The notes under the pieces: model-generated | The model's input: the letters and a program-made list of their open reading frames with translations, nothing else | Told to the model about the DNA's origin: nothing | Database searches by the model: none | Shown: positions 1 to 64,000 of the stretch, piece by piece | Layout of the letters: each line of letters opens with the position of its first letter | Numbering within the stretch: position 1 is the first letter of the stretch | From: a candidate division CSSED10-310 bacterium | GTDB taxonomy: Bacteria > CSSED10-310 > JAFGJC01 | Reading direction: 5' to 3' | Assembly: GCA_016927905.1 (NCBI GenBank) | Contig: JAFGLW010000001.1 | Location: 1-64,000 of the forward strand | DNA length: 64,000 nt | Made by a program: the position numbers and the translations under genes

Positions 1-426
1 CAAAAGTATGACGGGAAATATGTTCTCCGCACGACCCTTGACATTCCCGCAGACCAGGTTGCCCTGAGATACAAGGATCTTTACCGGATCGAGCGGGTAA
101 TGCGCCAATTGAAAAGCATCCTTGAAACCCGGCCGATCTATCACCAGAAAGCCGGCAACATCCGCGGACATGTATTTTGCAGCTTCCTTGCCCTCAAACT
201 TCTGAAAGCCCTGGAATTCAAATTGAATGAGAACGGCCTCGGGTTGTCCCTTGACCGACTGCTTTCGGAGTTGAATGAAGTATATACCAGCGAGGTGAAG
301 GTCGGCAGCAAATGTTTCACCATCCGGTCACAGGTCGAACCGGCGGCTTCGGAAGCCATCCGTGCGATGGGTGCCCGATTCGACCAAAAGATTTGTCAAA
401 TAAATCAACAAGATACAGACATCTGA
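1..426 (+). mobile_element. IS1634-type transposase, C-terminal part (cut by left edge)
   Basis: The reading frame is open from base 1 to a TGA at 424-426, giving 141 visible residues. It looks like the C-terminal part of an IS4-superfamily, IS1634-type transposase: after a YDGKYVLRT stretch comes the conserved ALRYKDLYRIERVMRQLKS segment, which carries the third catalytic acid (Glu31 of the visible part) and a following Lys, and then the typical RPIYHQKAGNIRGHVFCSF block. An internal ATG at 100 is not the real start. The rest of the element lies left of the window, so whether the copy is intact cannot be judged. No clear terminal inverted repeat was recognised downstream. Confidence 0.8.
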
Positions 427-770
427 TCTGTAACCCATTGAATTTAAACAATTTTAAATTGTAGTGCCAAGAACTTTTTGCGCGCATTTAACCCGTTGAT
501 TTTAAATACTTTTTATAAAACCACTGTCAAAGATGAGTTATACACATCGTAAGTGGGGAAAATTCAATAATCTGGATTCACACGGAGCACCCATCGTACC
601 GTCATTGTGATTGGCGAGAAACCTTGAACATTCTCGGATCAAATACATTGCGGGCATGATTCAAACCCTCTACCAGATGACTACATTCCAGTGCATTTTC
701 GACCCAGGTACGACCCAAAACAAAAACGGGCTACAACGCAAAGTGCCGTGACCCATTGAAAATAAAGGAG
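427..770. other. Non-coding stretch between transposase and tRNA-Glu
   Basis: These 344 bases hold no credible gene. The first 90 are AT-rich and contain a 15-base palindrome, ACAATTT-T-AAATTGT (448-462), plus two imperfect copies of a 25-base unit. A TTATACACA at 538-546 resembles a DnaA box but stands alone. The region probably includes the right end of the insertion sequence and its chromosomal junction, which I cannot place exactly. Confidence 0.5.
431..513. repeat. Two imperfect direct repeats, 58 bases apart
   Basis: Bases 431-455 and 489-513 align at 21 of 25 positions around a shared core, TAACCCRTTGAWTTTAAA. A shorter third match, ACCCATTGAAAATAAAG, sits near 751-767 just before tRNA-Glu. 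The repeats may belong to the end of the insertion sequence or to its target region. No function is assigned. Confidence 0.5.
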
Positions 771-842
771 CGGTCCCAACGGGAGTCGAACCCGTGTTAC
801 CGGATTGAGAGCCCGGCGTCCTGACCTCTAGACGATGGGACC
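771..842 (-). tRNA. tRNA-Glu (anticodon CTC)
   Basis: On the minus strand this folds as a 72-base cloverleaf: acceptor GGTCCCA pairing with TGGGACC, discriminator G, anticodon stem CCGGG/TCCGG (last pair G-T) with loop CTCTCAA, and T-loop GGTTCGACTCC. The anticodon CTC reads GAG. No CCA is encoded. It lies 9 bases downstream of tRNA-Gln and is probably co-transcribed with it. Confidence 0.95.
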
Positions 843-851
843 AGAAAAAAA

Positions 852-927
852 TGGCTGAGGCGGTAGGACTCGAACCTACAGTTGCCTGATCCAGAGTCAG
901 GAGCCTTACCAATTTGGCCACGCCTCA
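852..927 (-). tRNA. tRNA-Gln (anticodon CTG)
   Basis: The minus strand gives a 76-base tRNA with acceptor TGAGGCG/CGCCTCA, anticodon stem CCTGA/TCAGG with loop CTCTGGA (anticodon CTG, reads CAG), T-loop GGTTCGAGTCC and an encoded 3' CCA at 852-854. Its neighbour tRNA-Glu lacks encoded CCA, so CCA addition is needed for at least that one. Confidence 0.95.
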
Positions 928-942
928 ACGCATGTCGTGCAC

Positions 943-972
943 TAATTACCATAACCTCTCGATTGAAATCAA
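943..972 (-). promoter_or_regulatory. Possible promoter of the tRNA-Gln/tRNA-Glu pair
   Basis: The minus strand reads TTGATT (967-972), an 18-base spacer, then TAATTA (943-948), ending 15 bases before tRNA-Gln. Both boxes deviate from consensus, so this is only a candidate. Confidence 0.35.
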
Positions 973-1046
973 GCGGATTTTGCTCCGAATGATCGAATCT
1001 GATTCGCATTCCGGTCGACCAGAACTAAATCCATCTGGATTTTGGA

Positions 1047-1589
1047 TTATTCCAGGTTATACCCACTCGCCGTTTTTCGGATGGGGGCATGCCGGGTTAA
1101 AAGGCGCAATGTGTTGATGATGGCCTCATATGCCAAGATTGGTATTGGATCGGGAAAAAGATGAATGGTCACCGTCTCCCCGCAGTGCGGACATTTGCCC
1201 TCTTCCCATGCGATCTTGGAATCCGGAACCTGATATCCGAGCTGCATGCCTGAGGTGGTGTCTGGAGCCGGAAAATGCTGAATTTTCAAATCATGTGATA
1301 CCGTGTTCAGTCTTTCCAGAGCGGGTCCATCGATTTTACCCTGTTCCGCGGCACTGTCCAGGGCATCCCGGATGGCGGATTGAATTTCCTTCAGGGATTT
1401 AGTAATTCTCGATGTGGGCCAGACCGCCATCCCCAGTCTGAATCCGTCGGCTTCCCGGTCGAACACCACCCGGTTTTCCGGCTCAACCGCGATTACTTTT
1501 TCAATCAGATCGGCCGTATTGTTCAGGTCAAGCTGCAAAAATCGAATTACATTTTCAAAATATCCGGTCATTTGTTTGCTGAGACCCAT
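1047..1589 (-). CDS. Hypothetical protein with a CPHC motif
   Basis: A 180-residue protein that I do not recognise. The start ATG at 1589 is preceded by a good ribosome binding site (GGAGGA, 5 bases before). The N-terminal two thirds look helical and soluble, with the segment MTGYFENVIRFLQLDLNN near the start. Near residue 132 is KCPHCGE, a single CxxC pair such as half of a zinc ribbon, followed by a Pro/Ile-rich stretch. No signal peptide or membrane segment is visible. It is divergent from metF, so the 150 bases between them carry both promoters. The tRNA pair lies downstream on the same strand, but nothing links it to the gene's function. Confidence 0.7.
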   Translation of the reverse strand: MGLSKQMTGYFENVIRFLQLDLNNTADLIEKVIAVEPENRVVFDREADGFRLGMAVWPTSRITKSLKEIQSAIRDALDSAAEQGKIDGPALERLNTVSHDLKIQHFPAPDTTSGMQLGYQVPDSKIAWEEGKCPHCGETVTIHLFPDPIPILAYEAIINTLRLLTRHAPIRKTASGYNLE

Positions 1590-1741
1590 ATAATCCTCCG
1601 TTGCATGCTCATCATGGGCGCTTATATTTCAAGTTCCATTGAAAATCAAATCAATTTTTCGGTTACGCGGAATTCTTTTGATTTCATATATCCGGCAGGA
1701 TGGAATATAATGCGAATTTGGAGATCGAAGGAGGATCGGTT

Positions 1742-2632
1742 ATGAGTTTAAAGGATCTTTGGATCGGCAGGTCAAATCCAACCCTTTCGTTCGAGTTTTT
1801 CCCGCCAAGAGACGAAGCCGCTGCGGCCCGTCTTTGGGAATCCCTGCCCGATCTGGTCGCACTGAAACCGGATTTCATGTCGGTCACATTCGGTGCCGGA
1901 GGATCCACCCGGGATGGTTCTCGCCAGCTTGTCCGGCTTCTGAAGGAAACCAGTGACATCGAAGTGGTTGCCTATGTGGCCGCATACGGACTCAGCCCGG
2001 ATGATCTGGCGGTAGTTCTGAGGGACTATCGCGAACTGGGTGTGGAATCGCTGCTGTGTGTCCGGGGAGACAAACCCAGGGAAATGATAGATTACACTCC
2101 ACATCCGGAGAGCTTGTCCTATGCCTGCGACCTGATTGCGCATATCAGGGGGAGATACAACTTTGATATGGGGGTTGCGGGATACCCGGAAGGGCATATC
2201 GAAGCGGAATCCATCGAATCCGATCTCGAGTTTTTATCCTATAAGGTTCAACTGGGAGCTTGCTACATCATCTCCCAGTTTTTCTATGACAACAAGTTCT
2301 TTTTCCGGTTTGTCGAGAGGTGCCGGTCAGCCGGGATCACCGTACCCATCCTGGCCGGAATCATGCCGATATACAACCTGAAGCTTCTGGAAAATCTGGC
2401 GGGATTCTGCGGAGCGACCATTCCGGGTACGTTGCAGTCCGAGCTGGCGAAAATTCCTCCGGATGACAAAAAAACGCTCTCTGAATTCGGCGTTCAGTTC
2501 GCAGTGAAACAATGCCGGGACCTGGCCGCTTTCGGCATCGACGGTCTGCATATCTACACCATGAATCGTCCCAGGAGCACCAAACGGATCGTCGATATTC
2601 TCAGATCAGAAAACGTGCTTCCATCCCCGTAA
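1742..2632 (+). CDS. metF: 5,10-methylenetetrahydrofolate reductase
   Basis: A 296-residue MetF, which reduces 5,10-methylene-THF to 5-methyl-THF in the cytoplasm using FAD, supplying methyl groups for methionine synthesis. The TIM-barrel hallmarks are visible: LSFEFFPPRDE near residues 15-25 (Glu18 is the catalytic-type acid), MSVTFGAGGSTR near 47-58, LCVRGD near 100, and the C-terminal GIDGLHIYTMNR. Length matches the E. coli-type enzyme. I chose ATG 1742 because GGAGGA lies 6 bases upstream; an in-frame ATG at 1700 has no such site. Other SAM-cycle genes (sahR, ahcY, metK) lie 39-45 kb away in this window, but I see no SahR-type palindrome upstream of metF. Confidence 0.95.
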   Translation: MSLKDLWIGRSNPTLSFEFFPPRDEAAAARLWESLPDLVALKPDFMSVTFGAGGSTRDGSRQLVRLLKETSDIEVVAYVAAYGLSPDDLAVVLRDYRELGVESLLCVRGDKPREMIDYTPHPESLSYACDLIAHIRGRYNFDMGVAGYPEGHIEAESIESDLEFLSYKVQLGACYIISQFFYDNKFFFRFVERCRSAGITVPILAGIMPIYNLKLLENLAGFCGATIPGTLQSELAKIPPDDKKTLSEFGVQFAVKQCRDLAAFGIDGLHIYTMNRPRSTKRIVDILRSENVLPSP

Positions 2633-2641
2633 TGTTTCATA

Positions 2642-3718
2642 ATGAAGTGTTTATACCTGAAATCGTCCCTTAAAAAAATTGTTTATCTCCTGGTGGGACT
2701 GCTCTTTTTCACCCTGATCGTCAAGGGCGGATTCGACGCGCTGGATACACCTGAAATCGGGTTCACGGTGGATGTCGACCTGGTCGTTACTTCCCTGGGG
2801 GCCGACGGGTCGGCTTACCGGGCCGGGATGGATATCGGCGACCGGGTACTGAGCATCAACGGGGAACCCGCACAGGCCGGCGACCGGATTGCGGAGCAGG
2901 GGAGAAAAGCCAGGATCGGGCAGGTCATGACCTATCGCATCCGTAAAACGGACGGCAGAACGCGCGATATCGATCTCACCTGGAAATCCCCGTCCATCCA
3001 GCGCAGGCAGTACATCGGAGTCAATGCGGTTTCGGCGGTCCTGATTCTGATCGTCGCAACGATTGCTTATCTGCGCAAACCGGGATACCTGCCGGCCAAC
3101 CTGTTTTATTTCCTGTGCCTGTTCTATCTTTTTTTCCGGATGGATCATCCCAGATGGCAGGCGGAATACTGGGCGCGTATCTATCAGGTTATATACCTGT
3201 TCTGTTTTTTCCTCATTCCCGCCGTATTCGCCCATTTCTGTGCCCTGTTTCCCAAACCCAATCGATTTCTAAATGCACGGAAATCAAGAATTATATGGCT
3301 CTACTCACCTTCCACGGTTTTGTTTTTTCCGGCTGCGGTCACCAACTGGATTCATTACGATAATGTCAAAGCCACCGGGATCATCACCAAAATCATCATC
3401 TATGAGGGATTTGTGTTGTGGGCGGTTCTTCTGACCGCAGGCAGCCTGATGATGATCCATGCTTTTTTCCGGATCCGGTCCAGAACGCTTGCCAGACGAA
3501 GCAGCATTGTATTCTACAGCCTGGCGCTGGCCATGTTGCCGTACCTGATCGTCGGTTTCCTGGAGAATTTTCTGGACCGCACGTTCACTTACGAAATCAC
3601 AGGTCTGATCCTGTTTCTCCCGTTTCCGACAGCTCTGGCCTGGGCCATCGATTATGGTGAAGACCGGCCTGAACCAATGCCGACCATTTTGGAGAAAATT
3701 CTGCGGTCGCGCGATTGA
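2642..3718 (+). CDS. PDZ domain plus multi-pass membrane protein
   Basis: A 358-residue inner-membrane protein. It begins with a membrane anchor (about residues 12-30), followed by a periplasmic-type PDZ domain (about 42-115; SLGADGSAYRAGMDIGDRVLSING is the typical ligand-binding loop and strand), then about seven hydrophobic segments between 124 and 340 and a short basic tail. This PDZ/multi-TM module is known to me as the N-terminal sensor part of some signalling proteins (SpoIIE-type phosphatases or kinases), but no output domain follows. Function is unknown; a membrane-embedded sensor or scaffold is the best guess. It starts 9 bases after metF with no strong ribosome binding site, so it may be translated by coupling. 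Confidence 0.75.
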   Translation: MKCLYLKSSLKKIVYLLVGLLFFTLIVKGGFDALDTPEIGFTVDVDLVVTSLGADGSAYRAGMDIGDRVLSINGEPAQAGDRIAEQGRKARIGQVMTYRIRKTDGRTRDIDLTWKSPSIQRRQYIGVNAVSAVLILIVATIAYLRKPGYLPANLFYFLCLFYLFFRMDHPRWQAEYWARIYQVIYLFCFFLIPAVFAHFCALFPKPNRFLNARKSRIIWLYSPSTVLFFPAAVTNWIHYDNVKATGIITKIIIYEGFVLWAVLLTAGSLMMIHAFFRIRSRTLARRSSIVFYSLALAMLPYLIVGFLENFLDRTFTYEITGLILFLPFPTALAWAIDYGEDRPEPMPTILEKILRSRD

Positions 3719-3781
3719 CCCCGAACTGCCCCGCTGGTAACATAATAGCTCTTCCTTCATCACCTCCTGAAAGGCCTGGGA

Positions 3782-4018
3782 ATGAGTGAAGAACGGAAAA
3801 ACTGCAGCATTTGCGCCTGGCGGCAGACATGCCAACTCAAGTTTTCCCCGGGCAGAGACGGCGTTCCGATCTTTTATTGCAGGGAGTTTACGCTGGATAT
3901 CACTCTGAGCCAACCGCACCGTGAATCCGGTCAGGCGGGGGAGAAGGATGTGAAACAGGAAAAACGATATTTTTCTTTCCCGGACAAGAAGAAACAATCC
4001 GGGACCGAAGCGAGCTGA
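3782..4018 (+). CDS. Small cysteine-rich protein (NCxxCAWRxxC type)
   Basis: A 78-residue protein with Cys8, Cys11, Cys17 and Cys33 in the pattern CSICAWRQTC...FYCREF, followed by a charged, probably disordered tail. From memory, short proteins with this CxxCxWRxxC...YCxxFxxD pattern occur in Desulfobacterota-like genomes and are unnamed; the four cysteines suggest a bound metal (Zn or Fe). It ends 3 bases before purL, so it is probably in the purine operon. A role in purine synthesis is not shown. Confidence 0.7.
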   Translation: MSEERKNCSICAWRQTCQLKFSPGRDGVPIFYCREFTLDITLSQPHRESGQAGEKDVKQEKRYFSFPDKKKQSGTEAS

Positions 4019-4021
4019 AAG

Positions 4022-6391
4022 ATGAACGATCGAATGGTACAAGTCAATCAAATGCGGTCCGATACCGACCTGGCGGCGGAGCTGCGGCGCCTGGGAATCG
4101 GAATGACCGTTTCCGAAGCCCGTAAAGTCGTATCGATATTGGGCAGAGATCCGACCATAGTTGAACTGTTTATTTTTGATATTGAATGGAGTGAGCATTG
4201 TTCCTACAAATCAAGCCGGAAAATACTTAAAAAATATTTTTCCTTCGAAGCTTCTAATGTCGTTCTGGGTACGGGGGAAGACGCAGGCATCGTTGATTTT
4301 ACGAGTGTGAACGGCATTGAATACGCTATCGTCATCGCACACGAGAGTCACAATCACCCTTCCCAGGTGCTGCCGGTCGAGGGCGCCGCAACGGGTATCG
4401 GCGGTATCGTCCGGGATGTTGACTGCATGGGCGCACATGTCTGTGCGGTAGCGGACGGACTGCGTTTCGGGGATCCGGACGGAACGTTTAAGCCAAGAAC
4501 CCGATGGATCCTGAACGGGGTCGTCGACGGGATATGGCAGTACGGGAACGCTCTGGGTGTTCCCAACCTGGCCGGTGATGTCTATTTCGATTCATCCTTC
4601 GATGACAATTGCCTGGTCAATGTGGTGTGCATGGGAATCGTTCCCAGGAACCGAATTATCCGGTCCCGAGTGCCGGAAGGTGCCAAAACGAGGGATTTCG
4701 ACCTGATCCTCGTGGGGAAACCGACCGACGCGAGCGGGTTTGGCGGCGTCACATTTGCATCGGAAATACTGGATGAGAAGGAAGACGACCGGACTATCGG
4801 AGCGGTTCAGGTTCACGATCCATTCCTTAAAAACATCCTGATCACTCACAAAGCCAACCGGATGGTCTGGGATCTGGCGTTCGAAAAGGGAATTCCCATC
4901 GGCATGAAGGACCTGGGCGGCGGCGGTCTTGCGTGTGCATCATCGGAAATATGTTCAGCCGGAGGAGTTGGAGCTGAGATTCACCTGGACAGAGTCCATA
5001 CTTCGATGGAAAATCTGCCGCCCGAAGTGATTGCCTGTGGCGAAACCCAGGAACGGTTCATTTTCGCAGTGCCGCCGGAATTCACCGATTCGGTGCTGAA
5101 CATTTACAATAGCGTATGGGAATTGCCCAAGGAGGCCAACGGGGCATGTGCACGGGTCATCGGCAGGACGCTGCGGGATCCCCGATACCGCCTTTTTCAC
5201 AACGGAGAACTCGTATGCGATGCCCCCATACACGAAATCACTTCCGGTATTCTGTATGATCGCGAATCGAAACCGCTGCACTGGGAAGGCAGGGAACCGG
5301 CTGACACCCGGATGGATATCACCGATGCACTTTCCATGATCATGGCCTCCCTGAACGGGTGTTCCCGCCATCCCGTGTACCGGCATTATGACACGGAGGT
5401 GCAGGGGTGCGCACTGATCCGGCCCGGAGAAGCCGATGCAGGCATTATTGTGCCCTTGTTTCATACTCACGGTTCCAGGGCCGGGATTGCTTTAAGTGTC
5501 GACGGCAATCCCTTCATCGGGGAAATCGATCCATACTGGAGCGGAGCGGTGGCCGTGGCGGAAGCCATGCGCAATGTGGTGGCATCCGGTGCCATTCCAA
5601 GGGCTTTAACGGACTGTCTGAATTATGGCAATCCGGAGAAATCCGGAGCGTTCTGGCAGTTTGAACAGGGTGTCCGGGGAATTGCGGACGCGGCTGTGAA
5701 ACTGTGGCAGTACGACACCGACCGCGAACCAGTACCGATCGTCTCCGGTAATGTCAGTTTCTACAACGAGTCTGCGCTCGGCCAGGCCATCAAACCCTCA
5801 CCCATCGTCGCATGTGCCGGCGTAATCCGGGACGCCGGAAAAGCCATGACCCTTCACCTGAAAGAACCCGGCAACCGAATCGTTCTGATCGGTGACAGGC
5901 GGGATGAAATGGGTGGCAGCGCTTATTACCGCACCTGTTTCAAACAGACGGGAACCCAATCCGTGACCGTTGATTTCGAGCGGGAACGAAAAGACATGCA
6001 CGCAGTCATCGCACTGATCTCCCGGAACCTGGTCAGATCCTGCCATGATATTTCGGATGGAGGGCTGCTCGTCTGCCTGGCGGAAATGTGCCTTTCAACC
6101 CGGAACCCTCCCGGATTGGGTGCAAAATTGATTGTTCCCGGAAATATCACGATATCGCCCGAACGATATCTTTTTACGGAATGCGGTGGATTTCTGCTGG
6201 AAATTCCCGTTTCGCAGATTGAACTGGCAGAACGGATCGCAGCGGATTTCGACTCTGAATCGGTGGATCTGGGCGAGGTAATCTCCCGTCCTGAAATACA
6301 TATTGTTCAACATGAAAGGACATTGGCTCAGATATCCATGACGGATATTCACAGGAAATGGATCGGCATTTTGAAGGAGTATATCTCGTGA
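4022..6391 (+). CDS. purL: Phosphoribosylformylglycinamidine synthase, subunit II
   Basis: A 789-residue small-type PurL, the synthetase subunit that converts FGAR to FGAM with ATP and ammonia channelled from PurQ (fourth step of purine synthesis, cytoplasm). It shows the family pattern WSEHCSYKSSR at about residues 56-66, HESHNHPSQVLPVEGAATG near 108-126, LGGGGLACASSE, and a second half starting near GCSRHPVYRHYD. It is somewhat longer than the usual ~740 residues. Its stop overlaps the purQ start (GTGA). The gene order is purL-purQ-purS, unlike the more common purS-purQ-purL. Confidence 0.97.
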   Translation: MNDRMVQVNQMRSDTDLAAELRRLGIGMTVSEARKVVSILGRDPTIVELFIFDIEWSEHCSYKSSRKILKKYFSFEASNVVLGTGEDAGIVDFTSVNGIEYAIVIAHESHNHPSQVLPVEGAATGIGGIVRDVDCMGAHVCAVADGLRFGDPDGTFKPRTRWILNGVVDGIWQYGNALGVPNLAGDVYFDSSFDDNCLVNVVCMGIVPRNRIIRSRVPEGAKTRDFDLILVGKPTDASGFGGVTFASEILDEKEDDRTIGAVQVHDPFLKNILITHKANRMVWDLAFEKGIPIGMKDLGGGGLACASSEICSAGGVGAEIHLDRVHTSMENLPPEVIACGETQERFIFAVPPEFTDSVLNIYNSVWELPKEANGACARVIGRTLRDPRYRLFHNGELVCDAPIHEITSGILYDRESKPLHWEGREPADTRMDITDALSMIMASLNGCSRHPVYRHYDTEVQGCALIRPGEADAGIIVPLFHTHGSRAGIALSVDGNPFIGEIDPYWSGAVAVAEAMRNVVASGAIPRALTDCLNYGNPEKSGAFWQFEQGVRGIADAAVKLWQYDTDREPVPIVSGNVSFYNESALGQAIKPSPIVACAGVIRDAGKAMTLHLKEPGNRIVLIGDRRDEMGGSAYYRTCFKQTGTQSVTVDFERERKDMHAVIALISRNLVRSCHDISDGGLLVCLAEMCLSTRNPPGLGAKLIVPGNITISPERYLFTECGGFLLEIPVSQIELAERIAADFDSESVDLGEVISRPEIHIVQHERTLAQISMTDIHRKWIGILKEYIS

Positions 6392-7230
6392 ACCAGGATA
6401 TCATCTCCATCGCTGTTGTACAATATCCCGGCACAAACTGCGAATTCGAAACCTCGGCCGCTGTTGCAGCTGCAGGCATGAACGCTGTTGTATTCAGGTG
6501 GAATGCAGATCCGGGGGAGCTTTCCGGTTTCGACGGTTATGTTCTTCCGGGTGGATTCAGTTACCAGGACAGGGTTCGGGCCGGCGCTATCGCTGCCAAA
6601 AAGCGTATCACGGAAACTCTGATAAGGCAGGCCGAACAGGGGAAACCCATCCTGGGAATCTGCAACGGTGCTCAGATATTGATCGAAACCGGAATGGTTC
6701 CGGGTATCGTATGGGGAGAAATCCAGATGGCGCTGGCAAAAAACAATACGGGCGACCGTATGGGATACCACTGCGACTGGGTCTTTATCAGATCGGAACC
6801 GCAAGACAATCCCGGCTGCTTCAATCTGAATTGTCGATCCGGAGACATCATCCCGATCCCGGTCGCTCATGCAGAAGGACGCTTCACGACACAATCTTAC
6901 AAGTTGCTCAATGATCTGACCCGGCACAGCCAGATTGGATTCAAGTACTGTACTGTCAGCGGGGAGATCGATCCGGATTTCCCGGTCAATCCCAGCGGTT
7001 CCGTCTTGAATATCGCAGGGTTGTATAATACGGAAGGCAATGTCATGGCTTTCATGCCTCATCCGGAACGCGCCAGCTGGATGTACCAGGTTCCGATGGA
7101 TCTTCCCGGAATCTACGGGAAGCACAGGATGGAATCCCATCTGAACCAATCCTGTTTCAATACTCCAGGGCCGGGTCTGACCATCTTTTCATCCATGAAA
7201 CAGTTTATTCTGAATCGGCGGAAATCATGA
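6388..7230 (+). CDS. purQ: Phosphoribosylformylglycinamidine synthase, glutaminase subunit
   Basis: A 280-residue class I glutamine amidotransferase that releases ammonia from glutamine for PurL. Visible motifs: VVQYPGTNCEFE at the N-terminus, the oxyanion segment YVLPGGFSYQDRVRAGAIAA, nucleophile Cys92 in GICNGAQ, and the His-Glu pair in MPHPERAS. GTG 6388 is the start: AAGGAG lies about 9 bases upstream and the codon overlaps the purL stop. The protein is longer than the ~230 residues of Bacillus PurQ and resembles the long form. It overlaps the next gene by ATGA, consistent with coupled translation of a purL/purQ/purS complex. Confidence 0.95.
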   Translation: MNQDIISIAVVQYPGTNCEFETSAAVAAAGMNAVVFRWNADPGELSGFDGYVLPGGFSYQDRVRAGAIAAKKRITETLIRQAEQGKPILGICNGAQILIETGMVPGIVWGEIQMALAKNNTGDRMGYHCDWVFIRSEPQDNPGCFNLNCRSGDIIPIPVAHAEGRFTTQSYKLLNDLTRHSQIGFKYCTVSGEIDPDFPVNPSGSVLNIAGLYNTEGNVMAFMPHPERASWMYQVPMDLPGIYGKHRMESHLNQSCFNTPGPGLTIFSSMKQFILNRRKS

Positions 7231-7772
7231 ACAACAGCGTCATCATTATCGTGAAACTCAAGACGAAAGATCCCGTATCCGAAAGCGCGTTCCAGTGTCT
7301 GACCGGCGAGATGGATTACCAGGCATCTCTCCAGTCACTAACCCGCTATGATTACTGGGATATCCAGGTCAGTCCCGGTATCGACCGGCTGGAACTCGGC
7401 CGGTACCTGGCAACCGAAACGAAGCTGTTCGTCAATCCAAACAAACATACATTCGAATATCATTTGGCCGAATCCGTCCCGGCGGCTATGGAAAGAGCGG
7501 CATCTGGAGAACATATTCACCGGCTTCTGGTCAGGGATAACGAGGATTCTAAAGGCACTGAAGTGCTGCATCACCTGCATCGGCTTTATAACCTGCCTGA
7601 TAAAATCATGGCAGTTCGTTCCGGCGTCCTGTGGATACTCCGGATCAAAGCCGCGGATCCGGATGATGCTCAATCCATTGCGAGAGAAATCGCAATGACC
7701 CGTAACAGAAAAAGCGGGCTGCTCGCCAATCCGCAGTCCCAGACCATATCGTTCGGCCTGACGACATTCTGA
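7227..7772 (+). CDS. purS: Tandem PurS-like protein (two PurS domains)
   Basis: A 181-residue protein whose start overlaps the purQ stop (ATGA). Two halves each resemble the ~84-residue PurS: residues about 1-83 run from VIIIVKLKTKDPVSES through YDYWDIQV to NPNKHTFEYHL, and about 96-178 run from HRLLVRDNEDSKGTEVLHHL through GVLWILRIKA to GLLANPQSQTISF. PurS normally forms a dimer that bridges PurL and PurQ, so a covalent pair would supply the dimer in one chain, as the N-terminal domain of the large E. coli-type PurL does. Position and fold pattern support this; sequence identity is low, so the call is inference. PurS-type subunits have no catalytic residues of their own. Confidence 0.7.
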   Translation: MNNSVIIIVKLKTKDPVSESAFQCLTGEMDYQASLQSLTRYDYWDIQVSPGIDRLELGRYLATETKLFVNPNKHTFEYHLAESVPAAMERAASGEHIHRLLVRDNEDSKGTEVLHHLHRLYNLPDKIMAVRSGVLWILRIKAADPDDAQSIAREIAMTRNRKSGLLANPQSQTISFGLTTF

Positions 7773-8013
7773 CAATCCGAAATCTGTCAGCGGTTCCAAA
7801 TGTGAATAAATTACCATATCGGAAGGATTCTGCATGGATGAAACCTGGCTATCCGCACTGCCGCTAATTATTTTTATCCAGCAGGATTGTCAACAGAAAT
7901 TGTTCATAACTTGTGGATTGCCTGACGAAAACAGATGGAAATATCGGCGAAACCTTAACCATTACCTGAGTGGGGAAAATATACCCACATAGAATGCTTC
8001 AAGTAATGCTTTA

Positions 8014-9108
8014 TTATTGCCAACCGAACAGGTCCGTCCGTCCGTCCGCCAGCAGTTTAATCAGGCTTTCACGATAATAATTTGTTGTTCGGGCAATATC
8101 CGGCGGAACCCGTTTGATATACAGCTGTCGACCACGTTCGATCTCGACGCCGAGTGTTTTCATTATGTTTCCCACCCGAATGCCTTCCGCCAGCCTGTCC
8201 GTATTGTAGTTCCGGATATCGTTGACAATCACCCGGGCGATCCTTTTTGCTTTTTCATGTCGTTTTTCATCTTCGGGATCCTGAGTGGGTGCTGGTTCGG
8301 GTTCGAGAGGTTGCGTTTTCATCCGGGATTGTTCAGTTGATTCAAACAGTGAATCGATCATGGATTCGGTCAGCTTCTCAGGTTCGATAGTTTTTGCCGG
8401 TTCATCCGGCTGTTCTGATTCGGGCGGATGTTCCAGCTTGGCAGTTTGTTCCAATGCGACAGGCTTTACAGGTTCGACAGGTTGTTCTGTTTCAGCGGGT
8501 TGCTCAGGTTCATATCCGAAAATATCTTCCGGACTGATTTCTTCTTCGACGGGAGATGTCGTCTGAAAATCTCCTTCGTCATCACCGAACAGATCCTGAG
8601 GCATCGATTCGGTTTTCTCTGCTTTCGGGCCGGGAATTCCGGATTGATCTTGGAGTGATTTTGTTTTTTCCTGAGTTGTGGCAATCGTATTGTCCTCAAG
8701 AATGATTTCGGGTTCTTGCATATCTGAATCAGGAGTGCGGTCTTCCAGTTCGATATTCATTTCATCGCCGGACAGTACAGCGGAATAGTCGGCCATTCCG
8801 CCGAAATCAGGTTCATTGACATCTTCGCGAACGGTCACGGTCGGGATTTCGCGATCCGTGAAAACGGTTTCGAGTGGAACGGTTTGGGATTTCGTATGGG
8901 GTTCAGGAGTCTGGACGGGACTCTCGGGGGCCGGTTTTTTGGGATGCGATTCTGCTGCGTCCGTCATCTGGATATCCAGTGATTTAAACGATTTCAGTGA
9001 GGATGTTCTGGCTTTTTTTTCCTGTTTTTTGACCGAGAAGTAAAATAGAAAAAACACCAGGATGAAGAGACCACCCAGTGACAGCAAAATAACGACTGGA
9101 AGATTCAT
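8014..9108 (-). CDS. Membrane-anchored acidic protein with conserved C-terminal domain
   Basis: A 364-residue protein. ATG 9108 follows a GAGGAG site at 6 bases and gives an N-terminal transmembrane helix (about residues 3-23, MNLPVVILLSLGGLFILVFF) followed by a basic stretch, so the rest should face the cytoplasm. The middle (about 45-275) is acidic and Pro/Glu-rich with repeated EQP/EPxKP-type units and is probably disordered. The last ~80 residues (AKRIARVIVNDIRNYN...GRQLYIKRVP) form a helical domain that I remember at the C-terminus of assorted unnamed proteins in Desulfobacterota/Acidobacteriota-like genomes. Function unknown. Monocistronic; its start region is divergent from the DUF2520 gene. 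Confidence 0.75.
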   Translation of the reverse strand: MNLPVVILLSLGGLFILVFFLFYFSVKKQEKKARTSSLKSFKSLDIQMTDAAESHPKKPAPESPVQTPEPHTKSQTVPLETVFTDREIPTVTVREDVNEPDFGGMADYSAVLSGDEMNIELEDRTPDSDMQEPEIILEDNTIATTQEKTKSLQDQSGIPGPKAEKTESMPQDLFGDDEGDFQTTSPVEEEISPEDIFGYEPEQPAETEQPVEPVKPVALEQTAKLEHPPESEQPDEPAKTIEPEKLTESMIDSLFESTEQSRMKTQPLEPEPAPTQDPEDEKRHEKAKRIARVIVNDIRNYNTDRLAEGIRVGNIMKTLGVEIERGRQLYIKRVPPDIARTTNYYRESLIKLLADGRTDLFGWQ

Positions 9109-9207
9109 CAGCATCTCCTCGCGTGTTGTACCGCCTCGGTTGGATCGATCCCGAATTATGATAAACGTACAGCTGCAATCCGGGCAATCCGTCATATTCC
9201 GTTTAAA

Positions 9208-9236
9208 TTGTTATTCCAAATCGATTGATTTGTCAA
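9208..9236 (-). promoter_or_regulatory. Sigma-70-type promoter for the acidic membrane protein gene
   Basis: On the minus strand a perfect TTGACA (9231-9236) is followed by a 17-base spacer and TAACAA (9208-9213). It lies about 100 bases before the ATG at 9108. Confidence 0.5.
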
Positions 9237-9317
9237 GGTTTTGGGCTTATCGGTGTGAGCGCATCGAACGGTAGGAATTTGCTTGTTTCGATCCGGCGTG
9301 TGATGTAAATTTGTTTC

Positions 9318-10181
9318 GTGTTTGGAAAAGCTTTTTGTATTATCGGATTGGGCCGGGTTGGATCGGTGTTTGCCCGGGAATTGAAGCGGGCTGGATTCAT
9401 TATCCGGGGCATGATCGATCTGGAAAATCGTAAAACGGAGAATATCCTGGCCACACTGGGGATCGACTCGATTTCAACGGATATCACTGTCATACCGGAA
9501 TGCGATATCATCGTCATTGCCGTCGGGGACAATGAACTGCCGGGATTTGTCCGGAATCTCAGAGATGCCAGCCGGTTTAAAGAGAACACGCTTGTCGTGC
9601 ATACCAGTGGCAACACCGGAGTGGATATTTTGAAACCTCTGGAGCGCGATACCATCAGCATCGGGGCCATTCACCCGATCATGGCGTTTCCTGGAGATTC
9701 GACAATCGAGAAGAGTTTTAAAAATGCCTGGTTTGGAATCCGCGGGGATTCCCGTGCTATCCGGCTTTTATCCGAATTGGTGAACGGGTTTGGCGGGTAT
9801 TGGATTCGGGTTCCGGAATCCTGTCGATTCCCGTATCACATTGCTATGGTTTTGTGTTCAAATTTCGTTATTGCCCTGGAGCTGAGTGCCCTTGAACTAA
9901 TGAAATCGTGCGGTTTGCCGGAATCTGATTCGGTTCGATTACTTCGAAATATGACACGGGACGCCCTGATGAATCTCGATACTGATGACCCACTCGACGC
10001 CCTGACGGGTCCTCTGGTCCGAAAAGACTCGATCACCATTCGATCGCACATCGAGTTTCTCGAGTCGAACCATCCGGAACTGCTGGATCTTTACCGGATC
10101 ATGAGTCGAAGAATCATCGACATTCTCCGGCGCAAATCAACGCATTCCGGCGATACCTGGGATCTCGGAGATATTCTGTGA
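9318..10181 (+). CDS. Rossmann-fold and DUF2520 domain protein
   Basis: A 287-residue protein with an N-terminal NAD(P)-binding Rossmann domain (FCIIGLGRVGSVFARELKRAG, GxGxxG type, residues 5-25) and a helical C-terminal DUF2520-type domain like those of the 6-phosphogluconate/ketopantoate-reductase superfamily (HPIMAFPGD near 120, then CRFPYHIAMVLCSNF near 170). Substrate unknown. The GTG at 9318 is used because no in-frame ATG precedes the Rossmann motif; its ribosome binding site is weak. The gene ends in a GTGA overlap with the radical SAM gene, so it heads the operon that leads into the Ycf46/Ycf35 block. Confidence 0.85.
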   Translation: MFGKAFCIIGLGRVGSVFARELKRAGFIIRGMIDLENRKTENILATLGIDSISTDITVIPECDIIVIAVGDNELPGFVRNLRDASRFKENTLVVHTSGNTGVDILKPLERDTISIGAIHPIMAFPGDSTIEKSFKNAWFGIRGDSRAIRLLSELVNGFGGYWIRVPESCRFPYHIAMVLCSNFVIALELSALELMKSCGLPESDSVRLLRNMTRDALMNLDTDDPLDALTGPLVRKDSITIRSHIEFLESNHPELLDLYRIMSRRIIDILRRKSTHSGDTWDLGDIL

Positions 10182-11296
10182 GCGTCCGCCAAAATCCTTC
10201 TCTCGATGTTTTGAAACATTTCAGGCGGAGTGTCGAAGGGTTGGAAGCCCCATCGATGGCGCAGGATGCCGGCCGTACGGATCCGGGGGTTCGGACTGGT
10301 CTGGATGCGAAAGTCCAGCATGCCGTTCAACTGATGGATCCGTGTCATCTCTGTTTTCGCCGCTGTGGTGTCCGGCGGTTGCAGGGTGAAACCGGATTTT
10401 GCGGAATTAAACAAGGCGGGAACATCGTCTTGGAGGCCGTTCTTTGCGGAGAAGAAGAGATTGTCAATCCCACATATGAAGTTTTCCTGGCCGGATGCAA
10501 TCTTCGATGTGGATTCTGTTATGAATCGAGATGGATTGAAGATCCGGGCAGTGTTCTCGAAGTTGAATCCGGGACGCTGGCGGACCGAATAGCTCGAACG
10601 GTTCCGATTCGGGCGTCCAATGTCCACTGGGTTGGCGGTGAACCATCGGTTCACCTTCCCTGGATCGTTTCAGTGCTTCGGGATTTAAGCGCTCCGGTTC
10701 CGGTTGTATGGAATTCCAATATGCTCATGACCGATGAAGCACTTGAGATTCTCACGGGCATACCCGATCTGATCCTGGCCGACATCCATTTCGGGTGCGG
10801 TGAATGCGCAGACGCCATGAGCGGTTTCGCGGGTTATTTCAATTGGGTGAAGCGTCAGATATTGAAATGTGCCGGCAAAGTGGACATGATTATCCGACAT
10901 CTTTTTCTTCCCGGTCATTTCGAATGCTGTTACCTGCCGATCGCAGAATGGATTGCCGAAAACTGTCCCACGATTCCATTTCACGTGATGCCTCAATATG
11001 TACCGCCCAGCCGAATGAAAATGCCGATACCCGACAGGCGCACCCGGCCGGATGAGATCGAACGGGCTGTAGAAACTGCGAAATTGATGAAACTGAATGT
11101 GATGGAGCGGCCTTTCATTCCGGGTGGCGGACCCGCCGGGACACCTGGTTTTGAAACGGAGATAGAAATTTTTCAAGATGGCACCGTCGCCATTCGGAAT
11201 TTTTCGGGTGATTTTATCGATATGGTTCGATTTCTGCAGTCCGGAGAAACCGATACCGGTCGATTTGAAAGGACATCTGATAATCGTGACCGATGA
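10178..11296 (+). CDS. Radical SAM protein, PflX-like
   Basis: A 372-residue radical SAM enzyme of the type often annotated as a pyruvate-formate-lyase-activating-enzyme relative (PflX-like). The [4Fe-4S] motif is C107-x3-C111-x2-C114 in CNLRCGFCYES. A conserved cysteine set sits upstream, CHLCFRRC...GFCGI (Cys56, 59, 63, 74), possibly for a second metal site. WVGGEPSVHLP is the usual GGEP SAM-binding motif. No glycyl-radical enzyme is encoded nearby, so the substrate is unknown. The GTG start overlaps the upstream stop, and its own 3' end overlaps the AAA gene by 11 bases. A modification role toward a neighbouring product is possible but not shown. Confidence 0.88.
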   Translation: MSVRQNPSLDVLKHFRRSVEGLEAPSMAQDAGRTDPGVRTGLDAKVQHAVQLMDPCHLCFRRCGVRRLQGETGFCGIKQGGNIVLEAVLCGEEEIVNPTYEVFLAGCNLRCGFCYESRWIEDPGSVLEVESGTLADRIARTVPIRASNVHWVGGEPSVHLPWIVSVLRDLSAPVPVVWNSNMLMTDEALEILTGIPDLILADIHFGCGECADAMSGFAGYFNWVKRQILKCAGKVDMIIRHLFLPGHFECCYLPIAEWIAENCPTIPFHVMPQYVPPSRMKMPIPDRRTRPDEIERAVETAKLMKLNVMERPFIPGGGPAGTPGFETEIEIFQDGTVAIRNFSGDFIDMVRFLQSGETDTGRFERTSDNRDR

Positions 11297-12890
11297 CAAC
11301 AGCCGGGATGATGCACCGTGCAGATCGAAAATTGAAACAATCGAATCCACTTCGGACCTGTTTTCTTCGGAGCTGGAGGTGTTGATCCGTTCGCGGTATC
11401 CCCTGATTGGAATACAGTCCTGGGAGGAGGATAGGGCGATCGAAATCGTTCGCTCCGTTGCTCTCAGACTGAACAAGCGGGTCTTCAGCTGGTCGGTTGC
11501 ACAGGGTCTGATACCGCTGGATATGAACCGGCAGCGCCGACCCATAGACACTTCGTCGAACGATCCTCAATTAATCTTGAGAAAGATCCAGGATCTGGTG
11601 GAGCCGGCGATTTTTCTTTTCCTGGATTTCCATCCGTACTTGAAGGAAGCTTCCGTGATCCGCATGCTTCGGGATGTCGTCAGGGACTTCAAACACAACC
11701 TCAAGACACTTGTGTTGCTTTCCCCGCACATTCCAGTTCCCACCGAACTGGAGAAAGATCTTGCCCTAACCGAACTTCCCCTGCCGGGATCACGAGATCT
11801 GGGTGTGCTTCTGGATGGTATCGTTCAGGAAATAAACCAGCGCAGGGACATCAAATTGGAACTGGACGGAGAAACCAGGGAACGATTGATCCAGGGCACG
11901 ATGGGTCTGACCTTAACGGAAGCCGAGAATGTTCTGGCCCGCGCCATTGTATCGCAGGGCGGATTGAGCTTGGATGCCCTGAACCTGATCATATGTGAAA
12001 AGGAACAGATCATCCGCAGATCGGGTGTTCTGGAATTTTATTCATCTGGGGAACGGTTCGACAATATCGGAGGTCTGGAATTTTTAAAGGATTGGTTGAG
12101 AAAACGCGGCAAGTCTTTTTCGGTAAGAGCCAGGGAGTTTGGTTTGCCGGCTCCCAAAGGTATCCTGCTCATCGGGGTTCAGGGCTGCGGAAAAAGCCTG
12201 ACCGCAAAGGCGGTGGCCAGCTACTGGAGCATGCCTCTTTTAAAACTGGATGTCGGCTCATTGTTCTCCTCCCTGGTCGGATCCACTGAAGAAAACCTGA
12301 GAAAAGCTCTGGCTACGGCGGAGAGTGTGTCACCGGCCATCCTGTGGGTGGATGAGATTGAAAAGGGATTTGCCGGAATCGAAAGCTCCGGCAGGCTGGA
12401 TGCTGGCACAAGCGCCCGCGTTTTCGGCGGCCTGATCACCTGGCTTCAGGAGAAGAGTGCGCCCGTTTTTGTCATTGCCACCGCAAACGATATTTCCAGG
12501 TTGCCCCCGGAAATGCTTCGCAAAGGCCGGTTCGACGAAATTTTTTTCATCGACCTGCCGACCCGGGCGGAACGCAGGGCTATTTTGAACATACATCTGC
12601 TCAAACGCGGGTTCTCTCCCGAGTCATTTGATATTGAAAAACTGATCGAGTCGTCCCTCGGTTATTCCGGGGCTGAAATCGAGAGCAGCATCGTGTCGTC
12701 GATGTTCGATGTATTCGATTCCGGCGGCAAGCTGGCAACGGAATCCATTGAAAAAGCTCTCAAGGAAACCGTGCCGTTATCTCGACTAATGGAGGAGAAA
12801 GTGGAAGAATTGCGGAAATGGTCGGCCGGCCGGGTTCGGAGAAGTTCCGTTCCGGAGATCGCGAATGGGAAAAGGGGAGATTTGCAATGA
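11286..12890 (+). CDS. Ycf46-like AAA family ATPase
   Basis: A 534-residue AAA protein. The N-terminal region begins with [19 protein letters not shown] (about 33-51) and FSWSVAQGL, the signature I know from cyanobacterial and plastid Ycf46. After a degenerate first ATPase-like half comes a classical AAA module: [13 protein letters not shown] near 260, Walker A GVQGCGKS (about 297-304), Walker [11 protein letters not shown] (about 352-361), sensor-1 FVIATANDI and the arginine-finger-region [15 protein letters not shown] 11286 is the probable start (AAAGGA 12 bases upstream); a TTG at 11262 is an alternative. Ycf46 has been linked to CO2/photosynthesis regulation in cyanobacteria, but its substrate is unknown. 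Overlaps its neighbours on both sides. Confidence 0.88.
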
Positions 12891-13357
12891 GTTGTGTGTT
12901 TATCGTGACACCTTTCGTCGTTGGGAACTGGGCTGTCCTGACATCGCTGGTAGGGGGCGCGGCGGCGCACCTGGGCTATCGGATGGCCCGGTCTGCCGCC
13001 GAGAATTACCGTGCGTCTGAAGCGGAACAGATGCAGAGTGTGGAGTTGGAACTGGAGAATTCGGAAGTCATAGCTGATCAGCTCAGAAGGGGAGATGTTA
13101 TGGTTTTGACCCGGGAAGCGGTCACCATCACCATTTCCCTGGACGGTTTGGGGCGGATGAAGGCCGCCGTCAGCGGACCGGAATCCATGCTCAAAGATGA
13201 ACTGGAACAGCTGGGTCAGGAGTTTTTGAACCAAGTCATTCAGCAGTATGCCTATCAGAAGATAATCGCTGAACTTAAAATAAAGGGATTTTCATTGATT
13301 GATGAACAGGTGGAATCCGACGGCAGGATCCGTCTCAAGGTTCGCAAATATGAATAG
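12887..13357 (+). CDS. Ycf35/DUF1257-like protein
   Basis: A 156-residue protein whose ATG overlaps the AAA stop (ATGA), with GGGGAG about 9 bases upstream. The C-terminal third, QEFLNQVIQQYAYQKIIAEL...GRIRLKVRKYE, matches the pattern I remember for the C-terminus of DUF1257 (Ycf35 of cyanobacteria and plastids). The N-terminus differs: it carries a hydrophobic, Gly/Ala-rich segment (about residues 5-35) that might be membrane-associated. Function of the family is unknown. Position directly behind a Ycf46-like ATPase and before a DUF2997 protein supports the assignment, since these families tend to co-occur. Confidence 0.7.
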   Translation: MSCVFIVTPFVVGNWAVLTSLVGGAAAHLGYRMARSAAENYRASEAEQMQSVELELENSEVIADQLRRGDVMVLTREAVTITISLDGLGRMKAAVSGPESMLKDELEQLGQEFLNQVIQQYAYQKIIAELKIKGFSLIDEQVESDGRIRLKVRKYE

Positions 13358-13371
13358 ATGGGAAATGGGGA

Positions 13372-14145
13372 ATGGGCCGTTTCGACAGACTTGAGATTCC
13401 GGGAACATCATCCAGAATGGAACCGGAGCAGGGCGAAACCGGCAGACCCATTTACGATGCCGATCGGTTCATGGATCTGGCGGATGCCGATTTCTGGAAT
13501 GGCGATTATGAGACTTCTCTCAGGTATTTTTCCAAAGCACTCCGGGAAAATGCCGCCCTGGACACGGCCTGGCTGGGGCAGGTTCTTTGCCTGATCCGTC
13601 TGGGTGAATTCCGGGAAGCTCTGATCTGGGTCGATAAAGCGCTGGACAGATTTCCCAAATCGGCCGATCTGCTTGCTGCCAAAGCGGTCGTATATTCCCG
13701 GCTCGGGGACAAACGAAAAGCCCTGGATTTTTCGGATGGTGCATTGAATATCCGGTCGGATTCCCCCTATTTGTGGGTTGCCAGGGGAGACGTTCTTTTG
13801 AATGCCAGCCAGAAGAACGCCCGGAGATGCATGACCAAGGCCATGGAATTCCAGCCCGATGACTGGAAAATGAAAGTCACCGTTGGGGACGCCTATCGCG
13901 AATCAGGATATTTCAGGGACGCACTGCATTGCTATATCCAGGCTGCAGAACAGAAACCGGATAATGCGCGGATCTGGCTGATGATCGGCGAATGCCGCAG
14001 GCGGCTGGGATTGAGAAACGCGGTTGAAGCATTCCGTCATGCACTGGATCTGCGTCCAGGTTGGACGGAAGCTCGGAAATTGGCAACAACCGGACAGGCG
14101 TCGTTGGCGGGTCGAGTTTTCAGGCGACTGCTGCACCTCAGATAA
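13372..14145 (+). CDS. TPR-repeat protein of the Ycf46/Ycf35 block
   Basis: A 257-residue protein built almost wholly from tetratricopeptide repeats: from residue 38 on there are about five helix-turn-helix units of 34 residues (for example ADADFWNGDYETSLRYFSKA, and repeats ending in KALDRFP, ALNIRSD, AMEFQPD, AAEQKPD, ALDLRPG). No signal peptide, so cytoplasmic. TPR arrays bind other proteins; here the likely clients are the flanking ATPase, DUF1257-like and DUF2997 proteins. It starts 14 bases after the previous gene. Confidence 0.88.
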   Translation: MGRFDRLEIPGTSSRMEPEQGETGRPIYDADRFMDLADADFWNGDYETSLRYFSKALRENAALDTAWLGQVLCLIRLGEFREALIWVDKALDRFPKSADLLAAKAVVYSRLGDKRKALDFSDGALNIRSDSPYLWVARGDVLLNASQKNARRCMTKAMEFQPDDWKMKVTVGDAYRESGYFRDALHCYIQAAEQKPDNARIWLMIGECRRRLGLRNAVEAFRHALDLRPGWTEARKLATTGQASLAGRVFRRLLHLR

Positions 14146-14174
14146 TGATCACCCCGGACTGAAAGGAGCGCATC

Positions 14175-14387
14175 GTGGCACGCAAGGTTGAAATCGAAGT
14201 GCAGATTTTAAAGAATGGTAAAGTGCGGTTTAATGTCAAGGGAAGAAAAGGACCGTCATGTCTCGACTTTCTGAAAATCATGCAGAACGAGTTGGGAAGG
14301 GTGGAGCATTTAGAATATACATCGGAGTATTACGAGAAGGAGCAGGCGGAGGGATCGATCGAGACACGGAGTGACACGGAGGAATAG
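14175..14387 (+). CDS. DUF2997 domain protein
   Basis: A 70-residue protein starting at GTG 14175 behind AAAGGAG. It matches the DUF2997 pattern: a basic beta-strand start (VEIEVQILKNGKVRFNVKG), then KGPSCLDFLKIMQNELG, and the hallmark YTSEYYEKE near residues 48-56; the tail is acidic. DUF2997 proteins are of unknown function and, as I recall, are encoded next to DUF1257/Ycf35 proteins and AAA ATPases, which is exactly the situation here. Confidence 0.8.
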   Translation: MARKVEIEVQILKNGKVRFNVKGRKGPSCLDFLKIMQNELGRVEHLEYTSEYYEKEQAEGSIETRSDTEE

Positions 14388-14402
14388 GTTGGGAAGGACG
14401 AC

Positions 14403-15482
14403 GTGAAAAAACTGAGATATTATCTGGAACAGGCGATCAAACGAGAAGCATCCGATCTGCATCTGGTGAGTAATCTGGCACCCGTCGTTCGAATTCACGG
14501 AGACATCCATCTGCTGCCCGAACCGGTCATGACACCTGCTGATCTGAAAGATTTGATTTACGGGATATTGAACGAGGAACAGCGGAAAAAAATTGAAACC
14601 GACTGGCAACTCTGTTTCTCTTTGACCTTTGAAGATCTGGGTTATTTTCGGGTGAACATATACTATCATCGCCGGAGGATCGAGGCGGCCATTCGAATCG
14701 GTTCTCTGAGCATGAGGACATTCGAGGAACTTGGATTACCCACAATTATCGGCAAAATGGTATGCCATCCAAACGGTATTCTGATCATTACCGGACCGAC
14801 GGGTGTCGGCAAAACCACCACGTTCAATTCGATTATCGACCGGATCAACCGGGAACGGCGCACCAAGATCGTGACGGTTGAAGATCCCATAGAGTATATT
14901 CACCAGAATTACCGATCCATCGTAATCCAGCAGGAAGTCCACACCGATGTGAAATCCTTCGGTTCCGCACTGGTCCACATTTTGCGGCAGGATCCGAATG
15001 TCATCGGGATCGGTGAAATGCGGGATCTGGATACGATATCCACAGCCCTAACCGCTGCCGAAACAGGCCATCTGGTCATTGCCACTCTTCATACCAATGA
15101 TGCCAGTCGAACTGTCAACCGGATAATCGATGTTTTCCCGGCGCATGCCAAAGCTCAGGTGCGAACCCAGCTGGCATCTTCACTGGTCGGGATCATCTCC
15201 CAGCAGCTTCTTCCCAGAATCGATGGGAACGGCCGGGTTCTTGCCTGTGAAGTCCTGATCGCGACCGAAGCGGTCCGAAATGTCATCCGCGAAGATAAAA
15301 TCCAGACGCTCCCCAACGTGATTCTCACCGGTCAGAGACATGGAATGCAACTCATGGACAAGTCCCTCCTGGATCTCTACCAGCAGGGTATCATCAGCTA
15401 TGACACAGCGATCAGCAAGGTCAACGATCCGAAACTTTTCAAATCGGGTCTGAAAGTGCTGGGACAAGAACCGTTGAATTGA
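14403..15482 (+). CDS. pilT: PilT-type twitching motility / secretion ATPase
   Basis: A 359-residue retraction-type ATPase of the type IV pilus (GspE/PilT superfamily), a cytoplasmic hexamer acting at the inner membrane. Visible: N-terminal domain with SDLHLVSNLAPVVRIHGDI (residues 17-35), Walker A GPTGVGKTTT near 131, Asp box around VTVEDPIEYIHQN, Walker B IGIGEMRD, His box TGHLVIATLHTND, and the arginine-rich C-terminal part. GTG start at 14403, 15 bases after the DUF2997 gene. No pilin or other pilus assembly gene is in the window, so this may be one of several paralogues (PilT or PilU). Confidence 0.93.
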   Translation: MKKLRYYLEQAIKREASDLHLVSNLAPVVRIHGDIHLLPEPVMTPADLKDLIYGILNEEQRKKIETDWQLCFSLTFEDLGYFRVNIYYHRRRIEAAIRIGSLSMRTFEELGLPTIIGKMVCHPNGILIITGPTGVGKTTTFNSIIDRINRERRTKIVTVEDPIEYIHQNYRSIVIQQEVHTDVKSFGSALVHILRQDPNVIGIGEMRDLDTISTALTAAETGHLVIATLHTNDASRTVNRIIDVFPAHAKAQVRTQLASSLVGIISQQLLPRIDGNGRVLACEVLIATEAVRNVIREDKIQTLPNVILTGQRHGMQLMDKSLLDLYQQGIISYDTAISKVNDPKLFKSGLKVLGQEPLN

Positions 15483-15506
15483 CCCGTCTGAATTGGACAG
15501 CTTACT

Positions 15507-16559
15507 ATGGAATGCCCCAAATGCGGCACCCCGAATTTCCCCACAAATCCCCGGTGCAGCGAATGCGGTCATCCACTTTGCGATTCAATAAACTCAGTCT
15601 CCACCCTTCCCGAACGATTTTACCCTCCGCGGCGGCGTCATCGCGGTAAAAGACGGATTGACAGGGCAGCTCAATCGGTTTCGCGAATCATTCATGTTTT
15701 ATGGCTGGCGGTTGTCGGCAGACGAAGGCGGAGTGCCGGAATACTGGCTGTATCAATGTCGACGGTTGTTCCCGGATCCGGATTGATATATCTGAAAAAG
15801 TCCATTCGGGGTGCAATCTATTTTGCGGCTTCTCTTTTCATGTTGGCAATGGGTGTCCATACCATTCGCCAGCCTGTATCCAATGTCCTGCTGACCTTCG
15901 GCGCACTTGCATGGTACAGCGGTATTTTCGACACGTTCCGGGTGTTCCGGCTGCAATCGGGTCGGAGCCGCCTCGGTCCGGGTTTTTATGCGGGAATTTC
16001 ACTGGCTGCAGCTGGTTGCGTTGTTTTACTGATTTCTGCGTTCACCATCTTCATGCCCGGGCAGATCAGGTTCCCGTTGATGGAGTATAGCCTTTTTCCT
16101 CCTGCCTTCATCAGGGGCGACCGGCTCATGGTCAGATCCGTATCCTCCGAATCGGTCGGAAACCTCAACCGTTCCCAGTGGGTGGTCATCAACATGAATG
16201 GAGGCTTCCATACTCTGGCAATCATCATCGGCCGACCCGGGGAATTCGTTCGGTATGAGTCCGACCGGTTGTCGATAAACAATCTGCCCGTGAACATTTC
16301 GGAAGAAAATATTCCTCTGATCCGGAAAACGTTCGCCAATAAGGTTCCAGAACATTCCTACCTGGTATGGTTAACCCTGCAGGTGATGTATCATCAATTT
16401 GATTTTTATAATCAGGGCCTGATGAATATCAACCCGGCCGGTATCATGGGACGGGACACAATCCGATATCATGCCGATCCGATCGTGTGCCAGTTCGAAG
16501 ACATCGAATCGGTTGTGCAGGCAACGATTTTTCCTTCACACCGGAGACGACTATGGTAA
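15507..16559 (+). CDS. Zinc-ribbon membrane protein with degenerate signal-peptidase-I-like domain
   Basis: A 350-residue protein. The N-terminus is a zinc ribbon (Cys3, 6, 17, 20). A basic linker is followed by several hydrophobic segments (about 75-180), and then a domain resembling S26 signal peptidase: YSLFPPAFIRGDRLMVRS (about 194-211) corresponds to the SMxPxxxxGDR block, with Ser195 possibly at the nucleophile position, and IIIGRPGEFVRYESDRLSI (about 239-257) to the GLPGD block. The catalytic lysine normally preceding that block appears to be replaced by Ala238, so it is probably not an active peptidase. It follows pilT by 24 bases, hinting at an envelope or pilus link. The family alignment is by eye. 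Confidence 0.65.
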   Translation: MECPKCGTPNFPTNPRCSECGHPLCDSINSVSTLPERFYPPRRRHRGKRRIDRAAQSVSRIIHVLWLAVVGRRRRSAGILAVSMSTVVPGSGLIYLKKSIRGAIYFAASLFMLAMGVHTIRQPVSNVLLTFGALAWYSGIFDTFRVFRLQSGRSRLGPGFYAGISLAAAGCVVLLISAFTIFMPGQIRFPLMEYSLFPPAFIRGDRLMVRSVSSESVGNLNRSQWVVINMNGGFHTLAIIIGRPGEFVRYESDRLSINNLPVNISEENIPLIRKTFANKVPEHSYLVWLTLQVMYHQFDFYNQGLMNINPAGIMGRDTIRYHADPIVCQFEDIESVVQATIFPSHRRRLW

Positions 16560-16592
16560 AAAGAAGCCCTTCCCGCAAAATCAGGGAAGGGC
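16558..16592 (-). terminator. Rho-independent terminator behind the Tyr/Trp-rich protein gene
   Basis: A perfect 9-bp stem GCCCTTCCC/GGGAAGGGC with a 9-base loop (16566-16592) is followed on the minus strand by TTCTTTTT (16565-16558). It lies 22 bases beyond the stop of the minus-strand gene and touches the stop of the convergent plus-strand gene. No T-run follows on the plus strand. Confidence 0.85.
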
Positions 16593-16613
16593 GATCCGGG
16601 AGATGCCAGGCAG

Positions 16614-17888
16614 TTAAAACTGCAATGTCCGGGGCTGCTCTTTATCAGAGGATGGGGTCGGCTGAGTGTCTGGAGTTTTCTGCCTGGATTTCAACGATTT
16701 TTTATTATGTTTGCTTTCCGGTTTTTTGAGCTGTTCCTGTTTCTGAGCCGGTGGAGCGGTTCGAATATCTTTTCCGTGCTTGCCGTTCTGGATCGATACC
16801 GGGCCGGAGGGTTTTGACTGCTTGACCGGATCGTGTCGGTCCCTGTTCTGGGGGGGATTGTATACCGGCTTGTTTATCCGGTTCGGTTCCGGCTGGATCG
16901 TGGATTGATTTCTATCCTGGGAGTGTGTGTTGGGTTCCACTCTGATATTTTTCTGTGAATCGGTCGGTTTGTTTTTTCTGAGATTCTGTTCGTAGCCGCT
17001 GCGGGTTTTCAGAACCGAATCATGATTCCTTTCCAGAACTCCCGACGGGCGAACAACCTTGATTTTCTCCCCCTTCATGTTCTTGACGGTTTCATCCACC
17101 TGCATGCGGGTGACGGGTTTGCCGGTAACTTTTTCGATTTGACGTGTCGAAGGAGCTTTTTCAAGTGGTACGAAGTGATTGGATCGAAATATTCTGCCGG
17201 CGGTTTCCCGGTCGGCTGAATAATCCATCGCATTGTTGGCGAGAAAATTCCGTTCTCCGACAAAAGTCCAGGCATCGTTGGGTATCCAGCGGTAGTTGGA
17301 TGATTCATAGTCGTTGTGATGTCCGTACCAATGAGAAGAGCGGTCGTAGTGATCGGAATGGCGATCGCGATAATAGCGGTGGGAGTGACGGTAATACCGG
17401 GTGTTTTGGGGCGGAAGGGGAGCCCAGCCGTAGTAGCCGTTGTAATAGCCCCATGTGACATACGCAGGACCCCATGTCGTTCCGGGAATCCAGATCCATC
17501 GGTAGGACGGATGATAGAACCATCGACCGTAATGATGCGGAATCCAACCCCATGGTTCATATGCCACCCAGGTCCATCCGTAACTCGTATACGTCCAGGT
17601 GCCGTACGAATAAGGTCTCCAAGTCATCGAAACATGCGGTATCCAGATATATCCGTCGAAATCGCCCAGATATACCCACTCCCCGTACGGACCCAGGGCG
17701 GCATAAAAATCCATATCGGTTTGATCATAAAAGCCCGGTGAATATCGATCGTAGTAATCGTAGTCCCGGAATTCCATCCCCATGCCGAATCCGCTGCTCC
17801 GATAATAGAATCCGAAGGAATCGGCATAACTTGCGGTAACACCCAACAATGCGATTGCGGCAATTCCGATTCCGATCATCCGTTTCAT
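16614..17888 (-). CDS. Exported Tyr/Trp-rich protein (DUF6600-like, YxWGxW type)
   Basis: A 424-residue protein with a clear signal peptide (MKRMIGIGIAAIALLGVTASYADS). Residues about 55-165 are built of aromatic repeats such as FYAALGPYGEWVYLGDFDGYI, YGTWTYTSYGWTWVAYEPWG and HYGRWFYHPSYRWIWIPGT, the pattern of DUF6600-type cell-envelope proteins. A His/Tyr/Arg-rich stretch follows (about 165-205), and the last ~180 residues are a polar, Lys/Pro/Gln-rich tail that is probably disordered. Location: periplasm or cell surface. Its sigma-54 promoter and its own terminator make it a single-gene unit, so it is likely expressed under a specific condition. Function is unknown. Confidence 0.85.
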   Translation of the reverse strand: MKRMIGIGIAAIALLGVTASYADSFGFYYRSSGFGMGMEFRDYDYYDRYSPGFYDQTDMDFYAALGPYGEWVYLGDFDGYIWIPHVSMTWRPYSYGTWTYTSYGWTWVAYEPWGWIPHHYGRWFYHPSYRWIWIPGTTWGPAYVTWGYYNGYYGWAPLPPQNTRYYRHSHRYYRDRHSDHYDRSSHWYGHHNDYESSNYRWIPNDAWTFVGERNFLANNAMDYSADRETAGRIFRSNHFVPLEKAPSTRQIEKVTGKPVTRMQVDETVKNMKGEKIKVVRPSGVLERNHDSVLKTRSGYEQNLRKNKPTDSQKNIRVEPNTHSQDRNQSTIQPEPNRINKPVYNPPQNRDRHDPVKQSKPSGPVSIQNGKHGKDIRTAPPAQKQEQLKKPESKHNKKSLKSRQKTPDTQPTPSSDKEQPRTLQF

Positions 17889-17955
17889 CTCTGACCTCCT
17901 TTGCTGTGCAACCGGTCTTCAGCGTTGCATCCGGTTCGCGTTCGACCTTATTTGA

Positions 17956-17971
17956 AGCAATTCGAGTGCCA
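17956..17971 (-). promoter_or_regulatory. Sigma-54 promoter of the Tyr/Trp-rich protein gene
   Basis: The minus strand reads TGGCACTCGAATTGCT, a full match to the -24/-12 consensus TGGCAC-N5-TTGCW with GG and GC exactly 10 bases apart. Transcription would start about 12 bases after the GC, leaving a leader of roughly 55 bases before ATG 17888. rpoN and an NtrC-type activator are encoded in this window. Confidence 0.8.
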
Positions 17972-18090
17972 AGTGTGGGGAAGGCGCAATTTATCTAATA
18001 TATTCAATCGGGTACACTGTTTATTTGAATTGAGAGGCACGGGACTGTTCAGGGCGTTTGTCTCTTTCAGGTGACAACCGGAGATGACAC

Positions 18091-19182
18091 TCAGCTGATC
18101 CGGATTCCCGGTCCGATAGATACGGGAATGACTCCGGCTCCGGCTTCAGACAGACCTGCAGCAACTTCATTCGTGTTGGACGGGGCATAGACCAGAAGGC
18201 AACCGCCGCCGCCCGAACCGACCACTTTGGCCCCGACAGCGCCGAATCCGAGTGCCTGCCGTTGCAGTTCGTCGATTCGGGCCGACGATGTGTTCAGCAA
18301 TTTGCTCAGAACGCGGTGATGGGTGTTCATGAATTTTCCCAGGAGGAGGATCCGGCGCTCATCCGGCTGTTTCACATATAATTCGAGAAATGATCGAGTC
18401 AGGTTTCGATTGACCAGTGTTGCGATCAGTGAGGTGCAATCCCTGGAACGCCTGTCGTCATCGGGAATGTCCTGGATGCGGATTGTCTTTAGAATTTCCT
18501 GACCCGCCTGGGCGCGGGTCAGGATTCGGGCGGCGGTGCATACTCTGTTTCGGATTGAATGCAACGTTGTGAGGGTATCCTTTGTTGATCCGGAATCAGC
18601 GAGCAGGAATCCCGGAGGGGGAATGGGAAGAGATTTGATTCTGGGTGTATTGCGCCCGGATCCGAAATCCATGTGAAGAAGCCCGCCGACTGCTGAAGCC
18701 AGGTGATCCTGCATCCCGCCAGGCTGATTGAATTCCACAACCTCCGCCTGAAAAGCAAGCTGGGCGATCTGCCGGGCCGGAATGAACTTTCTGTTTTCGG
18801 CGATTTGGGACAGCAATGCGATCCACCCTGTGCACAAAGCGGATGAACTGGAAACTCCCTTGCCGATGGGAAGATCCCCCGCAATGGTGATCATGAATCC
18901 CCGGTTGAACCGGAATCCCTCCCGAACCATCCATTTGAGTCCGCTCTCAAGATAATCGATTGGCTGATTCTGTTCCGGTTCAAGTTCGATCCGCCTGGTT
19001 TCACCCAGCCGGATTAGATGAATCTCGAGAAAATCATTTTCGACCGGAACGGCAGAGAATTCAACGAACAGATTCAGAGCGCCCGAAATCACTTCAAGAC
19101 CCAGATAATCCTGATGCTCGCCCATCAGGCATATTCTTCCCGGTGCTTTGACTCGAATCACGGTTTCTTTCGTCCGTTGCAT
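18091..19182 (-). CDS. GHMP family (galactokinase-like) sugar kinase
   Basis: A 363-residue small-molecule kinase of the GHMP superfamily. All three motifs are present: VKAPGRICLMGEHQDYLG (about residues 10-27, like the galactokinase GRxNLIGEHxDY signature but with Gln before Asp-Tyr), the phosphate-binding LPIGKGVSSSSAL near 105-117, and GAVGAKVVGSGGGGCLLVY near the C-terminus. The substrate is probably a sugar or sugar-like alcohol and cannot be read from sequence. I start at ATG 19182; an upstream in-frame ATG at 19239 would add 19 residues lacking homology character. It is divergent from the histidine kinase gene. Confidence 0.85.
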   Translation of the reverse strand: MQRTKETVIRVKAPGRICLMGEHQDYLGLEVISGALNLFVEFSAVPVENDFLEIHLIRLGETRRIELEPEQNQPIDYLESGLKWMVREGFRFNRGFMITIAGDLPIGKGVSSSSALCTGWIALLSQIAENRKFIPARQIAQLAFQAEVVEFNQPGGMQDHLASAVGGLLHMDFGSGRNTPRIKSLPIPPPGFLLADSGSTKDTLTTLHSIRNRVCTAARILTRAQAGQEILKTIRIQDIPDDDRRSRDCTSLIATLVNRNLTRSFLELYVKQPDERRILLLGKFMNTHHRVLSKLLNTSSARIDELQRQALGFGAVGAKVVGSGGGGCLLVYAPSNTNEVAAGLSEAGAGVIPVSIGPGIRIS

Positions 19183-19275
19183 CCCGTTAAATAAGCACTT
19201 GACCTGCAACGGTACAGAACATATAATTATTTTTCTCAAAATTGAATCGTTTTTGCCGGATTAAACGGGGTCTGT

Positions 19276-20025
19276 ATGCACGAATCGCTGAGAACATCTG
19301 AAAAATCAAATTCCACCGGACATAACAATGACGTCGGATTATCACGCATGATTTCAGTTTTGAGTCACGAAATCAGGAATCCGCTCGCCTCCATCGACAT
19401 CCAGATCCAGCTGCTTCGGGAACAGATTGAATCCACCGCTTCCGGCCCGCAGAGGGACAAGCTGCTGAAACATACCTCTGTTATTTCCAGGGAAATCCGC
19501 AGACTGCTGGGTATCCTGAACAACTTCCTGTCCTATTCAAAACCGGATAAACTGATCAAAAAGAAGTGCGATATTGCTCGGGAGATAGCCGTGTTGCTTG
19601 ACCTGCTGACTCCTGATGCCGTTGAGCGCGATATACGATTCACTTCGGAAGTGCCGGGAAATCTTCCGGATATCGAATGTGATCCGGGGAAAATCCAGCA
19701 GGTTCTCCTGAACCTTGTCTTGAATTCGTTTCAAGCCATGGAACGGGGTGGTGATATCCGGATCCGCGTGTCGCATGATCCGGAGCGGGATTGCCTGCTA
19801 ATCATTCTGGCGGATTCCGGCCATGGAATTCTGGATGGCGACCGCAACCTCATTTTTGAACCTTTCCATACCTCCAAACATAACGGAACCGGACTGGGAC
19901 TGCCCATCGCCAGGCGCATCGTTCAGGATCACGGCGGGGACATCGAGGTTCTGAAATCAGACGCATCGGGAACGACCATGCAGATCGTTCTTCCACTGAA
20001 GCCGATCGATGAGCGGAGTGATTGA
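19276..20025 (+). CDS. Soluble histidine kinase
   Basis: A 249-residue sensor kinase without any membrane segment. It has a short N-terminus, then the dimerisation/H-box domain with phosphoacceptor His31 in LSHEIRNPLASI, and a HATPase domain with N-box LLNLVLNSFQAM (about 145-156), G1 box DSGHGI and G2 box GTGLGLPIARRI. With no sensory domain, the signal must come from a partner protein or through the short N-terminus. The 3' end overlaps the response-regulator gene by 17 bases, so the two form a pair. Confidence 0.92.
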   Translation: MHESLRTSEKSNSTGHNNDVGLSRMISVLSHEIRNPLASIDIQIQLLREQIESTASGPQRDKLLKHTSVISREIRRLLGILNNFLSYSKPDKLIKKKCDIAREIAVLLDLLTPDAVERDIRFTSEVPGNLPDIECDPGKIQQVLLNLVLNSFQAMERGGDIRIRVSHDPERDCLLIILADSGHGILDGDRNLIFEPFHTSKHNGTGLGLPIARRIVQDHGGDIEVLKSDASGTTMQIVLPLKPIDERSD

Positions 20026-21421
20026 GCAAAGTGGAGATTGCGTAGAGACAATGGCAGGCGTTCGATCGAAAATCATGATCGTCGATGATGAACCCGCGAT
20101 CAGGGAATCCCTTGCGGAAGCTCTGGCGAATCAACCCTATCAGATCGATCTTGCCGCCAGTGGGGAAGAGGCCGTTGAAACAATGTCCGGCGTTTCCCTG
20201 CCCTACAGCCTGGTCCTGACAGACCTGAAGATGCCGGGATTGACGGGCGAGGAGCTCCTGCACTGGATTAAGGACCGGTACCCGGCTACAGAGGTTGTCA
20301 TAATAACCGCGTACGCGACTGTCGAGAATGCCGTTCAAGCGATCAAGGACGGAGCCACTGATTATCTGACCAAACCGATTGATATATTCCGGTTTCGTAA
20401 AATGGTGCAGAATATCATCGAAAAACAGCAGTTGCTGTCAGAAAACAGGGCGTTGCGCAGACGGTTAAAGTCGGAATATCGGGAACCGATCATCGGGAGC
20501 AGTTCTTCAATACGGGATGTTTATGAAACGGTCGACCGGGTCGCCGATACGGATGCGTCGGTTCTGATCGAGGGCGCCAGCGGAACCGGAAAGGAGCTGA
20601 TCGCAAGAGCGTTGCACGGCCGTTCCTCCAGGCGGGATAAGCCGTTCGTGATCGTGAACTGCGCGGCAATGCCGGACACCCTTTTGGAAAATGAGTTGTT
20701 CGGTCATGAAAAGGAAGCTTTTACGGGTGCGGCATCCCAAAAGAAGGGCCGCTTCGAGAGTGCCAACGAAGGGACCCTGTTTCTGGACGAGATCACCGAG
20801 ATGAGTCTTGAGAGTCAATCCGGTTTTTTGCGCGTTCTGGAAGATGGCTGTTTTCACCGGGTCGGCGGTTCCGATCTGATTCAAGTCGATGTCAGGATCA
20901 TTTCGGCTTCCAATCGGAATGTCTTCAAGGCATGTGAAGAGGGACATTTCCGATTTGACTTGTATTACCGCTTGAATGTGGTGCCGATCAACATGCCTCT
21001 TTTGAAGGACAGACAAGAGGATATACCGATCCTGATCCATGGTTTTCTTGAAGAATTCTCTTATAAATACAACCGGTCGAACATGGAGATCGATCCTCAG
21101 GTTATCAAGGCGATGATGGGCTATTCATGGCCCGGTAACATCCGGGAACTGAAGAACATGATTGAGCGGGCTGTCATTTTATGCCGCCAGGATAAGATGA
21201 CATTCGAGCATTTCCCATTGGTAATACGGGGAAATCTCTCAAGATCTTCCACCGATGATGTCGATATCTTCAGGAACACTTCATTGCGGGACATGGAACG
21301 GATCATGATCAGCAGAACGCTGAAACAAGTGGGCGGTCATCGAAAACAGGCCGCCAATATTCTGGGCATCAGTGTCAGGGCACTTCAATATAAAATAAAG
21401 GATTTTCAGATCGAAGAATGA
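20009..21421 (+). CDS. NtrC-family sigma-54 activator (response regulator)
   Basis: A 470-residue enhancer-binding protein in three parts: receiver domain (about 20-135; phosphoacceptor Asp72 in LVLTDLKMPG), AAA+ sigma-54-activation domain (Walker A GASGTGKE near 189-196; Walker B GTLFLDEI), and a Fis-type helix-turn-helix at the C-terminus (GGHRKQAANILGISVRALQYKIK). The loop that touches sigma-54, normally GAFTGA, reads EAFTGA here (Glu236). ATG 20009 is used; ATG 20051, nearer the receiver domain, is an alternative. The target genes are unknown; two sigma-54 promoters occur in this window. Confidence 0.93.
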   Translation: MSGVIEQSGDCVETMAGVRSKIMIVDDEPAIRESLAEALANQPYQIDLAASGEEAVETMSGVSLPYSLVLTDLKMPGLTGEELLHWIKDRYPATEVVIITAYATVENAVQAIKDGATDYLTKPIDIFRFRKMVQNIIEKQQLLSENRALRRRLKSEYREPIIGSSSSIRDVYETVDRVADTDASVLIEGASGTGKELIARALHGRSSRRDKPFVIVNCAAMPDTLLENELFGHEKEAFTGAASQKKGRFESANEGTLFLDEITEMSLESQSGFLRVLEDGCFHRVGGSDLIQVDVRIISASNRNVFKACEEGHFRFDLYYRLNVVPINMPLLKDRQEDIPILIHGFLEEFSYKYNRSNMEIDPQVIKAMMGYSWPGNIRELKNMIERAVILCRQDKMTFEHFPLVIRGNLSRSSTDDVDIFRNTSLRDMERIMISRTLKQVGGHRKQAANILGISVRALQYKIKDFQIEE

Positions 21422-21885
21422 CGCGGCGCGGCACCGGTCCCAATTCCATTGACGAGATTCTGGGTCGTTTCATCGAAGGATTTTCTGTCAATGCAGCTCG
21501 ACGGCTTTTGGAACTGAATGTCTTATGGCGAAAGATAGCCAAGGATCCGCTAGCTGGGCAGAGCTGTATAACCGGAGTGGATCGGCGGAGGTCGATCGTG
21601 CTGGAGGTCGATGATTTCGCATGGATAAAACCGTTGCAGCAGGCGGAAAAATACATACTGAAGCAATTGTGCTCGAGAAGTGAAGGAAGGCACGATTACT
21701 CCGGATTGATCATCACACAGCGGAAGGCGGGGCAAACAGCGGCTGGAGCCGGGAAAACGGGTCCGGTGGCACCGGCGGCCATCCCGGTTGAGGTTGTTGA
21801 AGCGGCGCAGGTGATCCGGGACCCGGATGTCCGCGAAGCATTCCTTCGGATGGTGAGAAACCGTCTTGATCTTCCTCAGGAATGA
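21418..21885 (+). CDS. DciA/DUF721-like protein
   Basis: A 155-residue protein whose ATG overlaps the preceding stop (ATGA). The first ~80 residues (LNVLWRKIAKDPLAGQSC...SIVLEVDDFAWIKPLQQAEKYILKQL) follow the pattern of DUF721/DciA, a protein that helps load the replicative helicase in many bacteria. The remainder contains a Gly/Ala-rich linker and a short helical end. Assignment rests on the pattern alone. Its 3' end overlaps the convergent msbA gene by 10 bases. Confidence 0.65.
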   Translation: MTRRGTGPNSIDEILGRFIEGFSVNAARRLLELNVLWRKIAKDPLAGQSCITGVDRRRSIVLEVDDFAWIKPLQQAEKYILKQLCSRSEGRHDYSGLIITQRKAGQTAAGAGKTGPVAPAAIPVEVVEAAQVIRDPDVREAFLRMVRNRLDLPQE

Positions 21886-23642
21886 GAATTCAAAAACTGC
21901 AGATCGTATAGATTCCGGTAAGCGCCGCTTCGATTAAACAATTCCTCGTGTGTTCCCAACTCCACAATCTGCCCGTGATGCATAACCGCGATACGGCTGG
22001 CGTTTCGAACCGTCGACAACCGGTGGGCAATAATAATGGTTGTCCGGTTCCGGATGAGTGTATTCAGGGCCTTTTGGATCAAGGCCTCCGATTCTGCATC
22101 CAGTGAGGAAGTCGCTTCATCCAGAATCAGGATGGGTGGATTTTTCAAAAGAGCTCGCGTGATGGCAAGTCTCTGTCTCTGTCCACCCGAAAGCGATGTG
22201 CCCCGCTCGCCGATCACAGTCTCCAGCCCGTTCGGCATCTCCTGTATGAAATCGTATGAGTAGGCCGCCCTGCAGGCCTTTTCGATCTGTTCGGAATTAA
22301 AATCACTCCGCCCGTAGGTGATGTTGTTGTAAATGGTGTCATTGAACAGAATCGTTTCCTGGGTCACCATGCCGATGTTGTCCCGAAGAGATGTGAGTGA
22401 AAGTACCCGCAGATCCAGACCGTCGATGGTTATCTTACCATCGGTCGGGTCGTAAAATCGAGGTATCAGGCTGACCATTGTGCTTTTCCCAACACCGGAA
22501 ACACCGACCAGTGCCAGGGTTTCACCAGGCATGATGTCCAGATTAATCTGCTGCAGAACCGGTTCCCCCTCGTTGTATTCAAAACTGACACCTTCGAATG
22601 AAATCTTTCCGGTTACATGCTCCAGCATGACCGGATCCGGTTTTTCTCTGATTGGATTTGTTGAATCGAGAACACTGAAAACCCTTTCGGCACCGGCGAG
22701 GGCCCGCTGGATATCGTAATTCAGCTTGGAAAGCACCTTGACCGGGTTGTACATGATGAACAAAGAGGCGAGGAAGGCCAGCAGATTCCCCTGGCTGAGT
22801 GTTCCGTAAATGACCATACGCAGCCCGAATGCGAAAATGATGGCAGCCGACAGGGCACCGATCAATTCCATCAGCGGTGTCGACAATGCATTGACCCGGG
22901 CAGCCTTCAAAAGTTCCTTATAGTATTCCCGGTTGAACACTCCGAATCGTTTACGCTTGAAGTCCTCCATGTTGTAAGCTTTGATGACCTGCATCCCGTA
23001 GAACGATTCGGACATGGTAGAGGTGAGGTTTGCCATCTGTTCCTGTCCCTTGGTCGAAACACGCCTAAGGCGCTGGGCGAACTTGACGATCGGATACAGC
23101 AGAACCGGCAGGCCGATCAATGCCAGGAACGCCAGTTTCCAGGAAATATAAAACACTGCGATAAGGGGCGGAAAAAGAGCAAAGGATTTCAAAACCAGCT
23201 GTCCCATAACCCGGCTGACTGCCAGTTCCATAAGGCTGACATCACTGATGATCATGGAGATCAATTCTCCGGATTTACGCTTTTGGTAGTAACCCAGGGA
23301 CAAAGACAGAAGATGATCGAACACCTGACTTCGAATATCGAAAATCACATGCTGACCGACCCGGTCCATAAGGTAGGACTGGGCGTACTGGGTGAAACCC
23401 TTGATGAGATAGATCCCGACGATGAGAACGCAGAAACTATACAGATATTCAAGTTTTCCAGTTGGAATGATCAGGTCAAACAGGTATTTCAGCATGATGG
23501 CGGGGCTGAACCCGAAGATGCCGGTCACAACACTGGCCAGTATCCCCAGAATCAGTTGTCTGGAATAAGGCCTGATATAGCCGACGATCCGTGTGAATAT
23601 GTGCCACTGATTTATGAAATCCTGTTTCTGACTCAGATTCAT
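21876..23642 (-). CDS. msbA: MsbA-like lipid A / multidrug ABC exporter
   Basis: A 588-residue half-transporter: an N-terminal transmembrane domain of about six helices (roughly 30-315) fused to a nucleotide-binding domain. The NBD shows Walker A GVSGVGKST, the Q-loop MVTQE, signature LSGGQRQR, Walker B ILILDEATSSLD and H-loop IIAHRLST. In an organism with an Lpt system the likely job is flipping lipid A-core across the inner membrane, though related multidrug exporters look alike. ATG 23642 is preferred to a TTG at 23660. It is divergent from queD. Confidence 0.88.
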   Translation of the reverse strand: MNLSQKQDFINQWHIFTRIVGYIRPYSRQLILGILASVVTGIFGFSPAIMLKYLFDLIIPTGKLEYLYSFCVLIVGIYLIKGFTQYAQSYLMDRVGQHVIFDIRSQVFDHLLSLSLGYYQKRKSGELISMIISDVSLMELAVSRVMGQLVLKSFALFPPLIAVFYISWKLAFLALIGLPVLLYPIVKFAQRLRRVSTKGQEQMANLTSTMSESFYGMQVIKAYNMEDFKRKRFGVFNREYYKELLKAARVNALSTPLMELIGALSAAIIFAFGLRMVIYGTLSQGNLLAFLASLFIMYNPVKVLSKLNYDIQRALAGAERVFSVLDSTNPIREKPDPVMLEHVTGKISFEGVSFEYNEGEPVLQQINLDIMPGETLALVGVSGVGKSTMVSLIPRFYDPTDGKITIDGLDLRVLSLTSLRDNIGMVTQETILFNDTIYNNITYGRSDFNSEQIEKACRAAYSYDFIQEMPNGLETVIGERGTSLSGGQRQRLAITRALLKNPPILILDEATSSLDAESEALIQKALNTLIRNRTTIIIAHRLSTVRNASRIAVMHHGQIVELGTHEELFNRSGAYRNLYDLQFLNSHS

Positions 23643-23739
23643 GTGCAGCGAACCTAACAAAGAGGTGATATTTTGTCAAACTTGCCACGTCCGGGCAATT
23701 TCAGTAGATTGATGGTCGGATATGGGAGATGGCTTGGCG

Positions 23740-24132
23740 ATGTACAGGATCACGGTTGAATCAGGATTTTCAGCGGCCCACAGTCTGCATCAATACCCGG
23801 GTGACTGCGAGCGGCTGCACGGACATAACTGGAAAGTGGAAGCGTCTTTCGAAACCGAAAATCTGGACGCGACGGGGATCGGTTTGGATTTCCGGTTGGC
23901 CCGCAGCCTGCTTTCAAACGCCCTGCTTCCTCTCGATCACACTCATCTGAATGAAATCCGAGAATTTCAATCGGATAATCCGTCCTGTGAAAATATCGCC
24001 CGTTATCTTTACGATGTCATTCGAGATGCGATTCCGGGATCGGGTACGGGAACACCGGTCCGACTGCATTCGATCACGGTGTGGGAATCGTCCGGTGCCA
24101 GAGTCACATACTCCCGAAAGGTTCCATTGTGA
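23740..24132 (+). CDS. queD: 6-carboxytetrahydropterin synthase
   Basis: A 130-residue QueD of the 6-pyruvoyl-tetrahydropterin synthase family, which makes 6-carboxy-5,6,7,8-tetrahydropterin from dihydroneopterin triphosphate in queuosine/preQ0 synthesis. Zinc ligands His14 (SAAHSLH), His27 and His29 (HGH) and catalytic Cys23 in the CxxxHGH motif typical of QueD are all present, as is DHTHLNE near 73. ATG 23740 is chosen by fit to the family; ATG 23722 would add six residues. It overlaps folE2 by GTGA, pairing two steps of the same pathway. Confidence 0.92.
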   Translation: MYRITVESGFSAAHSLHQYPGDCERLHGHNWKVEASFETENLDATGIGLDFRLARSLLSNALLPLDHTHLNEIREFQSDNPSCENIARYLYDVIRDAIPGSGTGTPVRLHSITVWESSGARVTYSRKVPL

Positions 24133-24926
24133 TCGATATTCAATCCCAGAGAATCGAAGACGGTCTGCCCATCGATAAGGTCGGTATCAAGAATCTCAAA
24201 TATCCCATTATCGTCAAGGACAAATATTCCGTCTCCCAGAACTCCGTGGCCACAATCAACCTGTATGTATCCCTGCCGAGAGAATTCCGGGGAACACATA
24301 TGAGCCGTTTTCTGGAGGTTATTCAGGAGGTCGGCTTGAAGAAAATCAACCGCAGGCATATCCGTTCGCTTCTTCTCCGCATCAAGGATGTTCTGGATGC
24401 AAAGGCTGCCCACATCGAAATCCATTTCCCTTATTTCATCAATCGGAAGGCACCGGTAAGCGGCGCTGAAGGCTTGATGGAATATGATTGCGCGCTGTTC
24501 GGGATTCACGATGACGAGGACCGTTTCAGGTTGACGCTGGAAGTCGGTGCCAATGTCATGACTCTATGCCCCTGTTCAAAAAGTCTTTCACCGGAAAGCG
24601 GCGCTCATAACCAAAGGAGCCGGGTCAACGTCCGGATCCAGTCGGGGCCGCTGATCTGGATCGAAGATATTGTCGATATTATCGAGAGCTGTGCTTCATC
24701 GCCGATTTATACTCTTTTAAAACGTGTGGATGAAAAATATGTGATGGAACATGCCTATCGGAACCCCCGATTTGTTGAAGATATGGTCCGGCTTGTTGCC
24801 GAAGAGTTAAAATGCACGGACGGCATCCACTGGTTCAGTGTCGAATCCGAGCATTTTGAATCGATACACAATCACAATGCCTATGCTTTTCTTGAATGCG
24901 GCGATCGTGATTTGGAGGATCAGTGA
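24129..24926 (+). CDS. folE2: GTP cyclohydrolase FolE2
   Basis: A 265-residue type IB GTP cyclohydrolase, converting GTP to dihydroneopterin triphosphate, the substrate of QueD and of folate synthesis. With start GTG 24129 (AAAGG 7 bases upstream, overlapping the queD stop) the conserved metal-site cysteine falls at Cys147 in TLCPCSKSLS, followed by His160 in SGAHNQRS, as in characterised FolE2. HNHNAYAFLE near the end is also typical. FolE2 can work with several metals and is often used when zinc is short. Its stop overlaps the next GTG. Confidence 0.93.
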   Translation: MIDIQSQRIEDGLPIDKVGIKNLKYPIIVKDKYSVSQNSVATINLYVSLPREFRGTHMSRFLEVIQEVGLKKINRRHIRSLLLRIKDVLDAKAAHIEIHFPYFINRKAPVSGAEGLMEYDCALFGIHDDEDRFRLTLEVGANVMTLCPCSKSLSPESGAHNQRSRVNVRIQSGPLIWIEDIVDIIESCASSPIYTLLKRVDEKYVMEHAYRNPRFVEDMVRLVAEELKCTDGIHWFSVESEHFESIHNHNAYAFLECGDRDLEDQ

Positions 24927-25567
24927 AACGAATACTGCATCTTTTTTTCGCAATCGGCCTCGGCGTTTCCTCCGGTCATGCGCTGCATCTGGATCGGTTT
25001 GCAGCGATCGTCAATGGAGAACTCATCACCGAAAGTATGATCGAAATGGAGCGAGCTTATGCAGAATCCTGCCTGGTTTTGGAACGATCAGTCGGTGAAC
25101 CGGATTCGAAGATGCAGATTCTGGATCGCCTGATCAACCGTCAGTTGATCGTGACGGAAGCATTGCGTTTTCTATCGGTACCCAAAGCACAGGTCGATGC
25201 GAGAATGGAACAGGTGATATCCGGAGCAGGCGGCAGAGACGCCCTGACCGCTGAACTCGAACGGATTGGAATGAGTGAGATCGAATTTCAGACACGAATC
25301 CGAAGCATGCTCCTGTTCGATGCATATATCGACCAGAGAATCCGTGCTTTCATTCAGGTCCGGGACAGGGATGTGGATGCTTATATCCGGGATCATGCCG
25401 GTGAAATGGATATGGGCGAGATGCAGGATGTTCCGGATGAAAAAATCAGGGAAATTCAGGAATTGGTCCGGAAATATCTGCTTGAATCGAAGGTCAACGA
25501 CCGCCTTGAGGAAATCATCCAGGAACTTCGGAAAAACGCCGATATAAAAATTTTGATTGATCGGTAA
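24923..25567 (+). CDS. Short SurA-type periplasmic chaperone (no PPIase domain)
   Basis: A 214-residue protein with an N-terminal signal peptide (KRILHLFFAIGLGVSSGHA) and the SurA N-terminal domain: FAAIVNGELITESMIEMER, then a helical region including ILDRLINRQLIVTEAL and LERIGMSEIEFQTRI. It ends after the helical EIQELVRKYLLESKVNDRLEEII segment, with no parvulin-type peptidyl-prolyl isomerase domain. It probably helps outer-membrane protein folding as a chaperone only. GTG start overlaps the folE2 stop, which is position rather than function. Confidence 0.8.
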   Translation: MKRILHLFFAIGLGVSSGHALHLDRFAAIVNGELITESMIEMERAYAESCLVLERSVGEPDSKMQILDRLINRQLIVTEALRFLSVPKAQVDARMEQVISGAGGRDALTAELERIGMSEIEFQTRIRSMLLFDAYIDQRIRAFIQVRDRDVDAYIRDHAGEMDMGEMQDVPDEKIREIQELVRKYLLESKVNDRLEEIIQELRKNADIKILIDR

Positions 25568-25615
25568 GGGTGGATCGATCCGGATCGATTCAGGTGTGAG
25601 ACGATTGTTGATGGT

Positions 25616-26620
25616 ATGGATTTAAGCGACCCCAAATCGATATCCAGGCTTCTGGACAATCCGAGTACATCGGTGGAGATCGTCCATGCTCTTCTTCGCC
25701 GGGAGAGATTCACGGTCGAACAGATCAAGAGAATCAGCGGCAACAAGAAATGGATCCAAAATTATAAACTCCGGCTGGCTCTGGTCTGCAACGGTAAAAC
25801 ACCGCGTTATATCGCATTGCGGTTCGTCAAGGATTTGTATGCTCATGATCTCTGCATCGTCAATCGTAATATGAGATTGCACCCGGCGATCCGGGAATTG
25901 GCGGAACACTTTTTGAAACTCAGGATGACTTCCATGAACGCCGGTGACCGGATCAGCCTGGCGAAAATAGCTTCCGGTGCCGTATTGCGAATCTTTCTGA
26001 AAGATAACGATTTGCGGGTCATCCGGGCTGCCATGGGCAATTTCAGGCTTCGAGAAGCGGAAGTGGAACGCTTCGCAAACGAAAAAGGATTGACCGAGCA
26101 GATGTACGGACTGCTTTTGGAAAATACGAAATGGGGCAACTGCCAGGGAGTTCTGAAGGGGCTGGCCATCAACCCCTCGGTGGGATATGCGACCCGAAGG
26201 AGGGTGTTTGAAAAACTGCTGATGAACAATCTCATTCCCCTGATCCGAAGCCCTCTGCTGGACTCAAATCACCGGAAACTGGCCCGATTTATCCTGAGAG
26301 ACCGAATACGCAGATTGTCAGCGGAAGATCAGTTTATTATGGCAACCTCCCATTCCAAAGAGCTCTTGATCGAACTTCTGGCGGTCACCGAAAACGAGGA
26401 GGTTATGCTGCGTGTTTTGAACAATGAGCGTCTGAATTCAAACGATGTCCTCACGTTTCTGAATCAACCGTTATCGAAACAGGTGATGGACGCCATTTGG
26501 GGTCATGAACGATGGAATGATCATGAACCGATCCAGGCTCTTCTGAAACGCAAACGGAAAACCGGAAAGGAAACAACCGGTGATGATCCCGCCAAGATCG
26601 AAGATAAATCTGAAAGTTGA
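25616..26620 (+). CDS. Alpha-helical repeat protein, related to the 27387 gene
   Basis: A 334-residue, all-helical, basic protein with no signal peptide. Its pattern of helix pairs resembles HEAT or DUF2336-type repeats. Residues about 40-103 (NKKWIQNYKLRLALVCNGKT, ALRFVKDLYAHDL) share a recognisable module with the C-terminal part of the protein encoded at 27387-28835: Trp...ALVxNxKTP...L...L...DL...A. The same module then seems to recur weakly. Function unknown; probably a cytoplasmic scaffold. The RodZ-like gene starts within its 3' end. Confidence 0.7.
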   Translation: MDLSDPKSISRLLDNPSTSVEIVHALLRRERFTVEQIKRISGNKKWIQNYKLRLALVCNGKTPRYIALRFVKDLYAHDLCIVNRNMRLHPAIRELAEHFLKLRMTSMNAGDRISLAKIASGAVLRIFLKDNDLRVIRAAMGNFRLREAEVERFANEKGLTEQMYGLLLENTKWGNCQGVLKGLAINPSVGYATRRRVFEKLLMNNLIPLIRSPLLDSNHRKLARFILRDRIRRLSAEDQFIMATSHSKELLIELLAVTENEEVMLRVLNNERLNSNDVLTFLNQPLSKQVMDAIWGHERWNDHEPIQALLKRKRKTGKETTGDDPAKIEDKSES

Positions 26621-27338
26621 AAGGGAACTGCGGGGGGTTTCGCTCAGGGAGCTTTCCGGAGCGACCAAAATACCCGAATCTCATCTGAGGGCTTTGGAGG
26701 AATTGCAGTTTCAAAATCTGCCCGACAGCATATTCATTCGGGGATACATCCGGGCTTATGCGGATTATCTCGGATTGGATCCGGATATCATCTCTTTGGA
26801 ATACGAATTCTTCGCCCAGAATAGCCAAGGGTCCGGATCCGGGCAGAAGCAGAAATCGCGCCCGATACTGAAAACCCAGCCGGTTTTGATTTTCATCGCC
26901 GCACTGGCTCCCCTGCTGCTGATTTTTTCATTCGCGGATATGGATCAAACCGAGAGATCATACAGGGATCCGGATTTGTTCCAGTCGGCTGTTACCATAT
27001 TGAAAGACCGAACGGTTGAAGAAACCCTGCTGGCCTGGTCTGAAATGCAATTGTCGATCGGTGAGAGTGACTCGGAGAAGGCTGCCGGCATGGTCTTGAC
27101 GTCTGCCGGACCGATTGAGTTGAAAACCGTTTGCAGCAGTTGGATTCGCCGGTCATATCCGTTGGAGGGCCGGGAAATTCTCGAAACACTTCTTCAGAAC
27201 GACGTCGTTGAATGGACAGTCGAGTCGGATCTCAAAATGGAAATCGGGAATCCGGATTGCGTGGAGATCTGCATAAACGGTGAGATTCTGTCATTGACCG
27301 GAAGGACTCCCGAAATTATTTATTTCCATCCTCCCTAA
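26583..27338 (+). CDS. RodZ-like helix-turn-helix membrane protein
   Basis: A 251-residue protein with an N-terminal HTH domain (LRGVSLRELSGATKIPESHLRALE, then LPDSIFIRGYIRAYADYLGLD, the RodZ pattern), a single transmembrane helix (about residues 98-120) and a periplasmic C-terminal domain ending ICINGEILSLTGRTPEIIYF, like the RodZ DUF4115 beta-domain but with an extra stretch before it. RodZ links the MreB cytoskeleton to the wall-synthesis machinery. ATG 26583 follows AAAGGAAA; the gene overlaps the previous one by 38 bases. Confidence 0.78.
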   Translation: MIPPRSKINLKVERELRGVSLRELSGATKIPESHLRALEELQFQNLPDSIFIRGYIRAYADYLGLDPDIISLEYEFFAQNSQGSGSGQKQKSRPILKTQPVLIFIAALAPLLLIFSFADMDQTERSYRDPDLFQSAVTILKDRTVEETLLAWSEMQLSIGESDSEKAAGMVLTSAGPIELKTVCSSWIRRSYPLEGREILETLLQNDVVEWTVESDLKMEIGNPDCVEICINGEILSLTGRTPEIIYFHPP

Positions 27339-27346
27339 AATACCTT

Positions 27347-27352
27347 TATAAT
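27347..27352 (+). promoter_or_regulatory. Possible -10 box before the 27387 gene
   Basis: A perfect TATAAT stands 34 bases before the ATG in the short gap after the RodZ-like gene. The matching -35 (TTCCAT at 27324-27329, 17 bases away) is poor. Confidence 0.35.
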
Positions 27353-27386
27353 AAAGCAGATTTGGTATTTGGGGAGACTTGAAGAC

Positions 27387-28835
27387 ATGGCAGAGACAAC
27401 CATTCTGGAGCGATTGAAGCAGGGAACGGCGCCTCGTAATCTGCGTATGGCAATTGCGGAAGGCATGATTCCTCTGGAGGGTGCCGAACTTGTTGAATCG
27501 CTGGGCATTCTGACACTGGATCCGGATGACGAGGTAAAAAACAAGCTTGCCGAAAACCTGCCCACCCTGCCCAGACCGTTTCTCCTGCAGATAACCCGAG
27601 AATCGTTTACGCCACCTCAGCTTCTCAGCTTTATTGCTGATTTATTTCCAGACGATGATGATATTCTCATGCATATAATATTAAACAAATCTGTTTTAGA
27701 TAATACATTAACATCGATTGCAAGTTATGCTCCACCAACCGTTTTAACATTGTTAAGCGAGAACAAGCATCGCATGTTGACCTGTCCTGAACTGCTGGAG
27801 ACACTTCTGGCCAATGATGAATTACCCAGAGTCAACCGGTACGCTCTGCAGGAATTCAAGGAATCGTGGGCGGAAGCTCTGATCGCATCGGAAAAGCGGA
27901 AAGCGAAGCTGAAGAGGGAGGTGTCCGGGGGGAAACCTGAAAAGACTTTTGAGGCCGACAAGACGTTTGATTCCGATGAGATGGACATGCTTGAGACGGA
28001 CCGGATGGATTCCGGGATTGCGGAAAAGCCCGAGCAGGTTGCAGTACAGGATTCGGACATCGAAGCCGATCTGGATTTGTCCAAGGAAATCGATCGCGAA
28101 CTTGACGGTATCGGTATCGGGGAGGTAAGAGAAGAACCCCGGACAGCGAAAGTGGAGAAATCGGCTGAAGAGTTACTGGAAGGTTGGGATTTCACAGATT
28201 TATCCACGGATGATGACGTGGATTTGGCTGAAGATGAATTCGGTTTCGAGATCGGGGAATTCAAGCAAGACGAAACAGAAGTCAAGGCAGGTGATCAGGG
28301 AGAGTCATTGGAGGGCTGGGAAGATCTGGATTTGGACGAACCGGATTCGGATATCGATACCGAACAGGAATTCATCAAGGAACTGGAAGAAGAAGAAAAA
28401 ATACAGGATACGCGGTCGCGTCTTTTGCAGATGAGCGGAGCGGAAAAGATTCAGGTGGCGAAGATGGGGACGAAGCAGGAGAGGGCCATTTTGGTGCGGG
28501 ACGGGAACAAGAAAGTCGCCATCGCGGTAATACAGAGTCCCAAGATAACCGAATTTGAAATCAAGATGATTGCGGCCAATCGATCCATTAATGAAGATGT
28601 TCTGCGGGAAATTTACCTTCACCGGGAGTGGGGCCAGGCACCGGGCATTCAGAAAGAACTTGTTTTGAATCCAAAAACGCCGTTGTCCATATCGCTTCGA
28701 TTGCTCAGCAAGCTGAATGATTTCGATTTGAAGGATGCATGCAAGTCCAAAGAAATTCCCTACGGATTGACCGCCGCTGCGAAACGATTGCAGGAACAGC
28801 GGGAAATGCGGCGCCAGAGACACGCAAAACATTGA
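27387..28835 (+). CDS. Repeat protein with long acidic linker
   Basis: A 482-residue cytoplasmic protein in three parts: an N-terminal helical domain (about 1-175; LERLKQGTAPRNLRMAIAEG, LLSENKHRMLTCPELLETLL), an acidic, probably disordered linker rich in Asp/Glu (about 180-345), and a C-terminal domain (about 350-465; GTKQERAILVRDGNKKVA, LVLNPKTPLSISLRLLSKLN). That last module is one I remember from unnamed Acidobacteriota/Desulfobacterota proteins and is shared with the gene at 25616. ATG 27387 has GGGGAG 10 bases upstream. Bases about 27650-27740 are clearly more AT-rich than the rest, though the frame stays open. Function unknown. Confidence 0.72.
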   Translation: MAETTILERLKQGTAPRNLRMAIAEGMIPLEGAELVESLGILTLDPDDEVKNKLAENLPTLPRPFLLQITRESFTPPQLLSFIADLFPDDDDILMHIILNKSVLDNTLTSIASYAPPTVLTLLSENKHRMLTCPELLETLLANDELPRVNRYALQEFKESWAEALIASEKRKAKLKREVSGGKPEKTFEADKTFDSDEMDMLETDRMDSGIAEKPEQVAVQDSDIEADLDLSKEIDRELDGIGIGEVREEPRTAKVEKSAEELLEGWDFTDLSTDDDVDLAEDEFGFEIGEFKQDETEVKAGDQGESLEGWEDLDLDEPDSDIDTEQEFIKELEEEEKIQDTRSRLLQMSGAEKIQVAKMGTKQERAILVRDGNKKVAIAVIQSPKITEFEIKMIAANRSINEDVLREIYLHREWGQAPGIQKELVLNPKTPLSISLRLLSKLNDFDLKDACKSKEIPYGLTAAAKRLQEQREMRRQRHAKH

Positions 28836-28849
28836 GTTTACCTCATATC

Positions 28850-28878
28850 TTGACATCATCCCGTCGATTACATAGTCT
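28850..28878 (+). promoter_or_regulatory. Sigma-70-type promoter of the ffh-rpsP operon
   Basis: A perfect TTGACA (28850-28855) is followed after 17 bases by TAGTCT (28873-28878), 45 bases before the ffh ATG. The -10 box is weak. Confidence 0.5.
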
Positions 28879-28923
28879 CCACCTTTGCATTTCGAACCGT
28901 CGAGCCGACTTGAGGAGAATTGG

Positions 28924-30267
28924 ATGTTTGAAAATCTGACCGACCGGTTGCAGTCGGTATTTAAAACGCTTCGGGGACATGCCAAGCTGACCGAGGGGAA
29001 TATTGCAGAGGCACTCCGTGAAGTTCGCCTGGCGCTCCTGGAAGCGGACGTCAATTTCAAAGTGGTGAAACGTTTTATAAACCAGGTGCAGGAACGGGCT
29101 GTCGGCAAGGAAGTCTTTAAAAGCCTGACTCCGGGGCAACAGGTCATTAAAATCGTTCATGAAGAGCTGGTTGATCTACTGGGCAGGGAAAAAGCAGCCA
29201 TGGTCCGGGCACCCATGCCGCCCACCGTTGTCATGCTGGTCGGGCTGCAGGGTTCCGGAAAAACAACATCCTGTGCAAAACTGGCCAAAACCTTCAAAAA
29301 AGAAGGGCGCCAGCCCATGCTGGTAGCAGCGGACATATATCGGCCGGCTGCCATCGATCAGCTCAAGACACTCGGCACCCAGATCGATGTCCCGGTATAT
29401 GCGCCCGGCACCGACATCAATCCGGTGGAAATTTGCGAGAGCGGATTAGCGGCGGCGAAGCGTGAAGGAATCGATACGGTTATTCTGGACACCGCTGGGC
29501 GCCTGCACATTGACCGGGCGCTCATGGATGAATTGAGAAACATCAAGTCGAAGACGAATCCCAGCGAGATTCTTCTGGTCGCCGATGCCATGACGGGTCA
29601 GGACGCAGTGAACATTGCCCAGTCATTCAACAACGACCTGGATATCAGCGGTGTGATTCTGACGAAACTGGACGGGGATGCCAGGGGAGGAGCCGCATTA
29701 TCGATTAAATCCGTTACCGGCAAACCGATTAAACTGGTCGGAATGGGTGAAAAACTGGATCCTCTGGAGGTTTTTCATCCGGATCGCATGGCTTCCCGAA
29801 TCCTGGGCATGGGTGATGTACTTTCCCTGATCGAAAAAGCGGAAAGTACGCTATCGGAGGAACAGCGCAAAAGTATGGAAAAGAAGTTGCTGGAAAGCAG
29901 CTTCACTCTGGAAGATTTCAAGGATCAGCTCGTACAGCTGCGGAAAATGGGATCTTTCGAACAACTCCTGCAGATGATTCCGGGCATGGGCAAAATGGTA
30001 CAGATGCAGGGAGCGGTCCCGACAGAAAAAGAATTCAAACAGATTGAGGCCATGATTTCATCCATGACTCCAGAAGAACGACGGAATCACAAGATCATCA
30101 ACACAAGCAGGAGACGGCGCATCGCCGGCGGCAGCGGTTCGGACATTGCGGATGTCAACCGCCTGTTAAAGCAATTTGACCAGGCTCGGAAGATGATGAA
30201 AAATATCAAAACTTCCAGGATGTTTGGGAAGATCACTCAAAAACAAATGCCGTTTTTCAGACGATAA
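28924..30267 (+). CDS. ffh: Signal recognition particle protein Ffh
   Basis: A 447-residue SRP GTPase that binds signal peptides and 4.5S RNA and delivers nascent membrane proteins to FtsY. N-domain starts MFENLTDRLQSVFKTLRG; the G domain has G1 GLQGSGKTTS, DTAGR, and TKLDGDARGG; the C-terminal M domain contains the methionine-rich MIPGMGKMVQMQG and the RNA-binding RRRRIAGGSGSDIADVNRLL. ATG 28924 follows GAGGAG. It heads a translation operon with rpsP, khpA, rimM, trmD and rplS. Confidence 0.98.
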   Translation: MFENLTDRLQSVFKTLRGHAKLTEGNIAEALREVRLALLEADVNFKVVKRFINQVQERAVGKEVFKSLTPGQQVIKIVHEELVDLLGREKAAMVRAPMPPTVVMLVGLQGSGKTTSCAKLAKTFKKEGRQPMLVAADIYRPAAIDQLKTLGTQIDVPVYAPGTDINPVEICESGLAAAKREGIDTVILDTAGRLHIDRALMDELRNIKSKTNPSEILLVADAMTGQDAVNIAQSFNNDLDISGVILTKLDGDARGGAALSIKSVTGKPIKLVGMGEKLDPLEVFHPDRMASRILGMGDVLSLIEKAESTLSEEQRKSMEKKLLESSFTLEDFKDQLVQLRKMGSFEQLLQMIPGMGKMVQMQGAVPTEKEFKQIEAMISSMTPEERRNHKIINTSRRRRIAGGSGSDIADVNRLLKQFDQARKMMKNIKTSRMFGKITQKQMPFFRR

Positions 30268-30287
30268 TTGAAGCAAGGAGGACTGAA

Positions 30288-30545
30288 GTGGCAGCAAAAA
30301 TTCGACTGCAGCGGATTGGCGCCAAGAAAAATGCATTTTACAGAATTGTCGTAGCGGACACATCGAAAGCCCCCTCGGGTTCTGTGATTGAATACCTGGG
30401 AACGTATGATCCCCATGCGGATCCGCCGGATGTGAAGATCGACATTCAGAAGGTTGCCGAGTGGATGGCGAAGGGAGTTAATCCAACTCCGAAGACCGCC
30501 GCGATCATTAAACGGGCCGGCAAAAAAACTGCAGCCCGAGAATAA
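30288..30545 (+). CDS. rpsP: 30S ribosomal protein S16
   Basis: An 85-residue S16 starting at GTG 30288 with AAGGAGG upstream. The N-terminal KIRLQRIGAKKNAFYRIVVADTS is the family signature. Follows ffh by 20 bases in the standard order rpsP-khpA-rimM-trmD-rplS. Confidence 0.97.
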   Translation: MAAKIRLQRIGAKKNAFYRIVVADTSKAPSGSVIEYLGTYDPHADPPDVKIDIQKVAEWMAKGVNPTPKTAAIIKRAGKKTAARE

Positions 30546-30560
30546 TCCGGAAGACGATCA

Positions 30561-30827
30561 ATGGTTGAATTAGTTCAGTTCCTGGCCAGTTCTCTGCTTG
30601 GAGGATCCGAACAGATCCAGGTCAGGGAAATCGGGGGGGATCAGACGACGGTCATCGAGCTGGAGGTTGAATCGAAACACATCGGCAAAATAATCGGCCG
30701 CCAGGGCAGAACAGCCAATGCTTTGAGGACATTGGTCAATGTTGCGGCGCTGAAAGCCGGGAAACGAGTTGTTCTCGAGATTATTGAAACCGGAAATGCC
30801 GGAGCACGCAACCGGAACGACTCGTGA
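30561..30827 (+). CDS. khpA: KH-domain RNA-binding protein
   Basis: An 88-residue single KH-domain protein (KhpA/YlqC family). The RNA-binding GxxG loop is GKIIGRQGRTANALR (about 47-61). In other bacteria KhpA works with KhpB in RNA binding and cell-division control. Overlaps rimM by GTGA. Confidence 0.93.
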   Translation: MVELVQFLASSLLGGSEQIQVREIGGDQTTVIELEVESKHIGKIIGRQGRTANALRTLVNVAALKAGKRVVLEIIETGNAGARNRNDS

Positions 30828-31360
30828 AGACTGAAAACCTGATCCCGGATCCCTATATTGAAATCGGATTTGTGATTAAAACCTGGGGCAACAGAGGCCA
30901 TCTCAAGATAAAGCCCTCCGGCTCCGATCCGGATCGATTCAAAAAACTGAGGGAAATCGCAGCAGTCAGAAATGGCGGAGTGATCGGTCAGTTTGAAGTT
31001 GAAGAAACCCGCTTCCTGTCCGGATCAGTGGTTATCAAGCTGAAGATGATCGATACGCCCGAAAAAGCCCAATATCTCCTGAACACGTTCATCTGTGTTG
31101 ACGAAAAGGAAGCTGTCTCTCTTGCGCCCTGGGAATTCTTCATTCATCAGATCCGTGGGATGACCGTGGTCGATATCAACCGGGGTTCCATCGGAACGGT
31201 GGCGGAGATATGGGAAATCGGTGCGCATGACATATATCGGATACTGACCGATTCCGGAAGGGAAATCCTGATCCCAGCGGTCCGGTCGATCATCCGGGAC
31301 ATCGATGTGGAAGGCAGGGTGATTGCCGTGGACTGCCCGGAAGGGATGCTGGACGAATGA
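30824..31360 (+). CDS. rimM: Ribosome maturation factor RimM
   Basis: A 178-residue protein that helps assemble the 30S head, binding S19. N-terminal RimM domain (IGFVIKTWGNRGHLKIKPSG) and C-terminal PRC-barrel (VVDINRGSIGTVAEIW, ILIPAVRSIIRDID) are both present. GTG start overlaps khpA; its own stop overlaps trmD (ATGA). Confidence 0.95.
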   Translation: MKTENLIPDPYIEIGFVIKTWGNRGHLKIKPSGSDPDRFKKLREIAAVRNGGVIGQFEVEETRFLSGSVVIKLKMIDTPEKAQYLLNTFICVDEKEAVSLAPWEFFIHQIRGMTVVDINRGSIGTVAEIWEIGAHDIYRILTDSGREILIPAVRSIIRDIDVEGRVIAVDCPEGMLDE

Positions 31361-32103
31361 TACCGGTTCGCTTCGAAATAATCACGATTTTCCCGGAATA
31401 CTTCATCCAGTTTAAATCGATCGGGACCATCGGCAGAGCCATTGAAAACGGACTGATTCAAATCAACACACATAATCCACGGGATTATTCCAAAGACAAA
31501 CACCGATCGGTTGACGATTATCCTTACGGCGGCGGACCCGGGATGGTCATGAAGCCGGAACCGGTTCTGGAATGCCTGGACAGTTTGGGCGAGCCGGCAC
31601 CATTTCGGATCCTTCTGAGCCCTCAGGGAGAACTCTGGAATCAGAATTTGGCACTGCATCTCAGCCAGAAAACCGAACGATTTGCTCTCATCTGCGGACG
31701 GTATGAAGGATTTGACGAACGGATCCGCATTGCCGGGGCCGATCTTGATATATCAATCGGCGACTATGTTTTGTCCGGTGGTGAAGCTGCAGCCTGTGTT
31801 GTGATTGAAACCATGTCCAGGCATATATCGGGTGTTGTGGGAGACAGTGAATCTGTGACGAGTGATTCTCTGGGCGGCAATCTGTTGAAGCACCCACAGT
31901 ACACTCGACCTCCGGAGTATCGCGGGTTGAGAGTTCCGGAGATCCTGCTGTCCGGAGATCACCGGAAGATACAGAAATGGCGTGAGGAGATGTCGATCGA
32001 GAACACAAAACGTAAGCGACCCGATTTATTTACTTGCAAAGATGATTTGAAAGGTGATAAAAAGTCGGTTTGTCGCGGTTCGGAAGACCCCGATGAATTT
32101 TAA
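31357..32103 (+). CDS. trmD: tRNA (guanine-N1)-methyltransferase
   Basis: A 248-residue SPOUT-class TrmD, which makes m1G37 in tRNAs reading CUN, CCN and CGG. The knot motifs [13 protein letters not shown] and [12 protein letters not shown] (SAM pocket) are clear, as are [13 protein letters not shown] and [19 protein letters not shown]. The catalytic-type Asp follows in the HPQYTRP region. The last ~20 residues are a short polar extension. Overlaps rimM by ATGA. Confidence 0.97.
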
Positions 32104-32120
32104 ATGATCGTGAGGATGAC

Positions 32121-32471
32121 ATGAACCCTTTATTGGAACATCATTCAAGCAAACAATGCAGGCAGGATGTTACGGAATTCGAGCCGGGTGACCGGGTGAA
32201 AATCTGGACCATCATTCGTGAAGGTGATCGAGAGCGCATACAGCCTTTCGAAGGGGATGTCATTCGGATCCGGCGACGGGGTATCGGCACATCATTCACG
32301 GTACGTAAAATTTCATACGGCGTGGGTGTGGAAAGAGTTTTCGCCTACAATTCACCGCTGATCTCCAAAATCGAAGTCCTTCGCAAGGGTCGGGTCCGAA
32401 GAGCGAAGCTGTATTACCTGCGCCAGCTTTCGGGTAAAAACGCCAGAATCAGAGAAAAGCGGCTGACCTGA
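32121..32471 (+). CDS. rplS: 50S ribosomal protein L19
   Basis: A 116-residue L19 with the standard [36 protein letters not shown] and [15 protein letters not shown] segments. Lies at the subunit interface next to L14. Follows trmD by 17 bases. Confidence 0.97.
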
Positions 32472-32494
32472 ATCTCCGGTCTGAATTCTGAATC

Positions 32495-33139
32495 TTGAGA
32501 TCCAATTGCTGTTCCTTCAAATTTGAGAACCAGGCCAATGCCGAGGGATATCGGCATATCGCCGGTCTGGATGAAGTCGGCAGGGGAGCGTTGTGTGGTC
32601 CGGTGGTGGCGGCAGCGGTCGTTTTACCCCGGGCAGGGAAATTTGACGGCATAAACGATTCAAAATCGCTGACCATGCGCGAACGGGAAATTCTATATGG
32701 TGAGATACTGTCGGCGGCGCTGGATATCGGTGTTGGATTGTGCAGGGCTATGGAGATCGACCGGATCAATATTTTAAACGCATCGAAACTGGCGATGAAG
32801 CGTGCGGTCAATCGTATGCAAATACCCCCCGACTGTCTTCTGGTCGACGGAAACAGCCGGATCGACTGTCCCATGAATCAAAAAACAATCATCAAGGGCG
32901 ACCGGCAATCGCTGAGTATCGCTTCGGCCAGCATCGTAGCCAAAGTGATCCGTGATCGGATTATGGATATCTGGGACCGGGTATATCCTGATTATGGTTT
33001 GAATATGAACAAAGGTTATGCAACCGCCCTTCACATCCGCTCACTGCATCATTCAGGGCCCTCGAAAATTCACCGGTTGACATTCAAGCGGGTGTACGAC
33101 TGCCGAATCCTGTTTCCCGAAAGCCCGGATGTGCATTGA
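32495..33139 (+). CDS. rnhB: Ribonuclease HII
   Basis: A 214-residue RNase HII, which removes ribonucleotides from DNA. The first catalytic acids Asp26 and Glu27 lie in AGLDEVGRGALCGPV; later acids include the Asp of LLVDGNSRID, and ASIVAKVIRDRIM is the third block. The frame begins at a TTG (32495); no in-frame ATG precedes the catalytic motif, so TTG initiation is likely, without an obvious ribosome binding site. Overlaps yraN by one base (TGATG). Confidence 0.95.
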   Translation: MRSNCCSFKFENQANAEGYRHIAGLDEVGRGALCGPVVAAAVVLPRAGKFDGINDSKSLTMREREILYGEILSAALDIGVGLCRAMEIDRINILNASKLAMKRAVNRMQIPPDCLLVDGNSRIDCPMNQKTIIKGDRQSLSIASASIVAKVIRDRIMDIWDRVYPDYGLNMNKGYATALHIRSLHHSGPSKIHRLTFKRVYDCRILFPESPDVH

Positions 33140-33522
33140 TGACGCGGATGCAGAAAAACATCGGGGATTTGGGGGAGGGTTTTGCTCGTGGTTATCTGGT
33201 GCGCCAGGGATATCGGATTCTGCACTCGCCTTTCAGATGCAGAATCGGGGAGATCGACATTGTCGCGGTTCACAATGATGTTCTGGTTTTCATTGAGGTG
33301 AAGACCCGCAGGGGAGACCGGTTTGGATCGGGGCTGGATGCGGTCGACAGCGGCAAGCAGAGGAAGATCATCCGGGCGGCGAAATACTATCTGAAATACA
33401 AACTTGCCTTGCCGCTCAGCATATTCCGGTTTGATGTGCTGGCCATCAACCAGGGGGTTGCCGGGCAGCCGCCTGAACTTCGACATATACAGGATGCGTT
33501 CCGGGATGACGGCAGTTACTAG
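33139..33522 (+). CDS. yraN: YraN family (UPF0102) endonuclease-like protein
   Basis: A 127-residue restriction-endonuclease-fold protein: GEGFARGYLVRQGYRIL at the N-terminus, then the active-site pattern GEIDIVAVHNDVLVFIEVKTRRGDRFGSG with Asp, Glu and Lys of the D-ExK type. Such proteins usually follow rnhB, as here; biological role unresolved, possibly DNA recombination or repair. ATG at 33139 overlaps the rnhB stop. Confidence 0.92.
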   Translation: MTRMQKNIGDLGEGFARGYLVRQGYRILHSPFRCRIGEIDIVAVHNDVLVFIEVKTRRGDRFGSGLDAVDSGKQRKIIRAAKYYLKYKLALPLSIFRFDVLAINQGVAGQPPELRHIQDAFRDDGSY

Positions 33523-33545
33523 ACTCCCGGAAGATTCAAATATTC

Positions 33546-33574
33546 TTGACAACCGGCATGAATATCGCTAGCTT
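33546..33574 (+). promoter_or_regulatory. Promoter of the tRNA-Gly/Cys/Leu cluster
   Basis: TTGACA (33546-33551), a 17-base spacer and TAGCTT (33569-33574), with tRNA-Gly beginning 21 bases later. The -35 box is perfect and the -10 box weak. Confidence 0.6.
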
Positions 33575-33594
33575 AGGAAAGTCCTCCAGGACAG

Positions 33595-33667
33595 GCGGGA
33601 ATAGCTCAGCTGGTAGAGCTCTACCTTGCCAAGGTAGCTGTCGCGGGTTCGAGTCCCGTTTCCCGCT
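33595..33667 (+). tRNA. tRNA-Gly (anticodon GCC)
   Basis: Seventy-three bases: acceptor GCGGGAA/TTCCCGC with discriminator T, anticodon stem CTACC/GGTAG with loop TTGCCAA (anticodon GCC), and T-loop GGTTCGAGTCC. No CCA is encoded. Confidence 0.96.
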
Positions 33668-33678
33668 TTCAGTATTGC

Positions 33679-33750
<72 letters not shown>

Positions 33751-33809
33751 TTACCTGCCCGCCAGACTGCCTTGCATTCAAATAATCATGCAGATATCAT
33801 GATTTCCCT

Positions 33810-33894
33810 GCCGGAATGGCGGAATTGGCAGACGCAAGGGACTTAAAATCCCTCGGTCCTCTGGACTGTCCGGGTTCGATTCCCGGTTCCGGCA
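33810..33894 (+). tRNA. tRNA-Leu (anticodon TAA)
   Basis: An 85-base class II tRNA: acceptor GCCGGAA/TTCCGGC with discriminator A, anticodon stem AGGGA/TCCCT with loop CTTAAAA (anticodon TAA, reads UUA/UUG), a long variable arm (CGGTCCTCTGGACTG region) and T-loop GGTTCGATTCC. No CCA encoded. Confidence 0.96.
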
Positions 33895-33962
33895 TCAGGC
33901 TCGTTTCGAATCCATGAATGAATGTCCCAAAATGAACCCGGTTTGGTGGGAAGTATTCGGTC

Positions 33963-35417
33963 TTAGTTCGAATATCCCAGTGCTTTCAGACCTTCATGGA
34001 CTTTCGAATCGATATTCTCGATTGATCCTGCTTCTCCATCCTTCCCGATGTGCCGGTACCACTCACTGCAAGCGCCGCGAAGCGTCTCAGCGATTTCAAA
34101 ATGACTGCGAATGCAGTTGACATGTTCATTTTCAAAACCGTCCATGCGGTATAATTCGGATTCGTTGGGATCGTCCCGATAGATGTATTTGTAATCTTCA
34201 GTCCGGACACAGAAAACACGTTTGGATCTCTGGTTCGGGAATTGTGGTTTCGTCTCGGCATAGAGAAATCGGTTATTGTTACCGACGCCCGGTCCAGGAT
34301 GAAGGAAATCGACACCATCCACCGGCATGTTTTCGAAACCCATTGTTGAAATTACGGAAGGAAAAATGTCGATGATATGCACCAGCTCGCTGGATATTCC
34401 CACGGTCCATTCCGCATTCTTCCCGCAAAACAACAGCGGTATGGCCAGAGAGGGTTCATAAACATTCGAACCGTGATCGAAATACAGGTCATGTTCCCCG
34501 AAATCTTCTCCATGGTCCGCGGTGATAACTGAAACCAGCGGGTGTATCCGGCATCCGGTCAAAGTCCTCATCAGTGTCCCGGTACACCGATCCACATATT
34601 TAATTTCTCCGCAATACATCGCGTGATACCAATCAATATCCGTGACGCCGTCCACTTTCTGGTAGGGCGGGATCAAAACGGTGTCCGGTATCTTGAGATT
34701 ATCGTCGCAGGGGGAATCGGGGATATAGAAACACCGGTCGATTTCTTTATCCGGCGCGTAGGGCCCGTGAGGGTCATAGAAGTGAACCCAGAGAAAGATG
34801 GGGGTGTCTTGATCCACGGTCTTCAACCAGTCGGTTACGGCTCTCAGGGTGGATTCCCCGTCTCGGATATTGAATTCATACTCCGGAAGAACGAGTTTGT
34901 TCTGCAGGTTACGATCCCCGTCGGAAGCGGATTCGAGAGGGCAGGGAGACAGTTTTTTCTGGGTTTGGGTGAGGGTATCGTCATAATGGGAAAAACCGCG
35001 ATTCAACCCGCAGATTCCGGCTTTCAGCGGGGCGCCACTGATGAATGCTGCTGTCTGATATCCGTGGGTTCTGAAAATTTCCTGGATCAGGATCGCTTCA
35101 TCCCGGATCCTTTTGAAATTGCTTCGAACGCCATGATGACTTGGATAGCGTCCGGTCAGCAGGGAAGCATGTGCGGGATTCGTATACGTTGCCGAACTCA
35201 TGCATCTGGAATAAAGCCGGTGGCGTTTGGAAAGGGAATCAATTTCAGGGGTAACCGGCATGGGAAATCCGTAACAGCCCAGATGATCCTGTCGAAGGGT
35301 ATCGATCGTGATCAGCAGTAGATCAACCGCCGGTTCCGGTTCATTGAAAACCCGGCAGCCGATCCCGGTATAAACCGAAACAAATATCAGGATCGATATG
35401 ATGCACCGGGATCTCAT
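33963..35417 (-). CDS. Sulfatase-like protein of the alkaline phosphatase superfamily
   Basis: A 484-residue exported protein (hydrophobic N-terminus ending near Cys21; a weak lipobox, so lipoprotein anchoring is possible). It has the sulfatase-fold metal site IDTLRQDHLGCYG (about 38-50), SLLTGRYPSHHGV (85-97), a central GPYAPD and the second metal motif TADHGEDFGEH. The nucleophile block that is C/S-x-P-S-R in true sulfatases reads T79-N-P-A-H here, so formylglycine cannot form; Thr79 could serve as nucleophile as in phosphodiesterase-type members. Substrate unknown. Divergent from ftcD and convergent with the tRNA cluster. Confidence 0.85.
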   Translation of the reverse strand: MRSRCIISILIFVSVYTGIGCRVFNEPEPAVDLLLITIDTLRQDHLGCYGFPMPVTPEIDSLSKRHRLYSRCMSSATYTNPAHASLLTGRYPSHHGVRSNFKRIRDEAILIQEIFRTHGYQTAAFISGAPLKAGICGLNRGFSHYDDTLTQTQKKLSPCPLESASDGDRNLQNKLVLPEYEFNIRDGESTLRAVTDWLKTVDQDTPIFLWVHFYDPHGPYAPDKEIDRCFYIPDSPCDDNLKIPDTVLIPPYQKVDGVTDIDWYHAMYCGEIKYVDRCTGTLMRTLTGCRIHPLVSVITADHGEDFGEHDLYFDHGSNVYEPSLAIPLLFCGKNAEWTVGISSELVHIIDIFPSVISTMGFENMPVDGVDFLHPGPGVGNNNRFLYAETKPQFPNQRSKRVFCVRTEDYKYIYRDDPNESELYRMDGFENEHVNCIRSHFEIAETLRGACSEWYRHIGKDGEAGSIENIDSKVHEGLKALGYSN

Positions 35418-35537
35418 CCCGGCCAGTTTACACGCTTTCAGGGTTTCCCGAAAGCAATATTTGCGGGTTGAGTCATTGTAGAATGAACGATATATTGGAA
35501 TTCAACATCCTTGATCTCTGCGACAGGAGGGTATTTC

Positions 35538-37238
35538 ATGGAACGGATTGTAGAGTGCGTACCGAATTTCAGTGAAGGAAAAAACAAGGCGACAATCGAA
35601 ACCATCTCACGTTCGATTTCGCAGATTTCCGGAGTGGAACTTCTGGATGTCGATCCCGGAGCAGACACGAACCGCACCGTGGTCACCTTTGTCGGAAATC
35701 CGGATGCTGCAGCGGAAGCAGCGTTCCGGGCAATCGAAACTGCGTCAAAACTGATTGATATGTCGAAGCACCATGGCGCGCATCCCAGAATGGGAGCCAC
35801 CGATGTATGTCCGTTCATCCCCGTCAGCGGATTGAGTATTGAGGATTGTATCGAGCTGGCCCGGAAACTGGGGCGACGGGTCGGAGACGAATTGGGCATT
35901 CCGGTTTATCTTTATGAATATGCGGCTTCAGTAGCGGATCGCAGGAATCTGGCGGATATCCGCAAAGGTGAATATGAAGGATTACCCGAGAAACTGATCG
36001 ACCCCGAATGGAAACCGGATTTCGGACCCTCCCGTTTCAATCCCCAAACCGGCGCTACGGTTATTGGCGTCCGGAAATTTCTGATTGCTTACAATGTGAA
36101 TTTGAATACCCGCAGCCGACGGTTGGCTCACAACATCGCTCTGGATATCCGGGAAAAAGGCCGTTGGCTCAAAGACGATGACGGCAAAATCATGAAAAAG
36201 GATGGTAGCGGCAAAATCCGTAAGGAAGGTCTTCTGAAAGAATGCAAAGCGGTTGGATGGTATATCGATGAATATGACCGGGCCCAGGTATCCATCAATC
36301 TGACCGATTACGACATTACCCCGCCGCACCTTGCTTTTGACACCTGCGTCAGGGTTGCCCAGCAGTATGGTTTAAGAGTGACTGGCAGCGAACTGGTCGG
36401 CCTGATACCCAGAGAAGCGGTGCTGAGAGCCGGGCGGCATTATCTGGCATGCCAGGGAATGTCCACGGGAATTCCGGAAAAAATGATTGTGGATACGGCC
36501 ATCCAGTCGATGGGATTGAACGAAATCACACCGTTCAATCCCCGTGAAAAAATCATCGAATATCGAATCGCAAAGAGCGAATCCTCAAAGCTTGTCGGTA
36601 TGACCTGCAGGGATTTCGTCGATGAGCTTTCCACCGATTCGCCCGCTCCCGGAGGCGGATCCGTCGCCGCGCTCTGCGGTTCGCTTGGCGCTGCACTGTC
36701 GGCCATGGTCGCCAATCTGACGGTGGAAAAGAAAGGTTTTGAGACAATACGGGAAACCATGATCAAGACGGCGGATTCCGCTCAGGCACTCAAGGATGAA
36801 TTCCTGAGAGACGTGGACCGGGACACCTCAGCTTTCAACGATCTCATGACATGTTTCGGATTGCCCAAGTCGACATCGGAACAGCGGGAACATCGCGATG
36901 CAGCCATAGAGAAGGCAACCCGTTCCGCCATCATGGTTCCTCTGAATGTCCTCAATCGAACCCTCGATGTGATGAATCTTACTAAAACGGTGGCTCGAAA
37001 CGGAAATCCCAATTCCATATCCGATTCCGGAGTGTCGGCTCTCGCGGCCCTTGCGGCGGGTGAAGGTGCCTATTATAACGTGATCATCAATCTGGAGAAT
37101 GTACGGGATGAAAGTTATGCCGATGAAATCAGATCCCAGGCGGATGCCGCTCGATTTCAGCTGCACACACGCGCCGCGGAAATATCGGAAATCGTGACTG
37201 GTAAACTGAAGATCAAGCCAATCAGAATGTCACCTTGA
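35538..37238 (+). CDS. ftcD: Glutamate formimidoyltransferase / formimido-THF cyclodeaminase (fused)
   Basis: A 566-residue bifunctional enzyme. The N-terminal part (about 1-300) transfers the formimino group from formiminoglutamate to THF; catalytic His82 is in KHHGAHPRMGATD. The C-terminal part (about 365-566, beginning FVDELSTDSPAPGGGSVAALCG) deaminates and cyclises the product to methenyl-THF. The fused arrangement matches animal FTCD; many bacteria use only one domain. ATG 35538 follows AGGAGGG. No other histidine-degradation (hut) gene is visible, so it may serve one-carbon supply or purine fermentation. Confidence 0.95.
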   Translation: MERIVECVPNFSEGKNKATIETISRSISQISGVELLDVDPGADTNRTVVTFVGNPDAAAEAAFRAIETASKLIDMSKHHGAHPRMGATDVCPFIPVSGLSIEDCIELARKLGRRVGDELGIPVYLYEYAASVADRRNLADIRKGEYEGLPEKLIDPEWKPDFGPSRFNPQTGATVIGVRKFLIAYNVNLNTRSRRLAHNIALDIREKGRWLKDDDGKIMKKDGSGKIRKEGLLKECKAVGWYIDEYDRAQVSINLTDYDITPPHLAFDTCVRVAQQYGLRVTGSELVGLIPREAVLRAGRHYLACQGMSTGIPEKMIVDTAIQSMGLNEITPFNPREKIIEYRIAKSESSKLVGMTCRDFVDELSTDSPAPGGGSVAALCGSLGAALSAMVANLTVEKKGFETIRETMIKTADSAQALKDEFLRDVDRDTSAFNDLMTCFGLPKSTSEQREHRDAAIEKATRSAIMVPLNVLNRTLDVMNLTKTVARNGNPNSISDSGVSALAALAAGEGAYYNVIINLENVRDESYADEIRSQADAARFQLHTRAAEISEIVTGKLKIKPIRMSP

Positions 37239-37344
37239 TTGTCCGGACCAGATGACACACCGGAGAAATGCTTCCGTTTCAAGCTCCGCAGTAAGCACAA
37301 TCTGATAAGTATTTCAGCTTCAATTACAGATCTGTTTTATAAAA

Positions 37345-37360
37345 TGGCATGTTAATTGCT
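37345..37360 (+). promoter_or_regulatory. Sigma-54 promoter of the beta-barrel protein gene
   Basis: TGGCATGTTAATTGCT matches the -24/-12 consensus with GG and GC 10 bases apart; only the sixth base (T for C) deviates. Predicted start near 37371, about 36 bases before the ATG. It is the second such site in the window. Confidence 0.75.
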
Positions 37361-37406
37361 CTTCCAATGAACGGATCAGTGGTTTATAACCATGGAGGAA
37401 AGTCAG

Positions 37407-38045
37407 ATGAAACCTGCGATCATCGTTGGAAATTTCACAGTCATTCTATCGTTGGTTGTTTGTTCCGGTGCCGGTGCCTGGTGGAGCAGGGGTGAAGTTC
37501 GGATCACCCCCTTTCTCGGTTATACCCTGGGCGGAGAATTCCACGATTATTACGATCCTTATTATTGTGCGGATATCAACCTGGATAATGGACCCACCTG
37601 GGGTGTTCGGTTCGGTGTCGGCCTGGGCGGATCCACAGCGCTTGAGTTCAGTTTCGCTCACATGATGTCGGAATTTTATTCAGGAGATCCGGATGGATTT
37701 TTTGGAGAAGATTACGAAAAAATTTGCGATGCCGACCTCTTCATACTGCAGATGAACCTGCTGTTCGACCTGGGTAGAGATCCGGTGTCGCCCTATTTCA
37801 CGTTTGGTATGGGCGCAACCCAATTCGAAATGGACAGGGGAACTGATGAAACCAGGTTCACCGTGAACATGGCGGGTGGACTTAACGTCAAAATAAACGC
37901 TTACATGCATATCAGAAGCGAGCTGCGGGGCTATTTGATCTATATCGAAAGTGGCGATTATTACGATGATTATTATTACGATTGCGACGACTGGGAGTAT
38001 CTGTACAATCTGGAGGCCACCCTCGGGCTTTCGTTCAGGATCTGA
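37407..38045 (+). CDS. Outer-membrane beta-barrel protein
   Basis: A 212-residue exported protein: signal peptide about residues 1-24 (MKPAIIVGNFTVILSLVV...GAGAW), then alternating polar/hydrophobic strands such as VRITPFLGYTLGGEF, WGVRFGVGLGGSTALEFSF and YFTFGMGATQFE, ending in LEATLGLSFRI with a hydrophobic C-terminal strand. This is the pattern of a small eight-stranded OmpA/OmpW-like barrel. Rich in Tyr and Asp (DYYDDYYYDCDDWEY). ATG 37407 follows GGAGGA at 7 bases. Expression from a sigma-54 promoter suggests condition-dependent use. Function unknown. Confidence 0.82.
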   Translation: MKPAIIVGNFTVILSLVVCSGAGAWWSRGEVRITPFLGYTLGGEFHDYYDPYYCADINLDNGPTWGVRFGVGLGGSTALEFSFAHMMSEFYSGDPDGFFGEDYEKICDADLFILQMNLLFDLGRDPVSPYFTFGMGATQFEMDRGTDETRFTVNMAGGLNVKINAYMHIRSELRGYLIYIESGDYYDDYYYDCDDWEYLYNLEATLGLSFRI

Positions 38046-38184
38046 CTGTTTGTGGATCCGGACGTTTTTCTGGTTGTTATGCCGCCGTTATGCTAAATTG
38101 ATCTGAAGGATTCAGGGCGGATGCAACGCCTGATGGATTTGCATGAACCTGTCCTGAATATTTTTAACCCGGACAGAAGGGCCA

Positions 38185-39489
38185 ATGAAAAACTCAAAAG
38201 TTGCAATTTTAAGAACATCCCCGGCAACATACCTGGCCGATATGCATCGGCTGATGAATCTTGCGCAATATCAATCTCATCTTCCCAAAGACCGCGACAC
38301 CGCCCTTAAAATCAACATAAGCTGGCATTTCTTTTTTCCGGGGAGTTCCACAACCCCCTGGCAGCTTGACGGGGTGATCCGCGCCATGAAAAAGGACGGA
38401 TTCAATCCGAATCTCATTCATGGCTGTCACAACCGGACGGTCGTGATCGATTCGCATCTGGGTGAGCGTGAAAACAAGCAGGTGAATGTGACCGATGCGC
38501 ACAATCTGCGTAACATCCATTTGTATGAAGGCGATGAGAAATGGATTCACATTCGGGATGCCGTGGGTGATCTGGCGGATGATTTCCTGGCCTTGAACAA
38601 GGTGTATCCAAAAGGATTCATGATTCCCAGTCGTTTTATCGGCGAAAACATCATACACCTTCCCACGGTCAAGACGCATGTATTCACCACTACGACCGGT
38701 GCAATGAAAAACGCATTCGGGGGATTGCTGAACGAAAAGCGGCATTGGACGCACCCGGTGATTCATGAAACGCTGGTGGATCTCCTGATGATCCAGAAAA
38801 AGATCCATCCGGGAGTATTTGCGGTCATGGATGGAACGTTTGCGGGAGACGGGCCGGGCCCGCGCTGTATGATTCCCCATGTCAAAAACGTAATTCTGGC
38901 TTCTGCCGATCAGGTGGCGATCGATGCGGTTGCGGCGAAACTCATGGGATTCGATCCGCTGAGGGATATCAAATTCATCCGGTTGGCTCATGAGAAAGAG
39001 CTTGGATGCGGCGATCCCCGATTGATCGAAATCGAAGGGGATGCGGATGCTGCCGAGGAGAACTGGCGGTTCAACGGACCTTTCAAGAAAATGACATTTG
39101 CAAGCAGAATGCAGCACAGAATTTACTGGGGTTCTCTGAAGAAGCCCCTGGAATGGTCATTGAAAACTTTTCTGGCTCCCTGGGCTTATATTGCCAGCGT
39201 TCTGTATCATGATACATTCTGGTACCCGACCCATCAGGAAATTCTCAGAAAAACCCTGACCAGCGACTGGGGCAGGCTTTTTAACAACTGGGACGAACTG
39301 GCTCTTCCACCGGATGATCTATCCACACCCGGATGGGCGGATGTGGGAACCGAACCTCTGGAATTGAAACAGGAAAGTCTGAAACTGGTGGCAAAATCAT
39401 TCAAGATACTGGGGAAATGCATTATTGAGGCACCGGAATTCGGTGCGAAGAAACGCCGGAAAAATGCCGAGGGACCTGTTCGAAAGTAA
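38185..39489 (+). CDS. DUF362 family protein
   Basis: A 434-residue protein with the DUF362 pattern: VAILRTSPATY at the N-terminus, LKINISWHFFFPGSSTTPWQ, VIHLPTVKTHVFTTTTGAMKNAFGGLL and VFAVMDGTFAGDGPGPR. The ferredoxin-type iron-sulfur domain often fused to DUF362 is missing; instead a ~130-residue tail with hydrophobic segments (LKTFLAPWAYIASVLY) follows, perhaps membrane-associated. The family's biochemical role is not established. rarA overlaps its 3' end. Confidence 0.8.
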   Translation: MKNSKVAILRTSPATYLADMHRLMNLAQYQSHLPKDRDTALKINISWHFFFPGSSTTPWQLDGVIRAMKKDGFNPNLIHGCHNRTVVIDSHLGERENKQVNVTDAHNLRNIHLYEGDEKWIHIRDAVGDLADDFLALNKVYPKGFMIPSRFIGENIIHLPTVKTHVFTTTTGAMKNAFGGLLNEKRHWTHPVIHETLVDLLMIQKKIHPGVFAVMDGTFAGDGPGPRCMIPHVKNVILASADQVAIDAVAAKLMGFDPLRDIKFIRLAHEKELGCGDPRLIEIEGDADAAEENWRFNGPFKKMTFASRMQHRIYWGSLKKPLEWSLKTFLAPWAYIASVLYHDTFWYPTHQEILRKTLTSDWGRLFNNWDELALPPDDLSTPGWADVGTEPLELKQESLKLVAKSFKILGKCIIEAPEFGAKKRRKNAEGPVRK

Positions 39490-40849
39490 CCAAAATCATC
39501 CCCACGAGGGATCTGTCCCCCTGGCCGAGAGAATGCGTCCCGTTACCATCGGTGAGTTTGTGGGGCAAGAACACCTTATCGGGCCCGGAAAACCCCTTCG
39601 CAGGGTCATCGAGAATGGCCTTAGAAGTTCCCTGATCTTCTGGGGTCCCGCGGGTTCGGGAAAAACAAGCCTGGCCAGGCTGCTGGCCCGGAACACCCGG
39701 GCTCATTTCGTCGAGTTCTCTGCTGTTCTTTCCGGAATAAAGCAGATCAAGGATGTCATCAAAACGGCTGAGTACCTGAAATCCCAGAAGAGTCTGCCCA
39801 CCATATTGTTCATCGACGAGATCCACCGGTTCAACAAAGCTCAGCAGGACGCATTTTTGCCCTGTGTGGAAAACGGCACCATCCTGCTTCTGGGCGCAAC
39901 AACCGAGAATCCCTCGTTCGAAGTTATCTCGGCTTTGCTTTCCCGGTCCCGGGTGTTTACACTGAAACCGCTTTCCAAAGAAAACATCATTTCACTGATC
40001 CAGCGGGTTATTCTAGATCCGCGCAGCGGGATGGCGGATGGATCCCTGCAGATCGACCCGGATGTTCCCATAATGCTGGCCGAGCTGTCCGGGGGAGATG
40101 CCAGGGTGGCGCTCAGCACCCTTGAATTTGCCTGGGGGCTCGCATCAGAAGACGATCGGGGTATCCGGACGATCACCGGGGAACGGATCGCGGAAGCACT
40201 TGAGAAAAAACCAGTTCAATACGACAGGTCGGGTGAGCATCATTTCAACATGATTTCCGCATTCCACAAAAGCCTGAGGGGTTCCGATCCCCAGGCGGCG
40301 CTGTATTGGCTGGCCCGCATGCTGGACGGCGGGGAAGATCCTCTGTATATATGCCGCCGGATGGTCCGGTTTGCATCGGAAGATATCGGGCTTGCGGACC
40401 CGAGAGCTTTGACCATTTCAATTGCAGCCAGAGATGCCTATCATTTTCTGGGATCACCCGAAGGTGATCTGGCACTGGCTGAATGTGCCATATATCTGGC
40501 CACCGCACCCAAATCCAATCGCAGCGACCGGGCGTTTCAGAGAGCCTTGGAATCAGCCCGTAATACATCGGATCTGCCGGTTCCCCTTGCGATCCGGAAT
40601 GCGCCAACCCGGATGATGCAATCGATGGGATACGGAAATGGATATCGGTATGATCATGATGCCCCGGACGGGTACGCAGGCCAGGAGTTTTTGCCTTCCC
40701 AGCTTTCCGGAACGGTTTATTACGAACCCGGAAACATGGGATTTGAGATGGAGATTTCCAGGCGACTGGATTGGTGGCTGAAGCGTAGGCAGGAGCTGCG
40801 ATCGGAAGGCGAATCATCAGCCGGAAATAAACCCAAAAATAACTCTTGA
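39464..40849 (+). CDS. rarA: Replication-associated recombination protein A
   Basis: A 461-residue AAA+ ATPase of the RarA/MgsA family that acts at stalled replication forks. N-terminal LAERMRPVTIGEFVGQEHLIG, Walker A WGPAGSGKTSLARL, Walker B ILFIDEIHRFNKAQQDAFLP, sensor-1 GATTENPSFEV, and the C-terminal tetramerisation part with EDIGLADPRAL, ALYWLARMLDGGEDP and YGNGYRYDHDAPDGY are all standard. ATG 39464 is used although it overlaps the DUF362 gene by 26 bases. Confidence 0.95.
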   Translation: MPRDLFESNQNHPHEGSVPLAERMRPVTIGEFVGQEHLIGPGKPLRRVIENGLRSSLIFWGPAGSGKTSLARLLARNTRAHFVEFSAVLSGIKQIKDVIKTAEYLKSQKSLPTILFIDEIHRFNKAQQDAFLPCVENGTILLLGATTENPSFEVISALLSRSRVFTLKPLSKENIISLIQRVILDPRSGMADGSLQIDPDVPIMLAELSGGDARVALSTLEFAWGLASEDDRGIRTITGERIAEALEKKPVQYDRSGEHHFNMISAFHKSLRGSDPQAALYWLARMLDGGEDPLYICRRMVRFASEDIGLADPRALTISIAARDAYHFLGSPEGDLALAECAIYLATAPKSNRSDRAFQRALESARNTSDLPVPLAIRNAPTRMMQSMGYGNGYRYDHDAPDGYAGQEFLPSQLSGTVYYEPGNMGFEMEISRRLDWWLKRRQELRSEGESSAGNKPKNNS

Positions 40850-40875
40850 CAAATCAATCATATTTTTAATATATC
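40846..40875 (+). promoter_or_regulatory. Promoter of sahR-ahcY
   Basis: A perfect TTGACA (40846-40851) is followed after 18 bases by TATATC (40870-40875); TAATAT at 40867-40872 with 15 bases is an alternative -10. The -10 region runs into the palindromic operator. Confidence 0.6.
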
Positions 40876-40896
40876 AAGTTATCAAGATTTCTTGAT
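40871..40896 (+). promoter_or_regulatory. Palindromic operator, probably bound by SahR
   Basis: ATCAAGA-TT-TCTTGAT (40881-40896) is a perfect 7-2-7 palindrome, and an additional ATATCAAG half-site stands just before it at 40871-40878. It covers the -10/start region, 13 bases before the ATG of the ArsR-type gene, so binding should repress that promoter. Autoregulation is inference. I did not find the same palindrome elsewhere in the window. Confidence 0.7.
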
Positions 40897-40909
40897 ATAG
40901 GAAAATGGA

Positions 40910-41830
40910 ATGATAACTTTTTTAAAGAGCATAGCCAATGATTCCCGGCTGGACATAATTGCGGCTTTGATGTACGGGGAATTTTCGGTGATGGAAATTG
41001 TTCGGATCTTGTCGATGGGGCAGAGCAGGATTTCGCGTCATCTTCGCATCCTTCAAGATTCGGGAATACTCAAACAACGGCGGGAGGGCAGCCGGGTTTT
41101 CTATTCGCTGGACAAAGCCGGTAACAGGGAAATGATGGACGTTCTGATTCGCTGGATTAAAGGTGAAAAAAGATTCGAGGGTATTCAGAATTCAGTCGGT
41201 CTTGTTTTGGAGCAGCGTAGATTGCGGAGTCAGGTGTTTTTTTCAAAAATGGCCGATCAATGGTCTTTTCTGAAAAATCGGTATCTGGATGAAGAATCTT
41301 TACGGAAGGTGATGCAGGAAGCGATTTCCAAGGTCGGCGTTTTGGCGGATCTGGGATGTGGAACCGGGGAGACTCTGAAGGTGTTGATGGGTCGTGCGGA
41401 ACAGCTGATCGGTGTCGACAATTCTCCGGAAATGCTTCAGGCTGCCGCAAGAAATCTCCAACTGGTGTCGACCCGGTCCGTTGATTTGAGATTGGGTGAT
41501 TTGGAGCATTTGCCCATGCGGGACTGTGAAGCGGATGTATTGGTGGCATCCCTGGTTCTCCATCATCTGGCAAGACCGGAATCCGTTTTCGCTGAATTTT
41601 TCAGAGTGTTGCGGCCGCGGGGCCGCGTTGTGTTGATTGAGTTTGAAGAGCATGACGATGCGGCAGCGTGTGAATCGATGGGTGATCTCTGGTTTGGTTT
41701 CTCAAGGCGGAATTTGAAAGACTGGATGATTTCGGCAGGGATGAAAAGTGTTCGCGCGGTTTCAGTTCCGGGTGGCCGAAACCGGATGAAACTGCTCAAG
41801 GTTACGGGAATCAAGCCATTCGAATCCTGA
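40910..41830 (+). CDS. sahR: SahR-like ArsR regulator fused to SAM methyltransferase domain
   Basis: A 306-residue two-domain protein. Residues 1-85 are an ArsR winged helix (SRLDIIAALMYGEFSVMEIV, QSRISRHLRILQDSGILKQRR, wing EGSRVFYSL). Residues about 120-300 form a class I SAM-dependent methyltransferase fold with motif I VLADLGCGTGETL near 144-156, then LIGVDNSPEML and VLRPRGRVVLIEF. This architecture directly before ahcY matches SahR, a repressor known from Proteobacteria that senses S-adenosylhomocysteine to control the SAM cycle. Whether the methyltransferase domain is catalytic or only a ligand sensor is unknown. Confidence 0.85.
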   Translation: MITFLKSIANDSRLDIIAALMYGEFSVMEIVRILSMGQSRISRHLRILQDSGILKQRREGSRVFYSLDKAGNREMMDVLIRWIKGEKRFEGIQNSVGLVLEQRRLRSQVFFSKMADQWSFLKNRYLDEESLRKVMQEAISKVGVLADLGCGTGETLKVLMGRAEQLIGVDNSPEMLQAAARNLQLVSTRSVDLRLGDLEHLPMRDCEADVLVASLVLHHLARPESVFAEFFRVLRPRGRVVLIEFEEHDDAAACESMGDLWFGFSRRNLKDWMISAGMKSVRAVSVPGGRNRMKLLKVTGIKPFES

Positions 41831-41865
41831 AAAGCATGGGGATATTCAGATGAATGGGAGGGAAA

Positions 41866-43125
41866 ATGATGGATCAGTACAAGGTTGCAGATTTGAATCT
41901 GGCGGAACAGGGCAGATTGAAGATCAGATGGGCGGAATCCAGAATGCCCGTTCTGATGCATTTGAGGGATGAATTTTCCCGGTCCAAACCACTTGAAGGA
42001 CAAAAAATCGCCGGTTGCCTTCATGTCACCAAGGAAACGGCGGTTCTGGTCGAAACGCTTCGCGCCGCTGGAGCTGAAGTGTCCTGGTCGGGCTGCAATC
42101 CGTTGTCAACCCAGGACGATGTTGCGTCGGCACTGGCAAAAAACGGAATTTCAATCTATGCCTGGCATGGTATGAGTGTTCCGGAGTTTTACTGGGCCAT
42201 TGAACAAACCTTGAGTTTCAAGCCGACCTTGACGCTGGATGACGGAGCAGACCTTATCTTCACGATCCATCACAAGCATCCCGAACTGGCTTCCAGTGTA
42301 ATTGGAGGGACGGAGGAAACGACAACTGGTGTACATCGAATCCGGGCGATGGCCAAGGATCAAAAGCTGTTGTATCCGATCTATGCCGTGAATGATGCGG
42401 AGACCAAATGGGATTTTGACAATGTCTATGGAACGGGTCAGAGTTCCGTCGACGGTATTATACGGGCTACATCAGCTTTGATCGCCGGTAAAATCTTCGT
42501 GGTGGCCGGATACGGGCACTGCGGGAAAGGATGTGCAATGCGTGCTTCCGGCCTCGGCGCAAATGTTGTAATTACGGAAGTCAAGGCAACGGCTGCTTTA
42601 AAAGCAATACTTGATGGGTATCGAGTTATGCCGATGGATGAAGCCGCTGCAATCGGTGATATTTTCATTACAGCCACCGGAATGAGGGATGTCATTCTCA
42701 AGCGGCATTTCGAATGCATGAAAGACGGGGCCATTGTATGCAATACCGGCCACTATGATGTCGAGATCAATATCAACGATCTGGCCAGTCTGGCTCAGGA
42801 TATTGTCGATATCCGACCGAACAACCAGGAATATCGCTTTCCGGATGGAAAGAGAATATATCTTCTTGCAAAGGGACGCTTGGTTAATCTGGCTGCCGCA
42901 GAAGGACATCCCAGTGAGGTTATGGACATGAGTTTTTCCAATCAGATCATGGCGCTCGTAGACATTTCAGAAAAAGGCCGATCCCTGAAGAAGGATGTTT
43001 ATGAACTTCCCCTGGAACTCGATCAGAAAATCGCCTCGATCAAACTCGCAACCCTGAACTCCAGAATCGACTCGCTGACTCCCGAGCAAATTGCCTATAT
43101 CACCGATTATTCAGCCGGCACATGA
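41866..43125 (+). CDS. ahcY: S-adenosylhomocysteinase
   Basis: A 419-residue enzyme that splits S-adenosylhomocysteine into adenosine and homocysteine with bound NAD. Visible: the substrate-site region CLHVTKETAVLVETLRAAGA, TLDDGADLIF, GGTEETTTGVHR, the NAD fold VAGYGHCGKGCAMRASG, and CNTGHYDVEI. The length is that of the shorter bacterial/archaeal form lacking the ~40-residue insert. ATG 41866 follows GGAGG; ATG 41869 is equally possible. It lies 35 bases after sahR and is presumably co-transcribed and controlled by it. Confidence 0.97.
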   Translation: MMDQYKVADLNLAEQGRLKIRWAESRMPVLMHLRDEFSRSKPLEGQKIAGCLHVTKETAVLVETLRAAGAEVSWSGCNPLSTQDDVASALAKNGISIYAWHGMSVPEFYWAIEQTLSFKPTLTLDDGADLIFTIHHKHPELASSVIGGTEETTTGVHRIRAMAKDQKLLYPIYAVNDAETKWDFDNVYGTGQSSVDGIIRATSALIAGKIFVVAGYGHCGKGCAMRASGLGANVVITEVKATAALKAILDGYRVMPMDEAAAIGDIFITATGMRDVILKRHFECMKDGAIVCNTGHYDVEININDLASLAQDIVDIRPNNQEYRFPDGKRIYLLAKGRLVNLAAAEGHPSEVMDMSFSNQIMALVDISEKGRSLKKDVYELPLELDQKIASIKLATLNSRIDSLTPEQIAYITDYSAGT

Positions 43126-43250
43126 GATAGTGAGGACCCCAACAAACAAAACGCTTGATCGTCCATCGATTCCACAACATATTGAATTGTCATGAGAGCC
43201 GAGTCAAAATCCCGCATGCCCAACTTAACATAATATACCTTATCGGACAT
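43107..43250 (-). CDS. Possible small protein after the GH57 gene
   Basis: An open frame of 47 codons (MSDKVYYVKLGMRDFDSALM..., ending SSLSHVPAE) fills the gap between the convergent ahcY and GH57 genes; an in-frame ATG at 43298 would give 63 residues. Its 3' end overlaps ahcY by 19 bases. The composition looks protein-like, but there is no good ribosome binding site and I know no homologue, so this may be chance. Confidence 0.3.
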   Translation of the reverse strand: MSDKVYYVKLGMRDFDSALMTIQYVVESMDDQAFCLLGSSLSHVPAE

Positions 43251-43285
43251 TGAATGTGCCGCGTGGATCAACAGCGATTTCCCTA

Positions 43286-45496
43286 TTATAAATGCCACAT
43301 TTGATCTTCAAAGGATTCATCCGGAACATGGATTAAAATCATGCCTGAACCTGGAAATCGGACTGGAAGCGAATCCCGTCCATAAACTTCAATGAAAAAT
43401 TCCAACCGGTCGCTGACGTTTGCATTGATGGTTTTAAAAGGAATGGAAATCTCGATGGTTTCATCCATAACGGCTTGAACGGTATTAACACTCTTTCCTT
43501 TAGAGCAAGTTATTTTTAATTTCCGGGAGAAAATGATTTCATGATCTTTGGTTTCGGATGTAACTGGAAAAAAATTAAAATAAAAAGGAACCGAATTGAC
43601 AAGAAGCAGAATTCGAAACCGGAAATCAGGAAACATGGTGATTTTTAAATCGGATGTCAGCCGAAGAAGAAAATAAATAGTTTTCAAATCGAAGCCGAAA
43701 GAGAGTTCAGGTATTTCAAAAACATCGGATTTATGAACTGAAGAAAATTGAATTTTTGATTCCACATGACCCGATCCCCACCAATCAAAATATGAACCGA
43801 TTCGACCGTCAATTTTAGGGTGTATCATGGTTCTGGGGTATTGAACATCCTGGGCAAGCGAGTGGATTTTCAATATAGGTGACAGCAAAACATCCGGTAT
43901 CTGATGAGCTATTCTCAGGTATATTTCCTGAAGATTTTCTCTGAATAAAAGGTCGAAAGCGGGTTTTTCAAGCGCATGGTGATCATCTCCAAACCACCAG
44001 AACCAGTCACTGCCCTGAGCTATTCTCAGCAGTCTTTTACAATATGCATAGTCGGTATCGGATAGATTTGAACGTTCGGCCTCCAGGCTGATGGATGCCT
44101 GTCGCAGGCATTCCCAACCAATGTTTTTTTCGGGGTGTCCGATCCAGATATTGAAATTACCGTTGATCCAGGTACCCGGAGAAAGAGAAGTAAGGCGGTT
44201 CATATCCGGCCCGATCAGATCTAAAAATGGCGTGATTTTATGAAGTTCGATTTGTTCGGATTCCGTCAGGGTGCGAAATAAAAGCTCAAGAAAGCGCCAT
44301 CCCCCTTCATGATAATGTTCCCAAGCGTTTTCTCCGTCCAGAACGATCGTGACACAGCATTCTTCTGGAGAATCACCGAGGAGGCTGCGGATTTCGGTGA
44401 GCCGTTTTAGAAAATCCCGGACCGCTTTTTCCGGTTCCCAATGCTGGTATTCAAAACCGATCAGGTCAGACAGAAAATGATCGCGGAACAGAAGGATGAT
44501 CGAAGCGTTTCCGGTATCCAGGCGCCAGGGGCGATAGAGCAATTCAGGATGGTTCAGAATGTGCGCTTTTCTCTGGAATGAAACGCCCAGGCTGCGAGCC
44601 AGGATATCTTCGTCGGTCAGAACCCATTGGATGTTGCATTCACGTATCAAAGCCATGGTATCTATTGAAACGGCTCCTTCGGAGGGCCACATGCCATTCG
44701 GCATGTCACCGAAAAGGTTCCGATGGTATTCGATTGCTTCGGAAACATGCCAGCGGGCGTCAACCGGGAACGTCGCTTTTTCCGGCAGTACCAGGCTGGG
44801 ATCGGCGGTTCTGGCGCAGTCTGTATTCAGCAAAAGCGGAAGAATCGGATGATAGTATGGCGATACGGTGATTTCAGCCTTGCCCGACTCTATCAACCGA
44901 CGGTATTCGGGTTGAATTCTGGAGATCAGACGGATGCTTCGATCGATCACTTCGGACTTGTCCGATTCGGTGAAACCGGATGCTTTCCGCATCATGGCTG
45001 AAAGGTGCGGATCATCCTGAAGGGTTTCGGGATGAATCCAGGCCAAAATTCTGAGAACTATTGCGTCCCGGAGTTCCGCGTTGGAAAGATATCCGCGCCG
45101 TTGATAGATGCGGTGCACTTCCCGATATCGCGGATGCGGATGAATCATGGTATGGAAATTTCCGGTAAAAATGGTTTCGAGCAGGCTGGTTTTCTGGTTT
45201 TCCGTGAGATTGTCGACCGGGATTCTGGACAGCTGCAATTCCCGGTCTTCCGCATTTTGGGCATAAGAACGAAGCTGTTCCCAGAGAGCGGGTGTGAAAT
45301 TGAAGTTAGTCCGAACGCCGTTGATCTTTGCGATGATTCTGGCCATGCCGAGGTAATCCTTGGTTGCGTGCAACCGGGTCCAGGGCAGCCGGAATCGGGT
45401 GGGATCCTTCGCTGAAGAATATGCAGGCTGGTGCATGTGCCAGAGGATCAACAGGTTTAATTTAGATCTCATTTCATTAAAAAAGGATGAAGTCAT
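43286..45496 (-). CDS. Glycoside hydrolase family 57 protein
   Basis: A 736-residue cytoplasmic-type glycosidase of family GH57 (alpha-amylase/amylopullulanase/4-alpha-glucanotransferase group). It has the N-terminal LLILWHMHQPAY, FNFTPALWEQL, the nucleophile Glu near residue 272 in NGMWPSEGAVS, and the acid/base Asp near 387 in VLDGENAWEHYHEGG, followed by WFWWFGDDHH. The C-terminal ~190 residues are a beta-rich domain (from PRTMIHPKIDGRIGSYFDW) like those of putative amylopullulanases. No signal peptide. That C-terminal part is noticeably more AT-rich than its surroundings. Start ATG 45496 has GGAG 8 bases upstream. Likely acts on stored glycogen-like glucan. Confidence 0.9.
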   Translation of the reverse strand: MTSSFFNEMRSKLNLLILWHMHQPAYSSAKDPTRFRLPWTRLHATKDYLGMARIIAKINGVRTNFNFTPALWEQLRSYAQNAEDRELQLSRIPVDNLTENQKTSLLETIFTGNFHTMIHPHPRYREVHRIYQRRGYLSNAELRDAIVLRILAWIHPETLQDDPHLSAMMRKASGFTESDKSEVIDRSIRLISRIQPEYRRLIESGKAEITVSPYYHPILPLLLNTDCARTADPSLVLPEKATFPVDARWHVSEAIEYHRNLFGDMPNGMWPSEGAVSIDTMALIRECNIQWVLTDEDILARSLGVSFQRKAHILNHPELLYRPWRLDTGNASIILLFRDHFLSDLIGFEYQHWEPEKAVRDFLKRLTEIRSLLGDSPEECCVTIVLDGENAWEHYHEGGWRFLELLFRTLTESEQIELHKITPFLDLIGPDMNRLTSLSPGTWINGNFNIWIGHPEKNIGWECLRQASISLEAERSNLSDTDYAYCKRLLRIAQGSDWFWWFGDDHHALEKPAFDLLFRENLQEIYLRIAHQIPDVLLSPILKIHSLAQDVQYPRTMIHPKIDGRIGSYFDWWGSGHVESKIQFSSVHKSDVFEIPELSFGFDLKTIYFLLRLTSDLKITMFPDFRFRILLLVNSVPFYFNFFPVTSETKDHEIIFSRKLKITCSKGKSVNTVQAVMDETIEISIPFKTINANVSDRLEFFIEVYGRDSLPVRFPGSGMILIHVPDESFEDQMWHL

Positions 45497-45540
45497 AAAG
45501 CAAACTCCATCCTGTATCTATCAGGCAACGTCCAGCAGAA

Positions 45541-46695
45541 TTAAAGCTTTAATAATGCTTTTATCTCCTCAACCTTATCGGTTTTTTCCCATGTAAATGT
45601 CGGTTCGGTACGACCGAAGTGACCGTATGCAGCCGTCAGCTTGTAAATGGGTCGTCTGAGCTGGAGGTGTTCGATCATGCCTTTGGGTGTAAGCGAGAAG
45701 ATTTCGCGGATGGCCTTGACGATTTCTTGACTCGGAATCTTCGATGTGCCATGCGTTTCGACCATTATTGAAACCGGTTCTGCCACACCGATTGCATAAG
45801 CCAGTTGGACCTCGATTTTTTTTGCCACGCCGGCCGCGACCATGTTTTTGGCAACGTAACGGGCCGTATAGGAGCCGGACCGGTCGACTTTGGTAGGATC
45901 TTTTCCTGAAAAAGCGCCCCCGCCGTGAGATCCGACGCCTCCGTATGTGTCGACGATTATTTTGCGACCGGTAAGACCGGCATCGCCCTGCGGGCCGCCG
46001 ACCACGAATCTTCCGGTGGAATTGATAAATATTTTGGTGTCCTCATCAATCATTTTTCTGGGAATGACCATTTCAATGACTTTTTCCATGACGTCTTCCC
46101 TGAGTTCTTTCATCGTGATGCTCGGGCTGTGCTGGATGGCGATAACGATGGCTTCAACCCGGCTGGGAACTCCGTTTTTATATTCAATTGTTACCTGGGA
46201 TTTTCCATCCGGTCGCAGATATTCCAGAATCCCCTTCTTCCTGACTTCCGTCAGTTTACGGGTCAGCGCATGAGCCAGAACGATGGGCATCGGCATTAAA
46301 ACATCGGTTTCGTTGCAGGCATATCCGAACATCAGTCCCTGATCGCCTGCACCGCCGGGGTCGACACCCTGTGCGATATCCGGTGATTGCTCACCCAATG
46401 AACTGATAACGGCGCAGGTATCGCAGTCGAAGCCGTATTTTGCCCGGGTGTAGCCGATGTCTTCAATGGTCTTGCGTGCGATATGCGGAACATCAACATA
46501 GGTTGTGGTGGTGATCTCCCCCGCTATAAATATCAGACCAGTCGTGACGAGAGTTTCGCATGCAACCCGCCCCATTGGATCTTTTTCCATAATGGCGTCA
46601 AGAATGGAATCTGAAATCTGATCGGCGATCTTATCGGGATGACCTTCCGTAACCGATTCGGAAGTAAACAGATAATTGGTGTTGTTACCGTTCAT
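45541..46695 (-). CDS. metK: S-adenosylmethionine synthetase
   Basis: A 384-residue MetK making SAM from ATP and methionine. The signatures [34 protein letters not shown], and [22 protein letters not shown] (P-loop-like) are intact. ATG 46695 follows AAGGAG at 9 bases; the upstream in-frame ATG at 46755 lies in the promoter region. It has its own promoter and completes, with metF and ahcY, most of the SAM cycle in this window. Confidence 0.98.
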
Positions 46696-46757
46696 ATTGT
46701 TCGTCTCCTTTTCCTCATGATTCGTTGAATTCCACACATGATTGGCGAAAGGCAATA

Positions 46758-46786
46758 TTCATAGCCGACATCAGCGGGCATGTCAA
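46758..46786 (-). promoter_or_regulatory. Sigma-70-type promoter of metK
   Basis: The minus strand has TTGACA (46781-46786), a 17-base spacer and TATGAA (46758-46763), about 60 bases before the metK ATG. No SAM riboswitch fold and no SahR-type palindrome is visible in the short leader. Confidence 0.65.
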
Positions 46787-46829
46787 CGATATTTTATTTT
46801 TTCGAATGGGACTTCCGAATATTGTCCGC

Positions 46830-47390
46830 TTATTTTGCCTTGATCAATCCCACTTTTCCGTCGTTGCGGCGAAAGAGCACATTGAAGTAGCTGTTTTCCC
46901 TGAAAACGAAGATTGTACCCGGTTTCCCTTCAAAATGGAGCAGGGCTTCTTCGATGGGCATGTCCGCGGCATTCACTTCCTCCATCTCAACAATGGTGTT
47001 CCCCAGCTCATTTTTGACGATTTCAGAGGCTGTAATGGTGTTATCCAATTCCGGTTCGGGCAGGTCGGCAATTTCAGGCGAAGGTTCATCTCCCCTGTCG
47101 GTTCGTTTGGCCAGTCGCCTGTCTTTCTTCCTGCGCAGTTGTTTTTCTATTTTATCAAAAACACCGTCAATCGATTGATACATGTCGTCTGTAACTTCCA
47201 TACCCGACACAGCGGAACGCTTGCCTTTCAGGGTGACTTCGACCTTATGGCGGTGTTTTTCCACGCTGAGAACGATTAGCGCTTCGGCGATCATATCCAT
47301 ATGCCGTTTCATTTTTTCCAGCCTGGCCCCGATGTGATTGCGAAGCGCATCGGTCAATTCCATGTGCCGTGCGGTATATTGGACGTACAT
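46830..47390 (-). CDS. hpf: Ribosome hibernation promoting factor, long form
   Basis: A 186-residue long-type HPF. The N-terminal domain (about 1-95; YVQYTARHMELTDALRNHI, then the basic KIEKQLRRKKDRR) binds the 30S decoding site; an acidic linker leads to the C-terminal dimerisation domain (about 130-186; PIEEALLHFEGKPGTIFVFRE, then VLFRRNDGKVGLI), which joins ribosomes into 100S dimers. Lies just downstream of rpoN, the classical order. Confidence 0.95.
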   Translation of the reverse strand: MYVQYTARHMELTDALRNHIGARLEKMKRHMDMIAEALIVLSVEKHRHKVEVTLKGKRSAVSGMEVTDDMYQSIDGVFDKIEKQLRRKKDRRLAKRTDRGDEPSPEIADLPEPELDNTITASEIVKNELGNTIVEMEEVNAADMPIEEALLHFEGKPGTIFVFRENSYFNVLFRRNDGKVGLIKAK

Positions 47391-47429
47391 CTATTTCCTC
47401 CTTTCACGATATGCCGGCGTAAACCAGAT

Positions 47430-48872
47430 TCAAACATTTCTCCGCCGGTTGGACGGTGGAATTTTAAGTTCTTCGCGATATTTAGCAATTGTTCTTCGGG
47501 CAATATTAATTCCCTGGTCTTTTATTTTCGACATGATTGCTCGATCCGAAAGCGGTGCTTTTGGATTTTCATTTAACACCAGATTTTTGATCATTTCCTT
47601 TACCCGGATGGATGATACATCTTCGCCGTGCAGCGTGCTCAAGCCGCTGTGGAAGAAAAACTTGATTTCGAAGATACCCTGCGGCGTGTGCATATATTTG
47701 TTTGTCGACACTCTGCTTACGGTTGATTCATGCATGCCGATGTCTTCGGCCACATCCCTCAGAACAAGTGGACGGAGCTCCTTGATTCCGTTATTGAAAA
47801 AAGCTTTCTGGTATTTGAGAATACTCTCGGATACCTTGTAAATTGTTCTTTGCCGCTGTTCCACACTTTTGATCAACCACAGTGCATTCCTGAATTTCTG
47901 CTCGACATACTGCTTTGTTTCAAGGTCTGTCCCTTTGGCCTTATACTGCTGATAAAGGCGGTTTATTTTCAATTTGGGCAGACCCTGTTCGTTTAGCACG
48001 ATCTTGTAGTCCTGATCGACCTTGAAGATGAAAACATCCGGCTGAATATACTGAGTTGTGGATATGCTGTAGGCTCTGCCCGGTTTGGGTTCCAGGGTGC
48101 GGATGAAGTCAATGGCCACATGGACATCTTCGATTGATATGTTCAGATCCCGGCTGATTTCACGAATGGCATTGCGTTCCAGGTTCTGCAGGTGACGGTC
48201 GATGATGGATTCCGCATGCGGATTGATTTCAAAATCCGATTGTCTGACCTGAAGAAGCAGGCATTCTTTCAAATTCCGAGCGCCGACTCCGATCGGATCG
48301 AATGACTGGATAATTTCGAGTATTTTCTCGACGTGTTCCGGAGATGCCATCGTTTTCTGAGCGATCTCTTCAGTTGTGAGTGTCAGATAACCGTCATCGT
48401 CGATGTTCCCGATGATATGGACACCCAGATATTGATCATCCCTGTTCAGCCGTGTAAGACTCAACTGCCAGAATAAATGTTCCGCCAGTGTCTGCGACCG
48501 GTGCACAATGTTTTCATATGCCACCGGGTTTTTTTCTTCGGAAGGGAAATAACCGTAATCAGCGCCATTGTCGAAGTAACTCTCCCAGTCCATCTCCCCA
48601 AGAGAATGCTGCTCCTCGCTCGTTAAATTATCCACCGCTTCCGTGTCGGGTGATTTCGAATCCATTGATGTGACCTTTTCACTGCCCGCCACCACCGGAT
48701 CCGTCGAAACCGTTTCCAGATCGAAAGCCGGATTTTCCTGAAGTTCCTTGTTGATGGCTTCGATCAACTCGATCTTGTTCAACTGGAGAAGTTTGATTGC
48801 GAGCTGCAGGTTGGGAGTCATCACCAGCTTGGTCGCAAGTTTCAATGTTAAACGCTGCTCCATCCCGATCAT
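47430..48872 (-). CDS. rpoN: RNA polymerase sigma-54 factor
   Basis: A 480-residue sigma-54. Region I is [20 protein letters not shown]...[21 protein letters not shown]; an acidic region II follows; the core-binding domain and helix-turn-helix ([20 protein letters not shown]) come next; and the C-terminal RpoN box [12 protein letters not shown], which reads the -24 element, is intact. ATG 48872 overlaps the lptB stop (ATGA). It serves the two sigma-54 promoters proposed in this window, together with NtrC-type activators. Confidence 0.97.
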
Positions 48873-49660
48873 GGCATCCCCTTTGCTGAAACATGGGAGT
48901 CATCTGACTGAATATCATTCGCTGGATGCGCGGATTTCAACAACTGAAATTTCTCCCCCAGATAAAACCGGCGAACCTCCTCTGACGCCGCGATTTCATC
49001 TGATGTTCCGCTGGCCAAAATCCGACCCTCGCTGATAATGTATGCATAATCCGTGATCTCGAGCGTATCTCGAACATTGTGATCCGTGATTAGGATGCCG
49101 ATGTCTTTTTCCTTCAGGTGAAACACGATTTCCTTGATATCTTCAACCGCCAGCGGATCGATACCGGCAAATGGTTCATCCAGCAGAATGAAAGAAGGTC
49201 TGCACACCAGTGTCCGGGCAATTTCAACCCGCCTGCGTTCGCCGCCCGATAAAGAAAATGCTTTTTGTTTTCTGACCCGTGCAATACCCAGTTCCTCCAA
49301 AATGCCATCCAGGCGTTCCCTGTGCGATCGCTGGGGAATCGGCAGGGTTTCAAGTATCGCTTTAATGTTCTCTTCGACCGTTAATTTTCTGAAAATAGAT
49401 GGTTCCTGGGTTAAGTATCCGATTCCACGGCGTGCTCTCAAATACATGGGTAGCCGCCCGATATCCTCGTTGTTGAGTTCGACCCGACCGCTGTCCGGTC
49501 TGGTCAGGCCGATGGTCATATAGAATGTCGTGGTTTTACCGGCTCCGTTTGGTCCGAGAAGGCCGACAACCTGTCGTTGGGACACTGAAAGAGAAACTTC
49601 ATTGACAACGCATCGACCGCGGTAGGTTTTAACTAGAGAGATCAGCCGCAGTTCATTCAT
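48869..49660 (-). CDS. lptB: Lipopolysaccharide export ATPase LptB
   Basis: A 263-residue ABC ATPase that powers LPS extraction with LptFG (not in the window). Walker [35 protein letters not shown], signature [12 protein letters not shown], Walker [14 protein letters not shown] and H-loop ITDHNV are typical of LptB. It overlaps the fused lptC-lptA gene by 8 bases and rpoN by 4, in the widespread lptA-lptB-rpoN-hpf order. Confidence 0.96.
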
Positions 49661-51755
49661 GATTCGATCCGGTCAACGTGGAGGGCAGCACCATGGAAAT
49701 ACCTTGCTCTATTACCACCCTGTTTTCCATCAGATAGATATCGATCTGATCGGCATGTGAACCTCGTTCACCAGTCCAGACACTGCATTTTTCCGTCTCC
49801 GATCCCCTCAATGTGATTATAGAATTTTTCATGTTATAGGTCAATGAGGAACCGTTTGCCTTCAGATCATCCTTCTGTATTTCCACGGAGTCCAGTCCGA
49901 TGATTGAGTAGATTGCCCGTGTCAGGGGTTCATATTCAAGCTGAAGCTCACTGCATTTAATGATCCAACCATCCATTTCGACTTTTATGTTCTCCAGAAA
50001 CCGTGCTTTCCCCTCCCTGTCGTTAATGACTCCCTGGTCCGCTTTCAACCGGATGGGTCCTCCCGAGCCGGGCACGCGGCTGTCGCCCGGGTTCGACTGG
50101 CGGTTTTCAAGGGTCATGTCAACGTGCCCGACCAGGTAGATTTCGCCCGTATCGTCTCGGTATTGGAAACGGTCCGCCCGGATCTGGTTGCTGTCCTGCC
50201 AGAACATTGCATTTCCTTCCAGGTCGAGGGTATTTTTTTGAGACTGATACTCCAGGATATCGGCTGTGATCACTTGATTGGCTTGTGCAAAATTGACGTT
50301 GCCGGTTGCATGAACGGAGATGATCTCACCGGTTTGGATTTCATAATCGAATTGGACGATTTCCGCACCGAAAGCGTAGGGATCTTGGCGGCCCCTGACA
50401 TCACCCTGGAGGATAATCAAACCCTTGTTTTCATCCATTTCCATATGACGGCACTGGGCGGTTATCGGAATCCCCGGCTGAAGGCGGGGAATCATGGCTA
50501 TTGAGGCACCGGTGGGAGGAGATGGATCGGGCTGACGGTTTCCTGGCGGGATGAACCGCATCGAAACCTGATCATCGGCGGAGTAATATCTGCGATTGGG
50601 AAAAATGTTGATGATCATCGCTTCGAGTTGGTTGTTATGGCCGGTCTGGATCTGAGCGTTGCCTGAAATAATCAACCGGTCTTCGACCGGATTGAAAATG
50701 GCATGGTCCGCCATGGCGGACAGGGTTTCATTCCGGTAGAAGACTTCACTGTGAGCGCTCATGCCGATAACTTCCTGGGCGTCTTTATCCAGCTGGAAAC
50801 GGATATCTTCGGCAGACAGTGTGGCACTGGGCTGCTTGATCTGAACTCTTCCCCGCATCAGGATCTCCCCGGAGTTCACATCCGCCAGCAGAAAATTTGA
50901 AGTCACCCGGATTGCAGTTGTCTCATGTCCTCCGGATGATTTGATCTTTACGGCCAAATCGACATCACCTTCTGCAGCGAACCGAAACCTGTTCTCCATT
51001 TCCATGCGCATTACATGGGACTTGAGAATATTATCACCGCTGCGCATCTGTGGTTGACCGTTGTATTCCAGCAGCTTCCTGCCGCGATCATACGTTGCCT
51101 GCCGGGCGGTTATGAGAATCGGTTTGGGATCTTTCCAGGAGGTTGATTCGAAGGCATCGGCAGTGATGTGGGAGATCACATCGCCGGTCAGCGTAATGGT
51201 GTTTTCAACCAGATCGATTCCGATGAGCCGTCCCTGAGTCCGGTAAGCGCCGTAGTTCATTGAAACCAGATCGCCTCCGTCAATACGTTTGGCCTGCCAG
51301 GCGTATAGCACCCAATCGGATGCAAACTCGACAGGTTCAGGATCTCCCTGTAAGGCGATTGAGCCTGCAACGTTTCCCGAAACCCTCAGTTCCCGCTTGT
51401 TCTGATCCCAGTAACCCTCATCGGAACGCAGAGTCAGGTTCCTGCCTTCATTACCATGAAAAACCGTCCGGTCGATATTTCTGAGTCTGAAAATGCTTTC
51501 TTTCTGATTGATTTCAGCCCGATCGGCGTGGATTTCAAGCTGATTTTCGCCGGCTTCCGTGATTGTCCGGTGAAATGGTTCGATGACGATATCGGCTGTT
51601 GGAGATTCGATCTGCAGAACGATCGGATCGGCAACAAAAGCCTGTTTCTTCGCGCCGGGACCGATTAAGAGTGGAATAACGTAAGTTGCCGCCAGCAGGA
51701 GAATCAGAAGGGCAATTCCAATGATGACCGTCCATACGAAACGGGTTGATATCAT
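49653..51755 (-). CDS. Fused LptC-LptA-like LPS transport protein
   Basis: A 700-residue protein in the place normally held by lptC and lptA. Residues about 7-31 form a membrane anchor ([20 protein letters not shown]), followed by a LptC-like periplasmic domain (about 45-200) and then several OstA/LptA-type beta-jellyroll stretches, each with a pattern like [60 protein letters not shown] and [20 protein letters not shown]. It is three to four times the length of either E. coli protein, so it could span much of the periplasm by itself. Overlaps the HIT gene (ATGA) and lptB. Confidence 0.85.
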
Positions 51756-52252
51756 TCTTTCAAGGATTCCAGGACCCGGCGGAATTTTGGAGCAAGGCGA
51801 TCGAATGTCTGGGAAAGCATTTCCGGAATAACACGGACTTCACCGCAGGTCGTCACGAAATTGGTATCACCCTGCCAGCGGGGCATGATATGGATGTGCA
51901 GGTGATCCTTCAGTCCGGCGCCCGCCGCTTCGCCCAGATTGATTCCGATATTGAAACCGTCCGGGTTGAAGGTTTCCGCGAGTATTTTCTCGGACTCTCG
52001 AACCCAGAAAAAGAGATCCGTCAATTCCTGAAGATCCAGATCAGCCAATCTTGAAATATGCCTGCTTGGTACAACCATCAGATGCCCGACAATATAGGGG
52101 TATCGGTTTAACATGACGCTTGTCATGGGTGTTTGAAGAAGTCGCAAGCACGTTTCCTGCCGGGAATTTTTGATTGCATCGCATAGAAAACAGTTTTTCC
52201 TGCCCGGATTTTCCAGGTATCTCAGCCGCCATGGTGCCATCAGATTCTTCAT
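51752..52252 (-). CDS. HIT family nucleotide hydrolase/phosphorylase-like protein
   Basis: A 166-residue histidine-triad protein. It starts MKNLMAPWRLRYLENPGRKN, then CFLC (half of a possible zinc site), and carries the triad GLKDHLHIHIMPRWQGDT, as in Ap4A phosphorylase-like HIT proteins of many bacteria. Substrate is probably a dinucleoside polyphosphate or a nucleotide conjugate. ATG 52252 is chosen because APWRxxY lies at the N-terminus in relatives; the frame is open to 52318. Overlaps the lptC-lptA gene. Confidence 0.88.
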   Translation of the reverse strand: MKNLMAPWRLRYLENPGRKNCFLCDAIKNSRQETCLRLLQTPMTSVMLNRYPYIVGHLMVVPSRHISRLADLDLQELTDLFFWVRESEKILAETFNPDGFNIGINLGEAAGAGLKDHLHIHIMPRWQGDTNFVTTCGEVRVIPEMLSQTFDRLAPKFRRVLESLKE

Positions 52253-52367
52253 GAATCGATTTGACCTCACAAGACGACTTGAGTGTAGCATATCCTCATC
52301 ACAAATGATATGCGACACAAAGACGGCTGGCGAACAACGCGGGCCCTGTCAATTTATGTGTGTGTTC

Positions 52368-54326
52368 CTAAAGATTTCCGCCTTGTTCCGGCTCCGGATT
52401 GGAATTTTCGTCCGGATCACCGGACTGGTCGGTTTCGGGAGGTTCGGAAGGTGCATCGGTCTGTTCCGGTTCTGTTTTTTCGGGAGATTGTTTGTCTTTT
52501 TTCGAGGGTTTTTTGGTTTTTGTGGATTCGGGGGCGGATTTGGATTCGGTGGTCTTGAAACCGATGTTTTTCAATAGGTCTTCCGAGTTGATGATATCGC
52601 CCATGGTCGAACGGCCGACCTTCAGCACATTCCGAATGTCGCCCTCCTCTACCTCCAGCCGTTCCATCTCCTCAAGGAACGCGCGAACGGACAGACCGAT
52701 CCTGCGTTCATCCACATCCACCTTGATAACTTTCATGGTCAGTTCATCACCTACATTGCACACTTCATCCGGTTTATCGATGCGTTCTTTACATAGTTCC
52801 GAGATATGAACCAGACCCTCAATTTTGCCTTCCAGCTCAACGAATGCGCCAAAATCAGTCAAGCGCACGACCTTACCCTTGACGTTGTTTCCGATGAAGA
52901 ATCGATCCTCGACATCTTCCCAGGGATTCTTCTGGAGTTGTTTCAATCCAAGAGACAGGCGTTCATTTTCGACATCGATCTCCAGAACAACCGTTTCGAC
53001 TACATCGCCCTTTTTCAGAACTTCGCTGGGGTGATTGATGCGCCGTGTCCAGGACATATCGGAGATATGGATAAGGCCGTCGATACCTTCTTCGAGAGCG
53101 ACGAAAGCTCCGAAATTGGTCAGGTTCCGGACCTTTCCGGAAACCCTCGTGCCGATGGGATATTTCTCTTCCACCAGCGCCCATGGATTCGTCTCGCATT
53201 GTTTAATGCCCAGACTGATCCGCTTCTTATCTTTATCCAGCTCCAGAACCTTGGCTTCAACGTTATCTCCGATGGAAACGATTTTCGATGGATGTTTCAC
53301 CCGTCTGGACCAGGTCATTTCCGAGACATGAACCAGTCCTTCCACGCCTTCCTCGAGTTCGATGAAAGCGCCGTAATCCGTCAGGCTGATCACTTTCCCG
53401 TTGATCACCGATCCGATCGGGTATTTCTCCTCCACCGCTTCCCACGGGTCCGATGATTTCTGTTTCAGTCCCAGTGAAACCCGTTCATTTTCGCGGTCGA
53501 ATTTCAGAACCATGACTTCCAGGTTATCCCCGATCTTGATCATTTCACTGGGATGATTAACCCGGCCCCAGGACATGTCGGTTATATGCAGCAGGCCGTC
53601 GATGCCGCCCAGATCGATAAATGCTCCGTATTCGGTGATATTTTTCACCACCCCTTCCACCAGTGCGCCTTCCTCCAGAGCTTTCAAGGTTGATTCTTTG
53701 GTTCGTTGCCGTTCGTCTTCGAGAATCACGCGCCGGGACAGAACGATATTGCCCCTGCGTTTGTTCAGCTTGATCACCTTCATTCTAAGCGTTTGACCGA
53801 TCAATCGTTCCGGGTCCCGCACGGGTCTCAAATCGATCTGAGATCCCGGAAGAAAGGCTCTGACGCCGATATCCACCGTCAAGCCGCCTTTAATCCGGTC
53901 AATGACCCTTCCTTCAATAATCTCCTCATTTTCATAGACCCGGCTGATTTCGTCCCATATCTTGATTTTGTCGGCTTTTTCTTTGGATAACACAACCAGC
54001 CCATCTGAATCTTCGGATTTTTCCAGATAGACATCAATCTGATCGCCCACTTTCAGTGTTTCAGCTTCCAACATATTGCGAAATTCTTCAATCGGAATGA
54101 TCCCTTCAGATTTATATCCGACGTCCACCAGCACTTCGTTTTCGTTTATCTGAAGAACCTTTCCCTTCACCACCTGACCTTCGGTGATATTTCTGAAAGA
54201 TTCCTCATATAATTTGTCCATCGTTTCCGGATCGATATCCAGTCCCCAGGCCTGGTCGAGTATTTTTTCCGGTTCCTTCCTGGCCTCTTTGGGCGCACTT
54301 CGCGGTTGTTCGGTTCTGTCCATCAT
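52368..54326 (-). CDS. rpsA: 30S ribosomal protein S1
   Basis: A 652-residue S1 with six S1/OB-fold repeats from about residue 33 to 560 (for example GQVVKGKVLQINENEVLVDVG, GALVEGVVKNITEYGAFIDLG, IGSVINGKVISLTDYGAFIE, IGTRVSGKVRNLTNFGAFVA). It binds mRNA leaders for initiation. After the repeats comes a ~70-residue Lys/Glu/Pro-rich, probably disordered tail. AAGGAGG precedes ATG 54326. Its promoter lies in the end of cmk, and its leader holds two hairpins. Confidence 0.97.
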   Translation of the reverse strand: MMDRTEQPRSAPKEARKEPEKILDQAWGLDIDPETMDKLYEESFRNITEGQVVKGKVLQINENEVLVDVGYKSEGIIPIEEFRNMLEAETLKVGDQIDVYLEKSEDSDGLVVLSKEKADKIKIWDEISRVYENEEIIEGRVIDRIKGGLTVDIGVRAFLPGSQIDLRPVRDPERLIGQTLRMKVIKLNKRRGNIVLSRRVILEDERQRTKESTLKALEEGALVEGVVKNITEYGAFIDLGGIDGLLHITDMSWGRVNHPSEMIKIGDNLEVMVLKFDRENERVSLGLKQKSSDPWEAVEEKYPIGSVINGKVISLTDYGAFIELEEGVEGLVHVSEMTWSRRVKHPSKIVSIGDNVEAKVLELDKDKKRISLGIKQCETNPWALVEEKYPIGTRVSGKVRNLTNFGAFVALEEGIDGLIHISDMSWTRRINHPSEVLKKGDVVETVVLEIDVENERLSLGLKQLQKNPWEDVEDRFFIGNNVKGKVVRLTDFGAFVELEGKIEGLVHISELCKERIDKPDEVCNVGDELTMKVIKVDVDERRIGLSVRAFLEEMERLEVEEGDIRNVLKVGRSTMGDIINSEDLLKNIGFKTTESKSAPESTKTKKPSKKDKQSPEKTEPEQTDAPSEPPETDQSGDPDENSNPEPEQGGNL

Positions 54327-54368
54327 ATAAGTTTAGTTCCTCCTTGTTCCGTGGATTTCCTTCTGGAT

Positions 54369-54420
54369 TTGAGTCGCAACTCAAGCAATCCCGACCTTAC
54401 CGGATTTGGGTAAAATCCGG
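54369..54420 (-). promoter_or_regulatory. Structured leader of rpsA (two hairpins)
   Basis: Two perfect inverted repeats lie between the rpsA promoter and its ribosome binding site: CCGGATTT/AAATCCGG with a 5-base loop (54400-54420) and TTGAGT/ACTCAA with a 4-base loop (54369-54384). Neither is followed by a T-run, so they are not terminators. In E. coli, S1 represses its own mRNA through leader hairpins; a similar role here is inference. Confidence 0.5.
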
Positions 54421-54433
54421 AAATTGGGCACCT

Positions 54434-54461
54434 ATCATAGCATTAAATCCGATTTGTTCAA
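54434..54461 (-). promoter_or_regulatory. Sigma-70-type promoter of rpsA
   Basis: The minus strand reads TTGAAC (54456-54461), a 16-base spacer and TATGAT (54434-54439), with the -35 box inside the cmk 3' end. It would give a leader of about 100 bases. Confidence 0.65.
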
Positions 54462-55174
54462 GCATTCTCGAAAAATATTTTCTCTTGATCAGTGCGGATG
54501 TCGCCTATGATGAATTCGACGACTTGGCTGACGGATAGATGTGTGGTATCAATAAGTTGAGCGTCCGGTGCGGGTTGAAGTGGAGAGATGGATCGATGGG
54601 CGTCCTGGTGATCCCGGCCGACCAGGTTGCGGTATACATCGTTCAGATTGCTTTTGATACCCCGTTCCCGATCCTCCCGCCAGCGTCTTTCAGCCCTTTC
54701 CCTGGGATCGGCTGTCAGAAAAAATTTCCAGCGGGCATCGGGAAAAACCACTGTTCCCATGTCTCTGCCTTCTGCGACAACGTTGCCTGCAATCCCGATT
54801 CTTCTCTGCCGTTTGGCGCAAAAGGCACGAACGCTTTTCAATGTCGAAAAATCGGAAGACAGTCTGCTGATGTCGGGCTGGCGTATCCGGGTCGTGACAT
54901 CCTCCTGGCCGATAAATATCGACATACCTTTCTTGGCATACATCATTCGGATATCCAGAGTTTTCAGCAGTTGAGCCAGCACCCGACTTTCGACGACCGG
55001 CAATCCGCTGCGCATGGCGGCGTATGCCACCGCCCGATACATGGCTCCCGTATCCAGGAATGTGTATCCCAGCCGAACTGCGACTTCCCGGGCAACGGTG
55101 CTTTTCCCCGATCCACCCGGCCCGTCAATGGTCACGACATCCAGCAGCTTTTTTCCGGATATCGAATCCTTCAT
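54458..55174 (-). CDS. cmk: Cytidylate kinase
   Basis: A 238-residue CMP/dCMP kinase. Walker A TIDGPGGSGKSTVAREVAVRLG, then FLDTGAMYRAVAYAAM, VAEGRDMGTVVFPDARWKFFLTA and REDRERGIKSNLNDVYRNLV... are standard. Overlaps der by ATGA. The cmk-rpsA order is common in bacteria. Confidence 0.97.
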   Translation of the reverse strand: MKDSISGKKLLDVVTIDGPGGSGKSTVAREVAVRLGYTFLDTGAMYRAVAYAAMRSGLPVVESRVLAQLLKTLDIRMMYAKKGMSIFIGQEDVTTRIRQPDISRLSSDFSTLKSVRAFCAKRQRRIGIAGNVVAEGRDMGTVVFPDARWKFFLTADPRERAERRWREDRERGIKSNLNDVYRNLVGRDHQDAHRSISPLQPAPDAQLIDTTHLSVSQVVEFIIGDIRTDQEKIFFENA

Positions 55175-56496
55175 GTCTGCCTTTTATGTTTGAATACGAG
55201 TCGTATCGGGCAACCTTTGAATCCGAATTCACTGCGGAGATTATTGATCAGGTAGCGTTTGTAAGAAAAGTGAATATTTCCCGATGTATTTGTGAAGACC
55301 AAAAAGGTCGGTGGCGCTGTCTCGATTTGTGTCGCATAGTAGAATTTGACAGCCCGCCGGTTTTTCTGCCTGGGGGGTGGATGGTGCTGCTGCATTTTTT
55401 GAAACAAACGGTTCAGGTCACTTGTGGCAATGCTTTTTTGCATGGTATCAACGATTTGATCCACTGCCGGAAAAATCTTGAATATCCTGTATTTTGTTTT
55501 GGCGGACATGGTGATTACCGGTGCCCAGATCATGAATGCGAACTTCCGTTCCGTATCATTGATGATTTTGCTGTGGTAAGCATCGTTCCGGGGTGTCAGA
55601 TCCCACTTATTGGCGGCGACGATACACCCTTTGCCGGCCTCAACAATATATCCTCCGACCCTGGCGTCCTGGGCGGTAATGCCTTCCCGCGCATCGATCA
55701 CCAGCACGGATACATCGCAACGGTCGATACTTTTAAGCGCTATGATGGAGGCGACCTTGTCGATCTTATTCTTCGTTTTGCCAAGCCGCCGGATGCCGGC
55801 CGTATCGATCAGCCGATAATTTCTTCCTTCATATCGATACACCGAATCAATTGAATCTCGAGTCGTTCCCGGCGCATCGGTGACGATGTGTCTTTCTTCT
55901 CCCAGCAACGCATTGATCAGGGACGATTTGCCGACATTGGAACGCCCGACCACGGCAATTGCCGTTTCCGGTTTGGTTCGTAACGGTTCGGCAGGGGATG
56001 GTTTTCCATGCTCCGAAATGGCGTCCAGCAACATATCGATCCCGATATTATGTTCAGCTGAAATGGGAAGCGGTTCGCCGAATCCGAGTTGCATGAATTC
56101 ATGGAGTGAACCACCCAATTTATCGTCGTCGACCTTGTTGGCGATCAGAATGACTGGTCTGCCGGTGGTTTTAAGGATTCGGGCGATTTCGTAATCACCG
56201 GTCAGCAAACCCGAGCGTGCATCGATCATGAACAGCGCCAGCTGTGCTTCGGCAATGGCAAGTCTGGTTTGTTCCTGCGCCGCTTTCGCGGGAGCGTCGT
56301 CGAATTCCGGATCGAGACCGCCCGTATCGATCAGAAGATATTGAATTCCGTTATGCTCAAACAGGGCCTTCTTGCGGTCACGTGTGACGCCGGGTGTGTT
56401 TTCTACGATGGCGGACCGGGTCCGGGTCAGCCGGTTGAACAGCGTTGATTTGCCGACGTTGATTCTGCCTACTATGCAAATGGTTGTGTGTTGCAT
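55171..56496 (-). CDS. der: GTPase Der (EngA)
   Basis: A 441-residue double-GTPase needed for 50S assembly. First G domain: G1 VGRINVGKSTLFNRL (residues 9-23), ending with NKVD near 120. Second G domain: VVGRSNVGKSSLINALL and DTAGIRR, with NKWD. A KH-like domain closes the protein (NTSGNIHFSYKRYLINNLRSEFG). Position 12 in the first G1 is Ile where Pro is nearly universal. ATG 56496 is preferred over an upstream frame start at 56547, which would overlap the preceding gene. Confidence 0.96.
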   Translation of the reverse strand: MQHTTICIVGRINVGKSTLFNRLTRTRSAIVENTPGVTRDRKKALFEHNGIQYLLIDTGGLDPEFDDAPAKAAQEQTRLAIAEAQLALFMIDARSGLLTGDYEIARILKTTGRPVILIANKVDDDKLGGSLHEFMQLGFGEPLPISAEHNIGIDMLLDAISEHGKPSPAEPLRTKPETAIAVVGRSNVGKSSLINALLGEERHIVTDAPGTTRDSIDSVYRYEGRNYRLIDTAGIRRLGKTKNKIDKVASIIALKSIDRCDVSVLVIDAREGITAQDARVGGYIVEAGKGCIVAANKWDLTPRNDAYHSKIINDTERKFAFMIWAPVITMSAKTKYRIFKIFPAVDQIVDTMQKSIATSDLNRLFQKMQQHHPPPRQKNRRAVKFYYATQIETAPPTFLVFTNTSGNIHFSYKRYLINNLRSEFGFKGCPIRLVFKHKRQT

Positions 56497-56515
56497 GCGC
56501 GGGTTCTCGAACGGG

Positions 56516-57157
56516 TCAGGCTCCCTCGAATTTCCTGAGGGCATCAATCAACTCTCTCGATATCAACACCAGGGTGTCATGAATCAATCCATCGATCGTC
56601 CGGGGTGTGGATGGAAATGGATTTCGGTGTAATCCCAGGAATGAAAATCTGGGGATGTATTTCTCACAGGTCCGGTCGGTATTGTATACCAGTTTCCCGG
56701 CCGGTACGTGATACAAGACAACCCGGATTCTCAAAGCGACGGGAAACCTGCGGTACCCGATGAACTTCTGTCCCAGAACCGGTTTGGATGAATCGACCCT
56801 GATTTCAGGCACTTCACCGCCGATCAGCCATTTCGGTGGAATCAATCCGGATTCGGGAGATATTGCGGATAACGCTTCACGGTAGATCCGATCGAAATCC
56901 ATCCCGGACTGTCCCGGGAAACTCCCTTCGAACGAATCCGATCGGCGATCGACTATAAATCCCGCCACATCCATTTTACGTTGTATCATGAAAGCGGTTT
57001 CGTCTGAAATTGCTGCGAGTATTTTCTCCGAACCCGGTTTGAACGGAAGAACCATGATTTTTTCATGGTCCCGGCTGGTCTGTGGATAGGCAACGGTCGT
57101 TATCAGCAGACCGATAAGGGCCATCCACATTAATGATGGACTGACGACACGTTTCAT
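56516..57157 (-). CDS. Exported hypothetical protein, possibly CsgG/TolB-N-like fold
   Basis: A 213-residue protein with a signal peptide (MWMALIGLLITTVAYPQ). After it, KIMVLPFKPGSEKILAAISDETAFMIQRKMDVAGFIVDRR, then LIGGEVPEIRVD and LRIRVVLYHVPAGKLVYNTD, follow the alternating strand/helix order of CsgG-type domains: first strand, long helix, a GG-V strand, and a final strand with the modified side. The similarity is by pattern only. It lies between der and a clearer CsgG-like gene on the same strand. Confidence 0.6.
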   Translation of the reverse strand: MKRVVSPSLMWMALIGLLITTVAYPQTSRDHEKIMVLPFKPGSEKILAAISDETAFMIQRKMDVAGFIVDRRSDSFEGSFPGQSGMDFDRIYREALSAISPESGLIPPKWLIGGEVPEIRVDSSKPVLGQKFIGYRRFPVALRIRVVLYHVPAGKLVYNTDRTCEKYIPRFSFLGLHRNPFPSTPRTIDGLIHDTLVLISRELIDALRKFEGA

Positions 57158-57228
57158 GGAGATCCTGCTGACAGAAAAGGCCGAGCATGGTTGACCGGCC
57201 TTGGATCGACGAACTGATTCAACGGATT

Positions 57229-57852
57229 TTATTCGAGAGCCGCTTCAATTTTCTTGGCCATCTCCTGGCATGCCACCCGCAGAACCTTCTGTGCCGCCTG
57301 TTCGTTGAAATCTTCTCCCCCGCCGTACCCTTTGACGAAGAGAGTAGGGCTGGCTTTTGTTCCTTCAGCCGAGTCGGCGAACACGATCTCACCGGTTTCG
57401 GCATCGACGATTCGGACATCGATTACAGCCTTGTAGGTTCTCAGTTTTCCGCTGACCTTTGGAATTCTACCGCCAACCTGTCTTTCGCCAAAAGATGAAA
57501 CGGTTCCCGTGATGATATAATCGACTCCAAGCATTCCGCCCATCTTGACATAGGTGTCCGGAGTGGTGAGACCGGATGCGGACAGGTTCTTCTCTTTCAT
57601 AATCGCGCCCAGCTTGTCACGTTCCATGCAGCGCAGGCTGGTGTTTTTGACCAGTTCTGTCGCCAGGACATCTGAAGCGGCATGCCCAAGCCGCCAACCT
57701 CCCCAACCGCCGGAAGTGTTATCGAAATCCATAATGGCTGCGAGAGGCCCTTCCTTGCTGGCTTTTTTGAAATCTTTTGCGCCCATCACGGCAACCGAAC
57801 AGACTGATATCGCACAAGCGAGCATCAGGATGAACAACACATTTCTTCTCAT
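57229..57852 (-). CDS. CsgG-family exported protein
   Basis: A 207-residue protein with a signal peptide (VLFILMLACAISVCSVAVMG). It carries a CsgG-type domain: LAAIMDFDNTSGGWGGWRLG, ASDVLATELVKNTSLRCMER, GVDYIITGTVSSFGERQ, and AVIDVRIVDAETGEIVFADSAEG. CsgG itself is the curli secretion pore, but most family members are of unknown use. No lipobox cysteine is apparent at the cleavage site. ATG 57852 is used because AAAGGAG abuts the ATG at 57858. Preceded by a good sigma-70 promoter. Confidence 0.85.
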   Translation of the reverse strand: MRRNVLFILMLACAISVCSVAVMGAKDFKKASKEGPLAAIMDFDNTSGGWGGWRLGHAASDVLATELVKNTSLRCMERDKLGAIMKEKNLSASGLTTPDTYVKMGGMLGVDYIITGTVSSFGERQVGGRIPKVSGKLRTYKAVIDVRIVDAETGEIVFADSAEGTKASPTLFVKGYGGGEDFNEQAAQKVLRVACQEMAKKIEAALE

Positions 57853-57909
57853 TTTCATCTCCTTTCAACGCGTTCCGTTAATTCTTCAAGGTGCTGTTTC
57901 CATATTCAA

Positions 57910-57938
57910 AATGTATTTTACTCCTGTTCAAATGTCAA
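57910..57938 (-). promoter_or_regulatory. Sigma-70-type promoter of the CsgG-like gene
   Basis: The minus strand has a perfect TTGACA (57933-57938), a 17-base spacer and TACATT (57910-57915), about 57 bases before the start codon. Confidence 0.7.
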
Positions 57939-57964
57939 TAAACGCCCGTGAGGACTCAATTTCT

Positions 57965-59188
57965 TCACCAGATGGTTATAAGTGCATCCAGGCGCTCCAT
58001 TGAATCAAACAGCTCCTCCCCCGTAATCAATTCCCCGGGCCTGAAAGCGCCATCCGGGTCCGTGCTGATCAAGTCGAGACCCAGGCACCACCGGATCGGT
58101 ACCGCTGCATAATGGGAATCCGATATGTCCGCAGGCAGCCGCGGGTATAAATATGGAGCGTGCAGATTCATCCGTTCTCCCAGCCGGTAGCAGGCCAGTG
58201 CCAGGTCGATTCTTCTGACTTTTGTTTTCGGCCTGAATCGATGGTCGCGACGCACGTCGATCAGGCCGTAAACCACAGCCCGAATGATTACATCGCGTGA
58301 AGGGCATCCCGTAATATCGATGATGACCGGAAGGGGAGCCGGAGCTTCGGGAAAATTGTACCGCCAATCGAAAAGCCGCACGAAATCCTCCCTGCTGATC
58401 CAGGGATCCGACCGCGCCGATTTCAGATCCGGTGGCAGGGTCTGGGCCAGTCGTGCTTCCCGAACCGAACGCAGCACCCGTTCAATCTCGGGATCCCGGT
58501 TGAGATTCAGTGCCGCCTGAAAGGATGATTCAGCCGACGTGTAATCCGTTATCCGCATGTAAAGATATCCCATGCGGATGAGCACCTCGAAGGTGCGCTC
58601 ATTTTCAGGGATCGTCTGGAGAATCCGGGCAGCCTCTGCCGGCCTGCCGATTTCATCCGTCCATTTGGCTTCCAGAATCACGGATTTGACCGGGTGCGGA
58701 GTCAGTTGATTTCTGAGATGGAGATATTGAATTGCCGTTTCCAGCCGATCTTCCAGCCGGTATGACATGGCCGCAGATTCCAGGGAGTTCGCGAGATGAC
58801 GGATTATTTCGAAATATCGGTCCAGGTGGGCCGGAGACGGGAAGATATCGATCGGCAAGTCTCGAAGCGAGATTGCGGCATTCGCAATTTCGTTCCGTTC
58901 CATCAGGATCAGAGCTCCGAGCCATCTCAGCGCATGGCATTCCGGCGCATCCATCAAACCCTGCCGAGCAACATCTTCTGCGCCTGTCAGATCCTGCCGG
59001 TCGATGAACTGGCAAACCTCAAGGACATATCCCCGGCACAAGCTTTGAAGATCCCACGACGGATCGGAACAGATATGGCGAAACTGGTTGCGATGCGGCT
59101 CGGTCCGATTGGAAATATGCCGGCATCCTGGAAACAGGATTGTCATAATGATCATAGCCGGAATGATGCCGGTCGGGCGTTTTTTCAT
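57965..59188 (-). CDS. Lipoprotein with TPR repeats and C-terminal SLH-like domain
   Basis: A 407-residue protein with a lipoprotein signal (MKKRPTGIIPAMIIMTILFPGC, Cys at the lipobox). The middle (about 40-250) is helical with TPR-like units such as MGYLYMRITDYTSAESSFQAALNLN. The C-terminal ~130 residues resemble surface-layer homology repeats: DVIIRAVVYGLIDVRRDHRFRPKTKVRRIDLALACYRL and IRWCLGLDLISTDPDGAFRPGELITGEELFD. In a diderm, such SLH-like domains often sit in the periplasm and bind the wall. ATG 59188 directly follows the hflX stop, so it is probably in that operon. Confidence 0.78.
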   Translation of the reverse strand: MKKRPTGIIPAMIIMTILFPGCRHISNRTEPHRNQFRHICSDPSWDLQSLCRGYVLEVCQFIDRQDLTGAEDVARQGLMDAPECHALRWLGALILMERNEIANAAISLRDLPIDIFPSPAHLDRYFEIIRHLANSLESAAMSYRLEDRLETAIQYLHLRNQLTPHPVKSVILEAKWTDEIGRPAEAARILQTIPENERTFEVLIRMGYLYMRITDYTSAESSFQAALNLNRDPEIERVLRSVREARLAQTLPPDLKSARSDPWISREDFVRLFDWRYNFPEAPAPLPVIIDITGCPSRDVIIRAVVYGLIDVRRDHRFRPKTKVRRIDLALACYRLGERMNLHAPYLYPRLPADISDSHYAAVPIRWCLGLDLISTDPDGAFRPGELITGEELFDSMERLDALITIW

Positions 59189-59189
59189 T

Positions 59190-60476
59190 CTAATCGTGTT
59201 CCTCACAGCAATAACGTTTCAGTCTGCCGGCCAGTTCCGTGCCAATCCGGGCCTTAACCCGGATGAAGCGCTCCCGATATTCGATATCCAAAATCTGTCC
59301 TGATTTTTGAATTGCTGCCAGCAGACTGGAATTTTCATATGGAATTATATAGATATTTTCGCGGGTCCTGGCGGTCTCGAATTCATCCAAAATATCGATC
59401 AGAGCGTTAATTCCCTGCCCGTCCTTTGCGCTGACCGCAACCGATCTGACCGCTCCGGAATCCGGAAGGATTCCCGGTTTCAGGTCATTGCCGACATCGA
59501 TCTTGTTCCAGACATAAATCATCGGTTTATCGGCGCATTTCAAATCGATCAGCACCCGGTTCACTTCCGAAATCTGACGGTCACGGGTTTCCGAGGCTGA
59601 ATTGATGATTTGAAGAATCAAATCCGCTTCGACAACTTCTTCCAGAGTGGCATAGAAAGCTGCTACGAGCTGGTGGGGAAGTCGTGAGATGAATCCCACG
59701 GTGTCGGAAATGGATACTTTCCGGTTGGAGGGCAGCTGGAGCAGGCGGATTGTGGGATCCAGTGTTGAGAAATACTGATTTTTCACATCCACGGAAGCTC
59801 CCGTCAACCGATTCAGCAATGTGGATTTACCAGCGTTGGTGTATCCGACCAGTGCAATTGACGTCAATCCCGATCTTTTCCTTCCCCGGCGCTGGATTCT
59901 CCTGCGATTGCTGATTTTTTCCAATTCGACTTTCAGTTTGTCCAGTTTCTGCCGTATCTTGCGCCGATCCACTTCCAACTGGGTTTCACCCGGTCCGCGC
60001 GTTCCGATACCAGCGCCCAGGCGACTGAGGTGGGTCCACATCCGGGTCAATCGAGGGAGAATGTAGGTCAATTGTGCAAGCTCCACCTGTATCTTCCCTT
60101 CCCTGGAACGAGCTCTCCGGGCAAAGATATCCAGAATTATTCCAGTGCGATCCAGGATCCTGGTTTCACAGATGGTCTCGAGGTTCCGTTGCTGTGCCGG
60201 TGACAGCGGTTCGTCGAACACAATCAGATCAGCATTCGCTGTTCGGGTGGTATCCCTGATATCCAGGGCTTTGCCCTTTCCCACGAAGGTACCGGCACTG
60301 ATGCGACCGACATCGCACAGAACCCGGCCCTTCACTTCAGCGCCCGCTGCACGGGTCAGAGCAGCCAGTTCGGAAAGGGATTCCTCGGCATCCGACCGGG
60401 TATCTCTTCCCTTTCTGATTCCGACAACGATCGCTGTTTCGGCAAATTGATCTTCCATCTGCATCGATCTAGCCAT
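59190..60476 (-). CDS. hflX: GTPase HflX
   Basis: A 428-residue ribosome-associated GTPase that can split stalled or heat-damaged ribosomes. N-terminal HflX domain (AGTFVGKGKALDI, VFDEPLSPAQQRNLE), a coiled linker (LEVDRRKIRQKLDKLKVELEKI) and a G domain with G1 GYTNAGKSTLLNRL, DTVGFISRLPHQLVAAFYATLEEV and NKID. A ~60-residue C-terminal domain follows. Overlaps miaA by 8 bases in the typical mutL-miaA-hflX order; no hfq gene stands between. Confidence 0.95.
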   Translation of the reverse strand: MARSMQMEDQFAETAIVVGIRKGRDTRSDAEESLSELAALTRAAGAEVKGRVLCDVGRISAGTFVGKGKALDIRDTTRTANADLIVFDEPLSPAQQRNLETICETRILDRTGIILDIFARRARSREGKIQVELAQLTYILPRLTRMWTHLSRLGAGIGTRGPGETQLEVDRRKIRQKLDKLKVELEKISNRRRIQRRGRKRSGLTSIALVGYTNAGKSTLLNRLTGASVDVKNQYFSTLDPTIRLLQLPSNRKVSISDTVGFISRLPHQLVAAFYATLEEVVEADLILQIINSASETRDRQISEVNRVLIDLKCADKPMIYVWNKIDVGNDLKPGILPDSGAVRSVAVSAKDGQGINALIDILDEFETARTRENIYIIPYENSSLLAAIQKSGQILDIEYRERFIRVKARIGTELAGRLKRYCCEEHD

Positions 60477-61440
60477 CCAGAAACGCTCTCAGCCGGCGCA
60501 CGATTATGTCGACTGTGGATTCAGGGTGATCGGGATCGTGATCGATCCAGATCGCATCGGATTCTTTTCTGAACCAGGTCAACTGGCGCTTGGAAAATCT
60601 TCTGGTATCGCGCTTGATCAATCGGGCTGCCTCGTTTCGGGTTATTTCCCGCGAGAGGTGTTTCAATACCTGTCGATACCCGATGGCGGACAGACCCGGT
60701 GCATCCGGACCGTATTTCACTACCAGGGACCGAACCTCCCGGATCAATCCCTCACCGATCATTCGATCGACTCTGGCGTCAATTCTTTTATAGAGGTTTG
60801 CTCTCGGAACATTCAGGACAAAAAACAAAACCCGGTACTTCCTTTTTTGAAAAGCGTGCCGGGACAATATCTCCGAAGCCTTTTCCGAACCGCATTGCAG
60901 AATTTCCAATGCCCGGATAATTCTGAATGCATCTTTCGGATGGATTGCACGAGCCCGGTCGGGATCGAGTTGCTGCAATCCGGCATAAAGTGTATCCAGG
61001 CCGTTCAGCCGAATCTTTTCTTTCAGTTCTTCCCGTATTACCGTTGCCCGATCGATTAAATCCGCTAGCCCGCCCACCAGAACACGCAGGTATAATCCGG
61101 TACCTCCGACAACCAGCGGCAAGGCGTCATTTTGCGTGATCCGCCGGATACACTGATCCGCTTTCCTGGCAAAATCTGCTGCTGAAAACCGCTGATCCGG
61201 ATTCAGAATATCTACAAGATGGTGGGGAATCGATCTTCGAAGCTCGGCGGAAGGTTTATCGGTACCGATATCCATGCCACAATAGATCTGTCTTGAATCG
61301 GCGGTAATGATTTCACATGCGGGGAACTGTCCGGACCGGCACAGTAACTCCGCCAGAGCACTTTTCCCGGAGCCGGTCGGTCCGGCCAAAATCATAATTC
61401 CGGATCTGGGTTCATGATGAAGGCCGTTTTCCGGTTTCAT
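60469..61440 (-). CDS. miaA: tRNA dimethylallyltransferase
   Basis: A 323-residue MiaA, which adds the isopentenyl group to A37 of tRNAs reading UNN codons. P-loop LAGPTGSGKSALAE (about residues 17-30), then TADSRQIYCGMDIGTDKPS, PHHLVDILNPDQRFSAADFA and VVGGTGLYLRVLV are all typical. ATG 61440 overlaps the mutL stop (ATGA). Confidence 0.96.
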   Translation of the reverse strand: MKPENGLHHEPRSGIMILAGPTGSGKSALAELLCRSGQFPACEIITADSRQIYCGMDIGTDKPSAELRRSIPHHLVDILNPDQRFSAADFARKADQCIRRITQNDALPLVVGGTGLYLRVLVGGLADLIDRATVIREELKEKIRLNGLDTLYAGLQQLDPDRARAIHPKDAFRIIRALEILQCGSEKASEILSRHAFQKRKYRVLFFVLNVPRANLYKRIDARVDRMIGEGLIREVRSLVVKYGPDAPGLSAIGYRQVLKHLSREITRNEAARLIKRDTRRFSKRQLTWFRKESDAIWIDHDPDHPESTVDIIVRRLRAFLDG

Positions 61441-63179
61441 CGTTTGAATCGGGATTCCAGCTCCTCTCTGGAAAACGTGATGATGATCGGCCTGCCGTGG
61501 GGACAGGTTGAGGGTATCCGGAGAGAGAACAGGGCGGAAACGATTGCTGTCATGCTTGGTTCGTCCAGACGATCTCCCGATTTGACGGCCCTGCGGCATG
61601 ACAGGGAAATCAGCATTTTTCTTTCAGCCGACCGGTTCCGATCGGAGGTTCCCATCTCTGACAGTTCGTCTGCAATATTCCTCAGCAGAATCTCCGGCGA
61701 TTCCTGTTTCAAATGTTCCGGAAGGGATCGAATGAGGAAGCTATTCGAACCGAATGACTCGATCCCCAGACCCATGTTTTTCAGTAATCCGAGAAACTGC
61801 GCGACCTGCACAGCCTGATGTGGTTCCAACTCTACTGAAACCGGAAAAAGCAGGCTTTGGCCGGGTATTTTGCCCTGGATATACTGAGATTTGAGCTGTT
61901 CGAACAGTATCCGTTCGTGAGCGGTATGCTGATCGACCATATAAAATGTACGGTCGAACTCAAACAGAATAAACGTATCGAACGCCTGACCGATCAGACG
62001 CCATGGTTGCTCCTGCATGTTTTCAACCGGAAATCGGGGCTGAACGGGATCTGACAATTCGGAGAGCCGTGATGGGGAGTTCACTGGTGACGACGGCGGC
62101 CGTTGAAGCGGCAGCCGATCTTCACTGCTCCCGACATCATGGATCTCCCCGTCGGATTTCCGGGCATGATCGGCGGCCAGATTCAGGGATCCGCCGACCG
62201 TATGCGCAACGATTGCACTGACGGTTTCAAATATGGTGCTGGGTTCCTGAAATCGAACTTCCGATTTCGCGGGATGAACATTCACATCGATGGATTCTGG
62301 AGGTACATCCAGTTTCAGGATGAAAACGGGGTGAGTGTGGGATGAGAGGAATTCTCTGTATCCCCGGTAGACTGCCTGGGTCACGATCCGGTCCCTGATT
62401 CTTCTGCCGTTGACATACAGTCGCTGGGATCTCGCGGTGGACTGCATTCTTTCGGGTGTTGATATATATCCAGTCAGATGCAGATTGTTCCGGGCGGTGT
62501 CGACCGGAATCATGGATTGCATGAATCGATTTCCCATGAGCGTCAGCAATCGGGCACTCCACTTGTCCACGGCCGGTGCGTCGAACACTGTTTTGTCATC
62601 GTCTTTGAACACGAAATGGATTTCCGGGAAGGTCAGGGCATGATCGATGACGGTTTCGAGAATATGGGTGTATTCGGTTCTGGGCTGCCGCATGAATTTG
62701 CGGCGGACCGGCACGTTGAAAAACAAGCCGGATACGACGATCCGGGTGCCCGGACTGCAGCTGCATGATTCCACCGAAATGATTCTGCCTGCTTCAATCC
62801 TGAGTCTGGTTCCGGTTTCGAAGCCGCGGCGATACGATTCGACAGCCACCTTGGAAACGGAAGCGATACTGGGGAGTGCTTCTCCTCGAAATCCAAGCGT
62901 TCGGATGGCGCTCAGATCCTCCAGTGAATGGATTTTACTGGTTGCGTGACGTTCGAATGCGATGAGCAGGCTGTCGGGATCGATACCATGGCCGTTGTCC
63001 CTGACACCGATCAACGATTTGCCCCCTCCCCTGATCTCGATTTCAATGCGGGTGGAATCCGCATCGATCGCATTATCCAGAAGCTCACGAACAACCGAGG
63101 CGGGCCGTTCGATGATTTCACCCGCTGCGATTCTATTTGCGATGGTATCGGGGAGGATCTGAATCCGGTAACCGCTCAC
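61437..63179 (-). CDS. mutL: DNA mismatch repair protein MutL
   Basis: A 580-residue MutL. N-terminal GHKL ATPase: IAAGEIIERPASVVRELLDNAIDAD, VRDNGHGI, HATSKIHSLEDLSAIRTLGFRGEALPSIASV. The C-terminal domain holds DQHTAHERILFE near 414-425, the nuclease motif DQHA-x2-E-x4-E with Thr for Ala, so a methylation-independent nicking MutL is likely. GTG 63179 starts directly after the upstream stop. No mutS in the window. Confidence 0.96.
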   Translation of the reverse strand: MSGYRIQILPDTIANRIAAGEIIERPASVVRELLDNAIDADSTRIEIEIRGGGKSLIGVRDNGHGIDPDSLLIAFERHATSKIHSLEDLSAIRTLGFRGEALPSIASVSKVAVESYRRGFETGTRLRIEAGRIISVESCSCSPGTRIVVSGLFFNVPVRRKFMRQPRTEYTHILETVIDHALTFPEIHFVFKDDDKTVFDAPAVDKWSARLLTLMGNRFMQSMIPVDTARNNLHLTGYISTPERMQSTARSQRLYVNGRRIRDRIVTQAVYRGYREFLSSHTHPVFILKLDVPPESIDVNVHPAKSEVRFQEPSTIFETVSAIVAHTVGGSLNLAADHARKSDGEIHDVGSSEDRLPLQRPPSSPVNSPSRLSELSDPVQPRFPVENMQEQPWRLIGQAFDTFILFEFDRTFYMVDQHTAHERILFEQLKSQYIQGKIPGQSLLFPVSVELEPHQAVQVAQFLGLLKNMGLGIESFGSNSFLIRSLPEHLKQESPEILLRNIADELSEMGTSDRNRSAERKMLISLSCRRAVKSGDRLDEPSMTAIVSALFSLRIPSTCPHGRPIIITFSREELESRFKR

Positions 63180-64000
63180 TTAAAGACCTTCGATGATTTT
63201 CACATACACCTTGTGCTGTTCCTTCGGTTCCAGACTGCCCTCGGAAGTCGTTGAATAGCCCCAGGATGGGACAACATGCAATGAATAGACGCCGCTTTCC
63301 AGTCCGGTAAACGAGAACAGACCCGATTCGTCCACACGGGTTGTGAACATTTTATTGTTCAGATTCAAGTCAACCGATACATCGCCCCTGATCGGAGTGA
63401 TGATTTTGCCGATGAGAGCCGCATGGTGCTGAACCGGTTGAACCCGAAGACGGATGACACCGTCATTCAAGCCCCGGGGACGCTGTTCTTCATCGATGAA
63501 CCAGAACTCACGTTTTTTGTCGATGACTTCCAGTTCAACCTCCAAATCCGACAATTTCATCGGGATTTCGGTCAATCCCGCCTTGGGCGCGATCACGAGG
63601 TGGTTTGGTTCGACAAAATCCTGGGTAAGTCCAATTTCTGATGGGTATGTGCCATTCCCGCTGTAATCGATTTCAATCCATCGGTGAAACCGACCGTTGT
63701 TCCCATTGATCAGGCATCCCGACACCGGATGCGTCCGGATGCCGAGTCTGCCGAGAATTTCTTCGGTCAGATCCGCTCTGGCGACACAGTTGCCCGATCC
63801 TTTTTTCAGTGCTGATTTCCAATCCTGCAACGGTTCCGAATTGTCCTCGTACCGAACGGATCTGTCGACCCAGGCCAGCACTTCCCGCACCGCAGAGGTC
63901 ATCCGGGAGGTTTTCTTGAGTTTCAGCAGCAAATCGTCCGGATCCGGAACGATCTCCCTGATTTTCCCGATCGATTCGGGATTGAGGTTGAACGGAGTCT
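63180..64000 (-). CDS. Transglutaminase-like protein with beta-sandwich domain (cut by right edge)
   Basis: The frame is open from the right edge to a TAA at 63180-63182; 273 codons are visible and the start lies outside. A transglutaminase/protease-like domain carries Cys in KGSGNCVARADLTEEIL and His in RFHRWIEID, with Asp just after in the IDYSGNGTYPSE segment. The last ~80 residues (LIGKIITPIRGDVSVDLNLN, SGLFSFTGLESGVYSLHVVP) form a carboxypeptidase-regulatory-like beta-sandwich, common in extracellular or periplasmic proteins. It ends immediately before mutL. The substrate is unknown. Confidence 0.8.
   Translation of the reverse strand, partial: TPFNLNPESIGKIREIVPDPDDLLLKLKKTSRMTSAVREVLAWVDRSVRYEDNSEPLQDWKSALKKGSGNCVARADLTEEILGRLGIRTHPVSGCLINGNNGRFHRWIEIDYSGNGTYPSEIGLTQDFVEPNHLVIAPKAGLTEIPMKLSDLEVELEVIDKKREFWFIDEEQRPRGLNDGVIRLRVQPVQHHAALIGKIITPIRGDVSVDLNLNNKMFTTRVDESGLFSFTGLESGVYSLHVVPSWGYSTTSEGSLEPKEQHKVYVKIIEGL

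Follow-up and report, generated by a model that had tools for sequence, protein, structure and literature searches.

A Ycf46-type AAA+ ATPase and two small proteins of the DUF1257 and DUF2997 families belong to a conserved module of seven genes (10178-16559) in the genome of a candidate division CSSED10-310 bacterium, of which a stretch of 64,000 nucleotides, here called the window, was analyzed. The best explanation, which we hold with moderate confidence, is that the AAA+ core with DUF1257 and DUF2997 remodels a client carrying an RFxx[LI]E tag, often in connection with Fe-S or radical chemistry. The computational observations behind this reading are the conserved module and its variants, the co-occurrence of its genes, an association with radical SAM enzymes, the enrichment of the tag, and a conserved cysteine. 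We know of no agreed biochemical role for Ycf46 and Ycf35, which are kept in many algal plastids, and to our knowledge DUF2997 is a bare DUF. Here, the three are brought into one core, which frequently has radical SAM or ferredoxin genes associated with it.

Gene content and boundaries of the module

The six co-directional genes of the initial annotation were all recovered at the same positions on the forward strand, with Pfam matches above the gathering cut-offs for each. Its family assignments held as well: Pfam matched the proteins to Radical_SAM, AAA, TPR, DUF2997, and, over the C-terminal half alone, DUF1257. The count of overlaps at the "first four junctions" was loose, there being 3 overlaps and 2 gaps, but the details of the junctions were correct: the first gene (9318-10181) overlaps the second (start 10178) by GTGA, the radical SAM gene (end 11296) overlaps the AAA gene (start 11286) by 11 bases, the AAA gene (end 12890) overlaps the DUF1257 gene (start 12887) by ATGA, and gaps of 14 and 29 bases lead from DUF1257 to TPR and from TPR to DUF2997. 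The run extends by 2 more genes after DUF2997, one PilT-like and one Zn-ribbon/S26-like, following gaps of 15 and 24 bases. At the upstream end, the DUF2520 dehydrogenase-like gene (9318-10181, +; Pfam DUF2520, 2.5e-27) had been counted as a member of the block; we reject it as a module gene and place it outside the recurring unit because its profile matched at no other surveyed locus. An Rfam search gave no match, and promoter and terminator scans yielded nothing informative.

The AAA+ ATPase and its two small partners

The AAA+ ATPase (11286-12890, +; Pfam AAA, 3.3e-27) has intact motor motifs, including the arginine-finger region (Walker A GVQGCGKS, Walker B LWVDEIE, ATAND, and RKGRFDE), behind a conserved N-terminal region of about 250 amino acids. 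It is 45-51% identical to the AAA of 4 distant loci and 43-46% identical to cyanobacterial AAA proteins that adjoin DUF1257 (L111, L119-L127), an alignment that covers approximately residues 11-524, N-terminal region included. No match to a Ycf46 model was found in Pfam or NCBIfam, and phylogenetic analysis left the window copy on a long unsupported branch, without a supported position.

Profile searches for the two small partners, suggested by the initial annotation, both returned matches above cut-off. The match to DUF1257 (12887-13357, +; PF06868, 2.8e-9; 37.6 bits against a cut-off of 22.2) covers only profile positions 62-102 of 103; over the N-terminal half of the protein, the alignment to the strand-helix-strand start of the canonical form is weak. 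In an alignment of relatives, the first strand and helix of this long form are hydrophobic. An N-terminal membrane helix was considered and rejected, the AlphaFold2 (AF2) model (pLDDT 75) giving strand-helix-strand instead. We file the protein as a divergent long form of the Ycf35-related family; a comparison of its fold with the PDB returned nothing with E<0.001 (best 0.043). The 70-amino acid DUF2997 protein (14175-14387, +; PF11211, 2.6e-14) matches across the whole domain (53.2 bits against 24.1, positions 1-47 of 47) and contains a conserved GxxGxxC whose cysteine (Cys29) is present in 50 of 50 aligned relatives. A divergent copy, L215 from the larger block of genome G135, has no such cysteine. 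The structure model of DUF2997 was too poor for use (pLDDT 59), and searches of the PDB found no sequence relatives.

Linkage and distribution

The linkage of DUF2997, DUF1257, and the AAA is far above chance. Across 84 loci, DUF1257 lies no more than 1.2 kb from DUF2997 in 71, and in 66 the AAA gene is on the same strand and at most 5 kb away. The larger block is found at at least 20 further loci in Planctomycetota, Verrucomicrobiota, and others, with shuffled gene order and some gaps, and it recurs with the same partners across the PVC group. A survey of DUF2997 neighborhoods across phyla, as the initial annotation had proposed, thus finds the linkage kept; the absence of conserved linkage, which was to count against the block, is therefore not what we observe.

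The core of AAA, DUF1257, and DUF2997 is more broadly distributed, being found also in cyanobacteria, Myxococcota, Asgard archaea, and on plasmids. Among 386 sampled genomes, mostly one per bacterial family, DUF2997 occurs in 21, and it is present in Asgard archaea besides, so that the earlier description of "plastid/cyanobacterial families" was too narrow. The AAA is encoded by 18 of these 21 genomes versus 43 of the other 365 (p=3e-13). Even among 14 DUF2997 genomes of which most were picked for having no AAA beside DUF2997, 12 have a Ycf46-type AAA somewhere in the genome; G370, a DUF2997 genome of high completeness, gave no AAA match above threshold.

This distribution is patchy, the module being absent from 7 other genomes of the same phylum, and a single genome can hold up to 7 copies of DUF2997. 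Together with the plasmid-borne copies, SNF2 and SF1 helicase partners, and the resemblance of the AAA to the anti-phage protein IetA, this would fit a mobile AAA module with helicase variants acting in conflict or defence against phages or plasmids. We hold this to be very improbable, as the IetA match is confined to the AAA module, PADLOC matches none of DUF1257, DUF2997, and the membrane protein (and the TPR protein only weakly, through its repeats), the larger block keeps its partners across the PVC group, and plastids retain Ycf46/Ycf35.

A terminal motif shared by unrelated neighbors of the core

The TPR protein (13372-14145, +; TPR_2, 2.5e-18) begins with MGRFDRLE, an RFxxLE tag (13372-13395, +) recognized by alignment and enrichment. 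Residues R3, F4, and E8 are invariant in 12 aligned TPR homologs, and the tag is found in 19 of 20 TPR homologs of the larger block. The tag-bearing peptide reads MGRFDRLEIPGT. Unrelated proteins near the core also carry RFxx[LI]E, among them an SNF2 helicase, zinc ribbons, an NHL propeller, small C-terminally tagged proteins, and proteins without a family assignment, and this terminal motif common to unrelated core neighbors is new here. The initial annotation had proposed that the TPR and DUF2997 proteins might bridge a target, possibly an enzyme complex matured by the radical SAM protein. Since unrelated partners elsewhere share its terminal tag, the sequences suggest instead that the TPR protein is the client or docking partner.

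Near the core, 26 of 439 proteins have the tag compared with 4 of 1217 far from it (p=5e-12), a single TPR family supplying the majority of those with the tag. Counting by protein family gives 11/303 versus 2/1051 (p=3e-6), or 9/303 (p=5e-5) once 2 doubtful cases are removed. A second set shows a weaker enrichment (5/220 near versus 0/442 far, p=0.004), with 3 of the 5 carriers from that same TPR family. Seven control motifs were flat in the same near/far test. An RFxxLE protein is absent at many core loci. Some occurrences were set aside: C10, the sole further in-frame candidate for a tagged protein in the window's own genome, is attributed to chance because its frame is an alternative one that overlaps a longer ORF, and the tags at L086 (at the end of the membrane protein) and at L113 are probably chance as well. 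Near a divergent AAA, gp92 of a corndog-type mycobacteriophage ends in RFSHLEH; it was not counted.

The radical SAM enzyme and the Fe-S link

The radical SAM enzyme (10178-11296, +; Pfam Radical_SAM, 8.8e-11; 42.7 bits against a cut-off of 29.5) has an intact CxxxCxxC (GCNLRCGFC) and an upstream cysteine motif, CHLC..CGV..C. Its C-terminal mini-domain, EIEIFQDGTVAIRNF, is a separate small gene at other loci (profile match 2.5e-18 in the window; standalone in L035, L036, L048, L053, L059, and L082). Homology between this mini-domain and DUF2997 is not claimed, the first hairpin alone aligning (probability 42%). The initial annotation's link between the block and a radical SAM enzyme is borne out elsewhere: the radical SAM motif occurs in 23/370 near the core versus 9/979 far from it (p=1.5e-7), in 2 subtypes. 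In cyanobacteria, the order DUF2997 - DUF1257/ycf35 - fed7 has been described as "cluster g," with a 4Fe-4S ferredoxin standing in for the radical SAM enzyme (PMC4284462). At several loci, DUF1257 and DUF2997 pair up with no radical SAM or ferredoxin gene in their vicinity.

The clustering of 2 radical SAM subtypes round DUF2997, a small protein with a near-constant cysteine, and the plasmid operons of cultured strains, which hold little beyond AAA-DUF1257-DUF2997-rSAM, could point to a radical SAM modification system. The DUF2997 cysteine or another small protein would be modified in a RiPP-like manner, with the AAA and DUF1257 presenting or releasing the substrate. This seems unlikely given the ferredoxin replacement in cyanobacteria (PMC4284462), the Myxococcota and Asgard loci where the core stands without radical SAM, the larger-block DUF2997 that is missing the cysteine, and the lack of a SPASM family match above cut-off for the radical SAM enzyme.

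The PilT-like ATPase and the membrane protein

The PilT-like secretion/retraction ATPase (14403-15482, +; T2SSE, 3.1e-43) carries ASDLHL and a Walker A GPTGVGKTTT. The Zn-ribbon membrane protein (15507-16559, +) has its zinc ribbon at the N-terminus and a signal-peptidase-I-like domain, identified by alignment and a Peptidase_S26 match (3.1e-5; 24.4 bits against 22.9) that is stronger in its L215 counterpart (1.9e-14). In a 13-sequence alignment, neither position of the S26 Ser/Lys catalytic dyad is conserved, and the S26-like domain would be at most a pseudo-peptidase.

The PilT-like gene recurs in larger blocks elsewhere, and the genome has 14 matches to this ATPase, so pilus or secretion machinery is likely to be present. 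The PilT-like ATPase, TPR protein, and membrane protein might then regulate a type IV pilus or pseudopilus as a secretion accessory, the AAA being an assembly factor. We find this quite unlikely, however, as PilT is missing from most core loci, pilin, PilB, and PilC are never fixed neighbors, and the core pairs elsewhere with SNF2 helicase, FHA, or ferredoxin genes.

Proposed mechanism

In the preferred explanation, remodeling by an AAA+ core, the Ycf46-type ATPase would work with DUF1257 and DUF2997 as 2 small dedicated cofactors, and the three may form a physical complex. The activity of this core would be to remodel or assemble a client, recognized through RFxx[LI]E at the N- or C-terminus of the client as a putative docking signal. 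The tag-bearer in the window version is the TPR protein, through which the AAA machine would be joined to a membrane platform formed by the PilT-like ATPase together with the Zn-ribbon/pseudo-signal-peptidase protein. The radical SAM enzyme, or the 4Fe-4S ferredoxin in cyanobacteria, would provide Fe-S or radical chemistry to the machine, plausibly with the DUF2997 cysteine as its site.

More tentatively, RFxx[LI]E may be the address tag of a Ycf46/DUF1257/DUF2997 machine that brings unrelated proteins under one Fe-S-linked AAA+ remodeler, the plastid Ycf46/Ycf35 being relics of it. If this is true, TPR scaffolds, SNF2 helicases, zinc-ribbon proteins, and NHL propellers would all come under that one remodeler. 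A short tag common to the partners makes the open question a simple binding test, and cultured hosts of compact plasmid operons (Paenibacillus polymyxa M1, on pPPM1a, and Paenarthrobacter sp. AT5) make it tractable.

Comparison with known systems

Like radical SAM activases of the NrdG/PflA type, the window enzyme matches Radical_SAM and Fer4_12, but it falls far under every NCBIfam equivalog cut-off (27.5 versus 131.15 for NrdG2 and 19.4 versus 231.75 for PFLA), and the block has no glycyl radical enzyme. The AAA module resembles IetA of the IetAS anti-phage AAA/protease pair (1.4e-22), although the window block has no S8 protease neighbor. Among solved structures, the AAA module comes closest to Cdc48/p97-type AAA+ remodelers. 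The window AAA differs from them in its N-terminal region, our searches detecting no homolog of the p97 N-domain, and in its dedicated DUF1257/DUF2997 partners.

The cyanobacterial fed7 cluster, which we found again in L026, L027, and L028, likewise has DUF2997 adjoining DUF1257 with an Fe-S protein. It differs in having a ferredoxin rather than a radical SAM enzyme (the window block contains no ferredoxin gene, and the fed7-type adjacency is not seen there), a short, canonical DUF1257, an AAA elsewhere in the genome rather than at the locus, and no TPR, PilT, or Zn-ribbon genes. The likeness to Ycf46/Slr0374 of cyanobacteria and plastids is one of full-length similarity to the cyanobacterial AAA proteins beside DUF1257, whereas the window copy stands in a non-cyanobacterial genome, with other partners and additional module genes.

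Core linkage and the larger block

The initial annotation had described six co-directional genes, encoding a DUF2520 protein (9318-10181) followed by radical SAM (rSAM), Ycf46-type AAA, DUF1257 (Ycf35-related), TPR, and DUF2997 proteins, and had singled them out as the window's best candidate for an undescribed system. The strand and junctions of the six ORFs were as described, and all six families scored above cut-off in Pfam, with the DUF1257 match covering only the C-terminal 41 profile positions; a search of the six proteins against NCBIfam gave no match above its cut-off. Pfam also recognized two further co-directional genes, a PilT-like ATPase after a gap of 15 bases and, 24 bases later, a membrane protein that combines a zinc ribbon with an S26-like domain, and the block from the rSAM gene onward spans 10178-16559 on the forward strand.

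The survey combined loci of up to 20 kb round DUF2997 matches, 80 loci of the best-matching AAA relatives found by scanning across GTDB, and another 40 loci with DUF2997. ORFs were predicted in all of these and searched with profiles built by iteration from the window proteins. DUF1257 is found no more than 1.2 kb from DUF2997 in 71 of 84 loci, and in 66 of 84 an AAA gene lies on the same strand less than 5 kb away. We are highly confident that this is a conserved module with a core and variants, and the AAA, DUF1257, and DUF2997 proteins probably form a core complex. DUF2520 was found in the window only, profile searches of the other surveyed loci showing none.

A larger block, with the make-up rSAM-AAA-DUF1257-DUF2997-zinc ribbon/S26-TPR-PilT, was found complete or in part (some loci end at contig ends) in Planctomycetota (L035, L049, L050, L058, L065, L069, L082, L086, L178, L181, and L197), Verrucomicrobiota (L053, L054, and L056), and other lineages (L033, L034, L037, L059, L187, and L215). 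Not all genes occur at every locus: profile searches detected no recognizable zinc ribbon gene at L033 and no rSAM at L037. The window order AAA-DUF1257-TPR-DUF2997 recurs in L059 and L215, and L034 shares the part DUF1257-TPR-DUF2997. At L059, the block opens with a tandem pair of AAA genes (L059:3-3164).

The catalytic Ser/Lys is not conserved in the zinc ribbon/S26-like membrane protein, which is best interpreted as a pseudo-peptidase scaffold. The closest solved structures to the AAA module are Cdc48/p97. The predicted DUF1257 model was usable (pLDDT 75) and had no match in the PDB at E<0.001; that of DUF2997 was not reliable.

Alternative partners and the Fe-S association

Elsewhere the core keeps other company: ferredoxin in cyanobacteria, SNF2 helicases at L038-L040 and L190, an SF1 helicase set at L045 and L046, and rSAM as sole partner on plasmids of Paenarthrobacter and Paenibacillus polymyxa. 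Asgard (Hodarchaeota) loci contain DUF1257-DUF2997-AAA. In Myxococcota the partner gene precedes the core and encodes an FHA domain at the N-terminus, assigned by Pfam at L112:637-2631 and from the look of the N-terminus at L090, L113, and L116. At cyanobacterial AAA-DUF1257 pairs without DUF2997 (L119-L127 and L111), a small conserved gene (MQDKQKVTLYLPPELHRQLKIR...), by its look a ribbon-helix-helix protein, mostly lies 5' of the pair. On the Treponema succinifaciens plasmid pTRESU01 (L227), an AAA with 49% identity to that of the window and an NrdG-like rSAM gene sit amid contractile injection system genes (VgrG/Pvc8, baseplate V).

The module is associated with Fe-S proteins. In an unbiased count of proteins under 520 aa, the rSAM motif CxxxCxxC occurred in 23/370 near-core versus 9/979 far proteins (p=1.5e-7), some of the "far" carriers being block members slightly past the distance limit. 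Two rSAM subtypes recur: in the larger blocks the enzymes measure 280-380 aa and carry an additional Cys motif, and at other loci they are NrdG-like and roughly 200 aa long. The C-terminal mini-domain of the window rSAM is in several loci a separate gene of 60-100 aa between rSAM and AAA. DUF2997 carries a Cys in GxxGxxC context in all 50 aligned relatives; a divergent DUF2997-like protein in the larger block of genome G135 (L215:3442-3660) is without it, and the second copy in that genome (L036:9862-10074) has it.

Distribution

DUF2997 is present in 21 of 386 genomes sampled across bacteria, mostly one per family, in 43/294 genomes of the phylum of G279 (putatively Planctomycetota, as its AAA groups with named Planctomycetota in the tree), and in 3/40 and 4/4 genomes of 2 more phyla. 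Both DUF2997 and AAA were missing from the 7 other genomes examined of the window's own phylum, some of them incomplete (completeness 60-96%), so the window block may be either an acquisition or a survivor; in the AAA tree the branch of the window copy is long and unsupported and favors neither.

In the 386-genome sample, AAA matches at E<=1e-60 occur in 18/21 genomes with DUF2997 versus 43/365 others (Fisher p=3e-13), and one of the 3 exceptions, G308, has a contig-truncated AAA. A Ycf46-type AAA was also found somewhere in 12 of 14 DUF2997 genomes checked, most of them chosen for having none beside DUF2997. AAA is thus the wider platform, to which DUF1257/DUF2997 are a specialized attachment. 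One genome, G611, has 7 DUF2997 loci (L164, L191-L196); those retrieved hold a divergent AAA and a conserved downstream gene of roughly 314-345 aa.

A terminal motif shared by core-adjacent proteins

The TPR protein of the window starts MGRFDRLE, and 19/20 TPR proteins of larger blocks start M-x-R-F-x-x-[L/I]-E; R3, F4, and E8 are invariant in an alignment of 12 sequences that are 28-39% identical to the window protein. In the window's own genome, this gene is the sole credible start-proximal match. The tag, RFxx[LI]E, also occurs close to either terminus of unrelated core-adjacent proteins: SNF2 helicases (ERFEWLEIP, with EWxEW[LI]E in 2 relatives), zinc ribbon proteins with 2 copies (L055 and L061), an NHL propeller (L064), a Myxococcota family without Pfam match (L067, L070, L072, and L088), and small proteins bearing it at the extreme C-terminus after a variable stretch (L078, L085, and L160).

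Counted in the first 60 or last 15 residues of a protein, the tag is enriched near the core, in 26/439 near versus 4/1217 far proteins (p=5.2e-12); 7 permuted or related control motifs showed no enrichment in the same comparison. By protein family the count is 11/303 versus 2/1051 (p=3e-6), or 9/303 near without 2 doubtful cases (p=5e-5). The tag was first spotted by eye and then tested unchanged on newly retrieved loci, where it occurred in 5/220 near versus 0/442 far proteins (p=0.004), a modest test since 3 of the 5 carriers belong to the TPR family of the first set. Mycobacterium phage Catdawg, of the Corndog type whose phages have a divergent Ycf46-like AAA (31.6% identity; gp97, L226:6923-8701), encodes nearby a protein ending in RFSHLEH (gp92, L226:10856-11305), which was excluded from the tag evidence.

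The tag may plausibly be a docking signal by which the partner is recognized, the module then remodeling that partner. Its reader could be AAA or DUF1257/DUF2997, since tags occur both beside an AAA in whose vicinity no DUF1257/DUF2997 was detected (L064, L067, L070, and L073) and beside DUF1257/DUF2997 at loci that lack an AAA of their own (L039 and L040). The fed7-type ferredoxin beside DUF2997/DUF1257 at L026-L028 bears the repeats RSGLEPELGG at its N-terminus, which may parallel the tag.

Comparison with known systems

Published support for a function is sparse: a title cited by PMC12172450 ties Ycf46 to CO2 utilization in Synechocystis, and marine red algae are reported to retain ycf35 and ycf46 (PMC5940233). 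The cyanobacterial grouping of DUF2997, DUF1257, and ferredoxin has been recorded as a gene cluster (PMC4284462). Open-access papers, searched by protein family rather than by tag, did not mention a tag of this kind in connection with these proteins. What is new here is this testable terminal motif, together with a module that is an undescribed combination of ordinary families.
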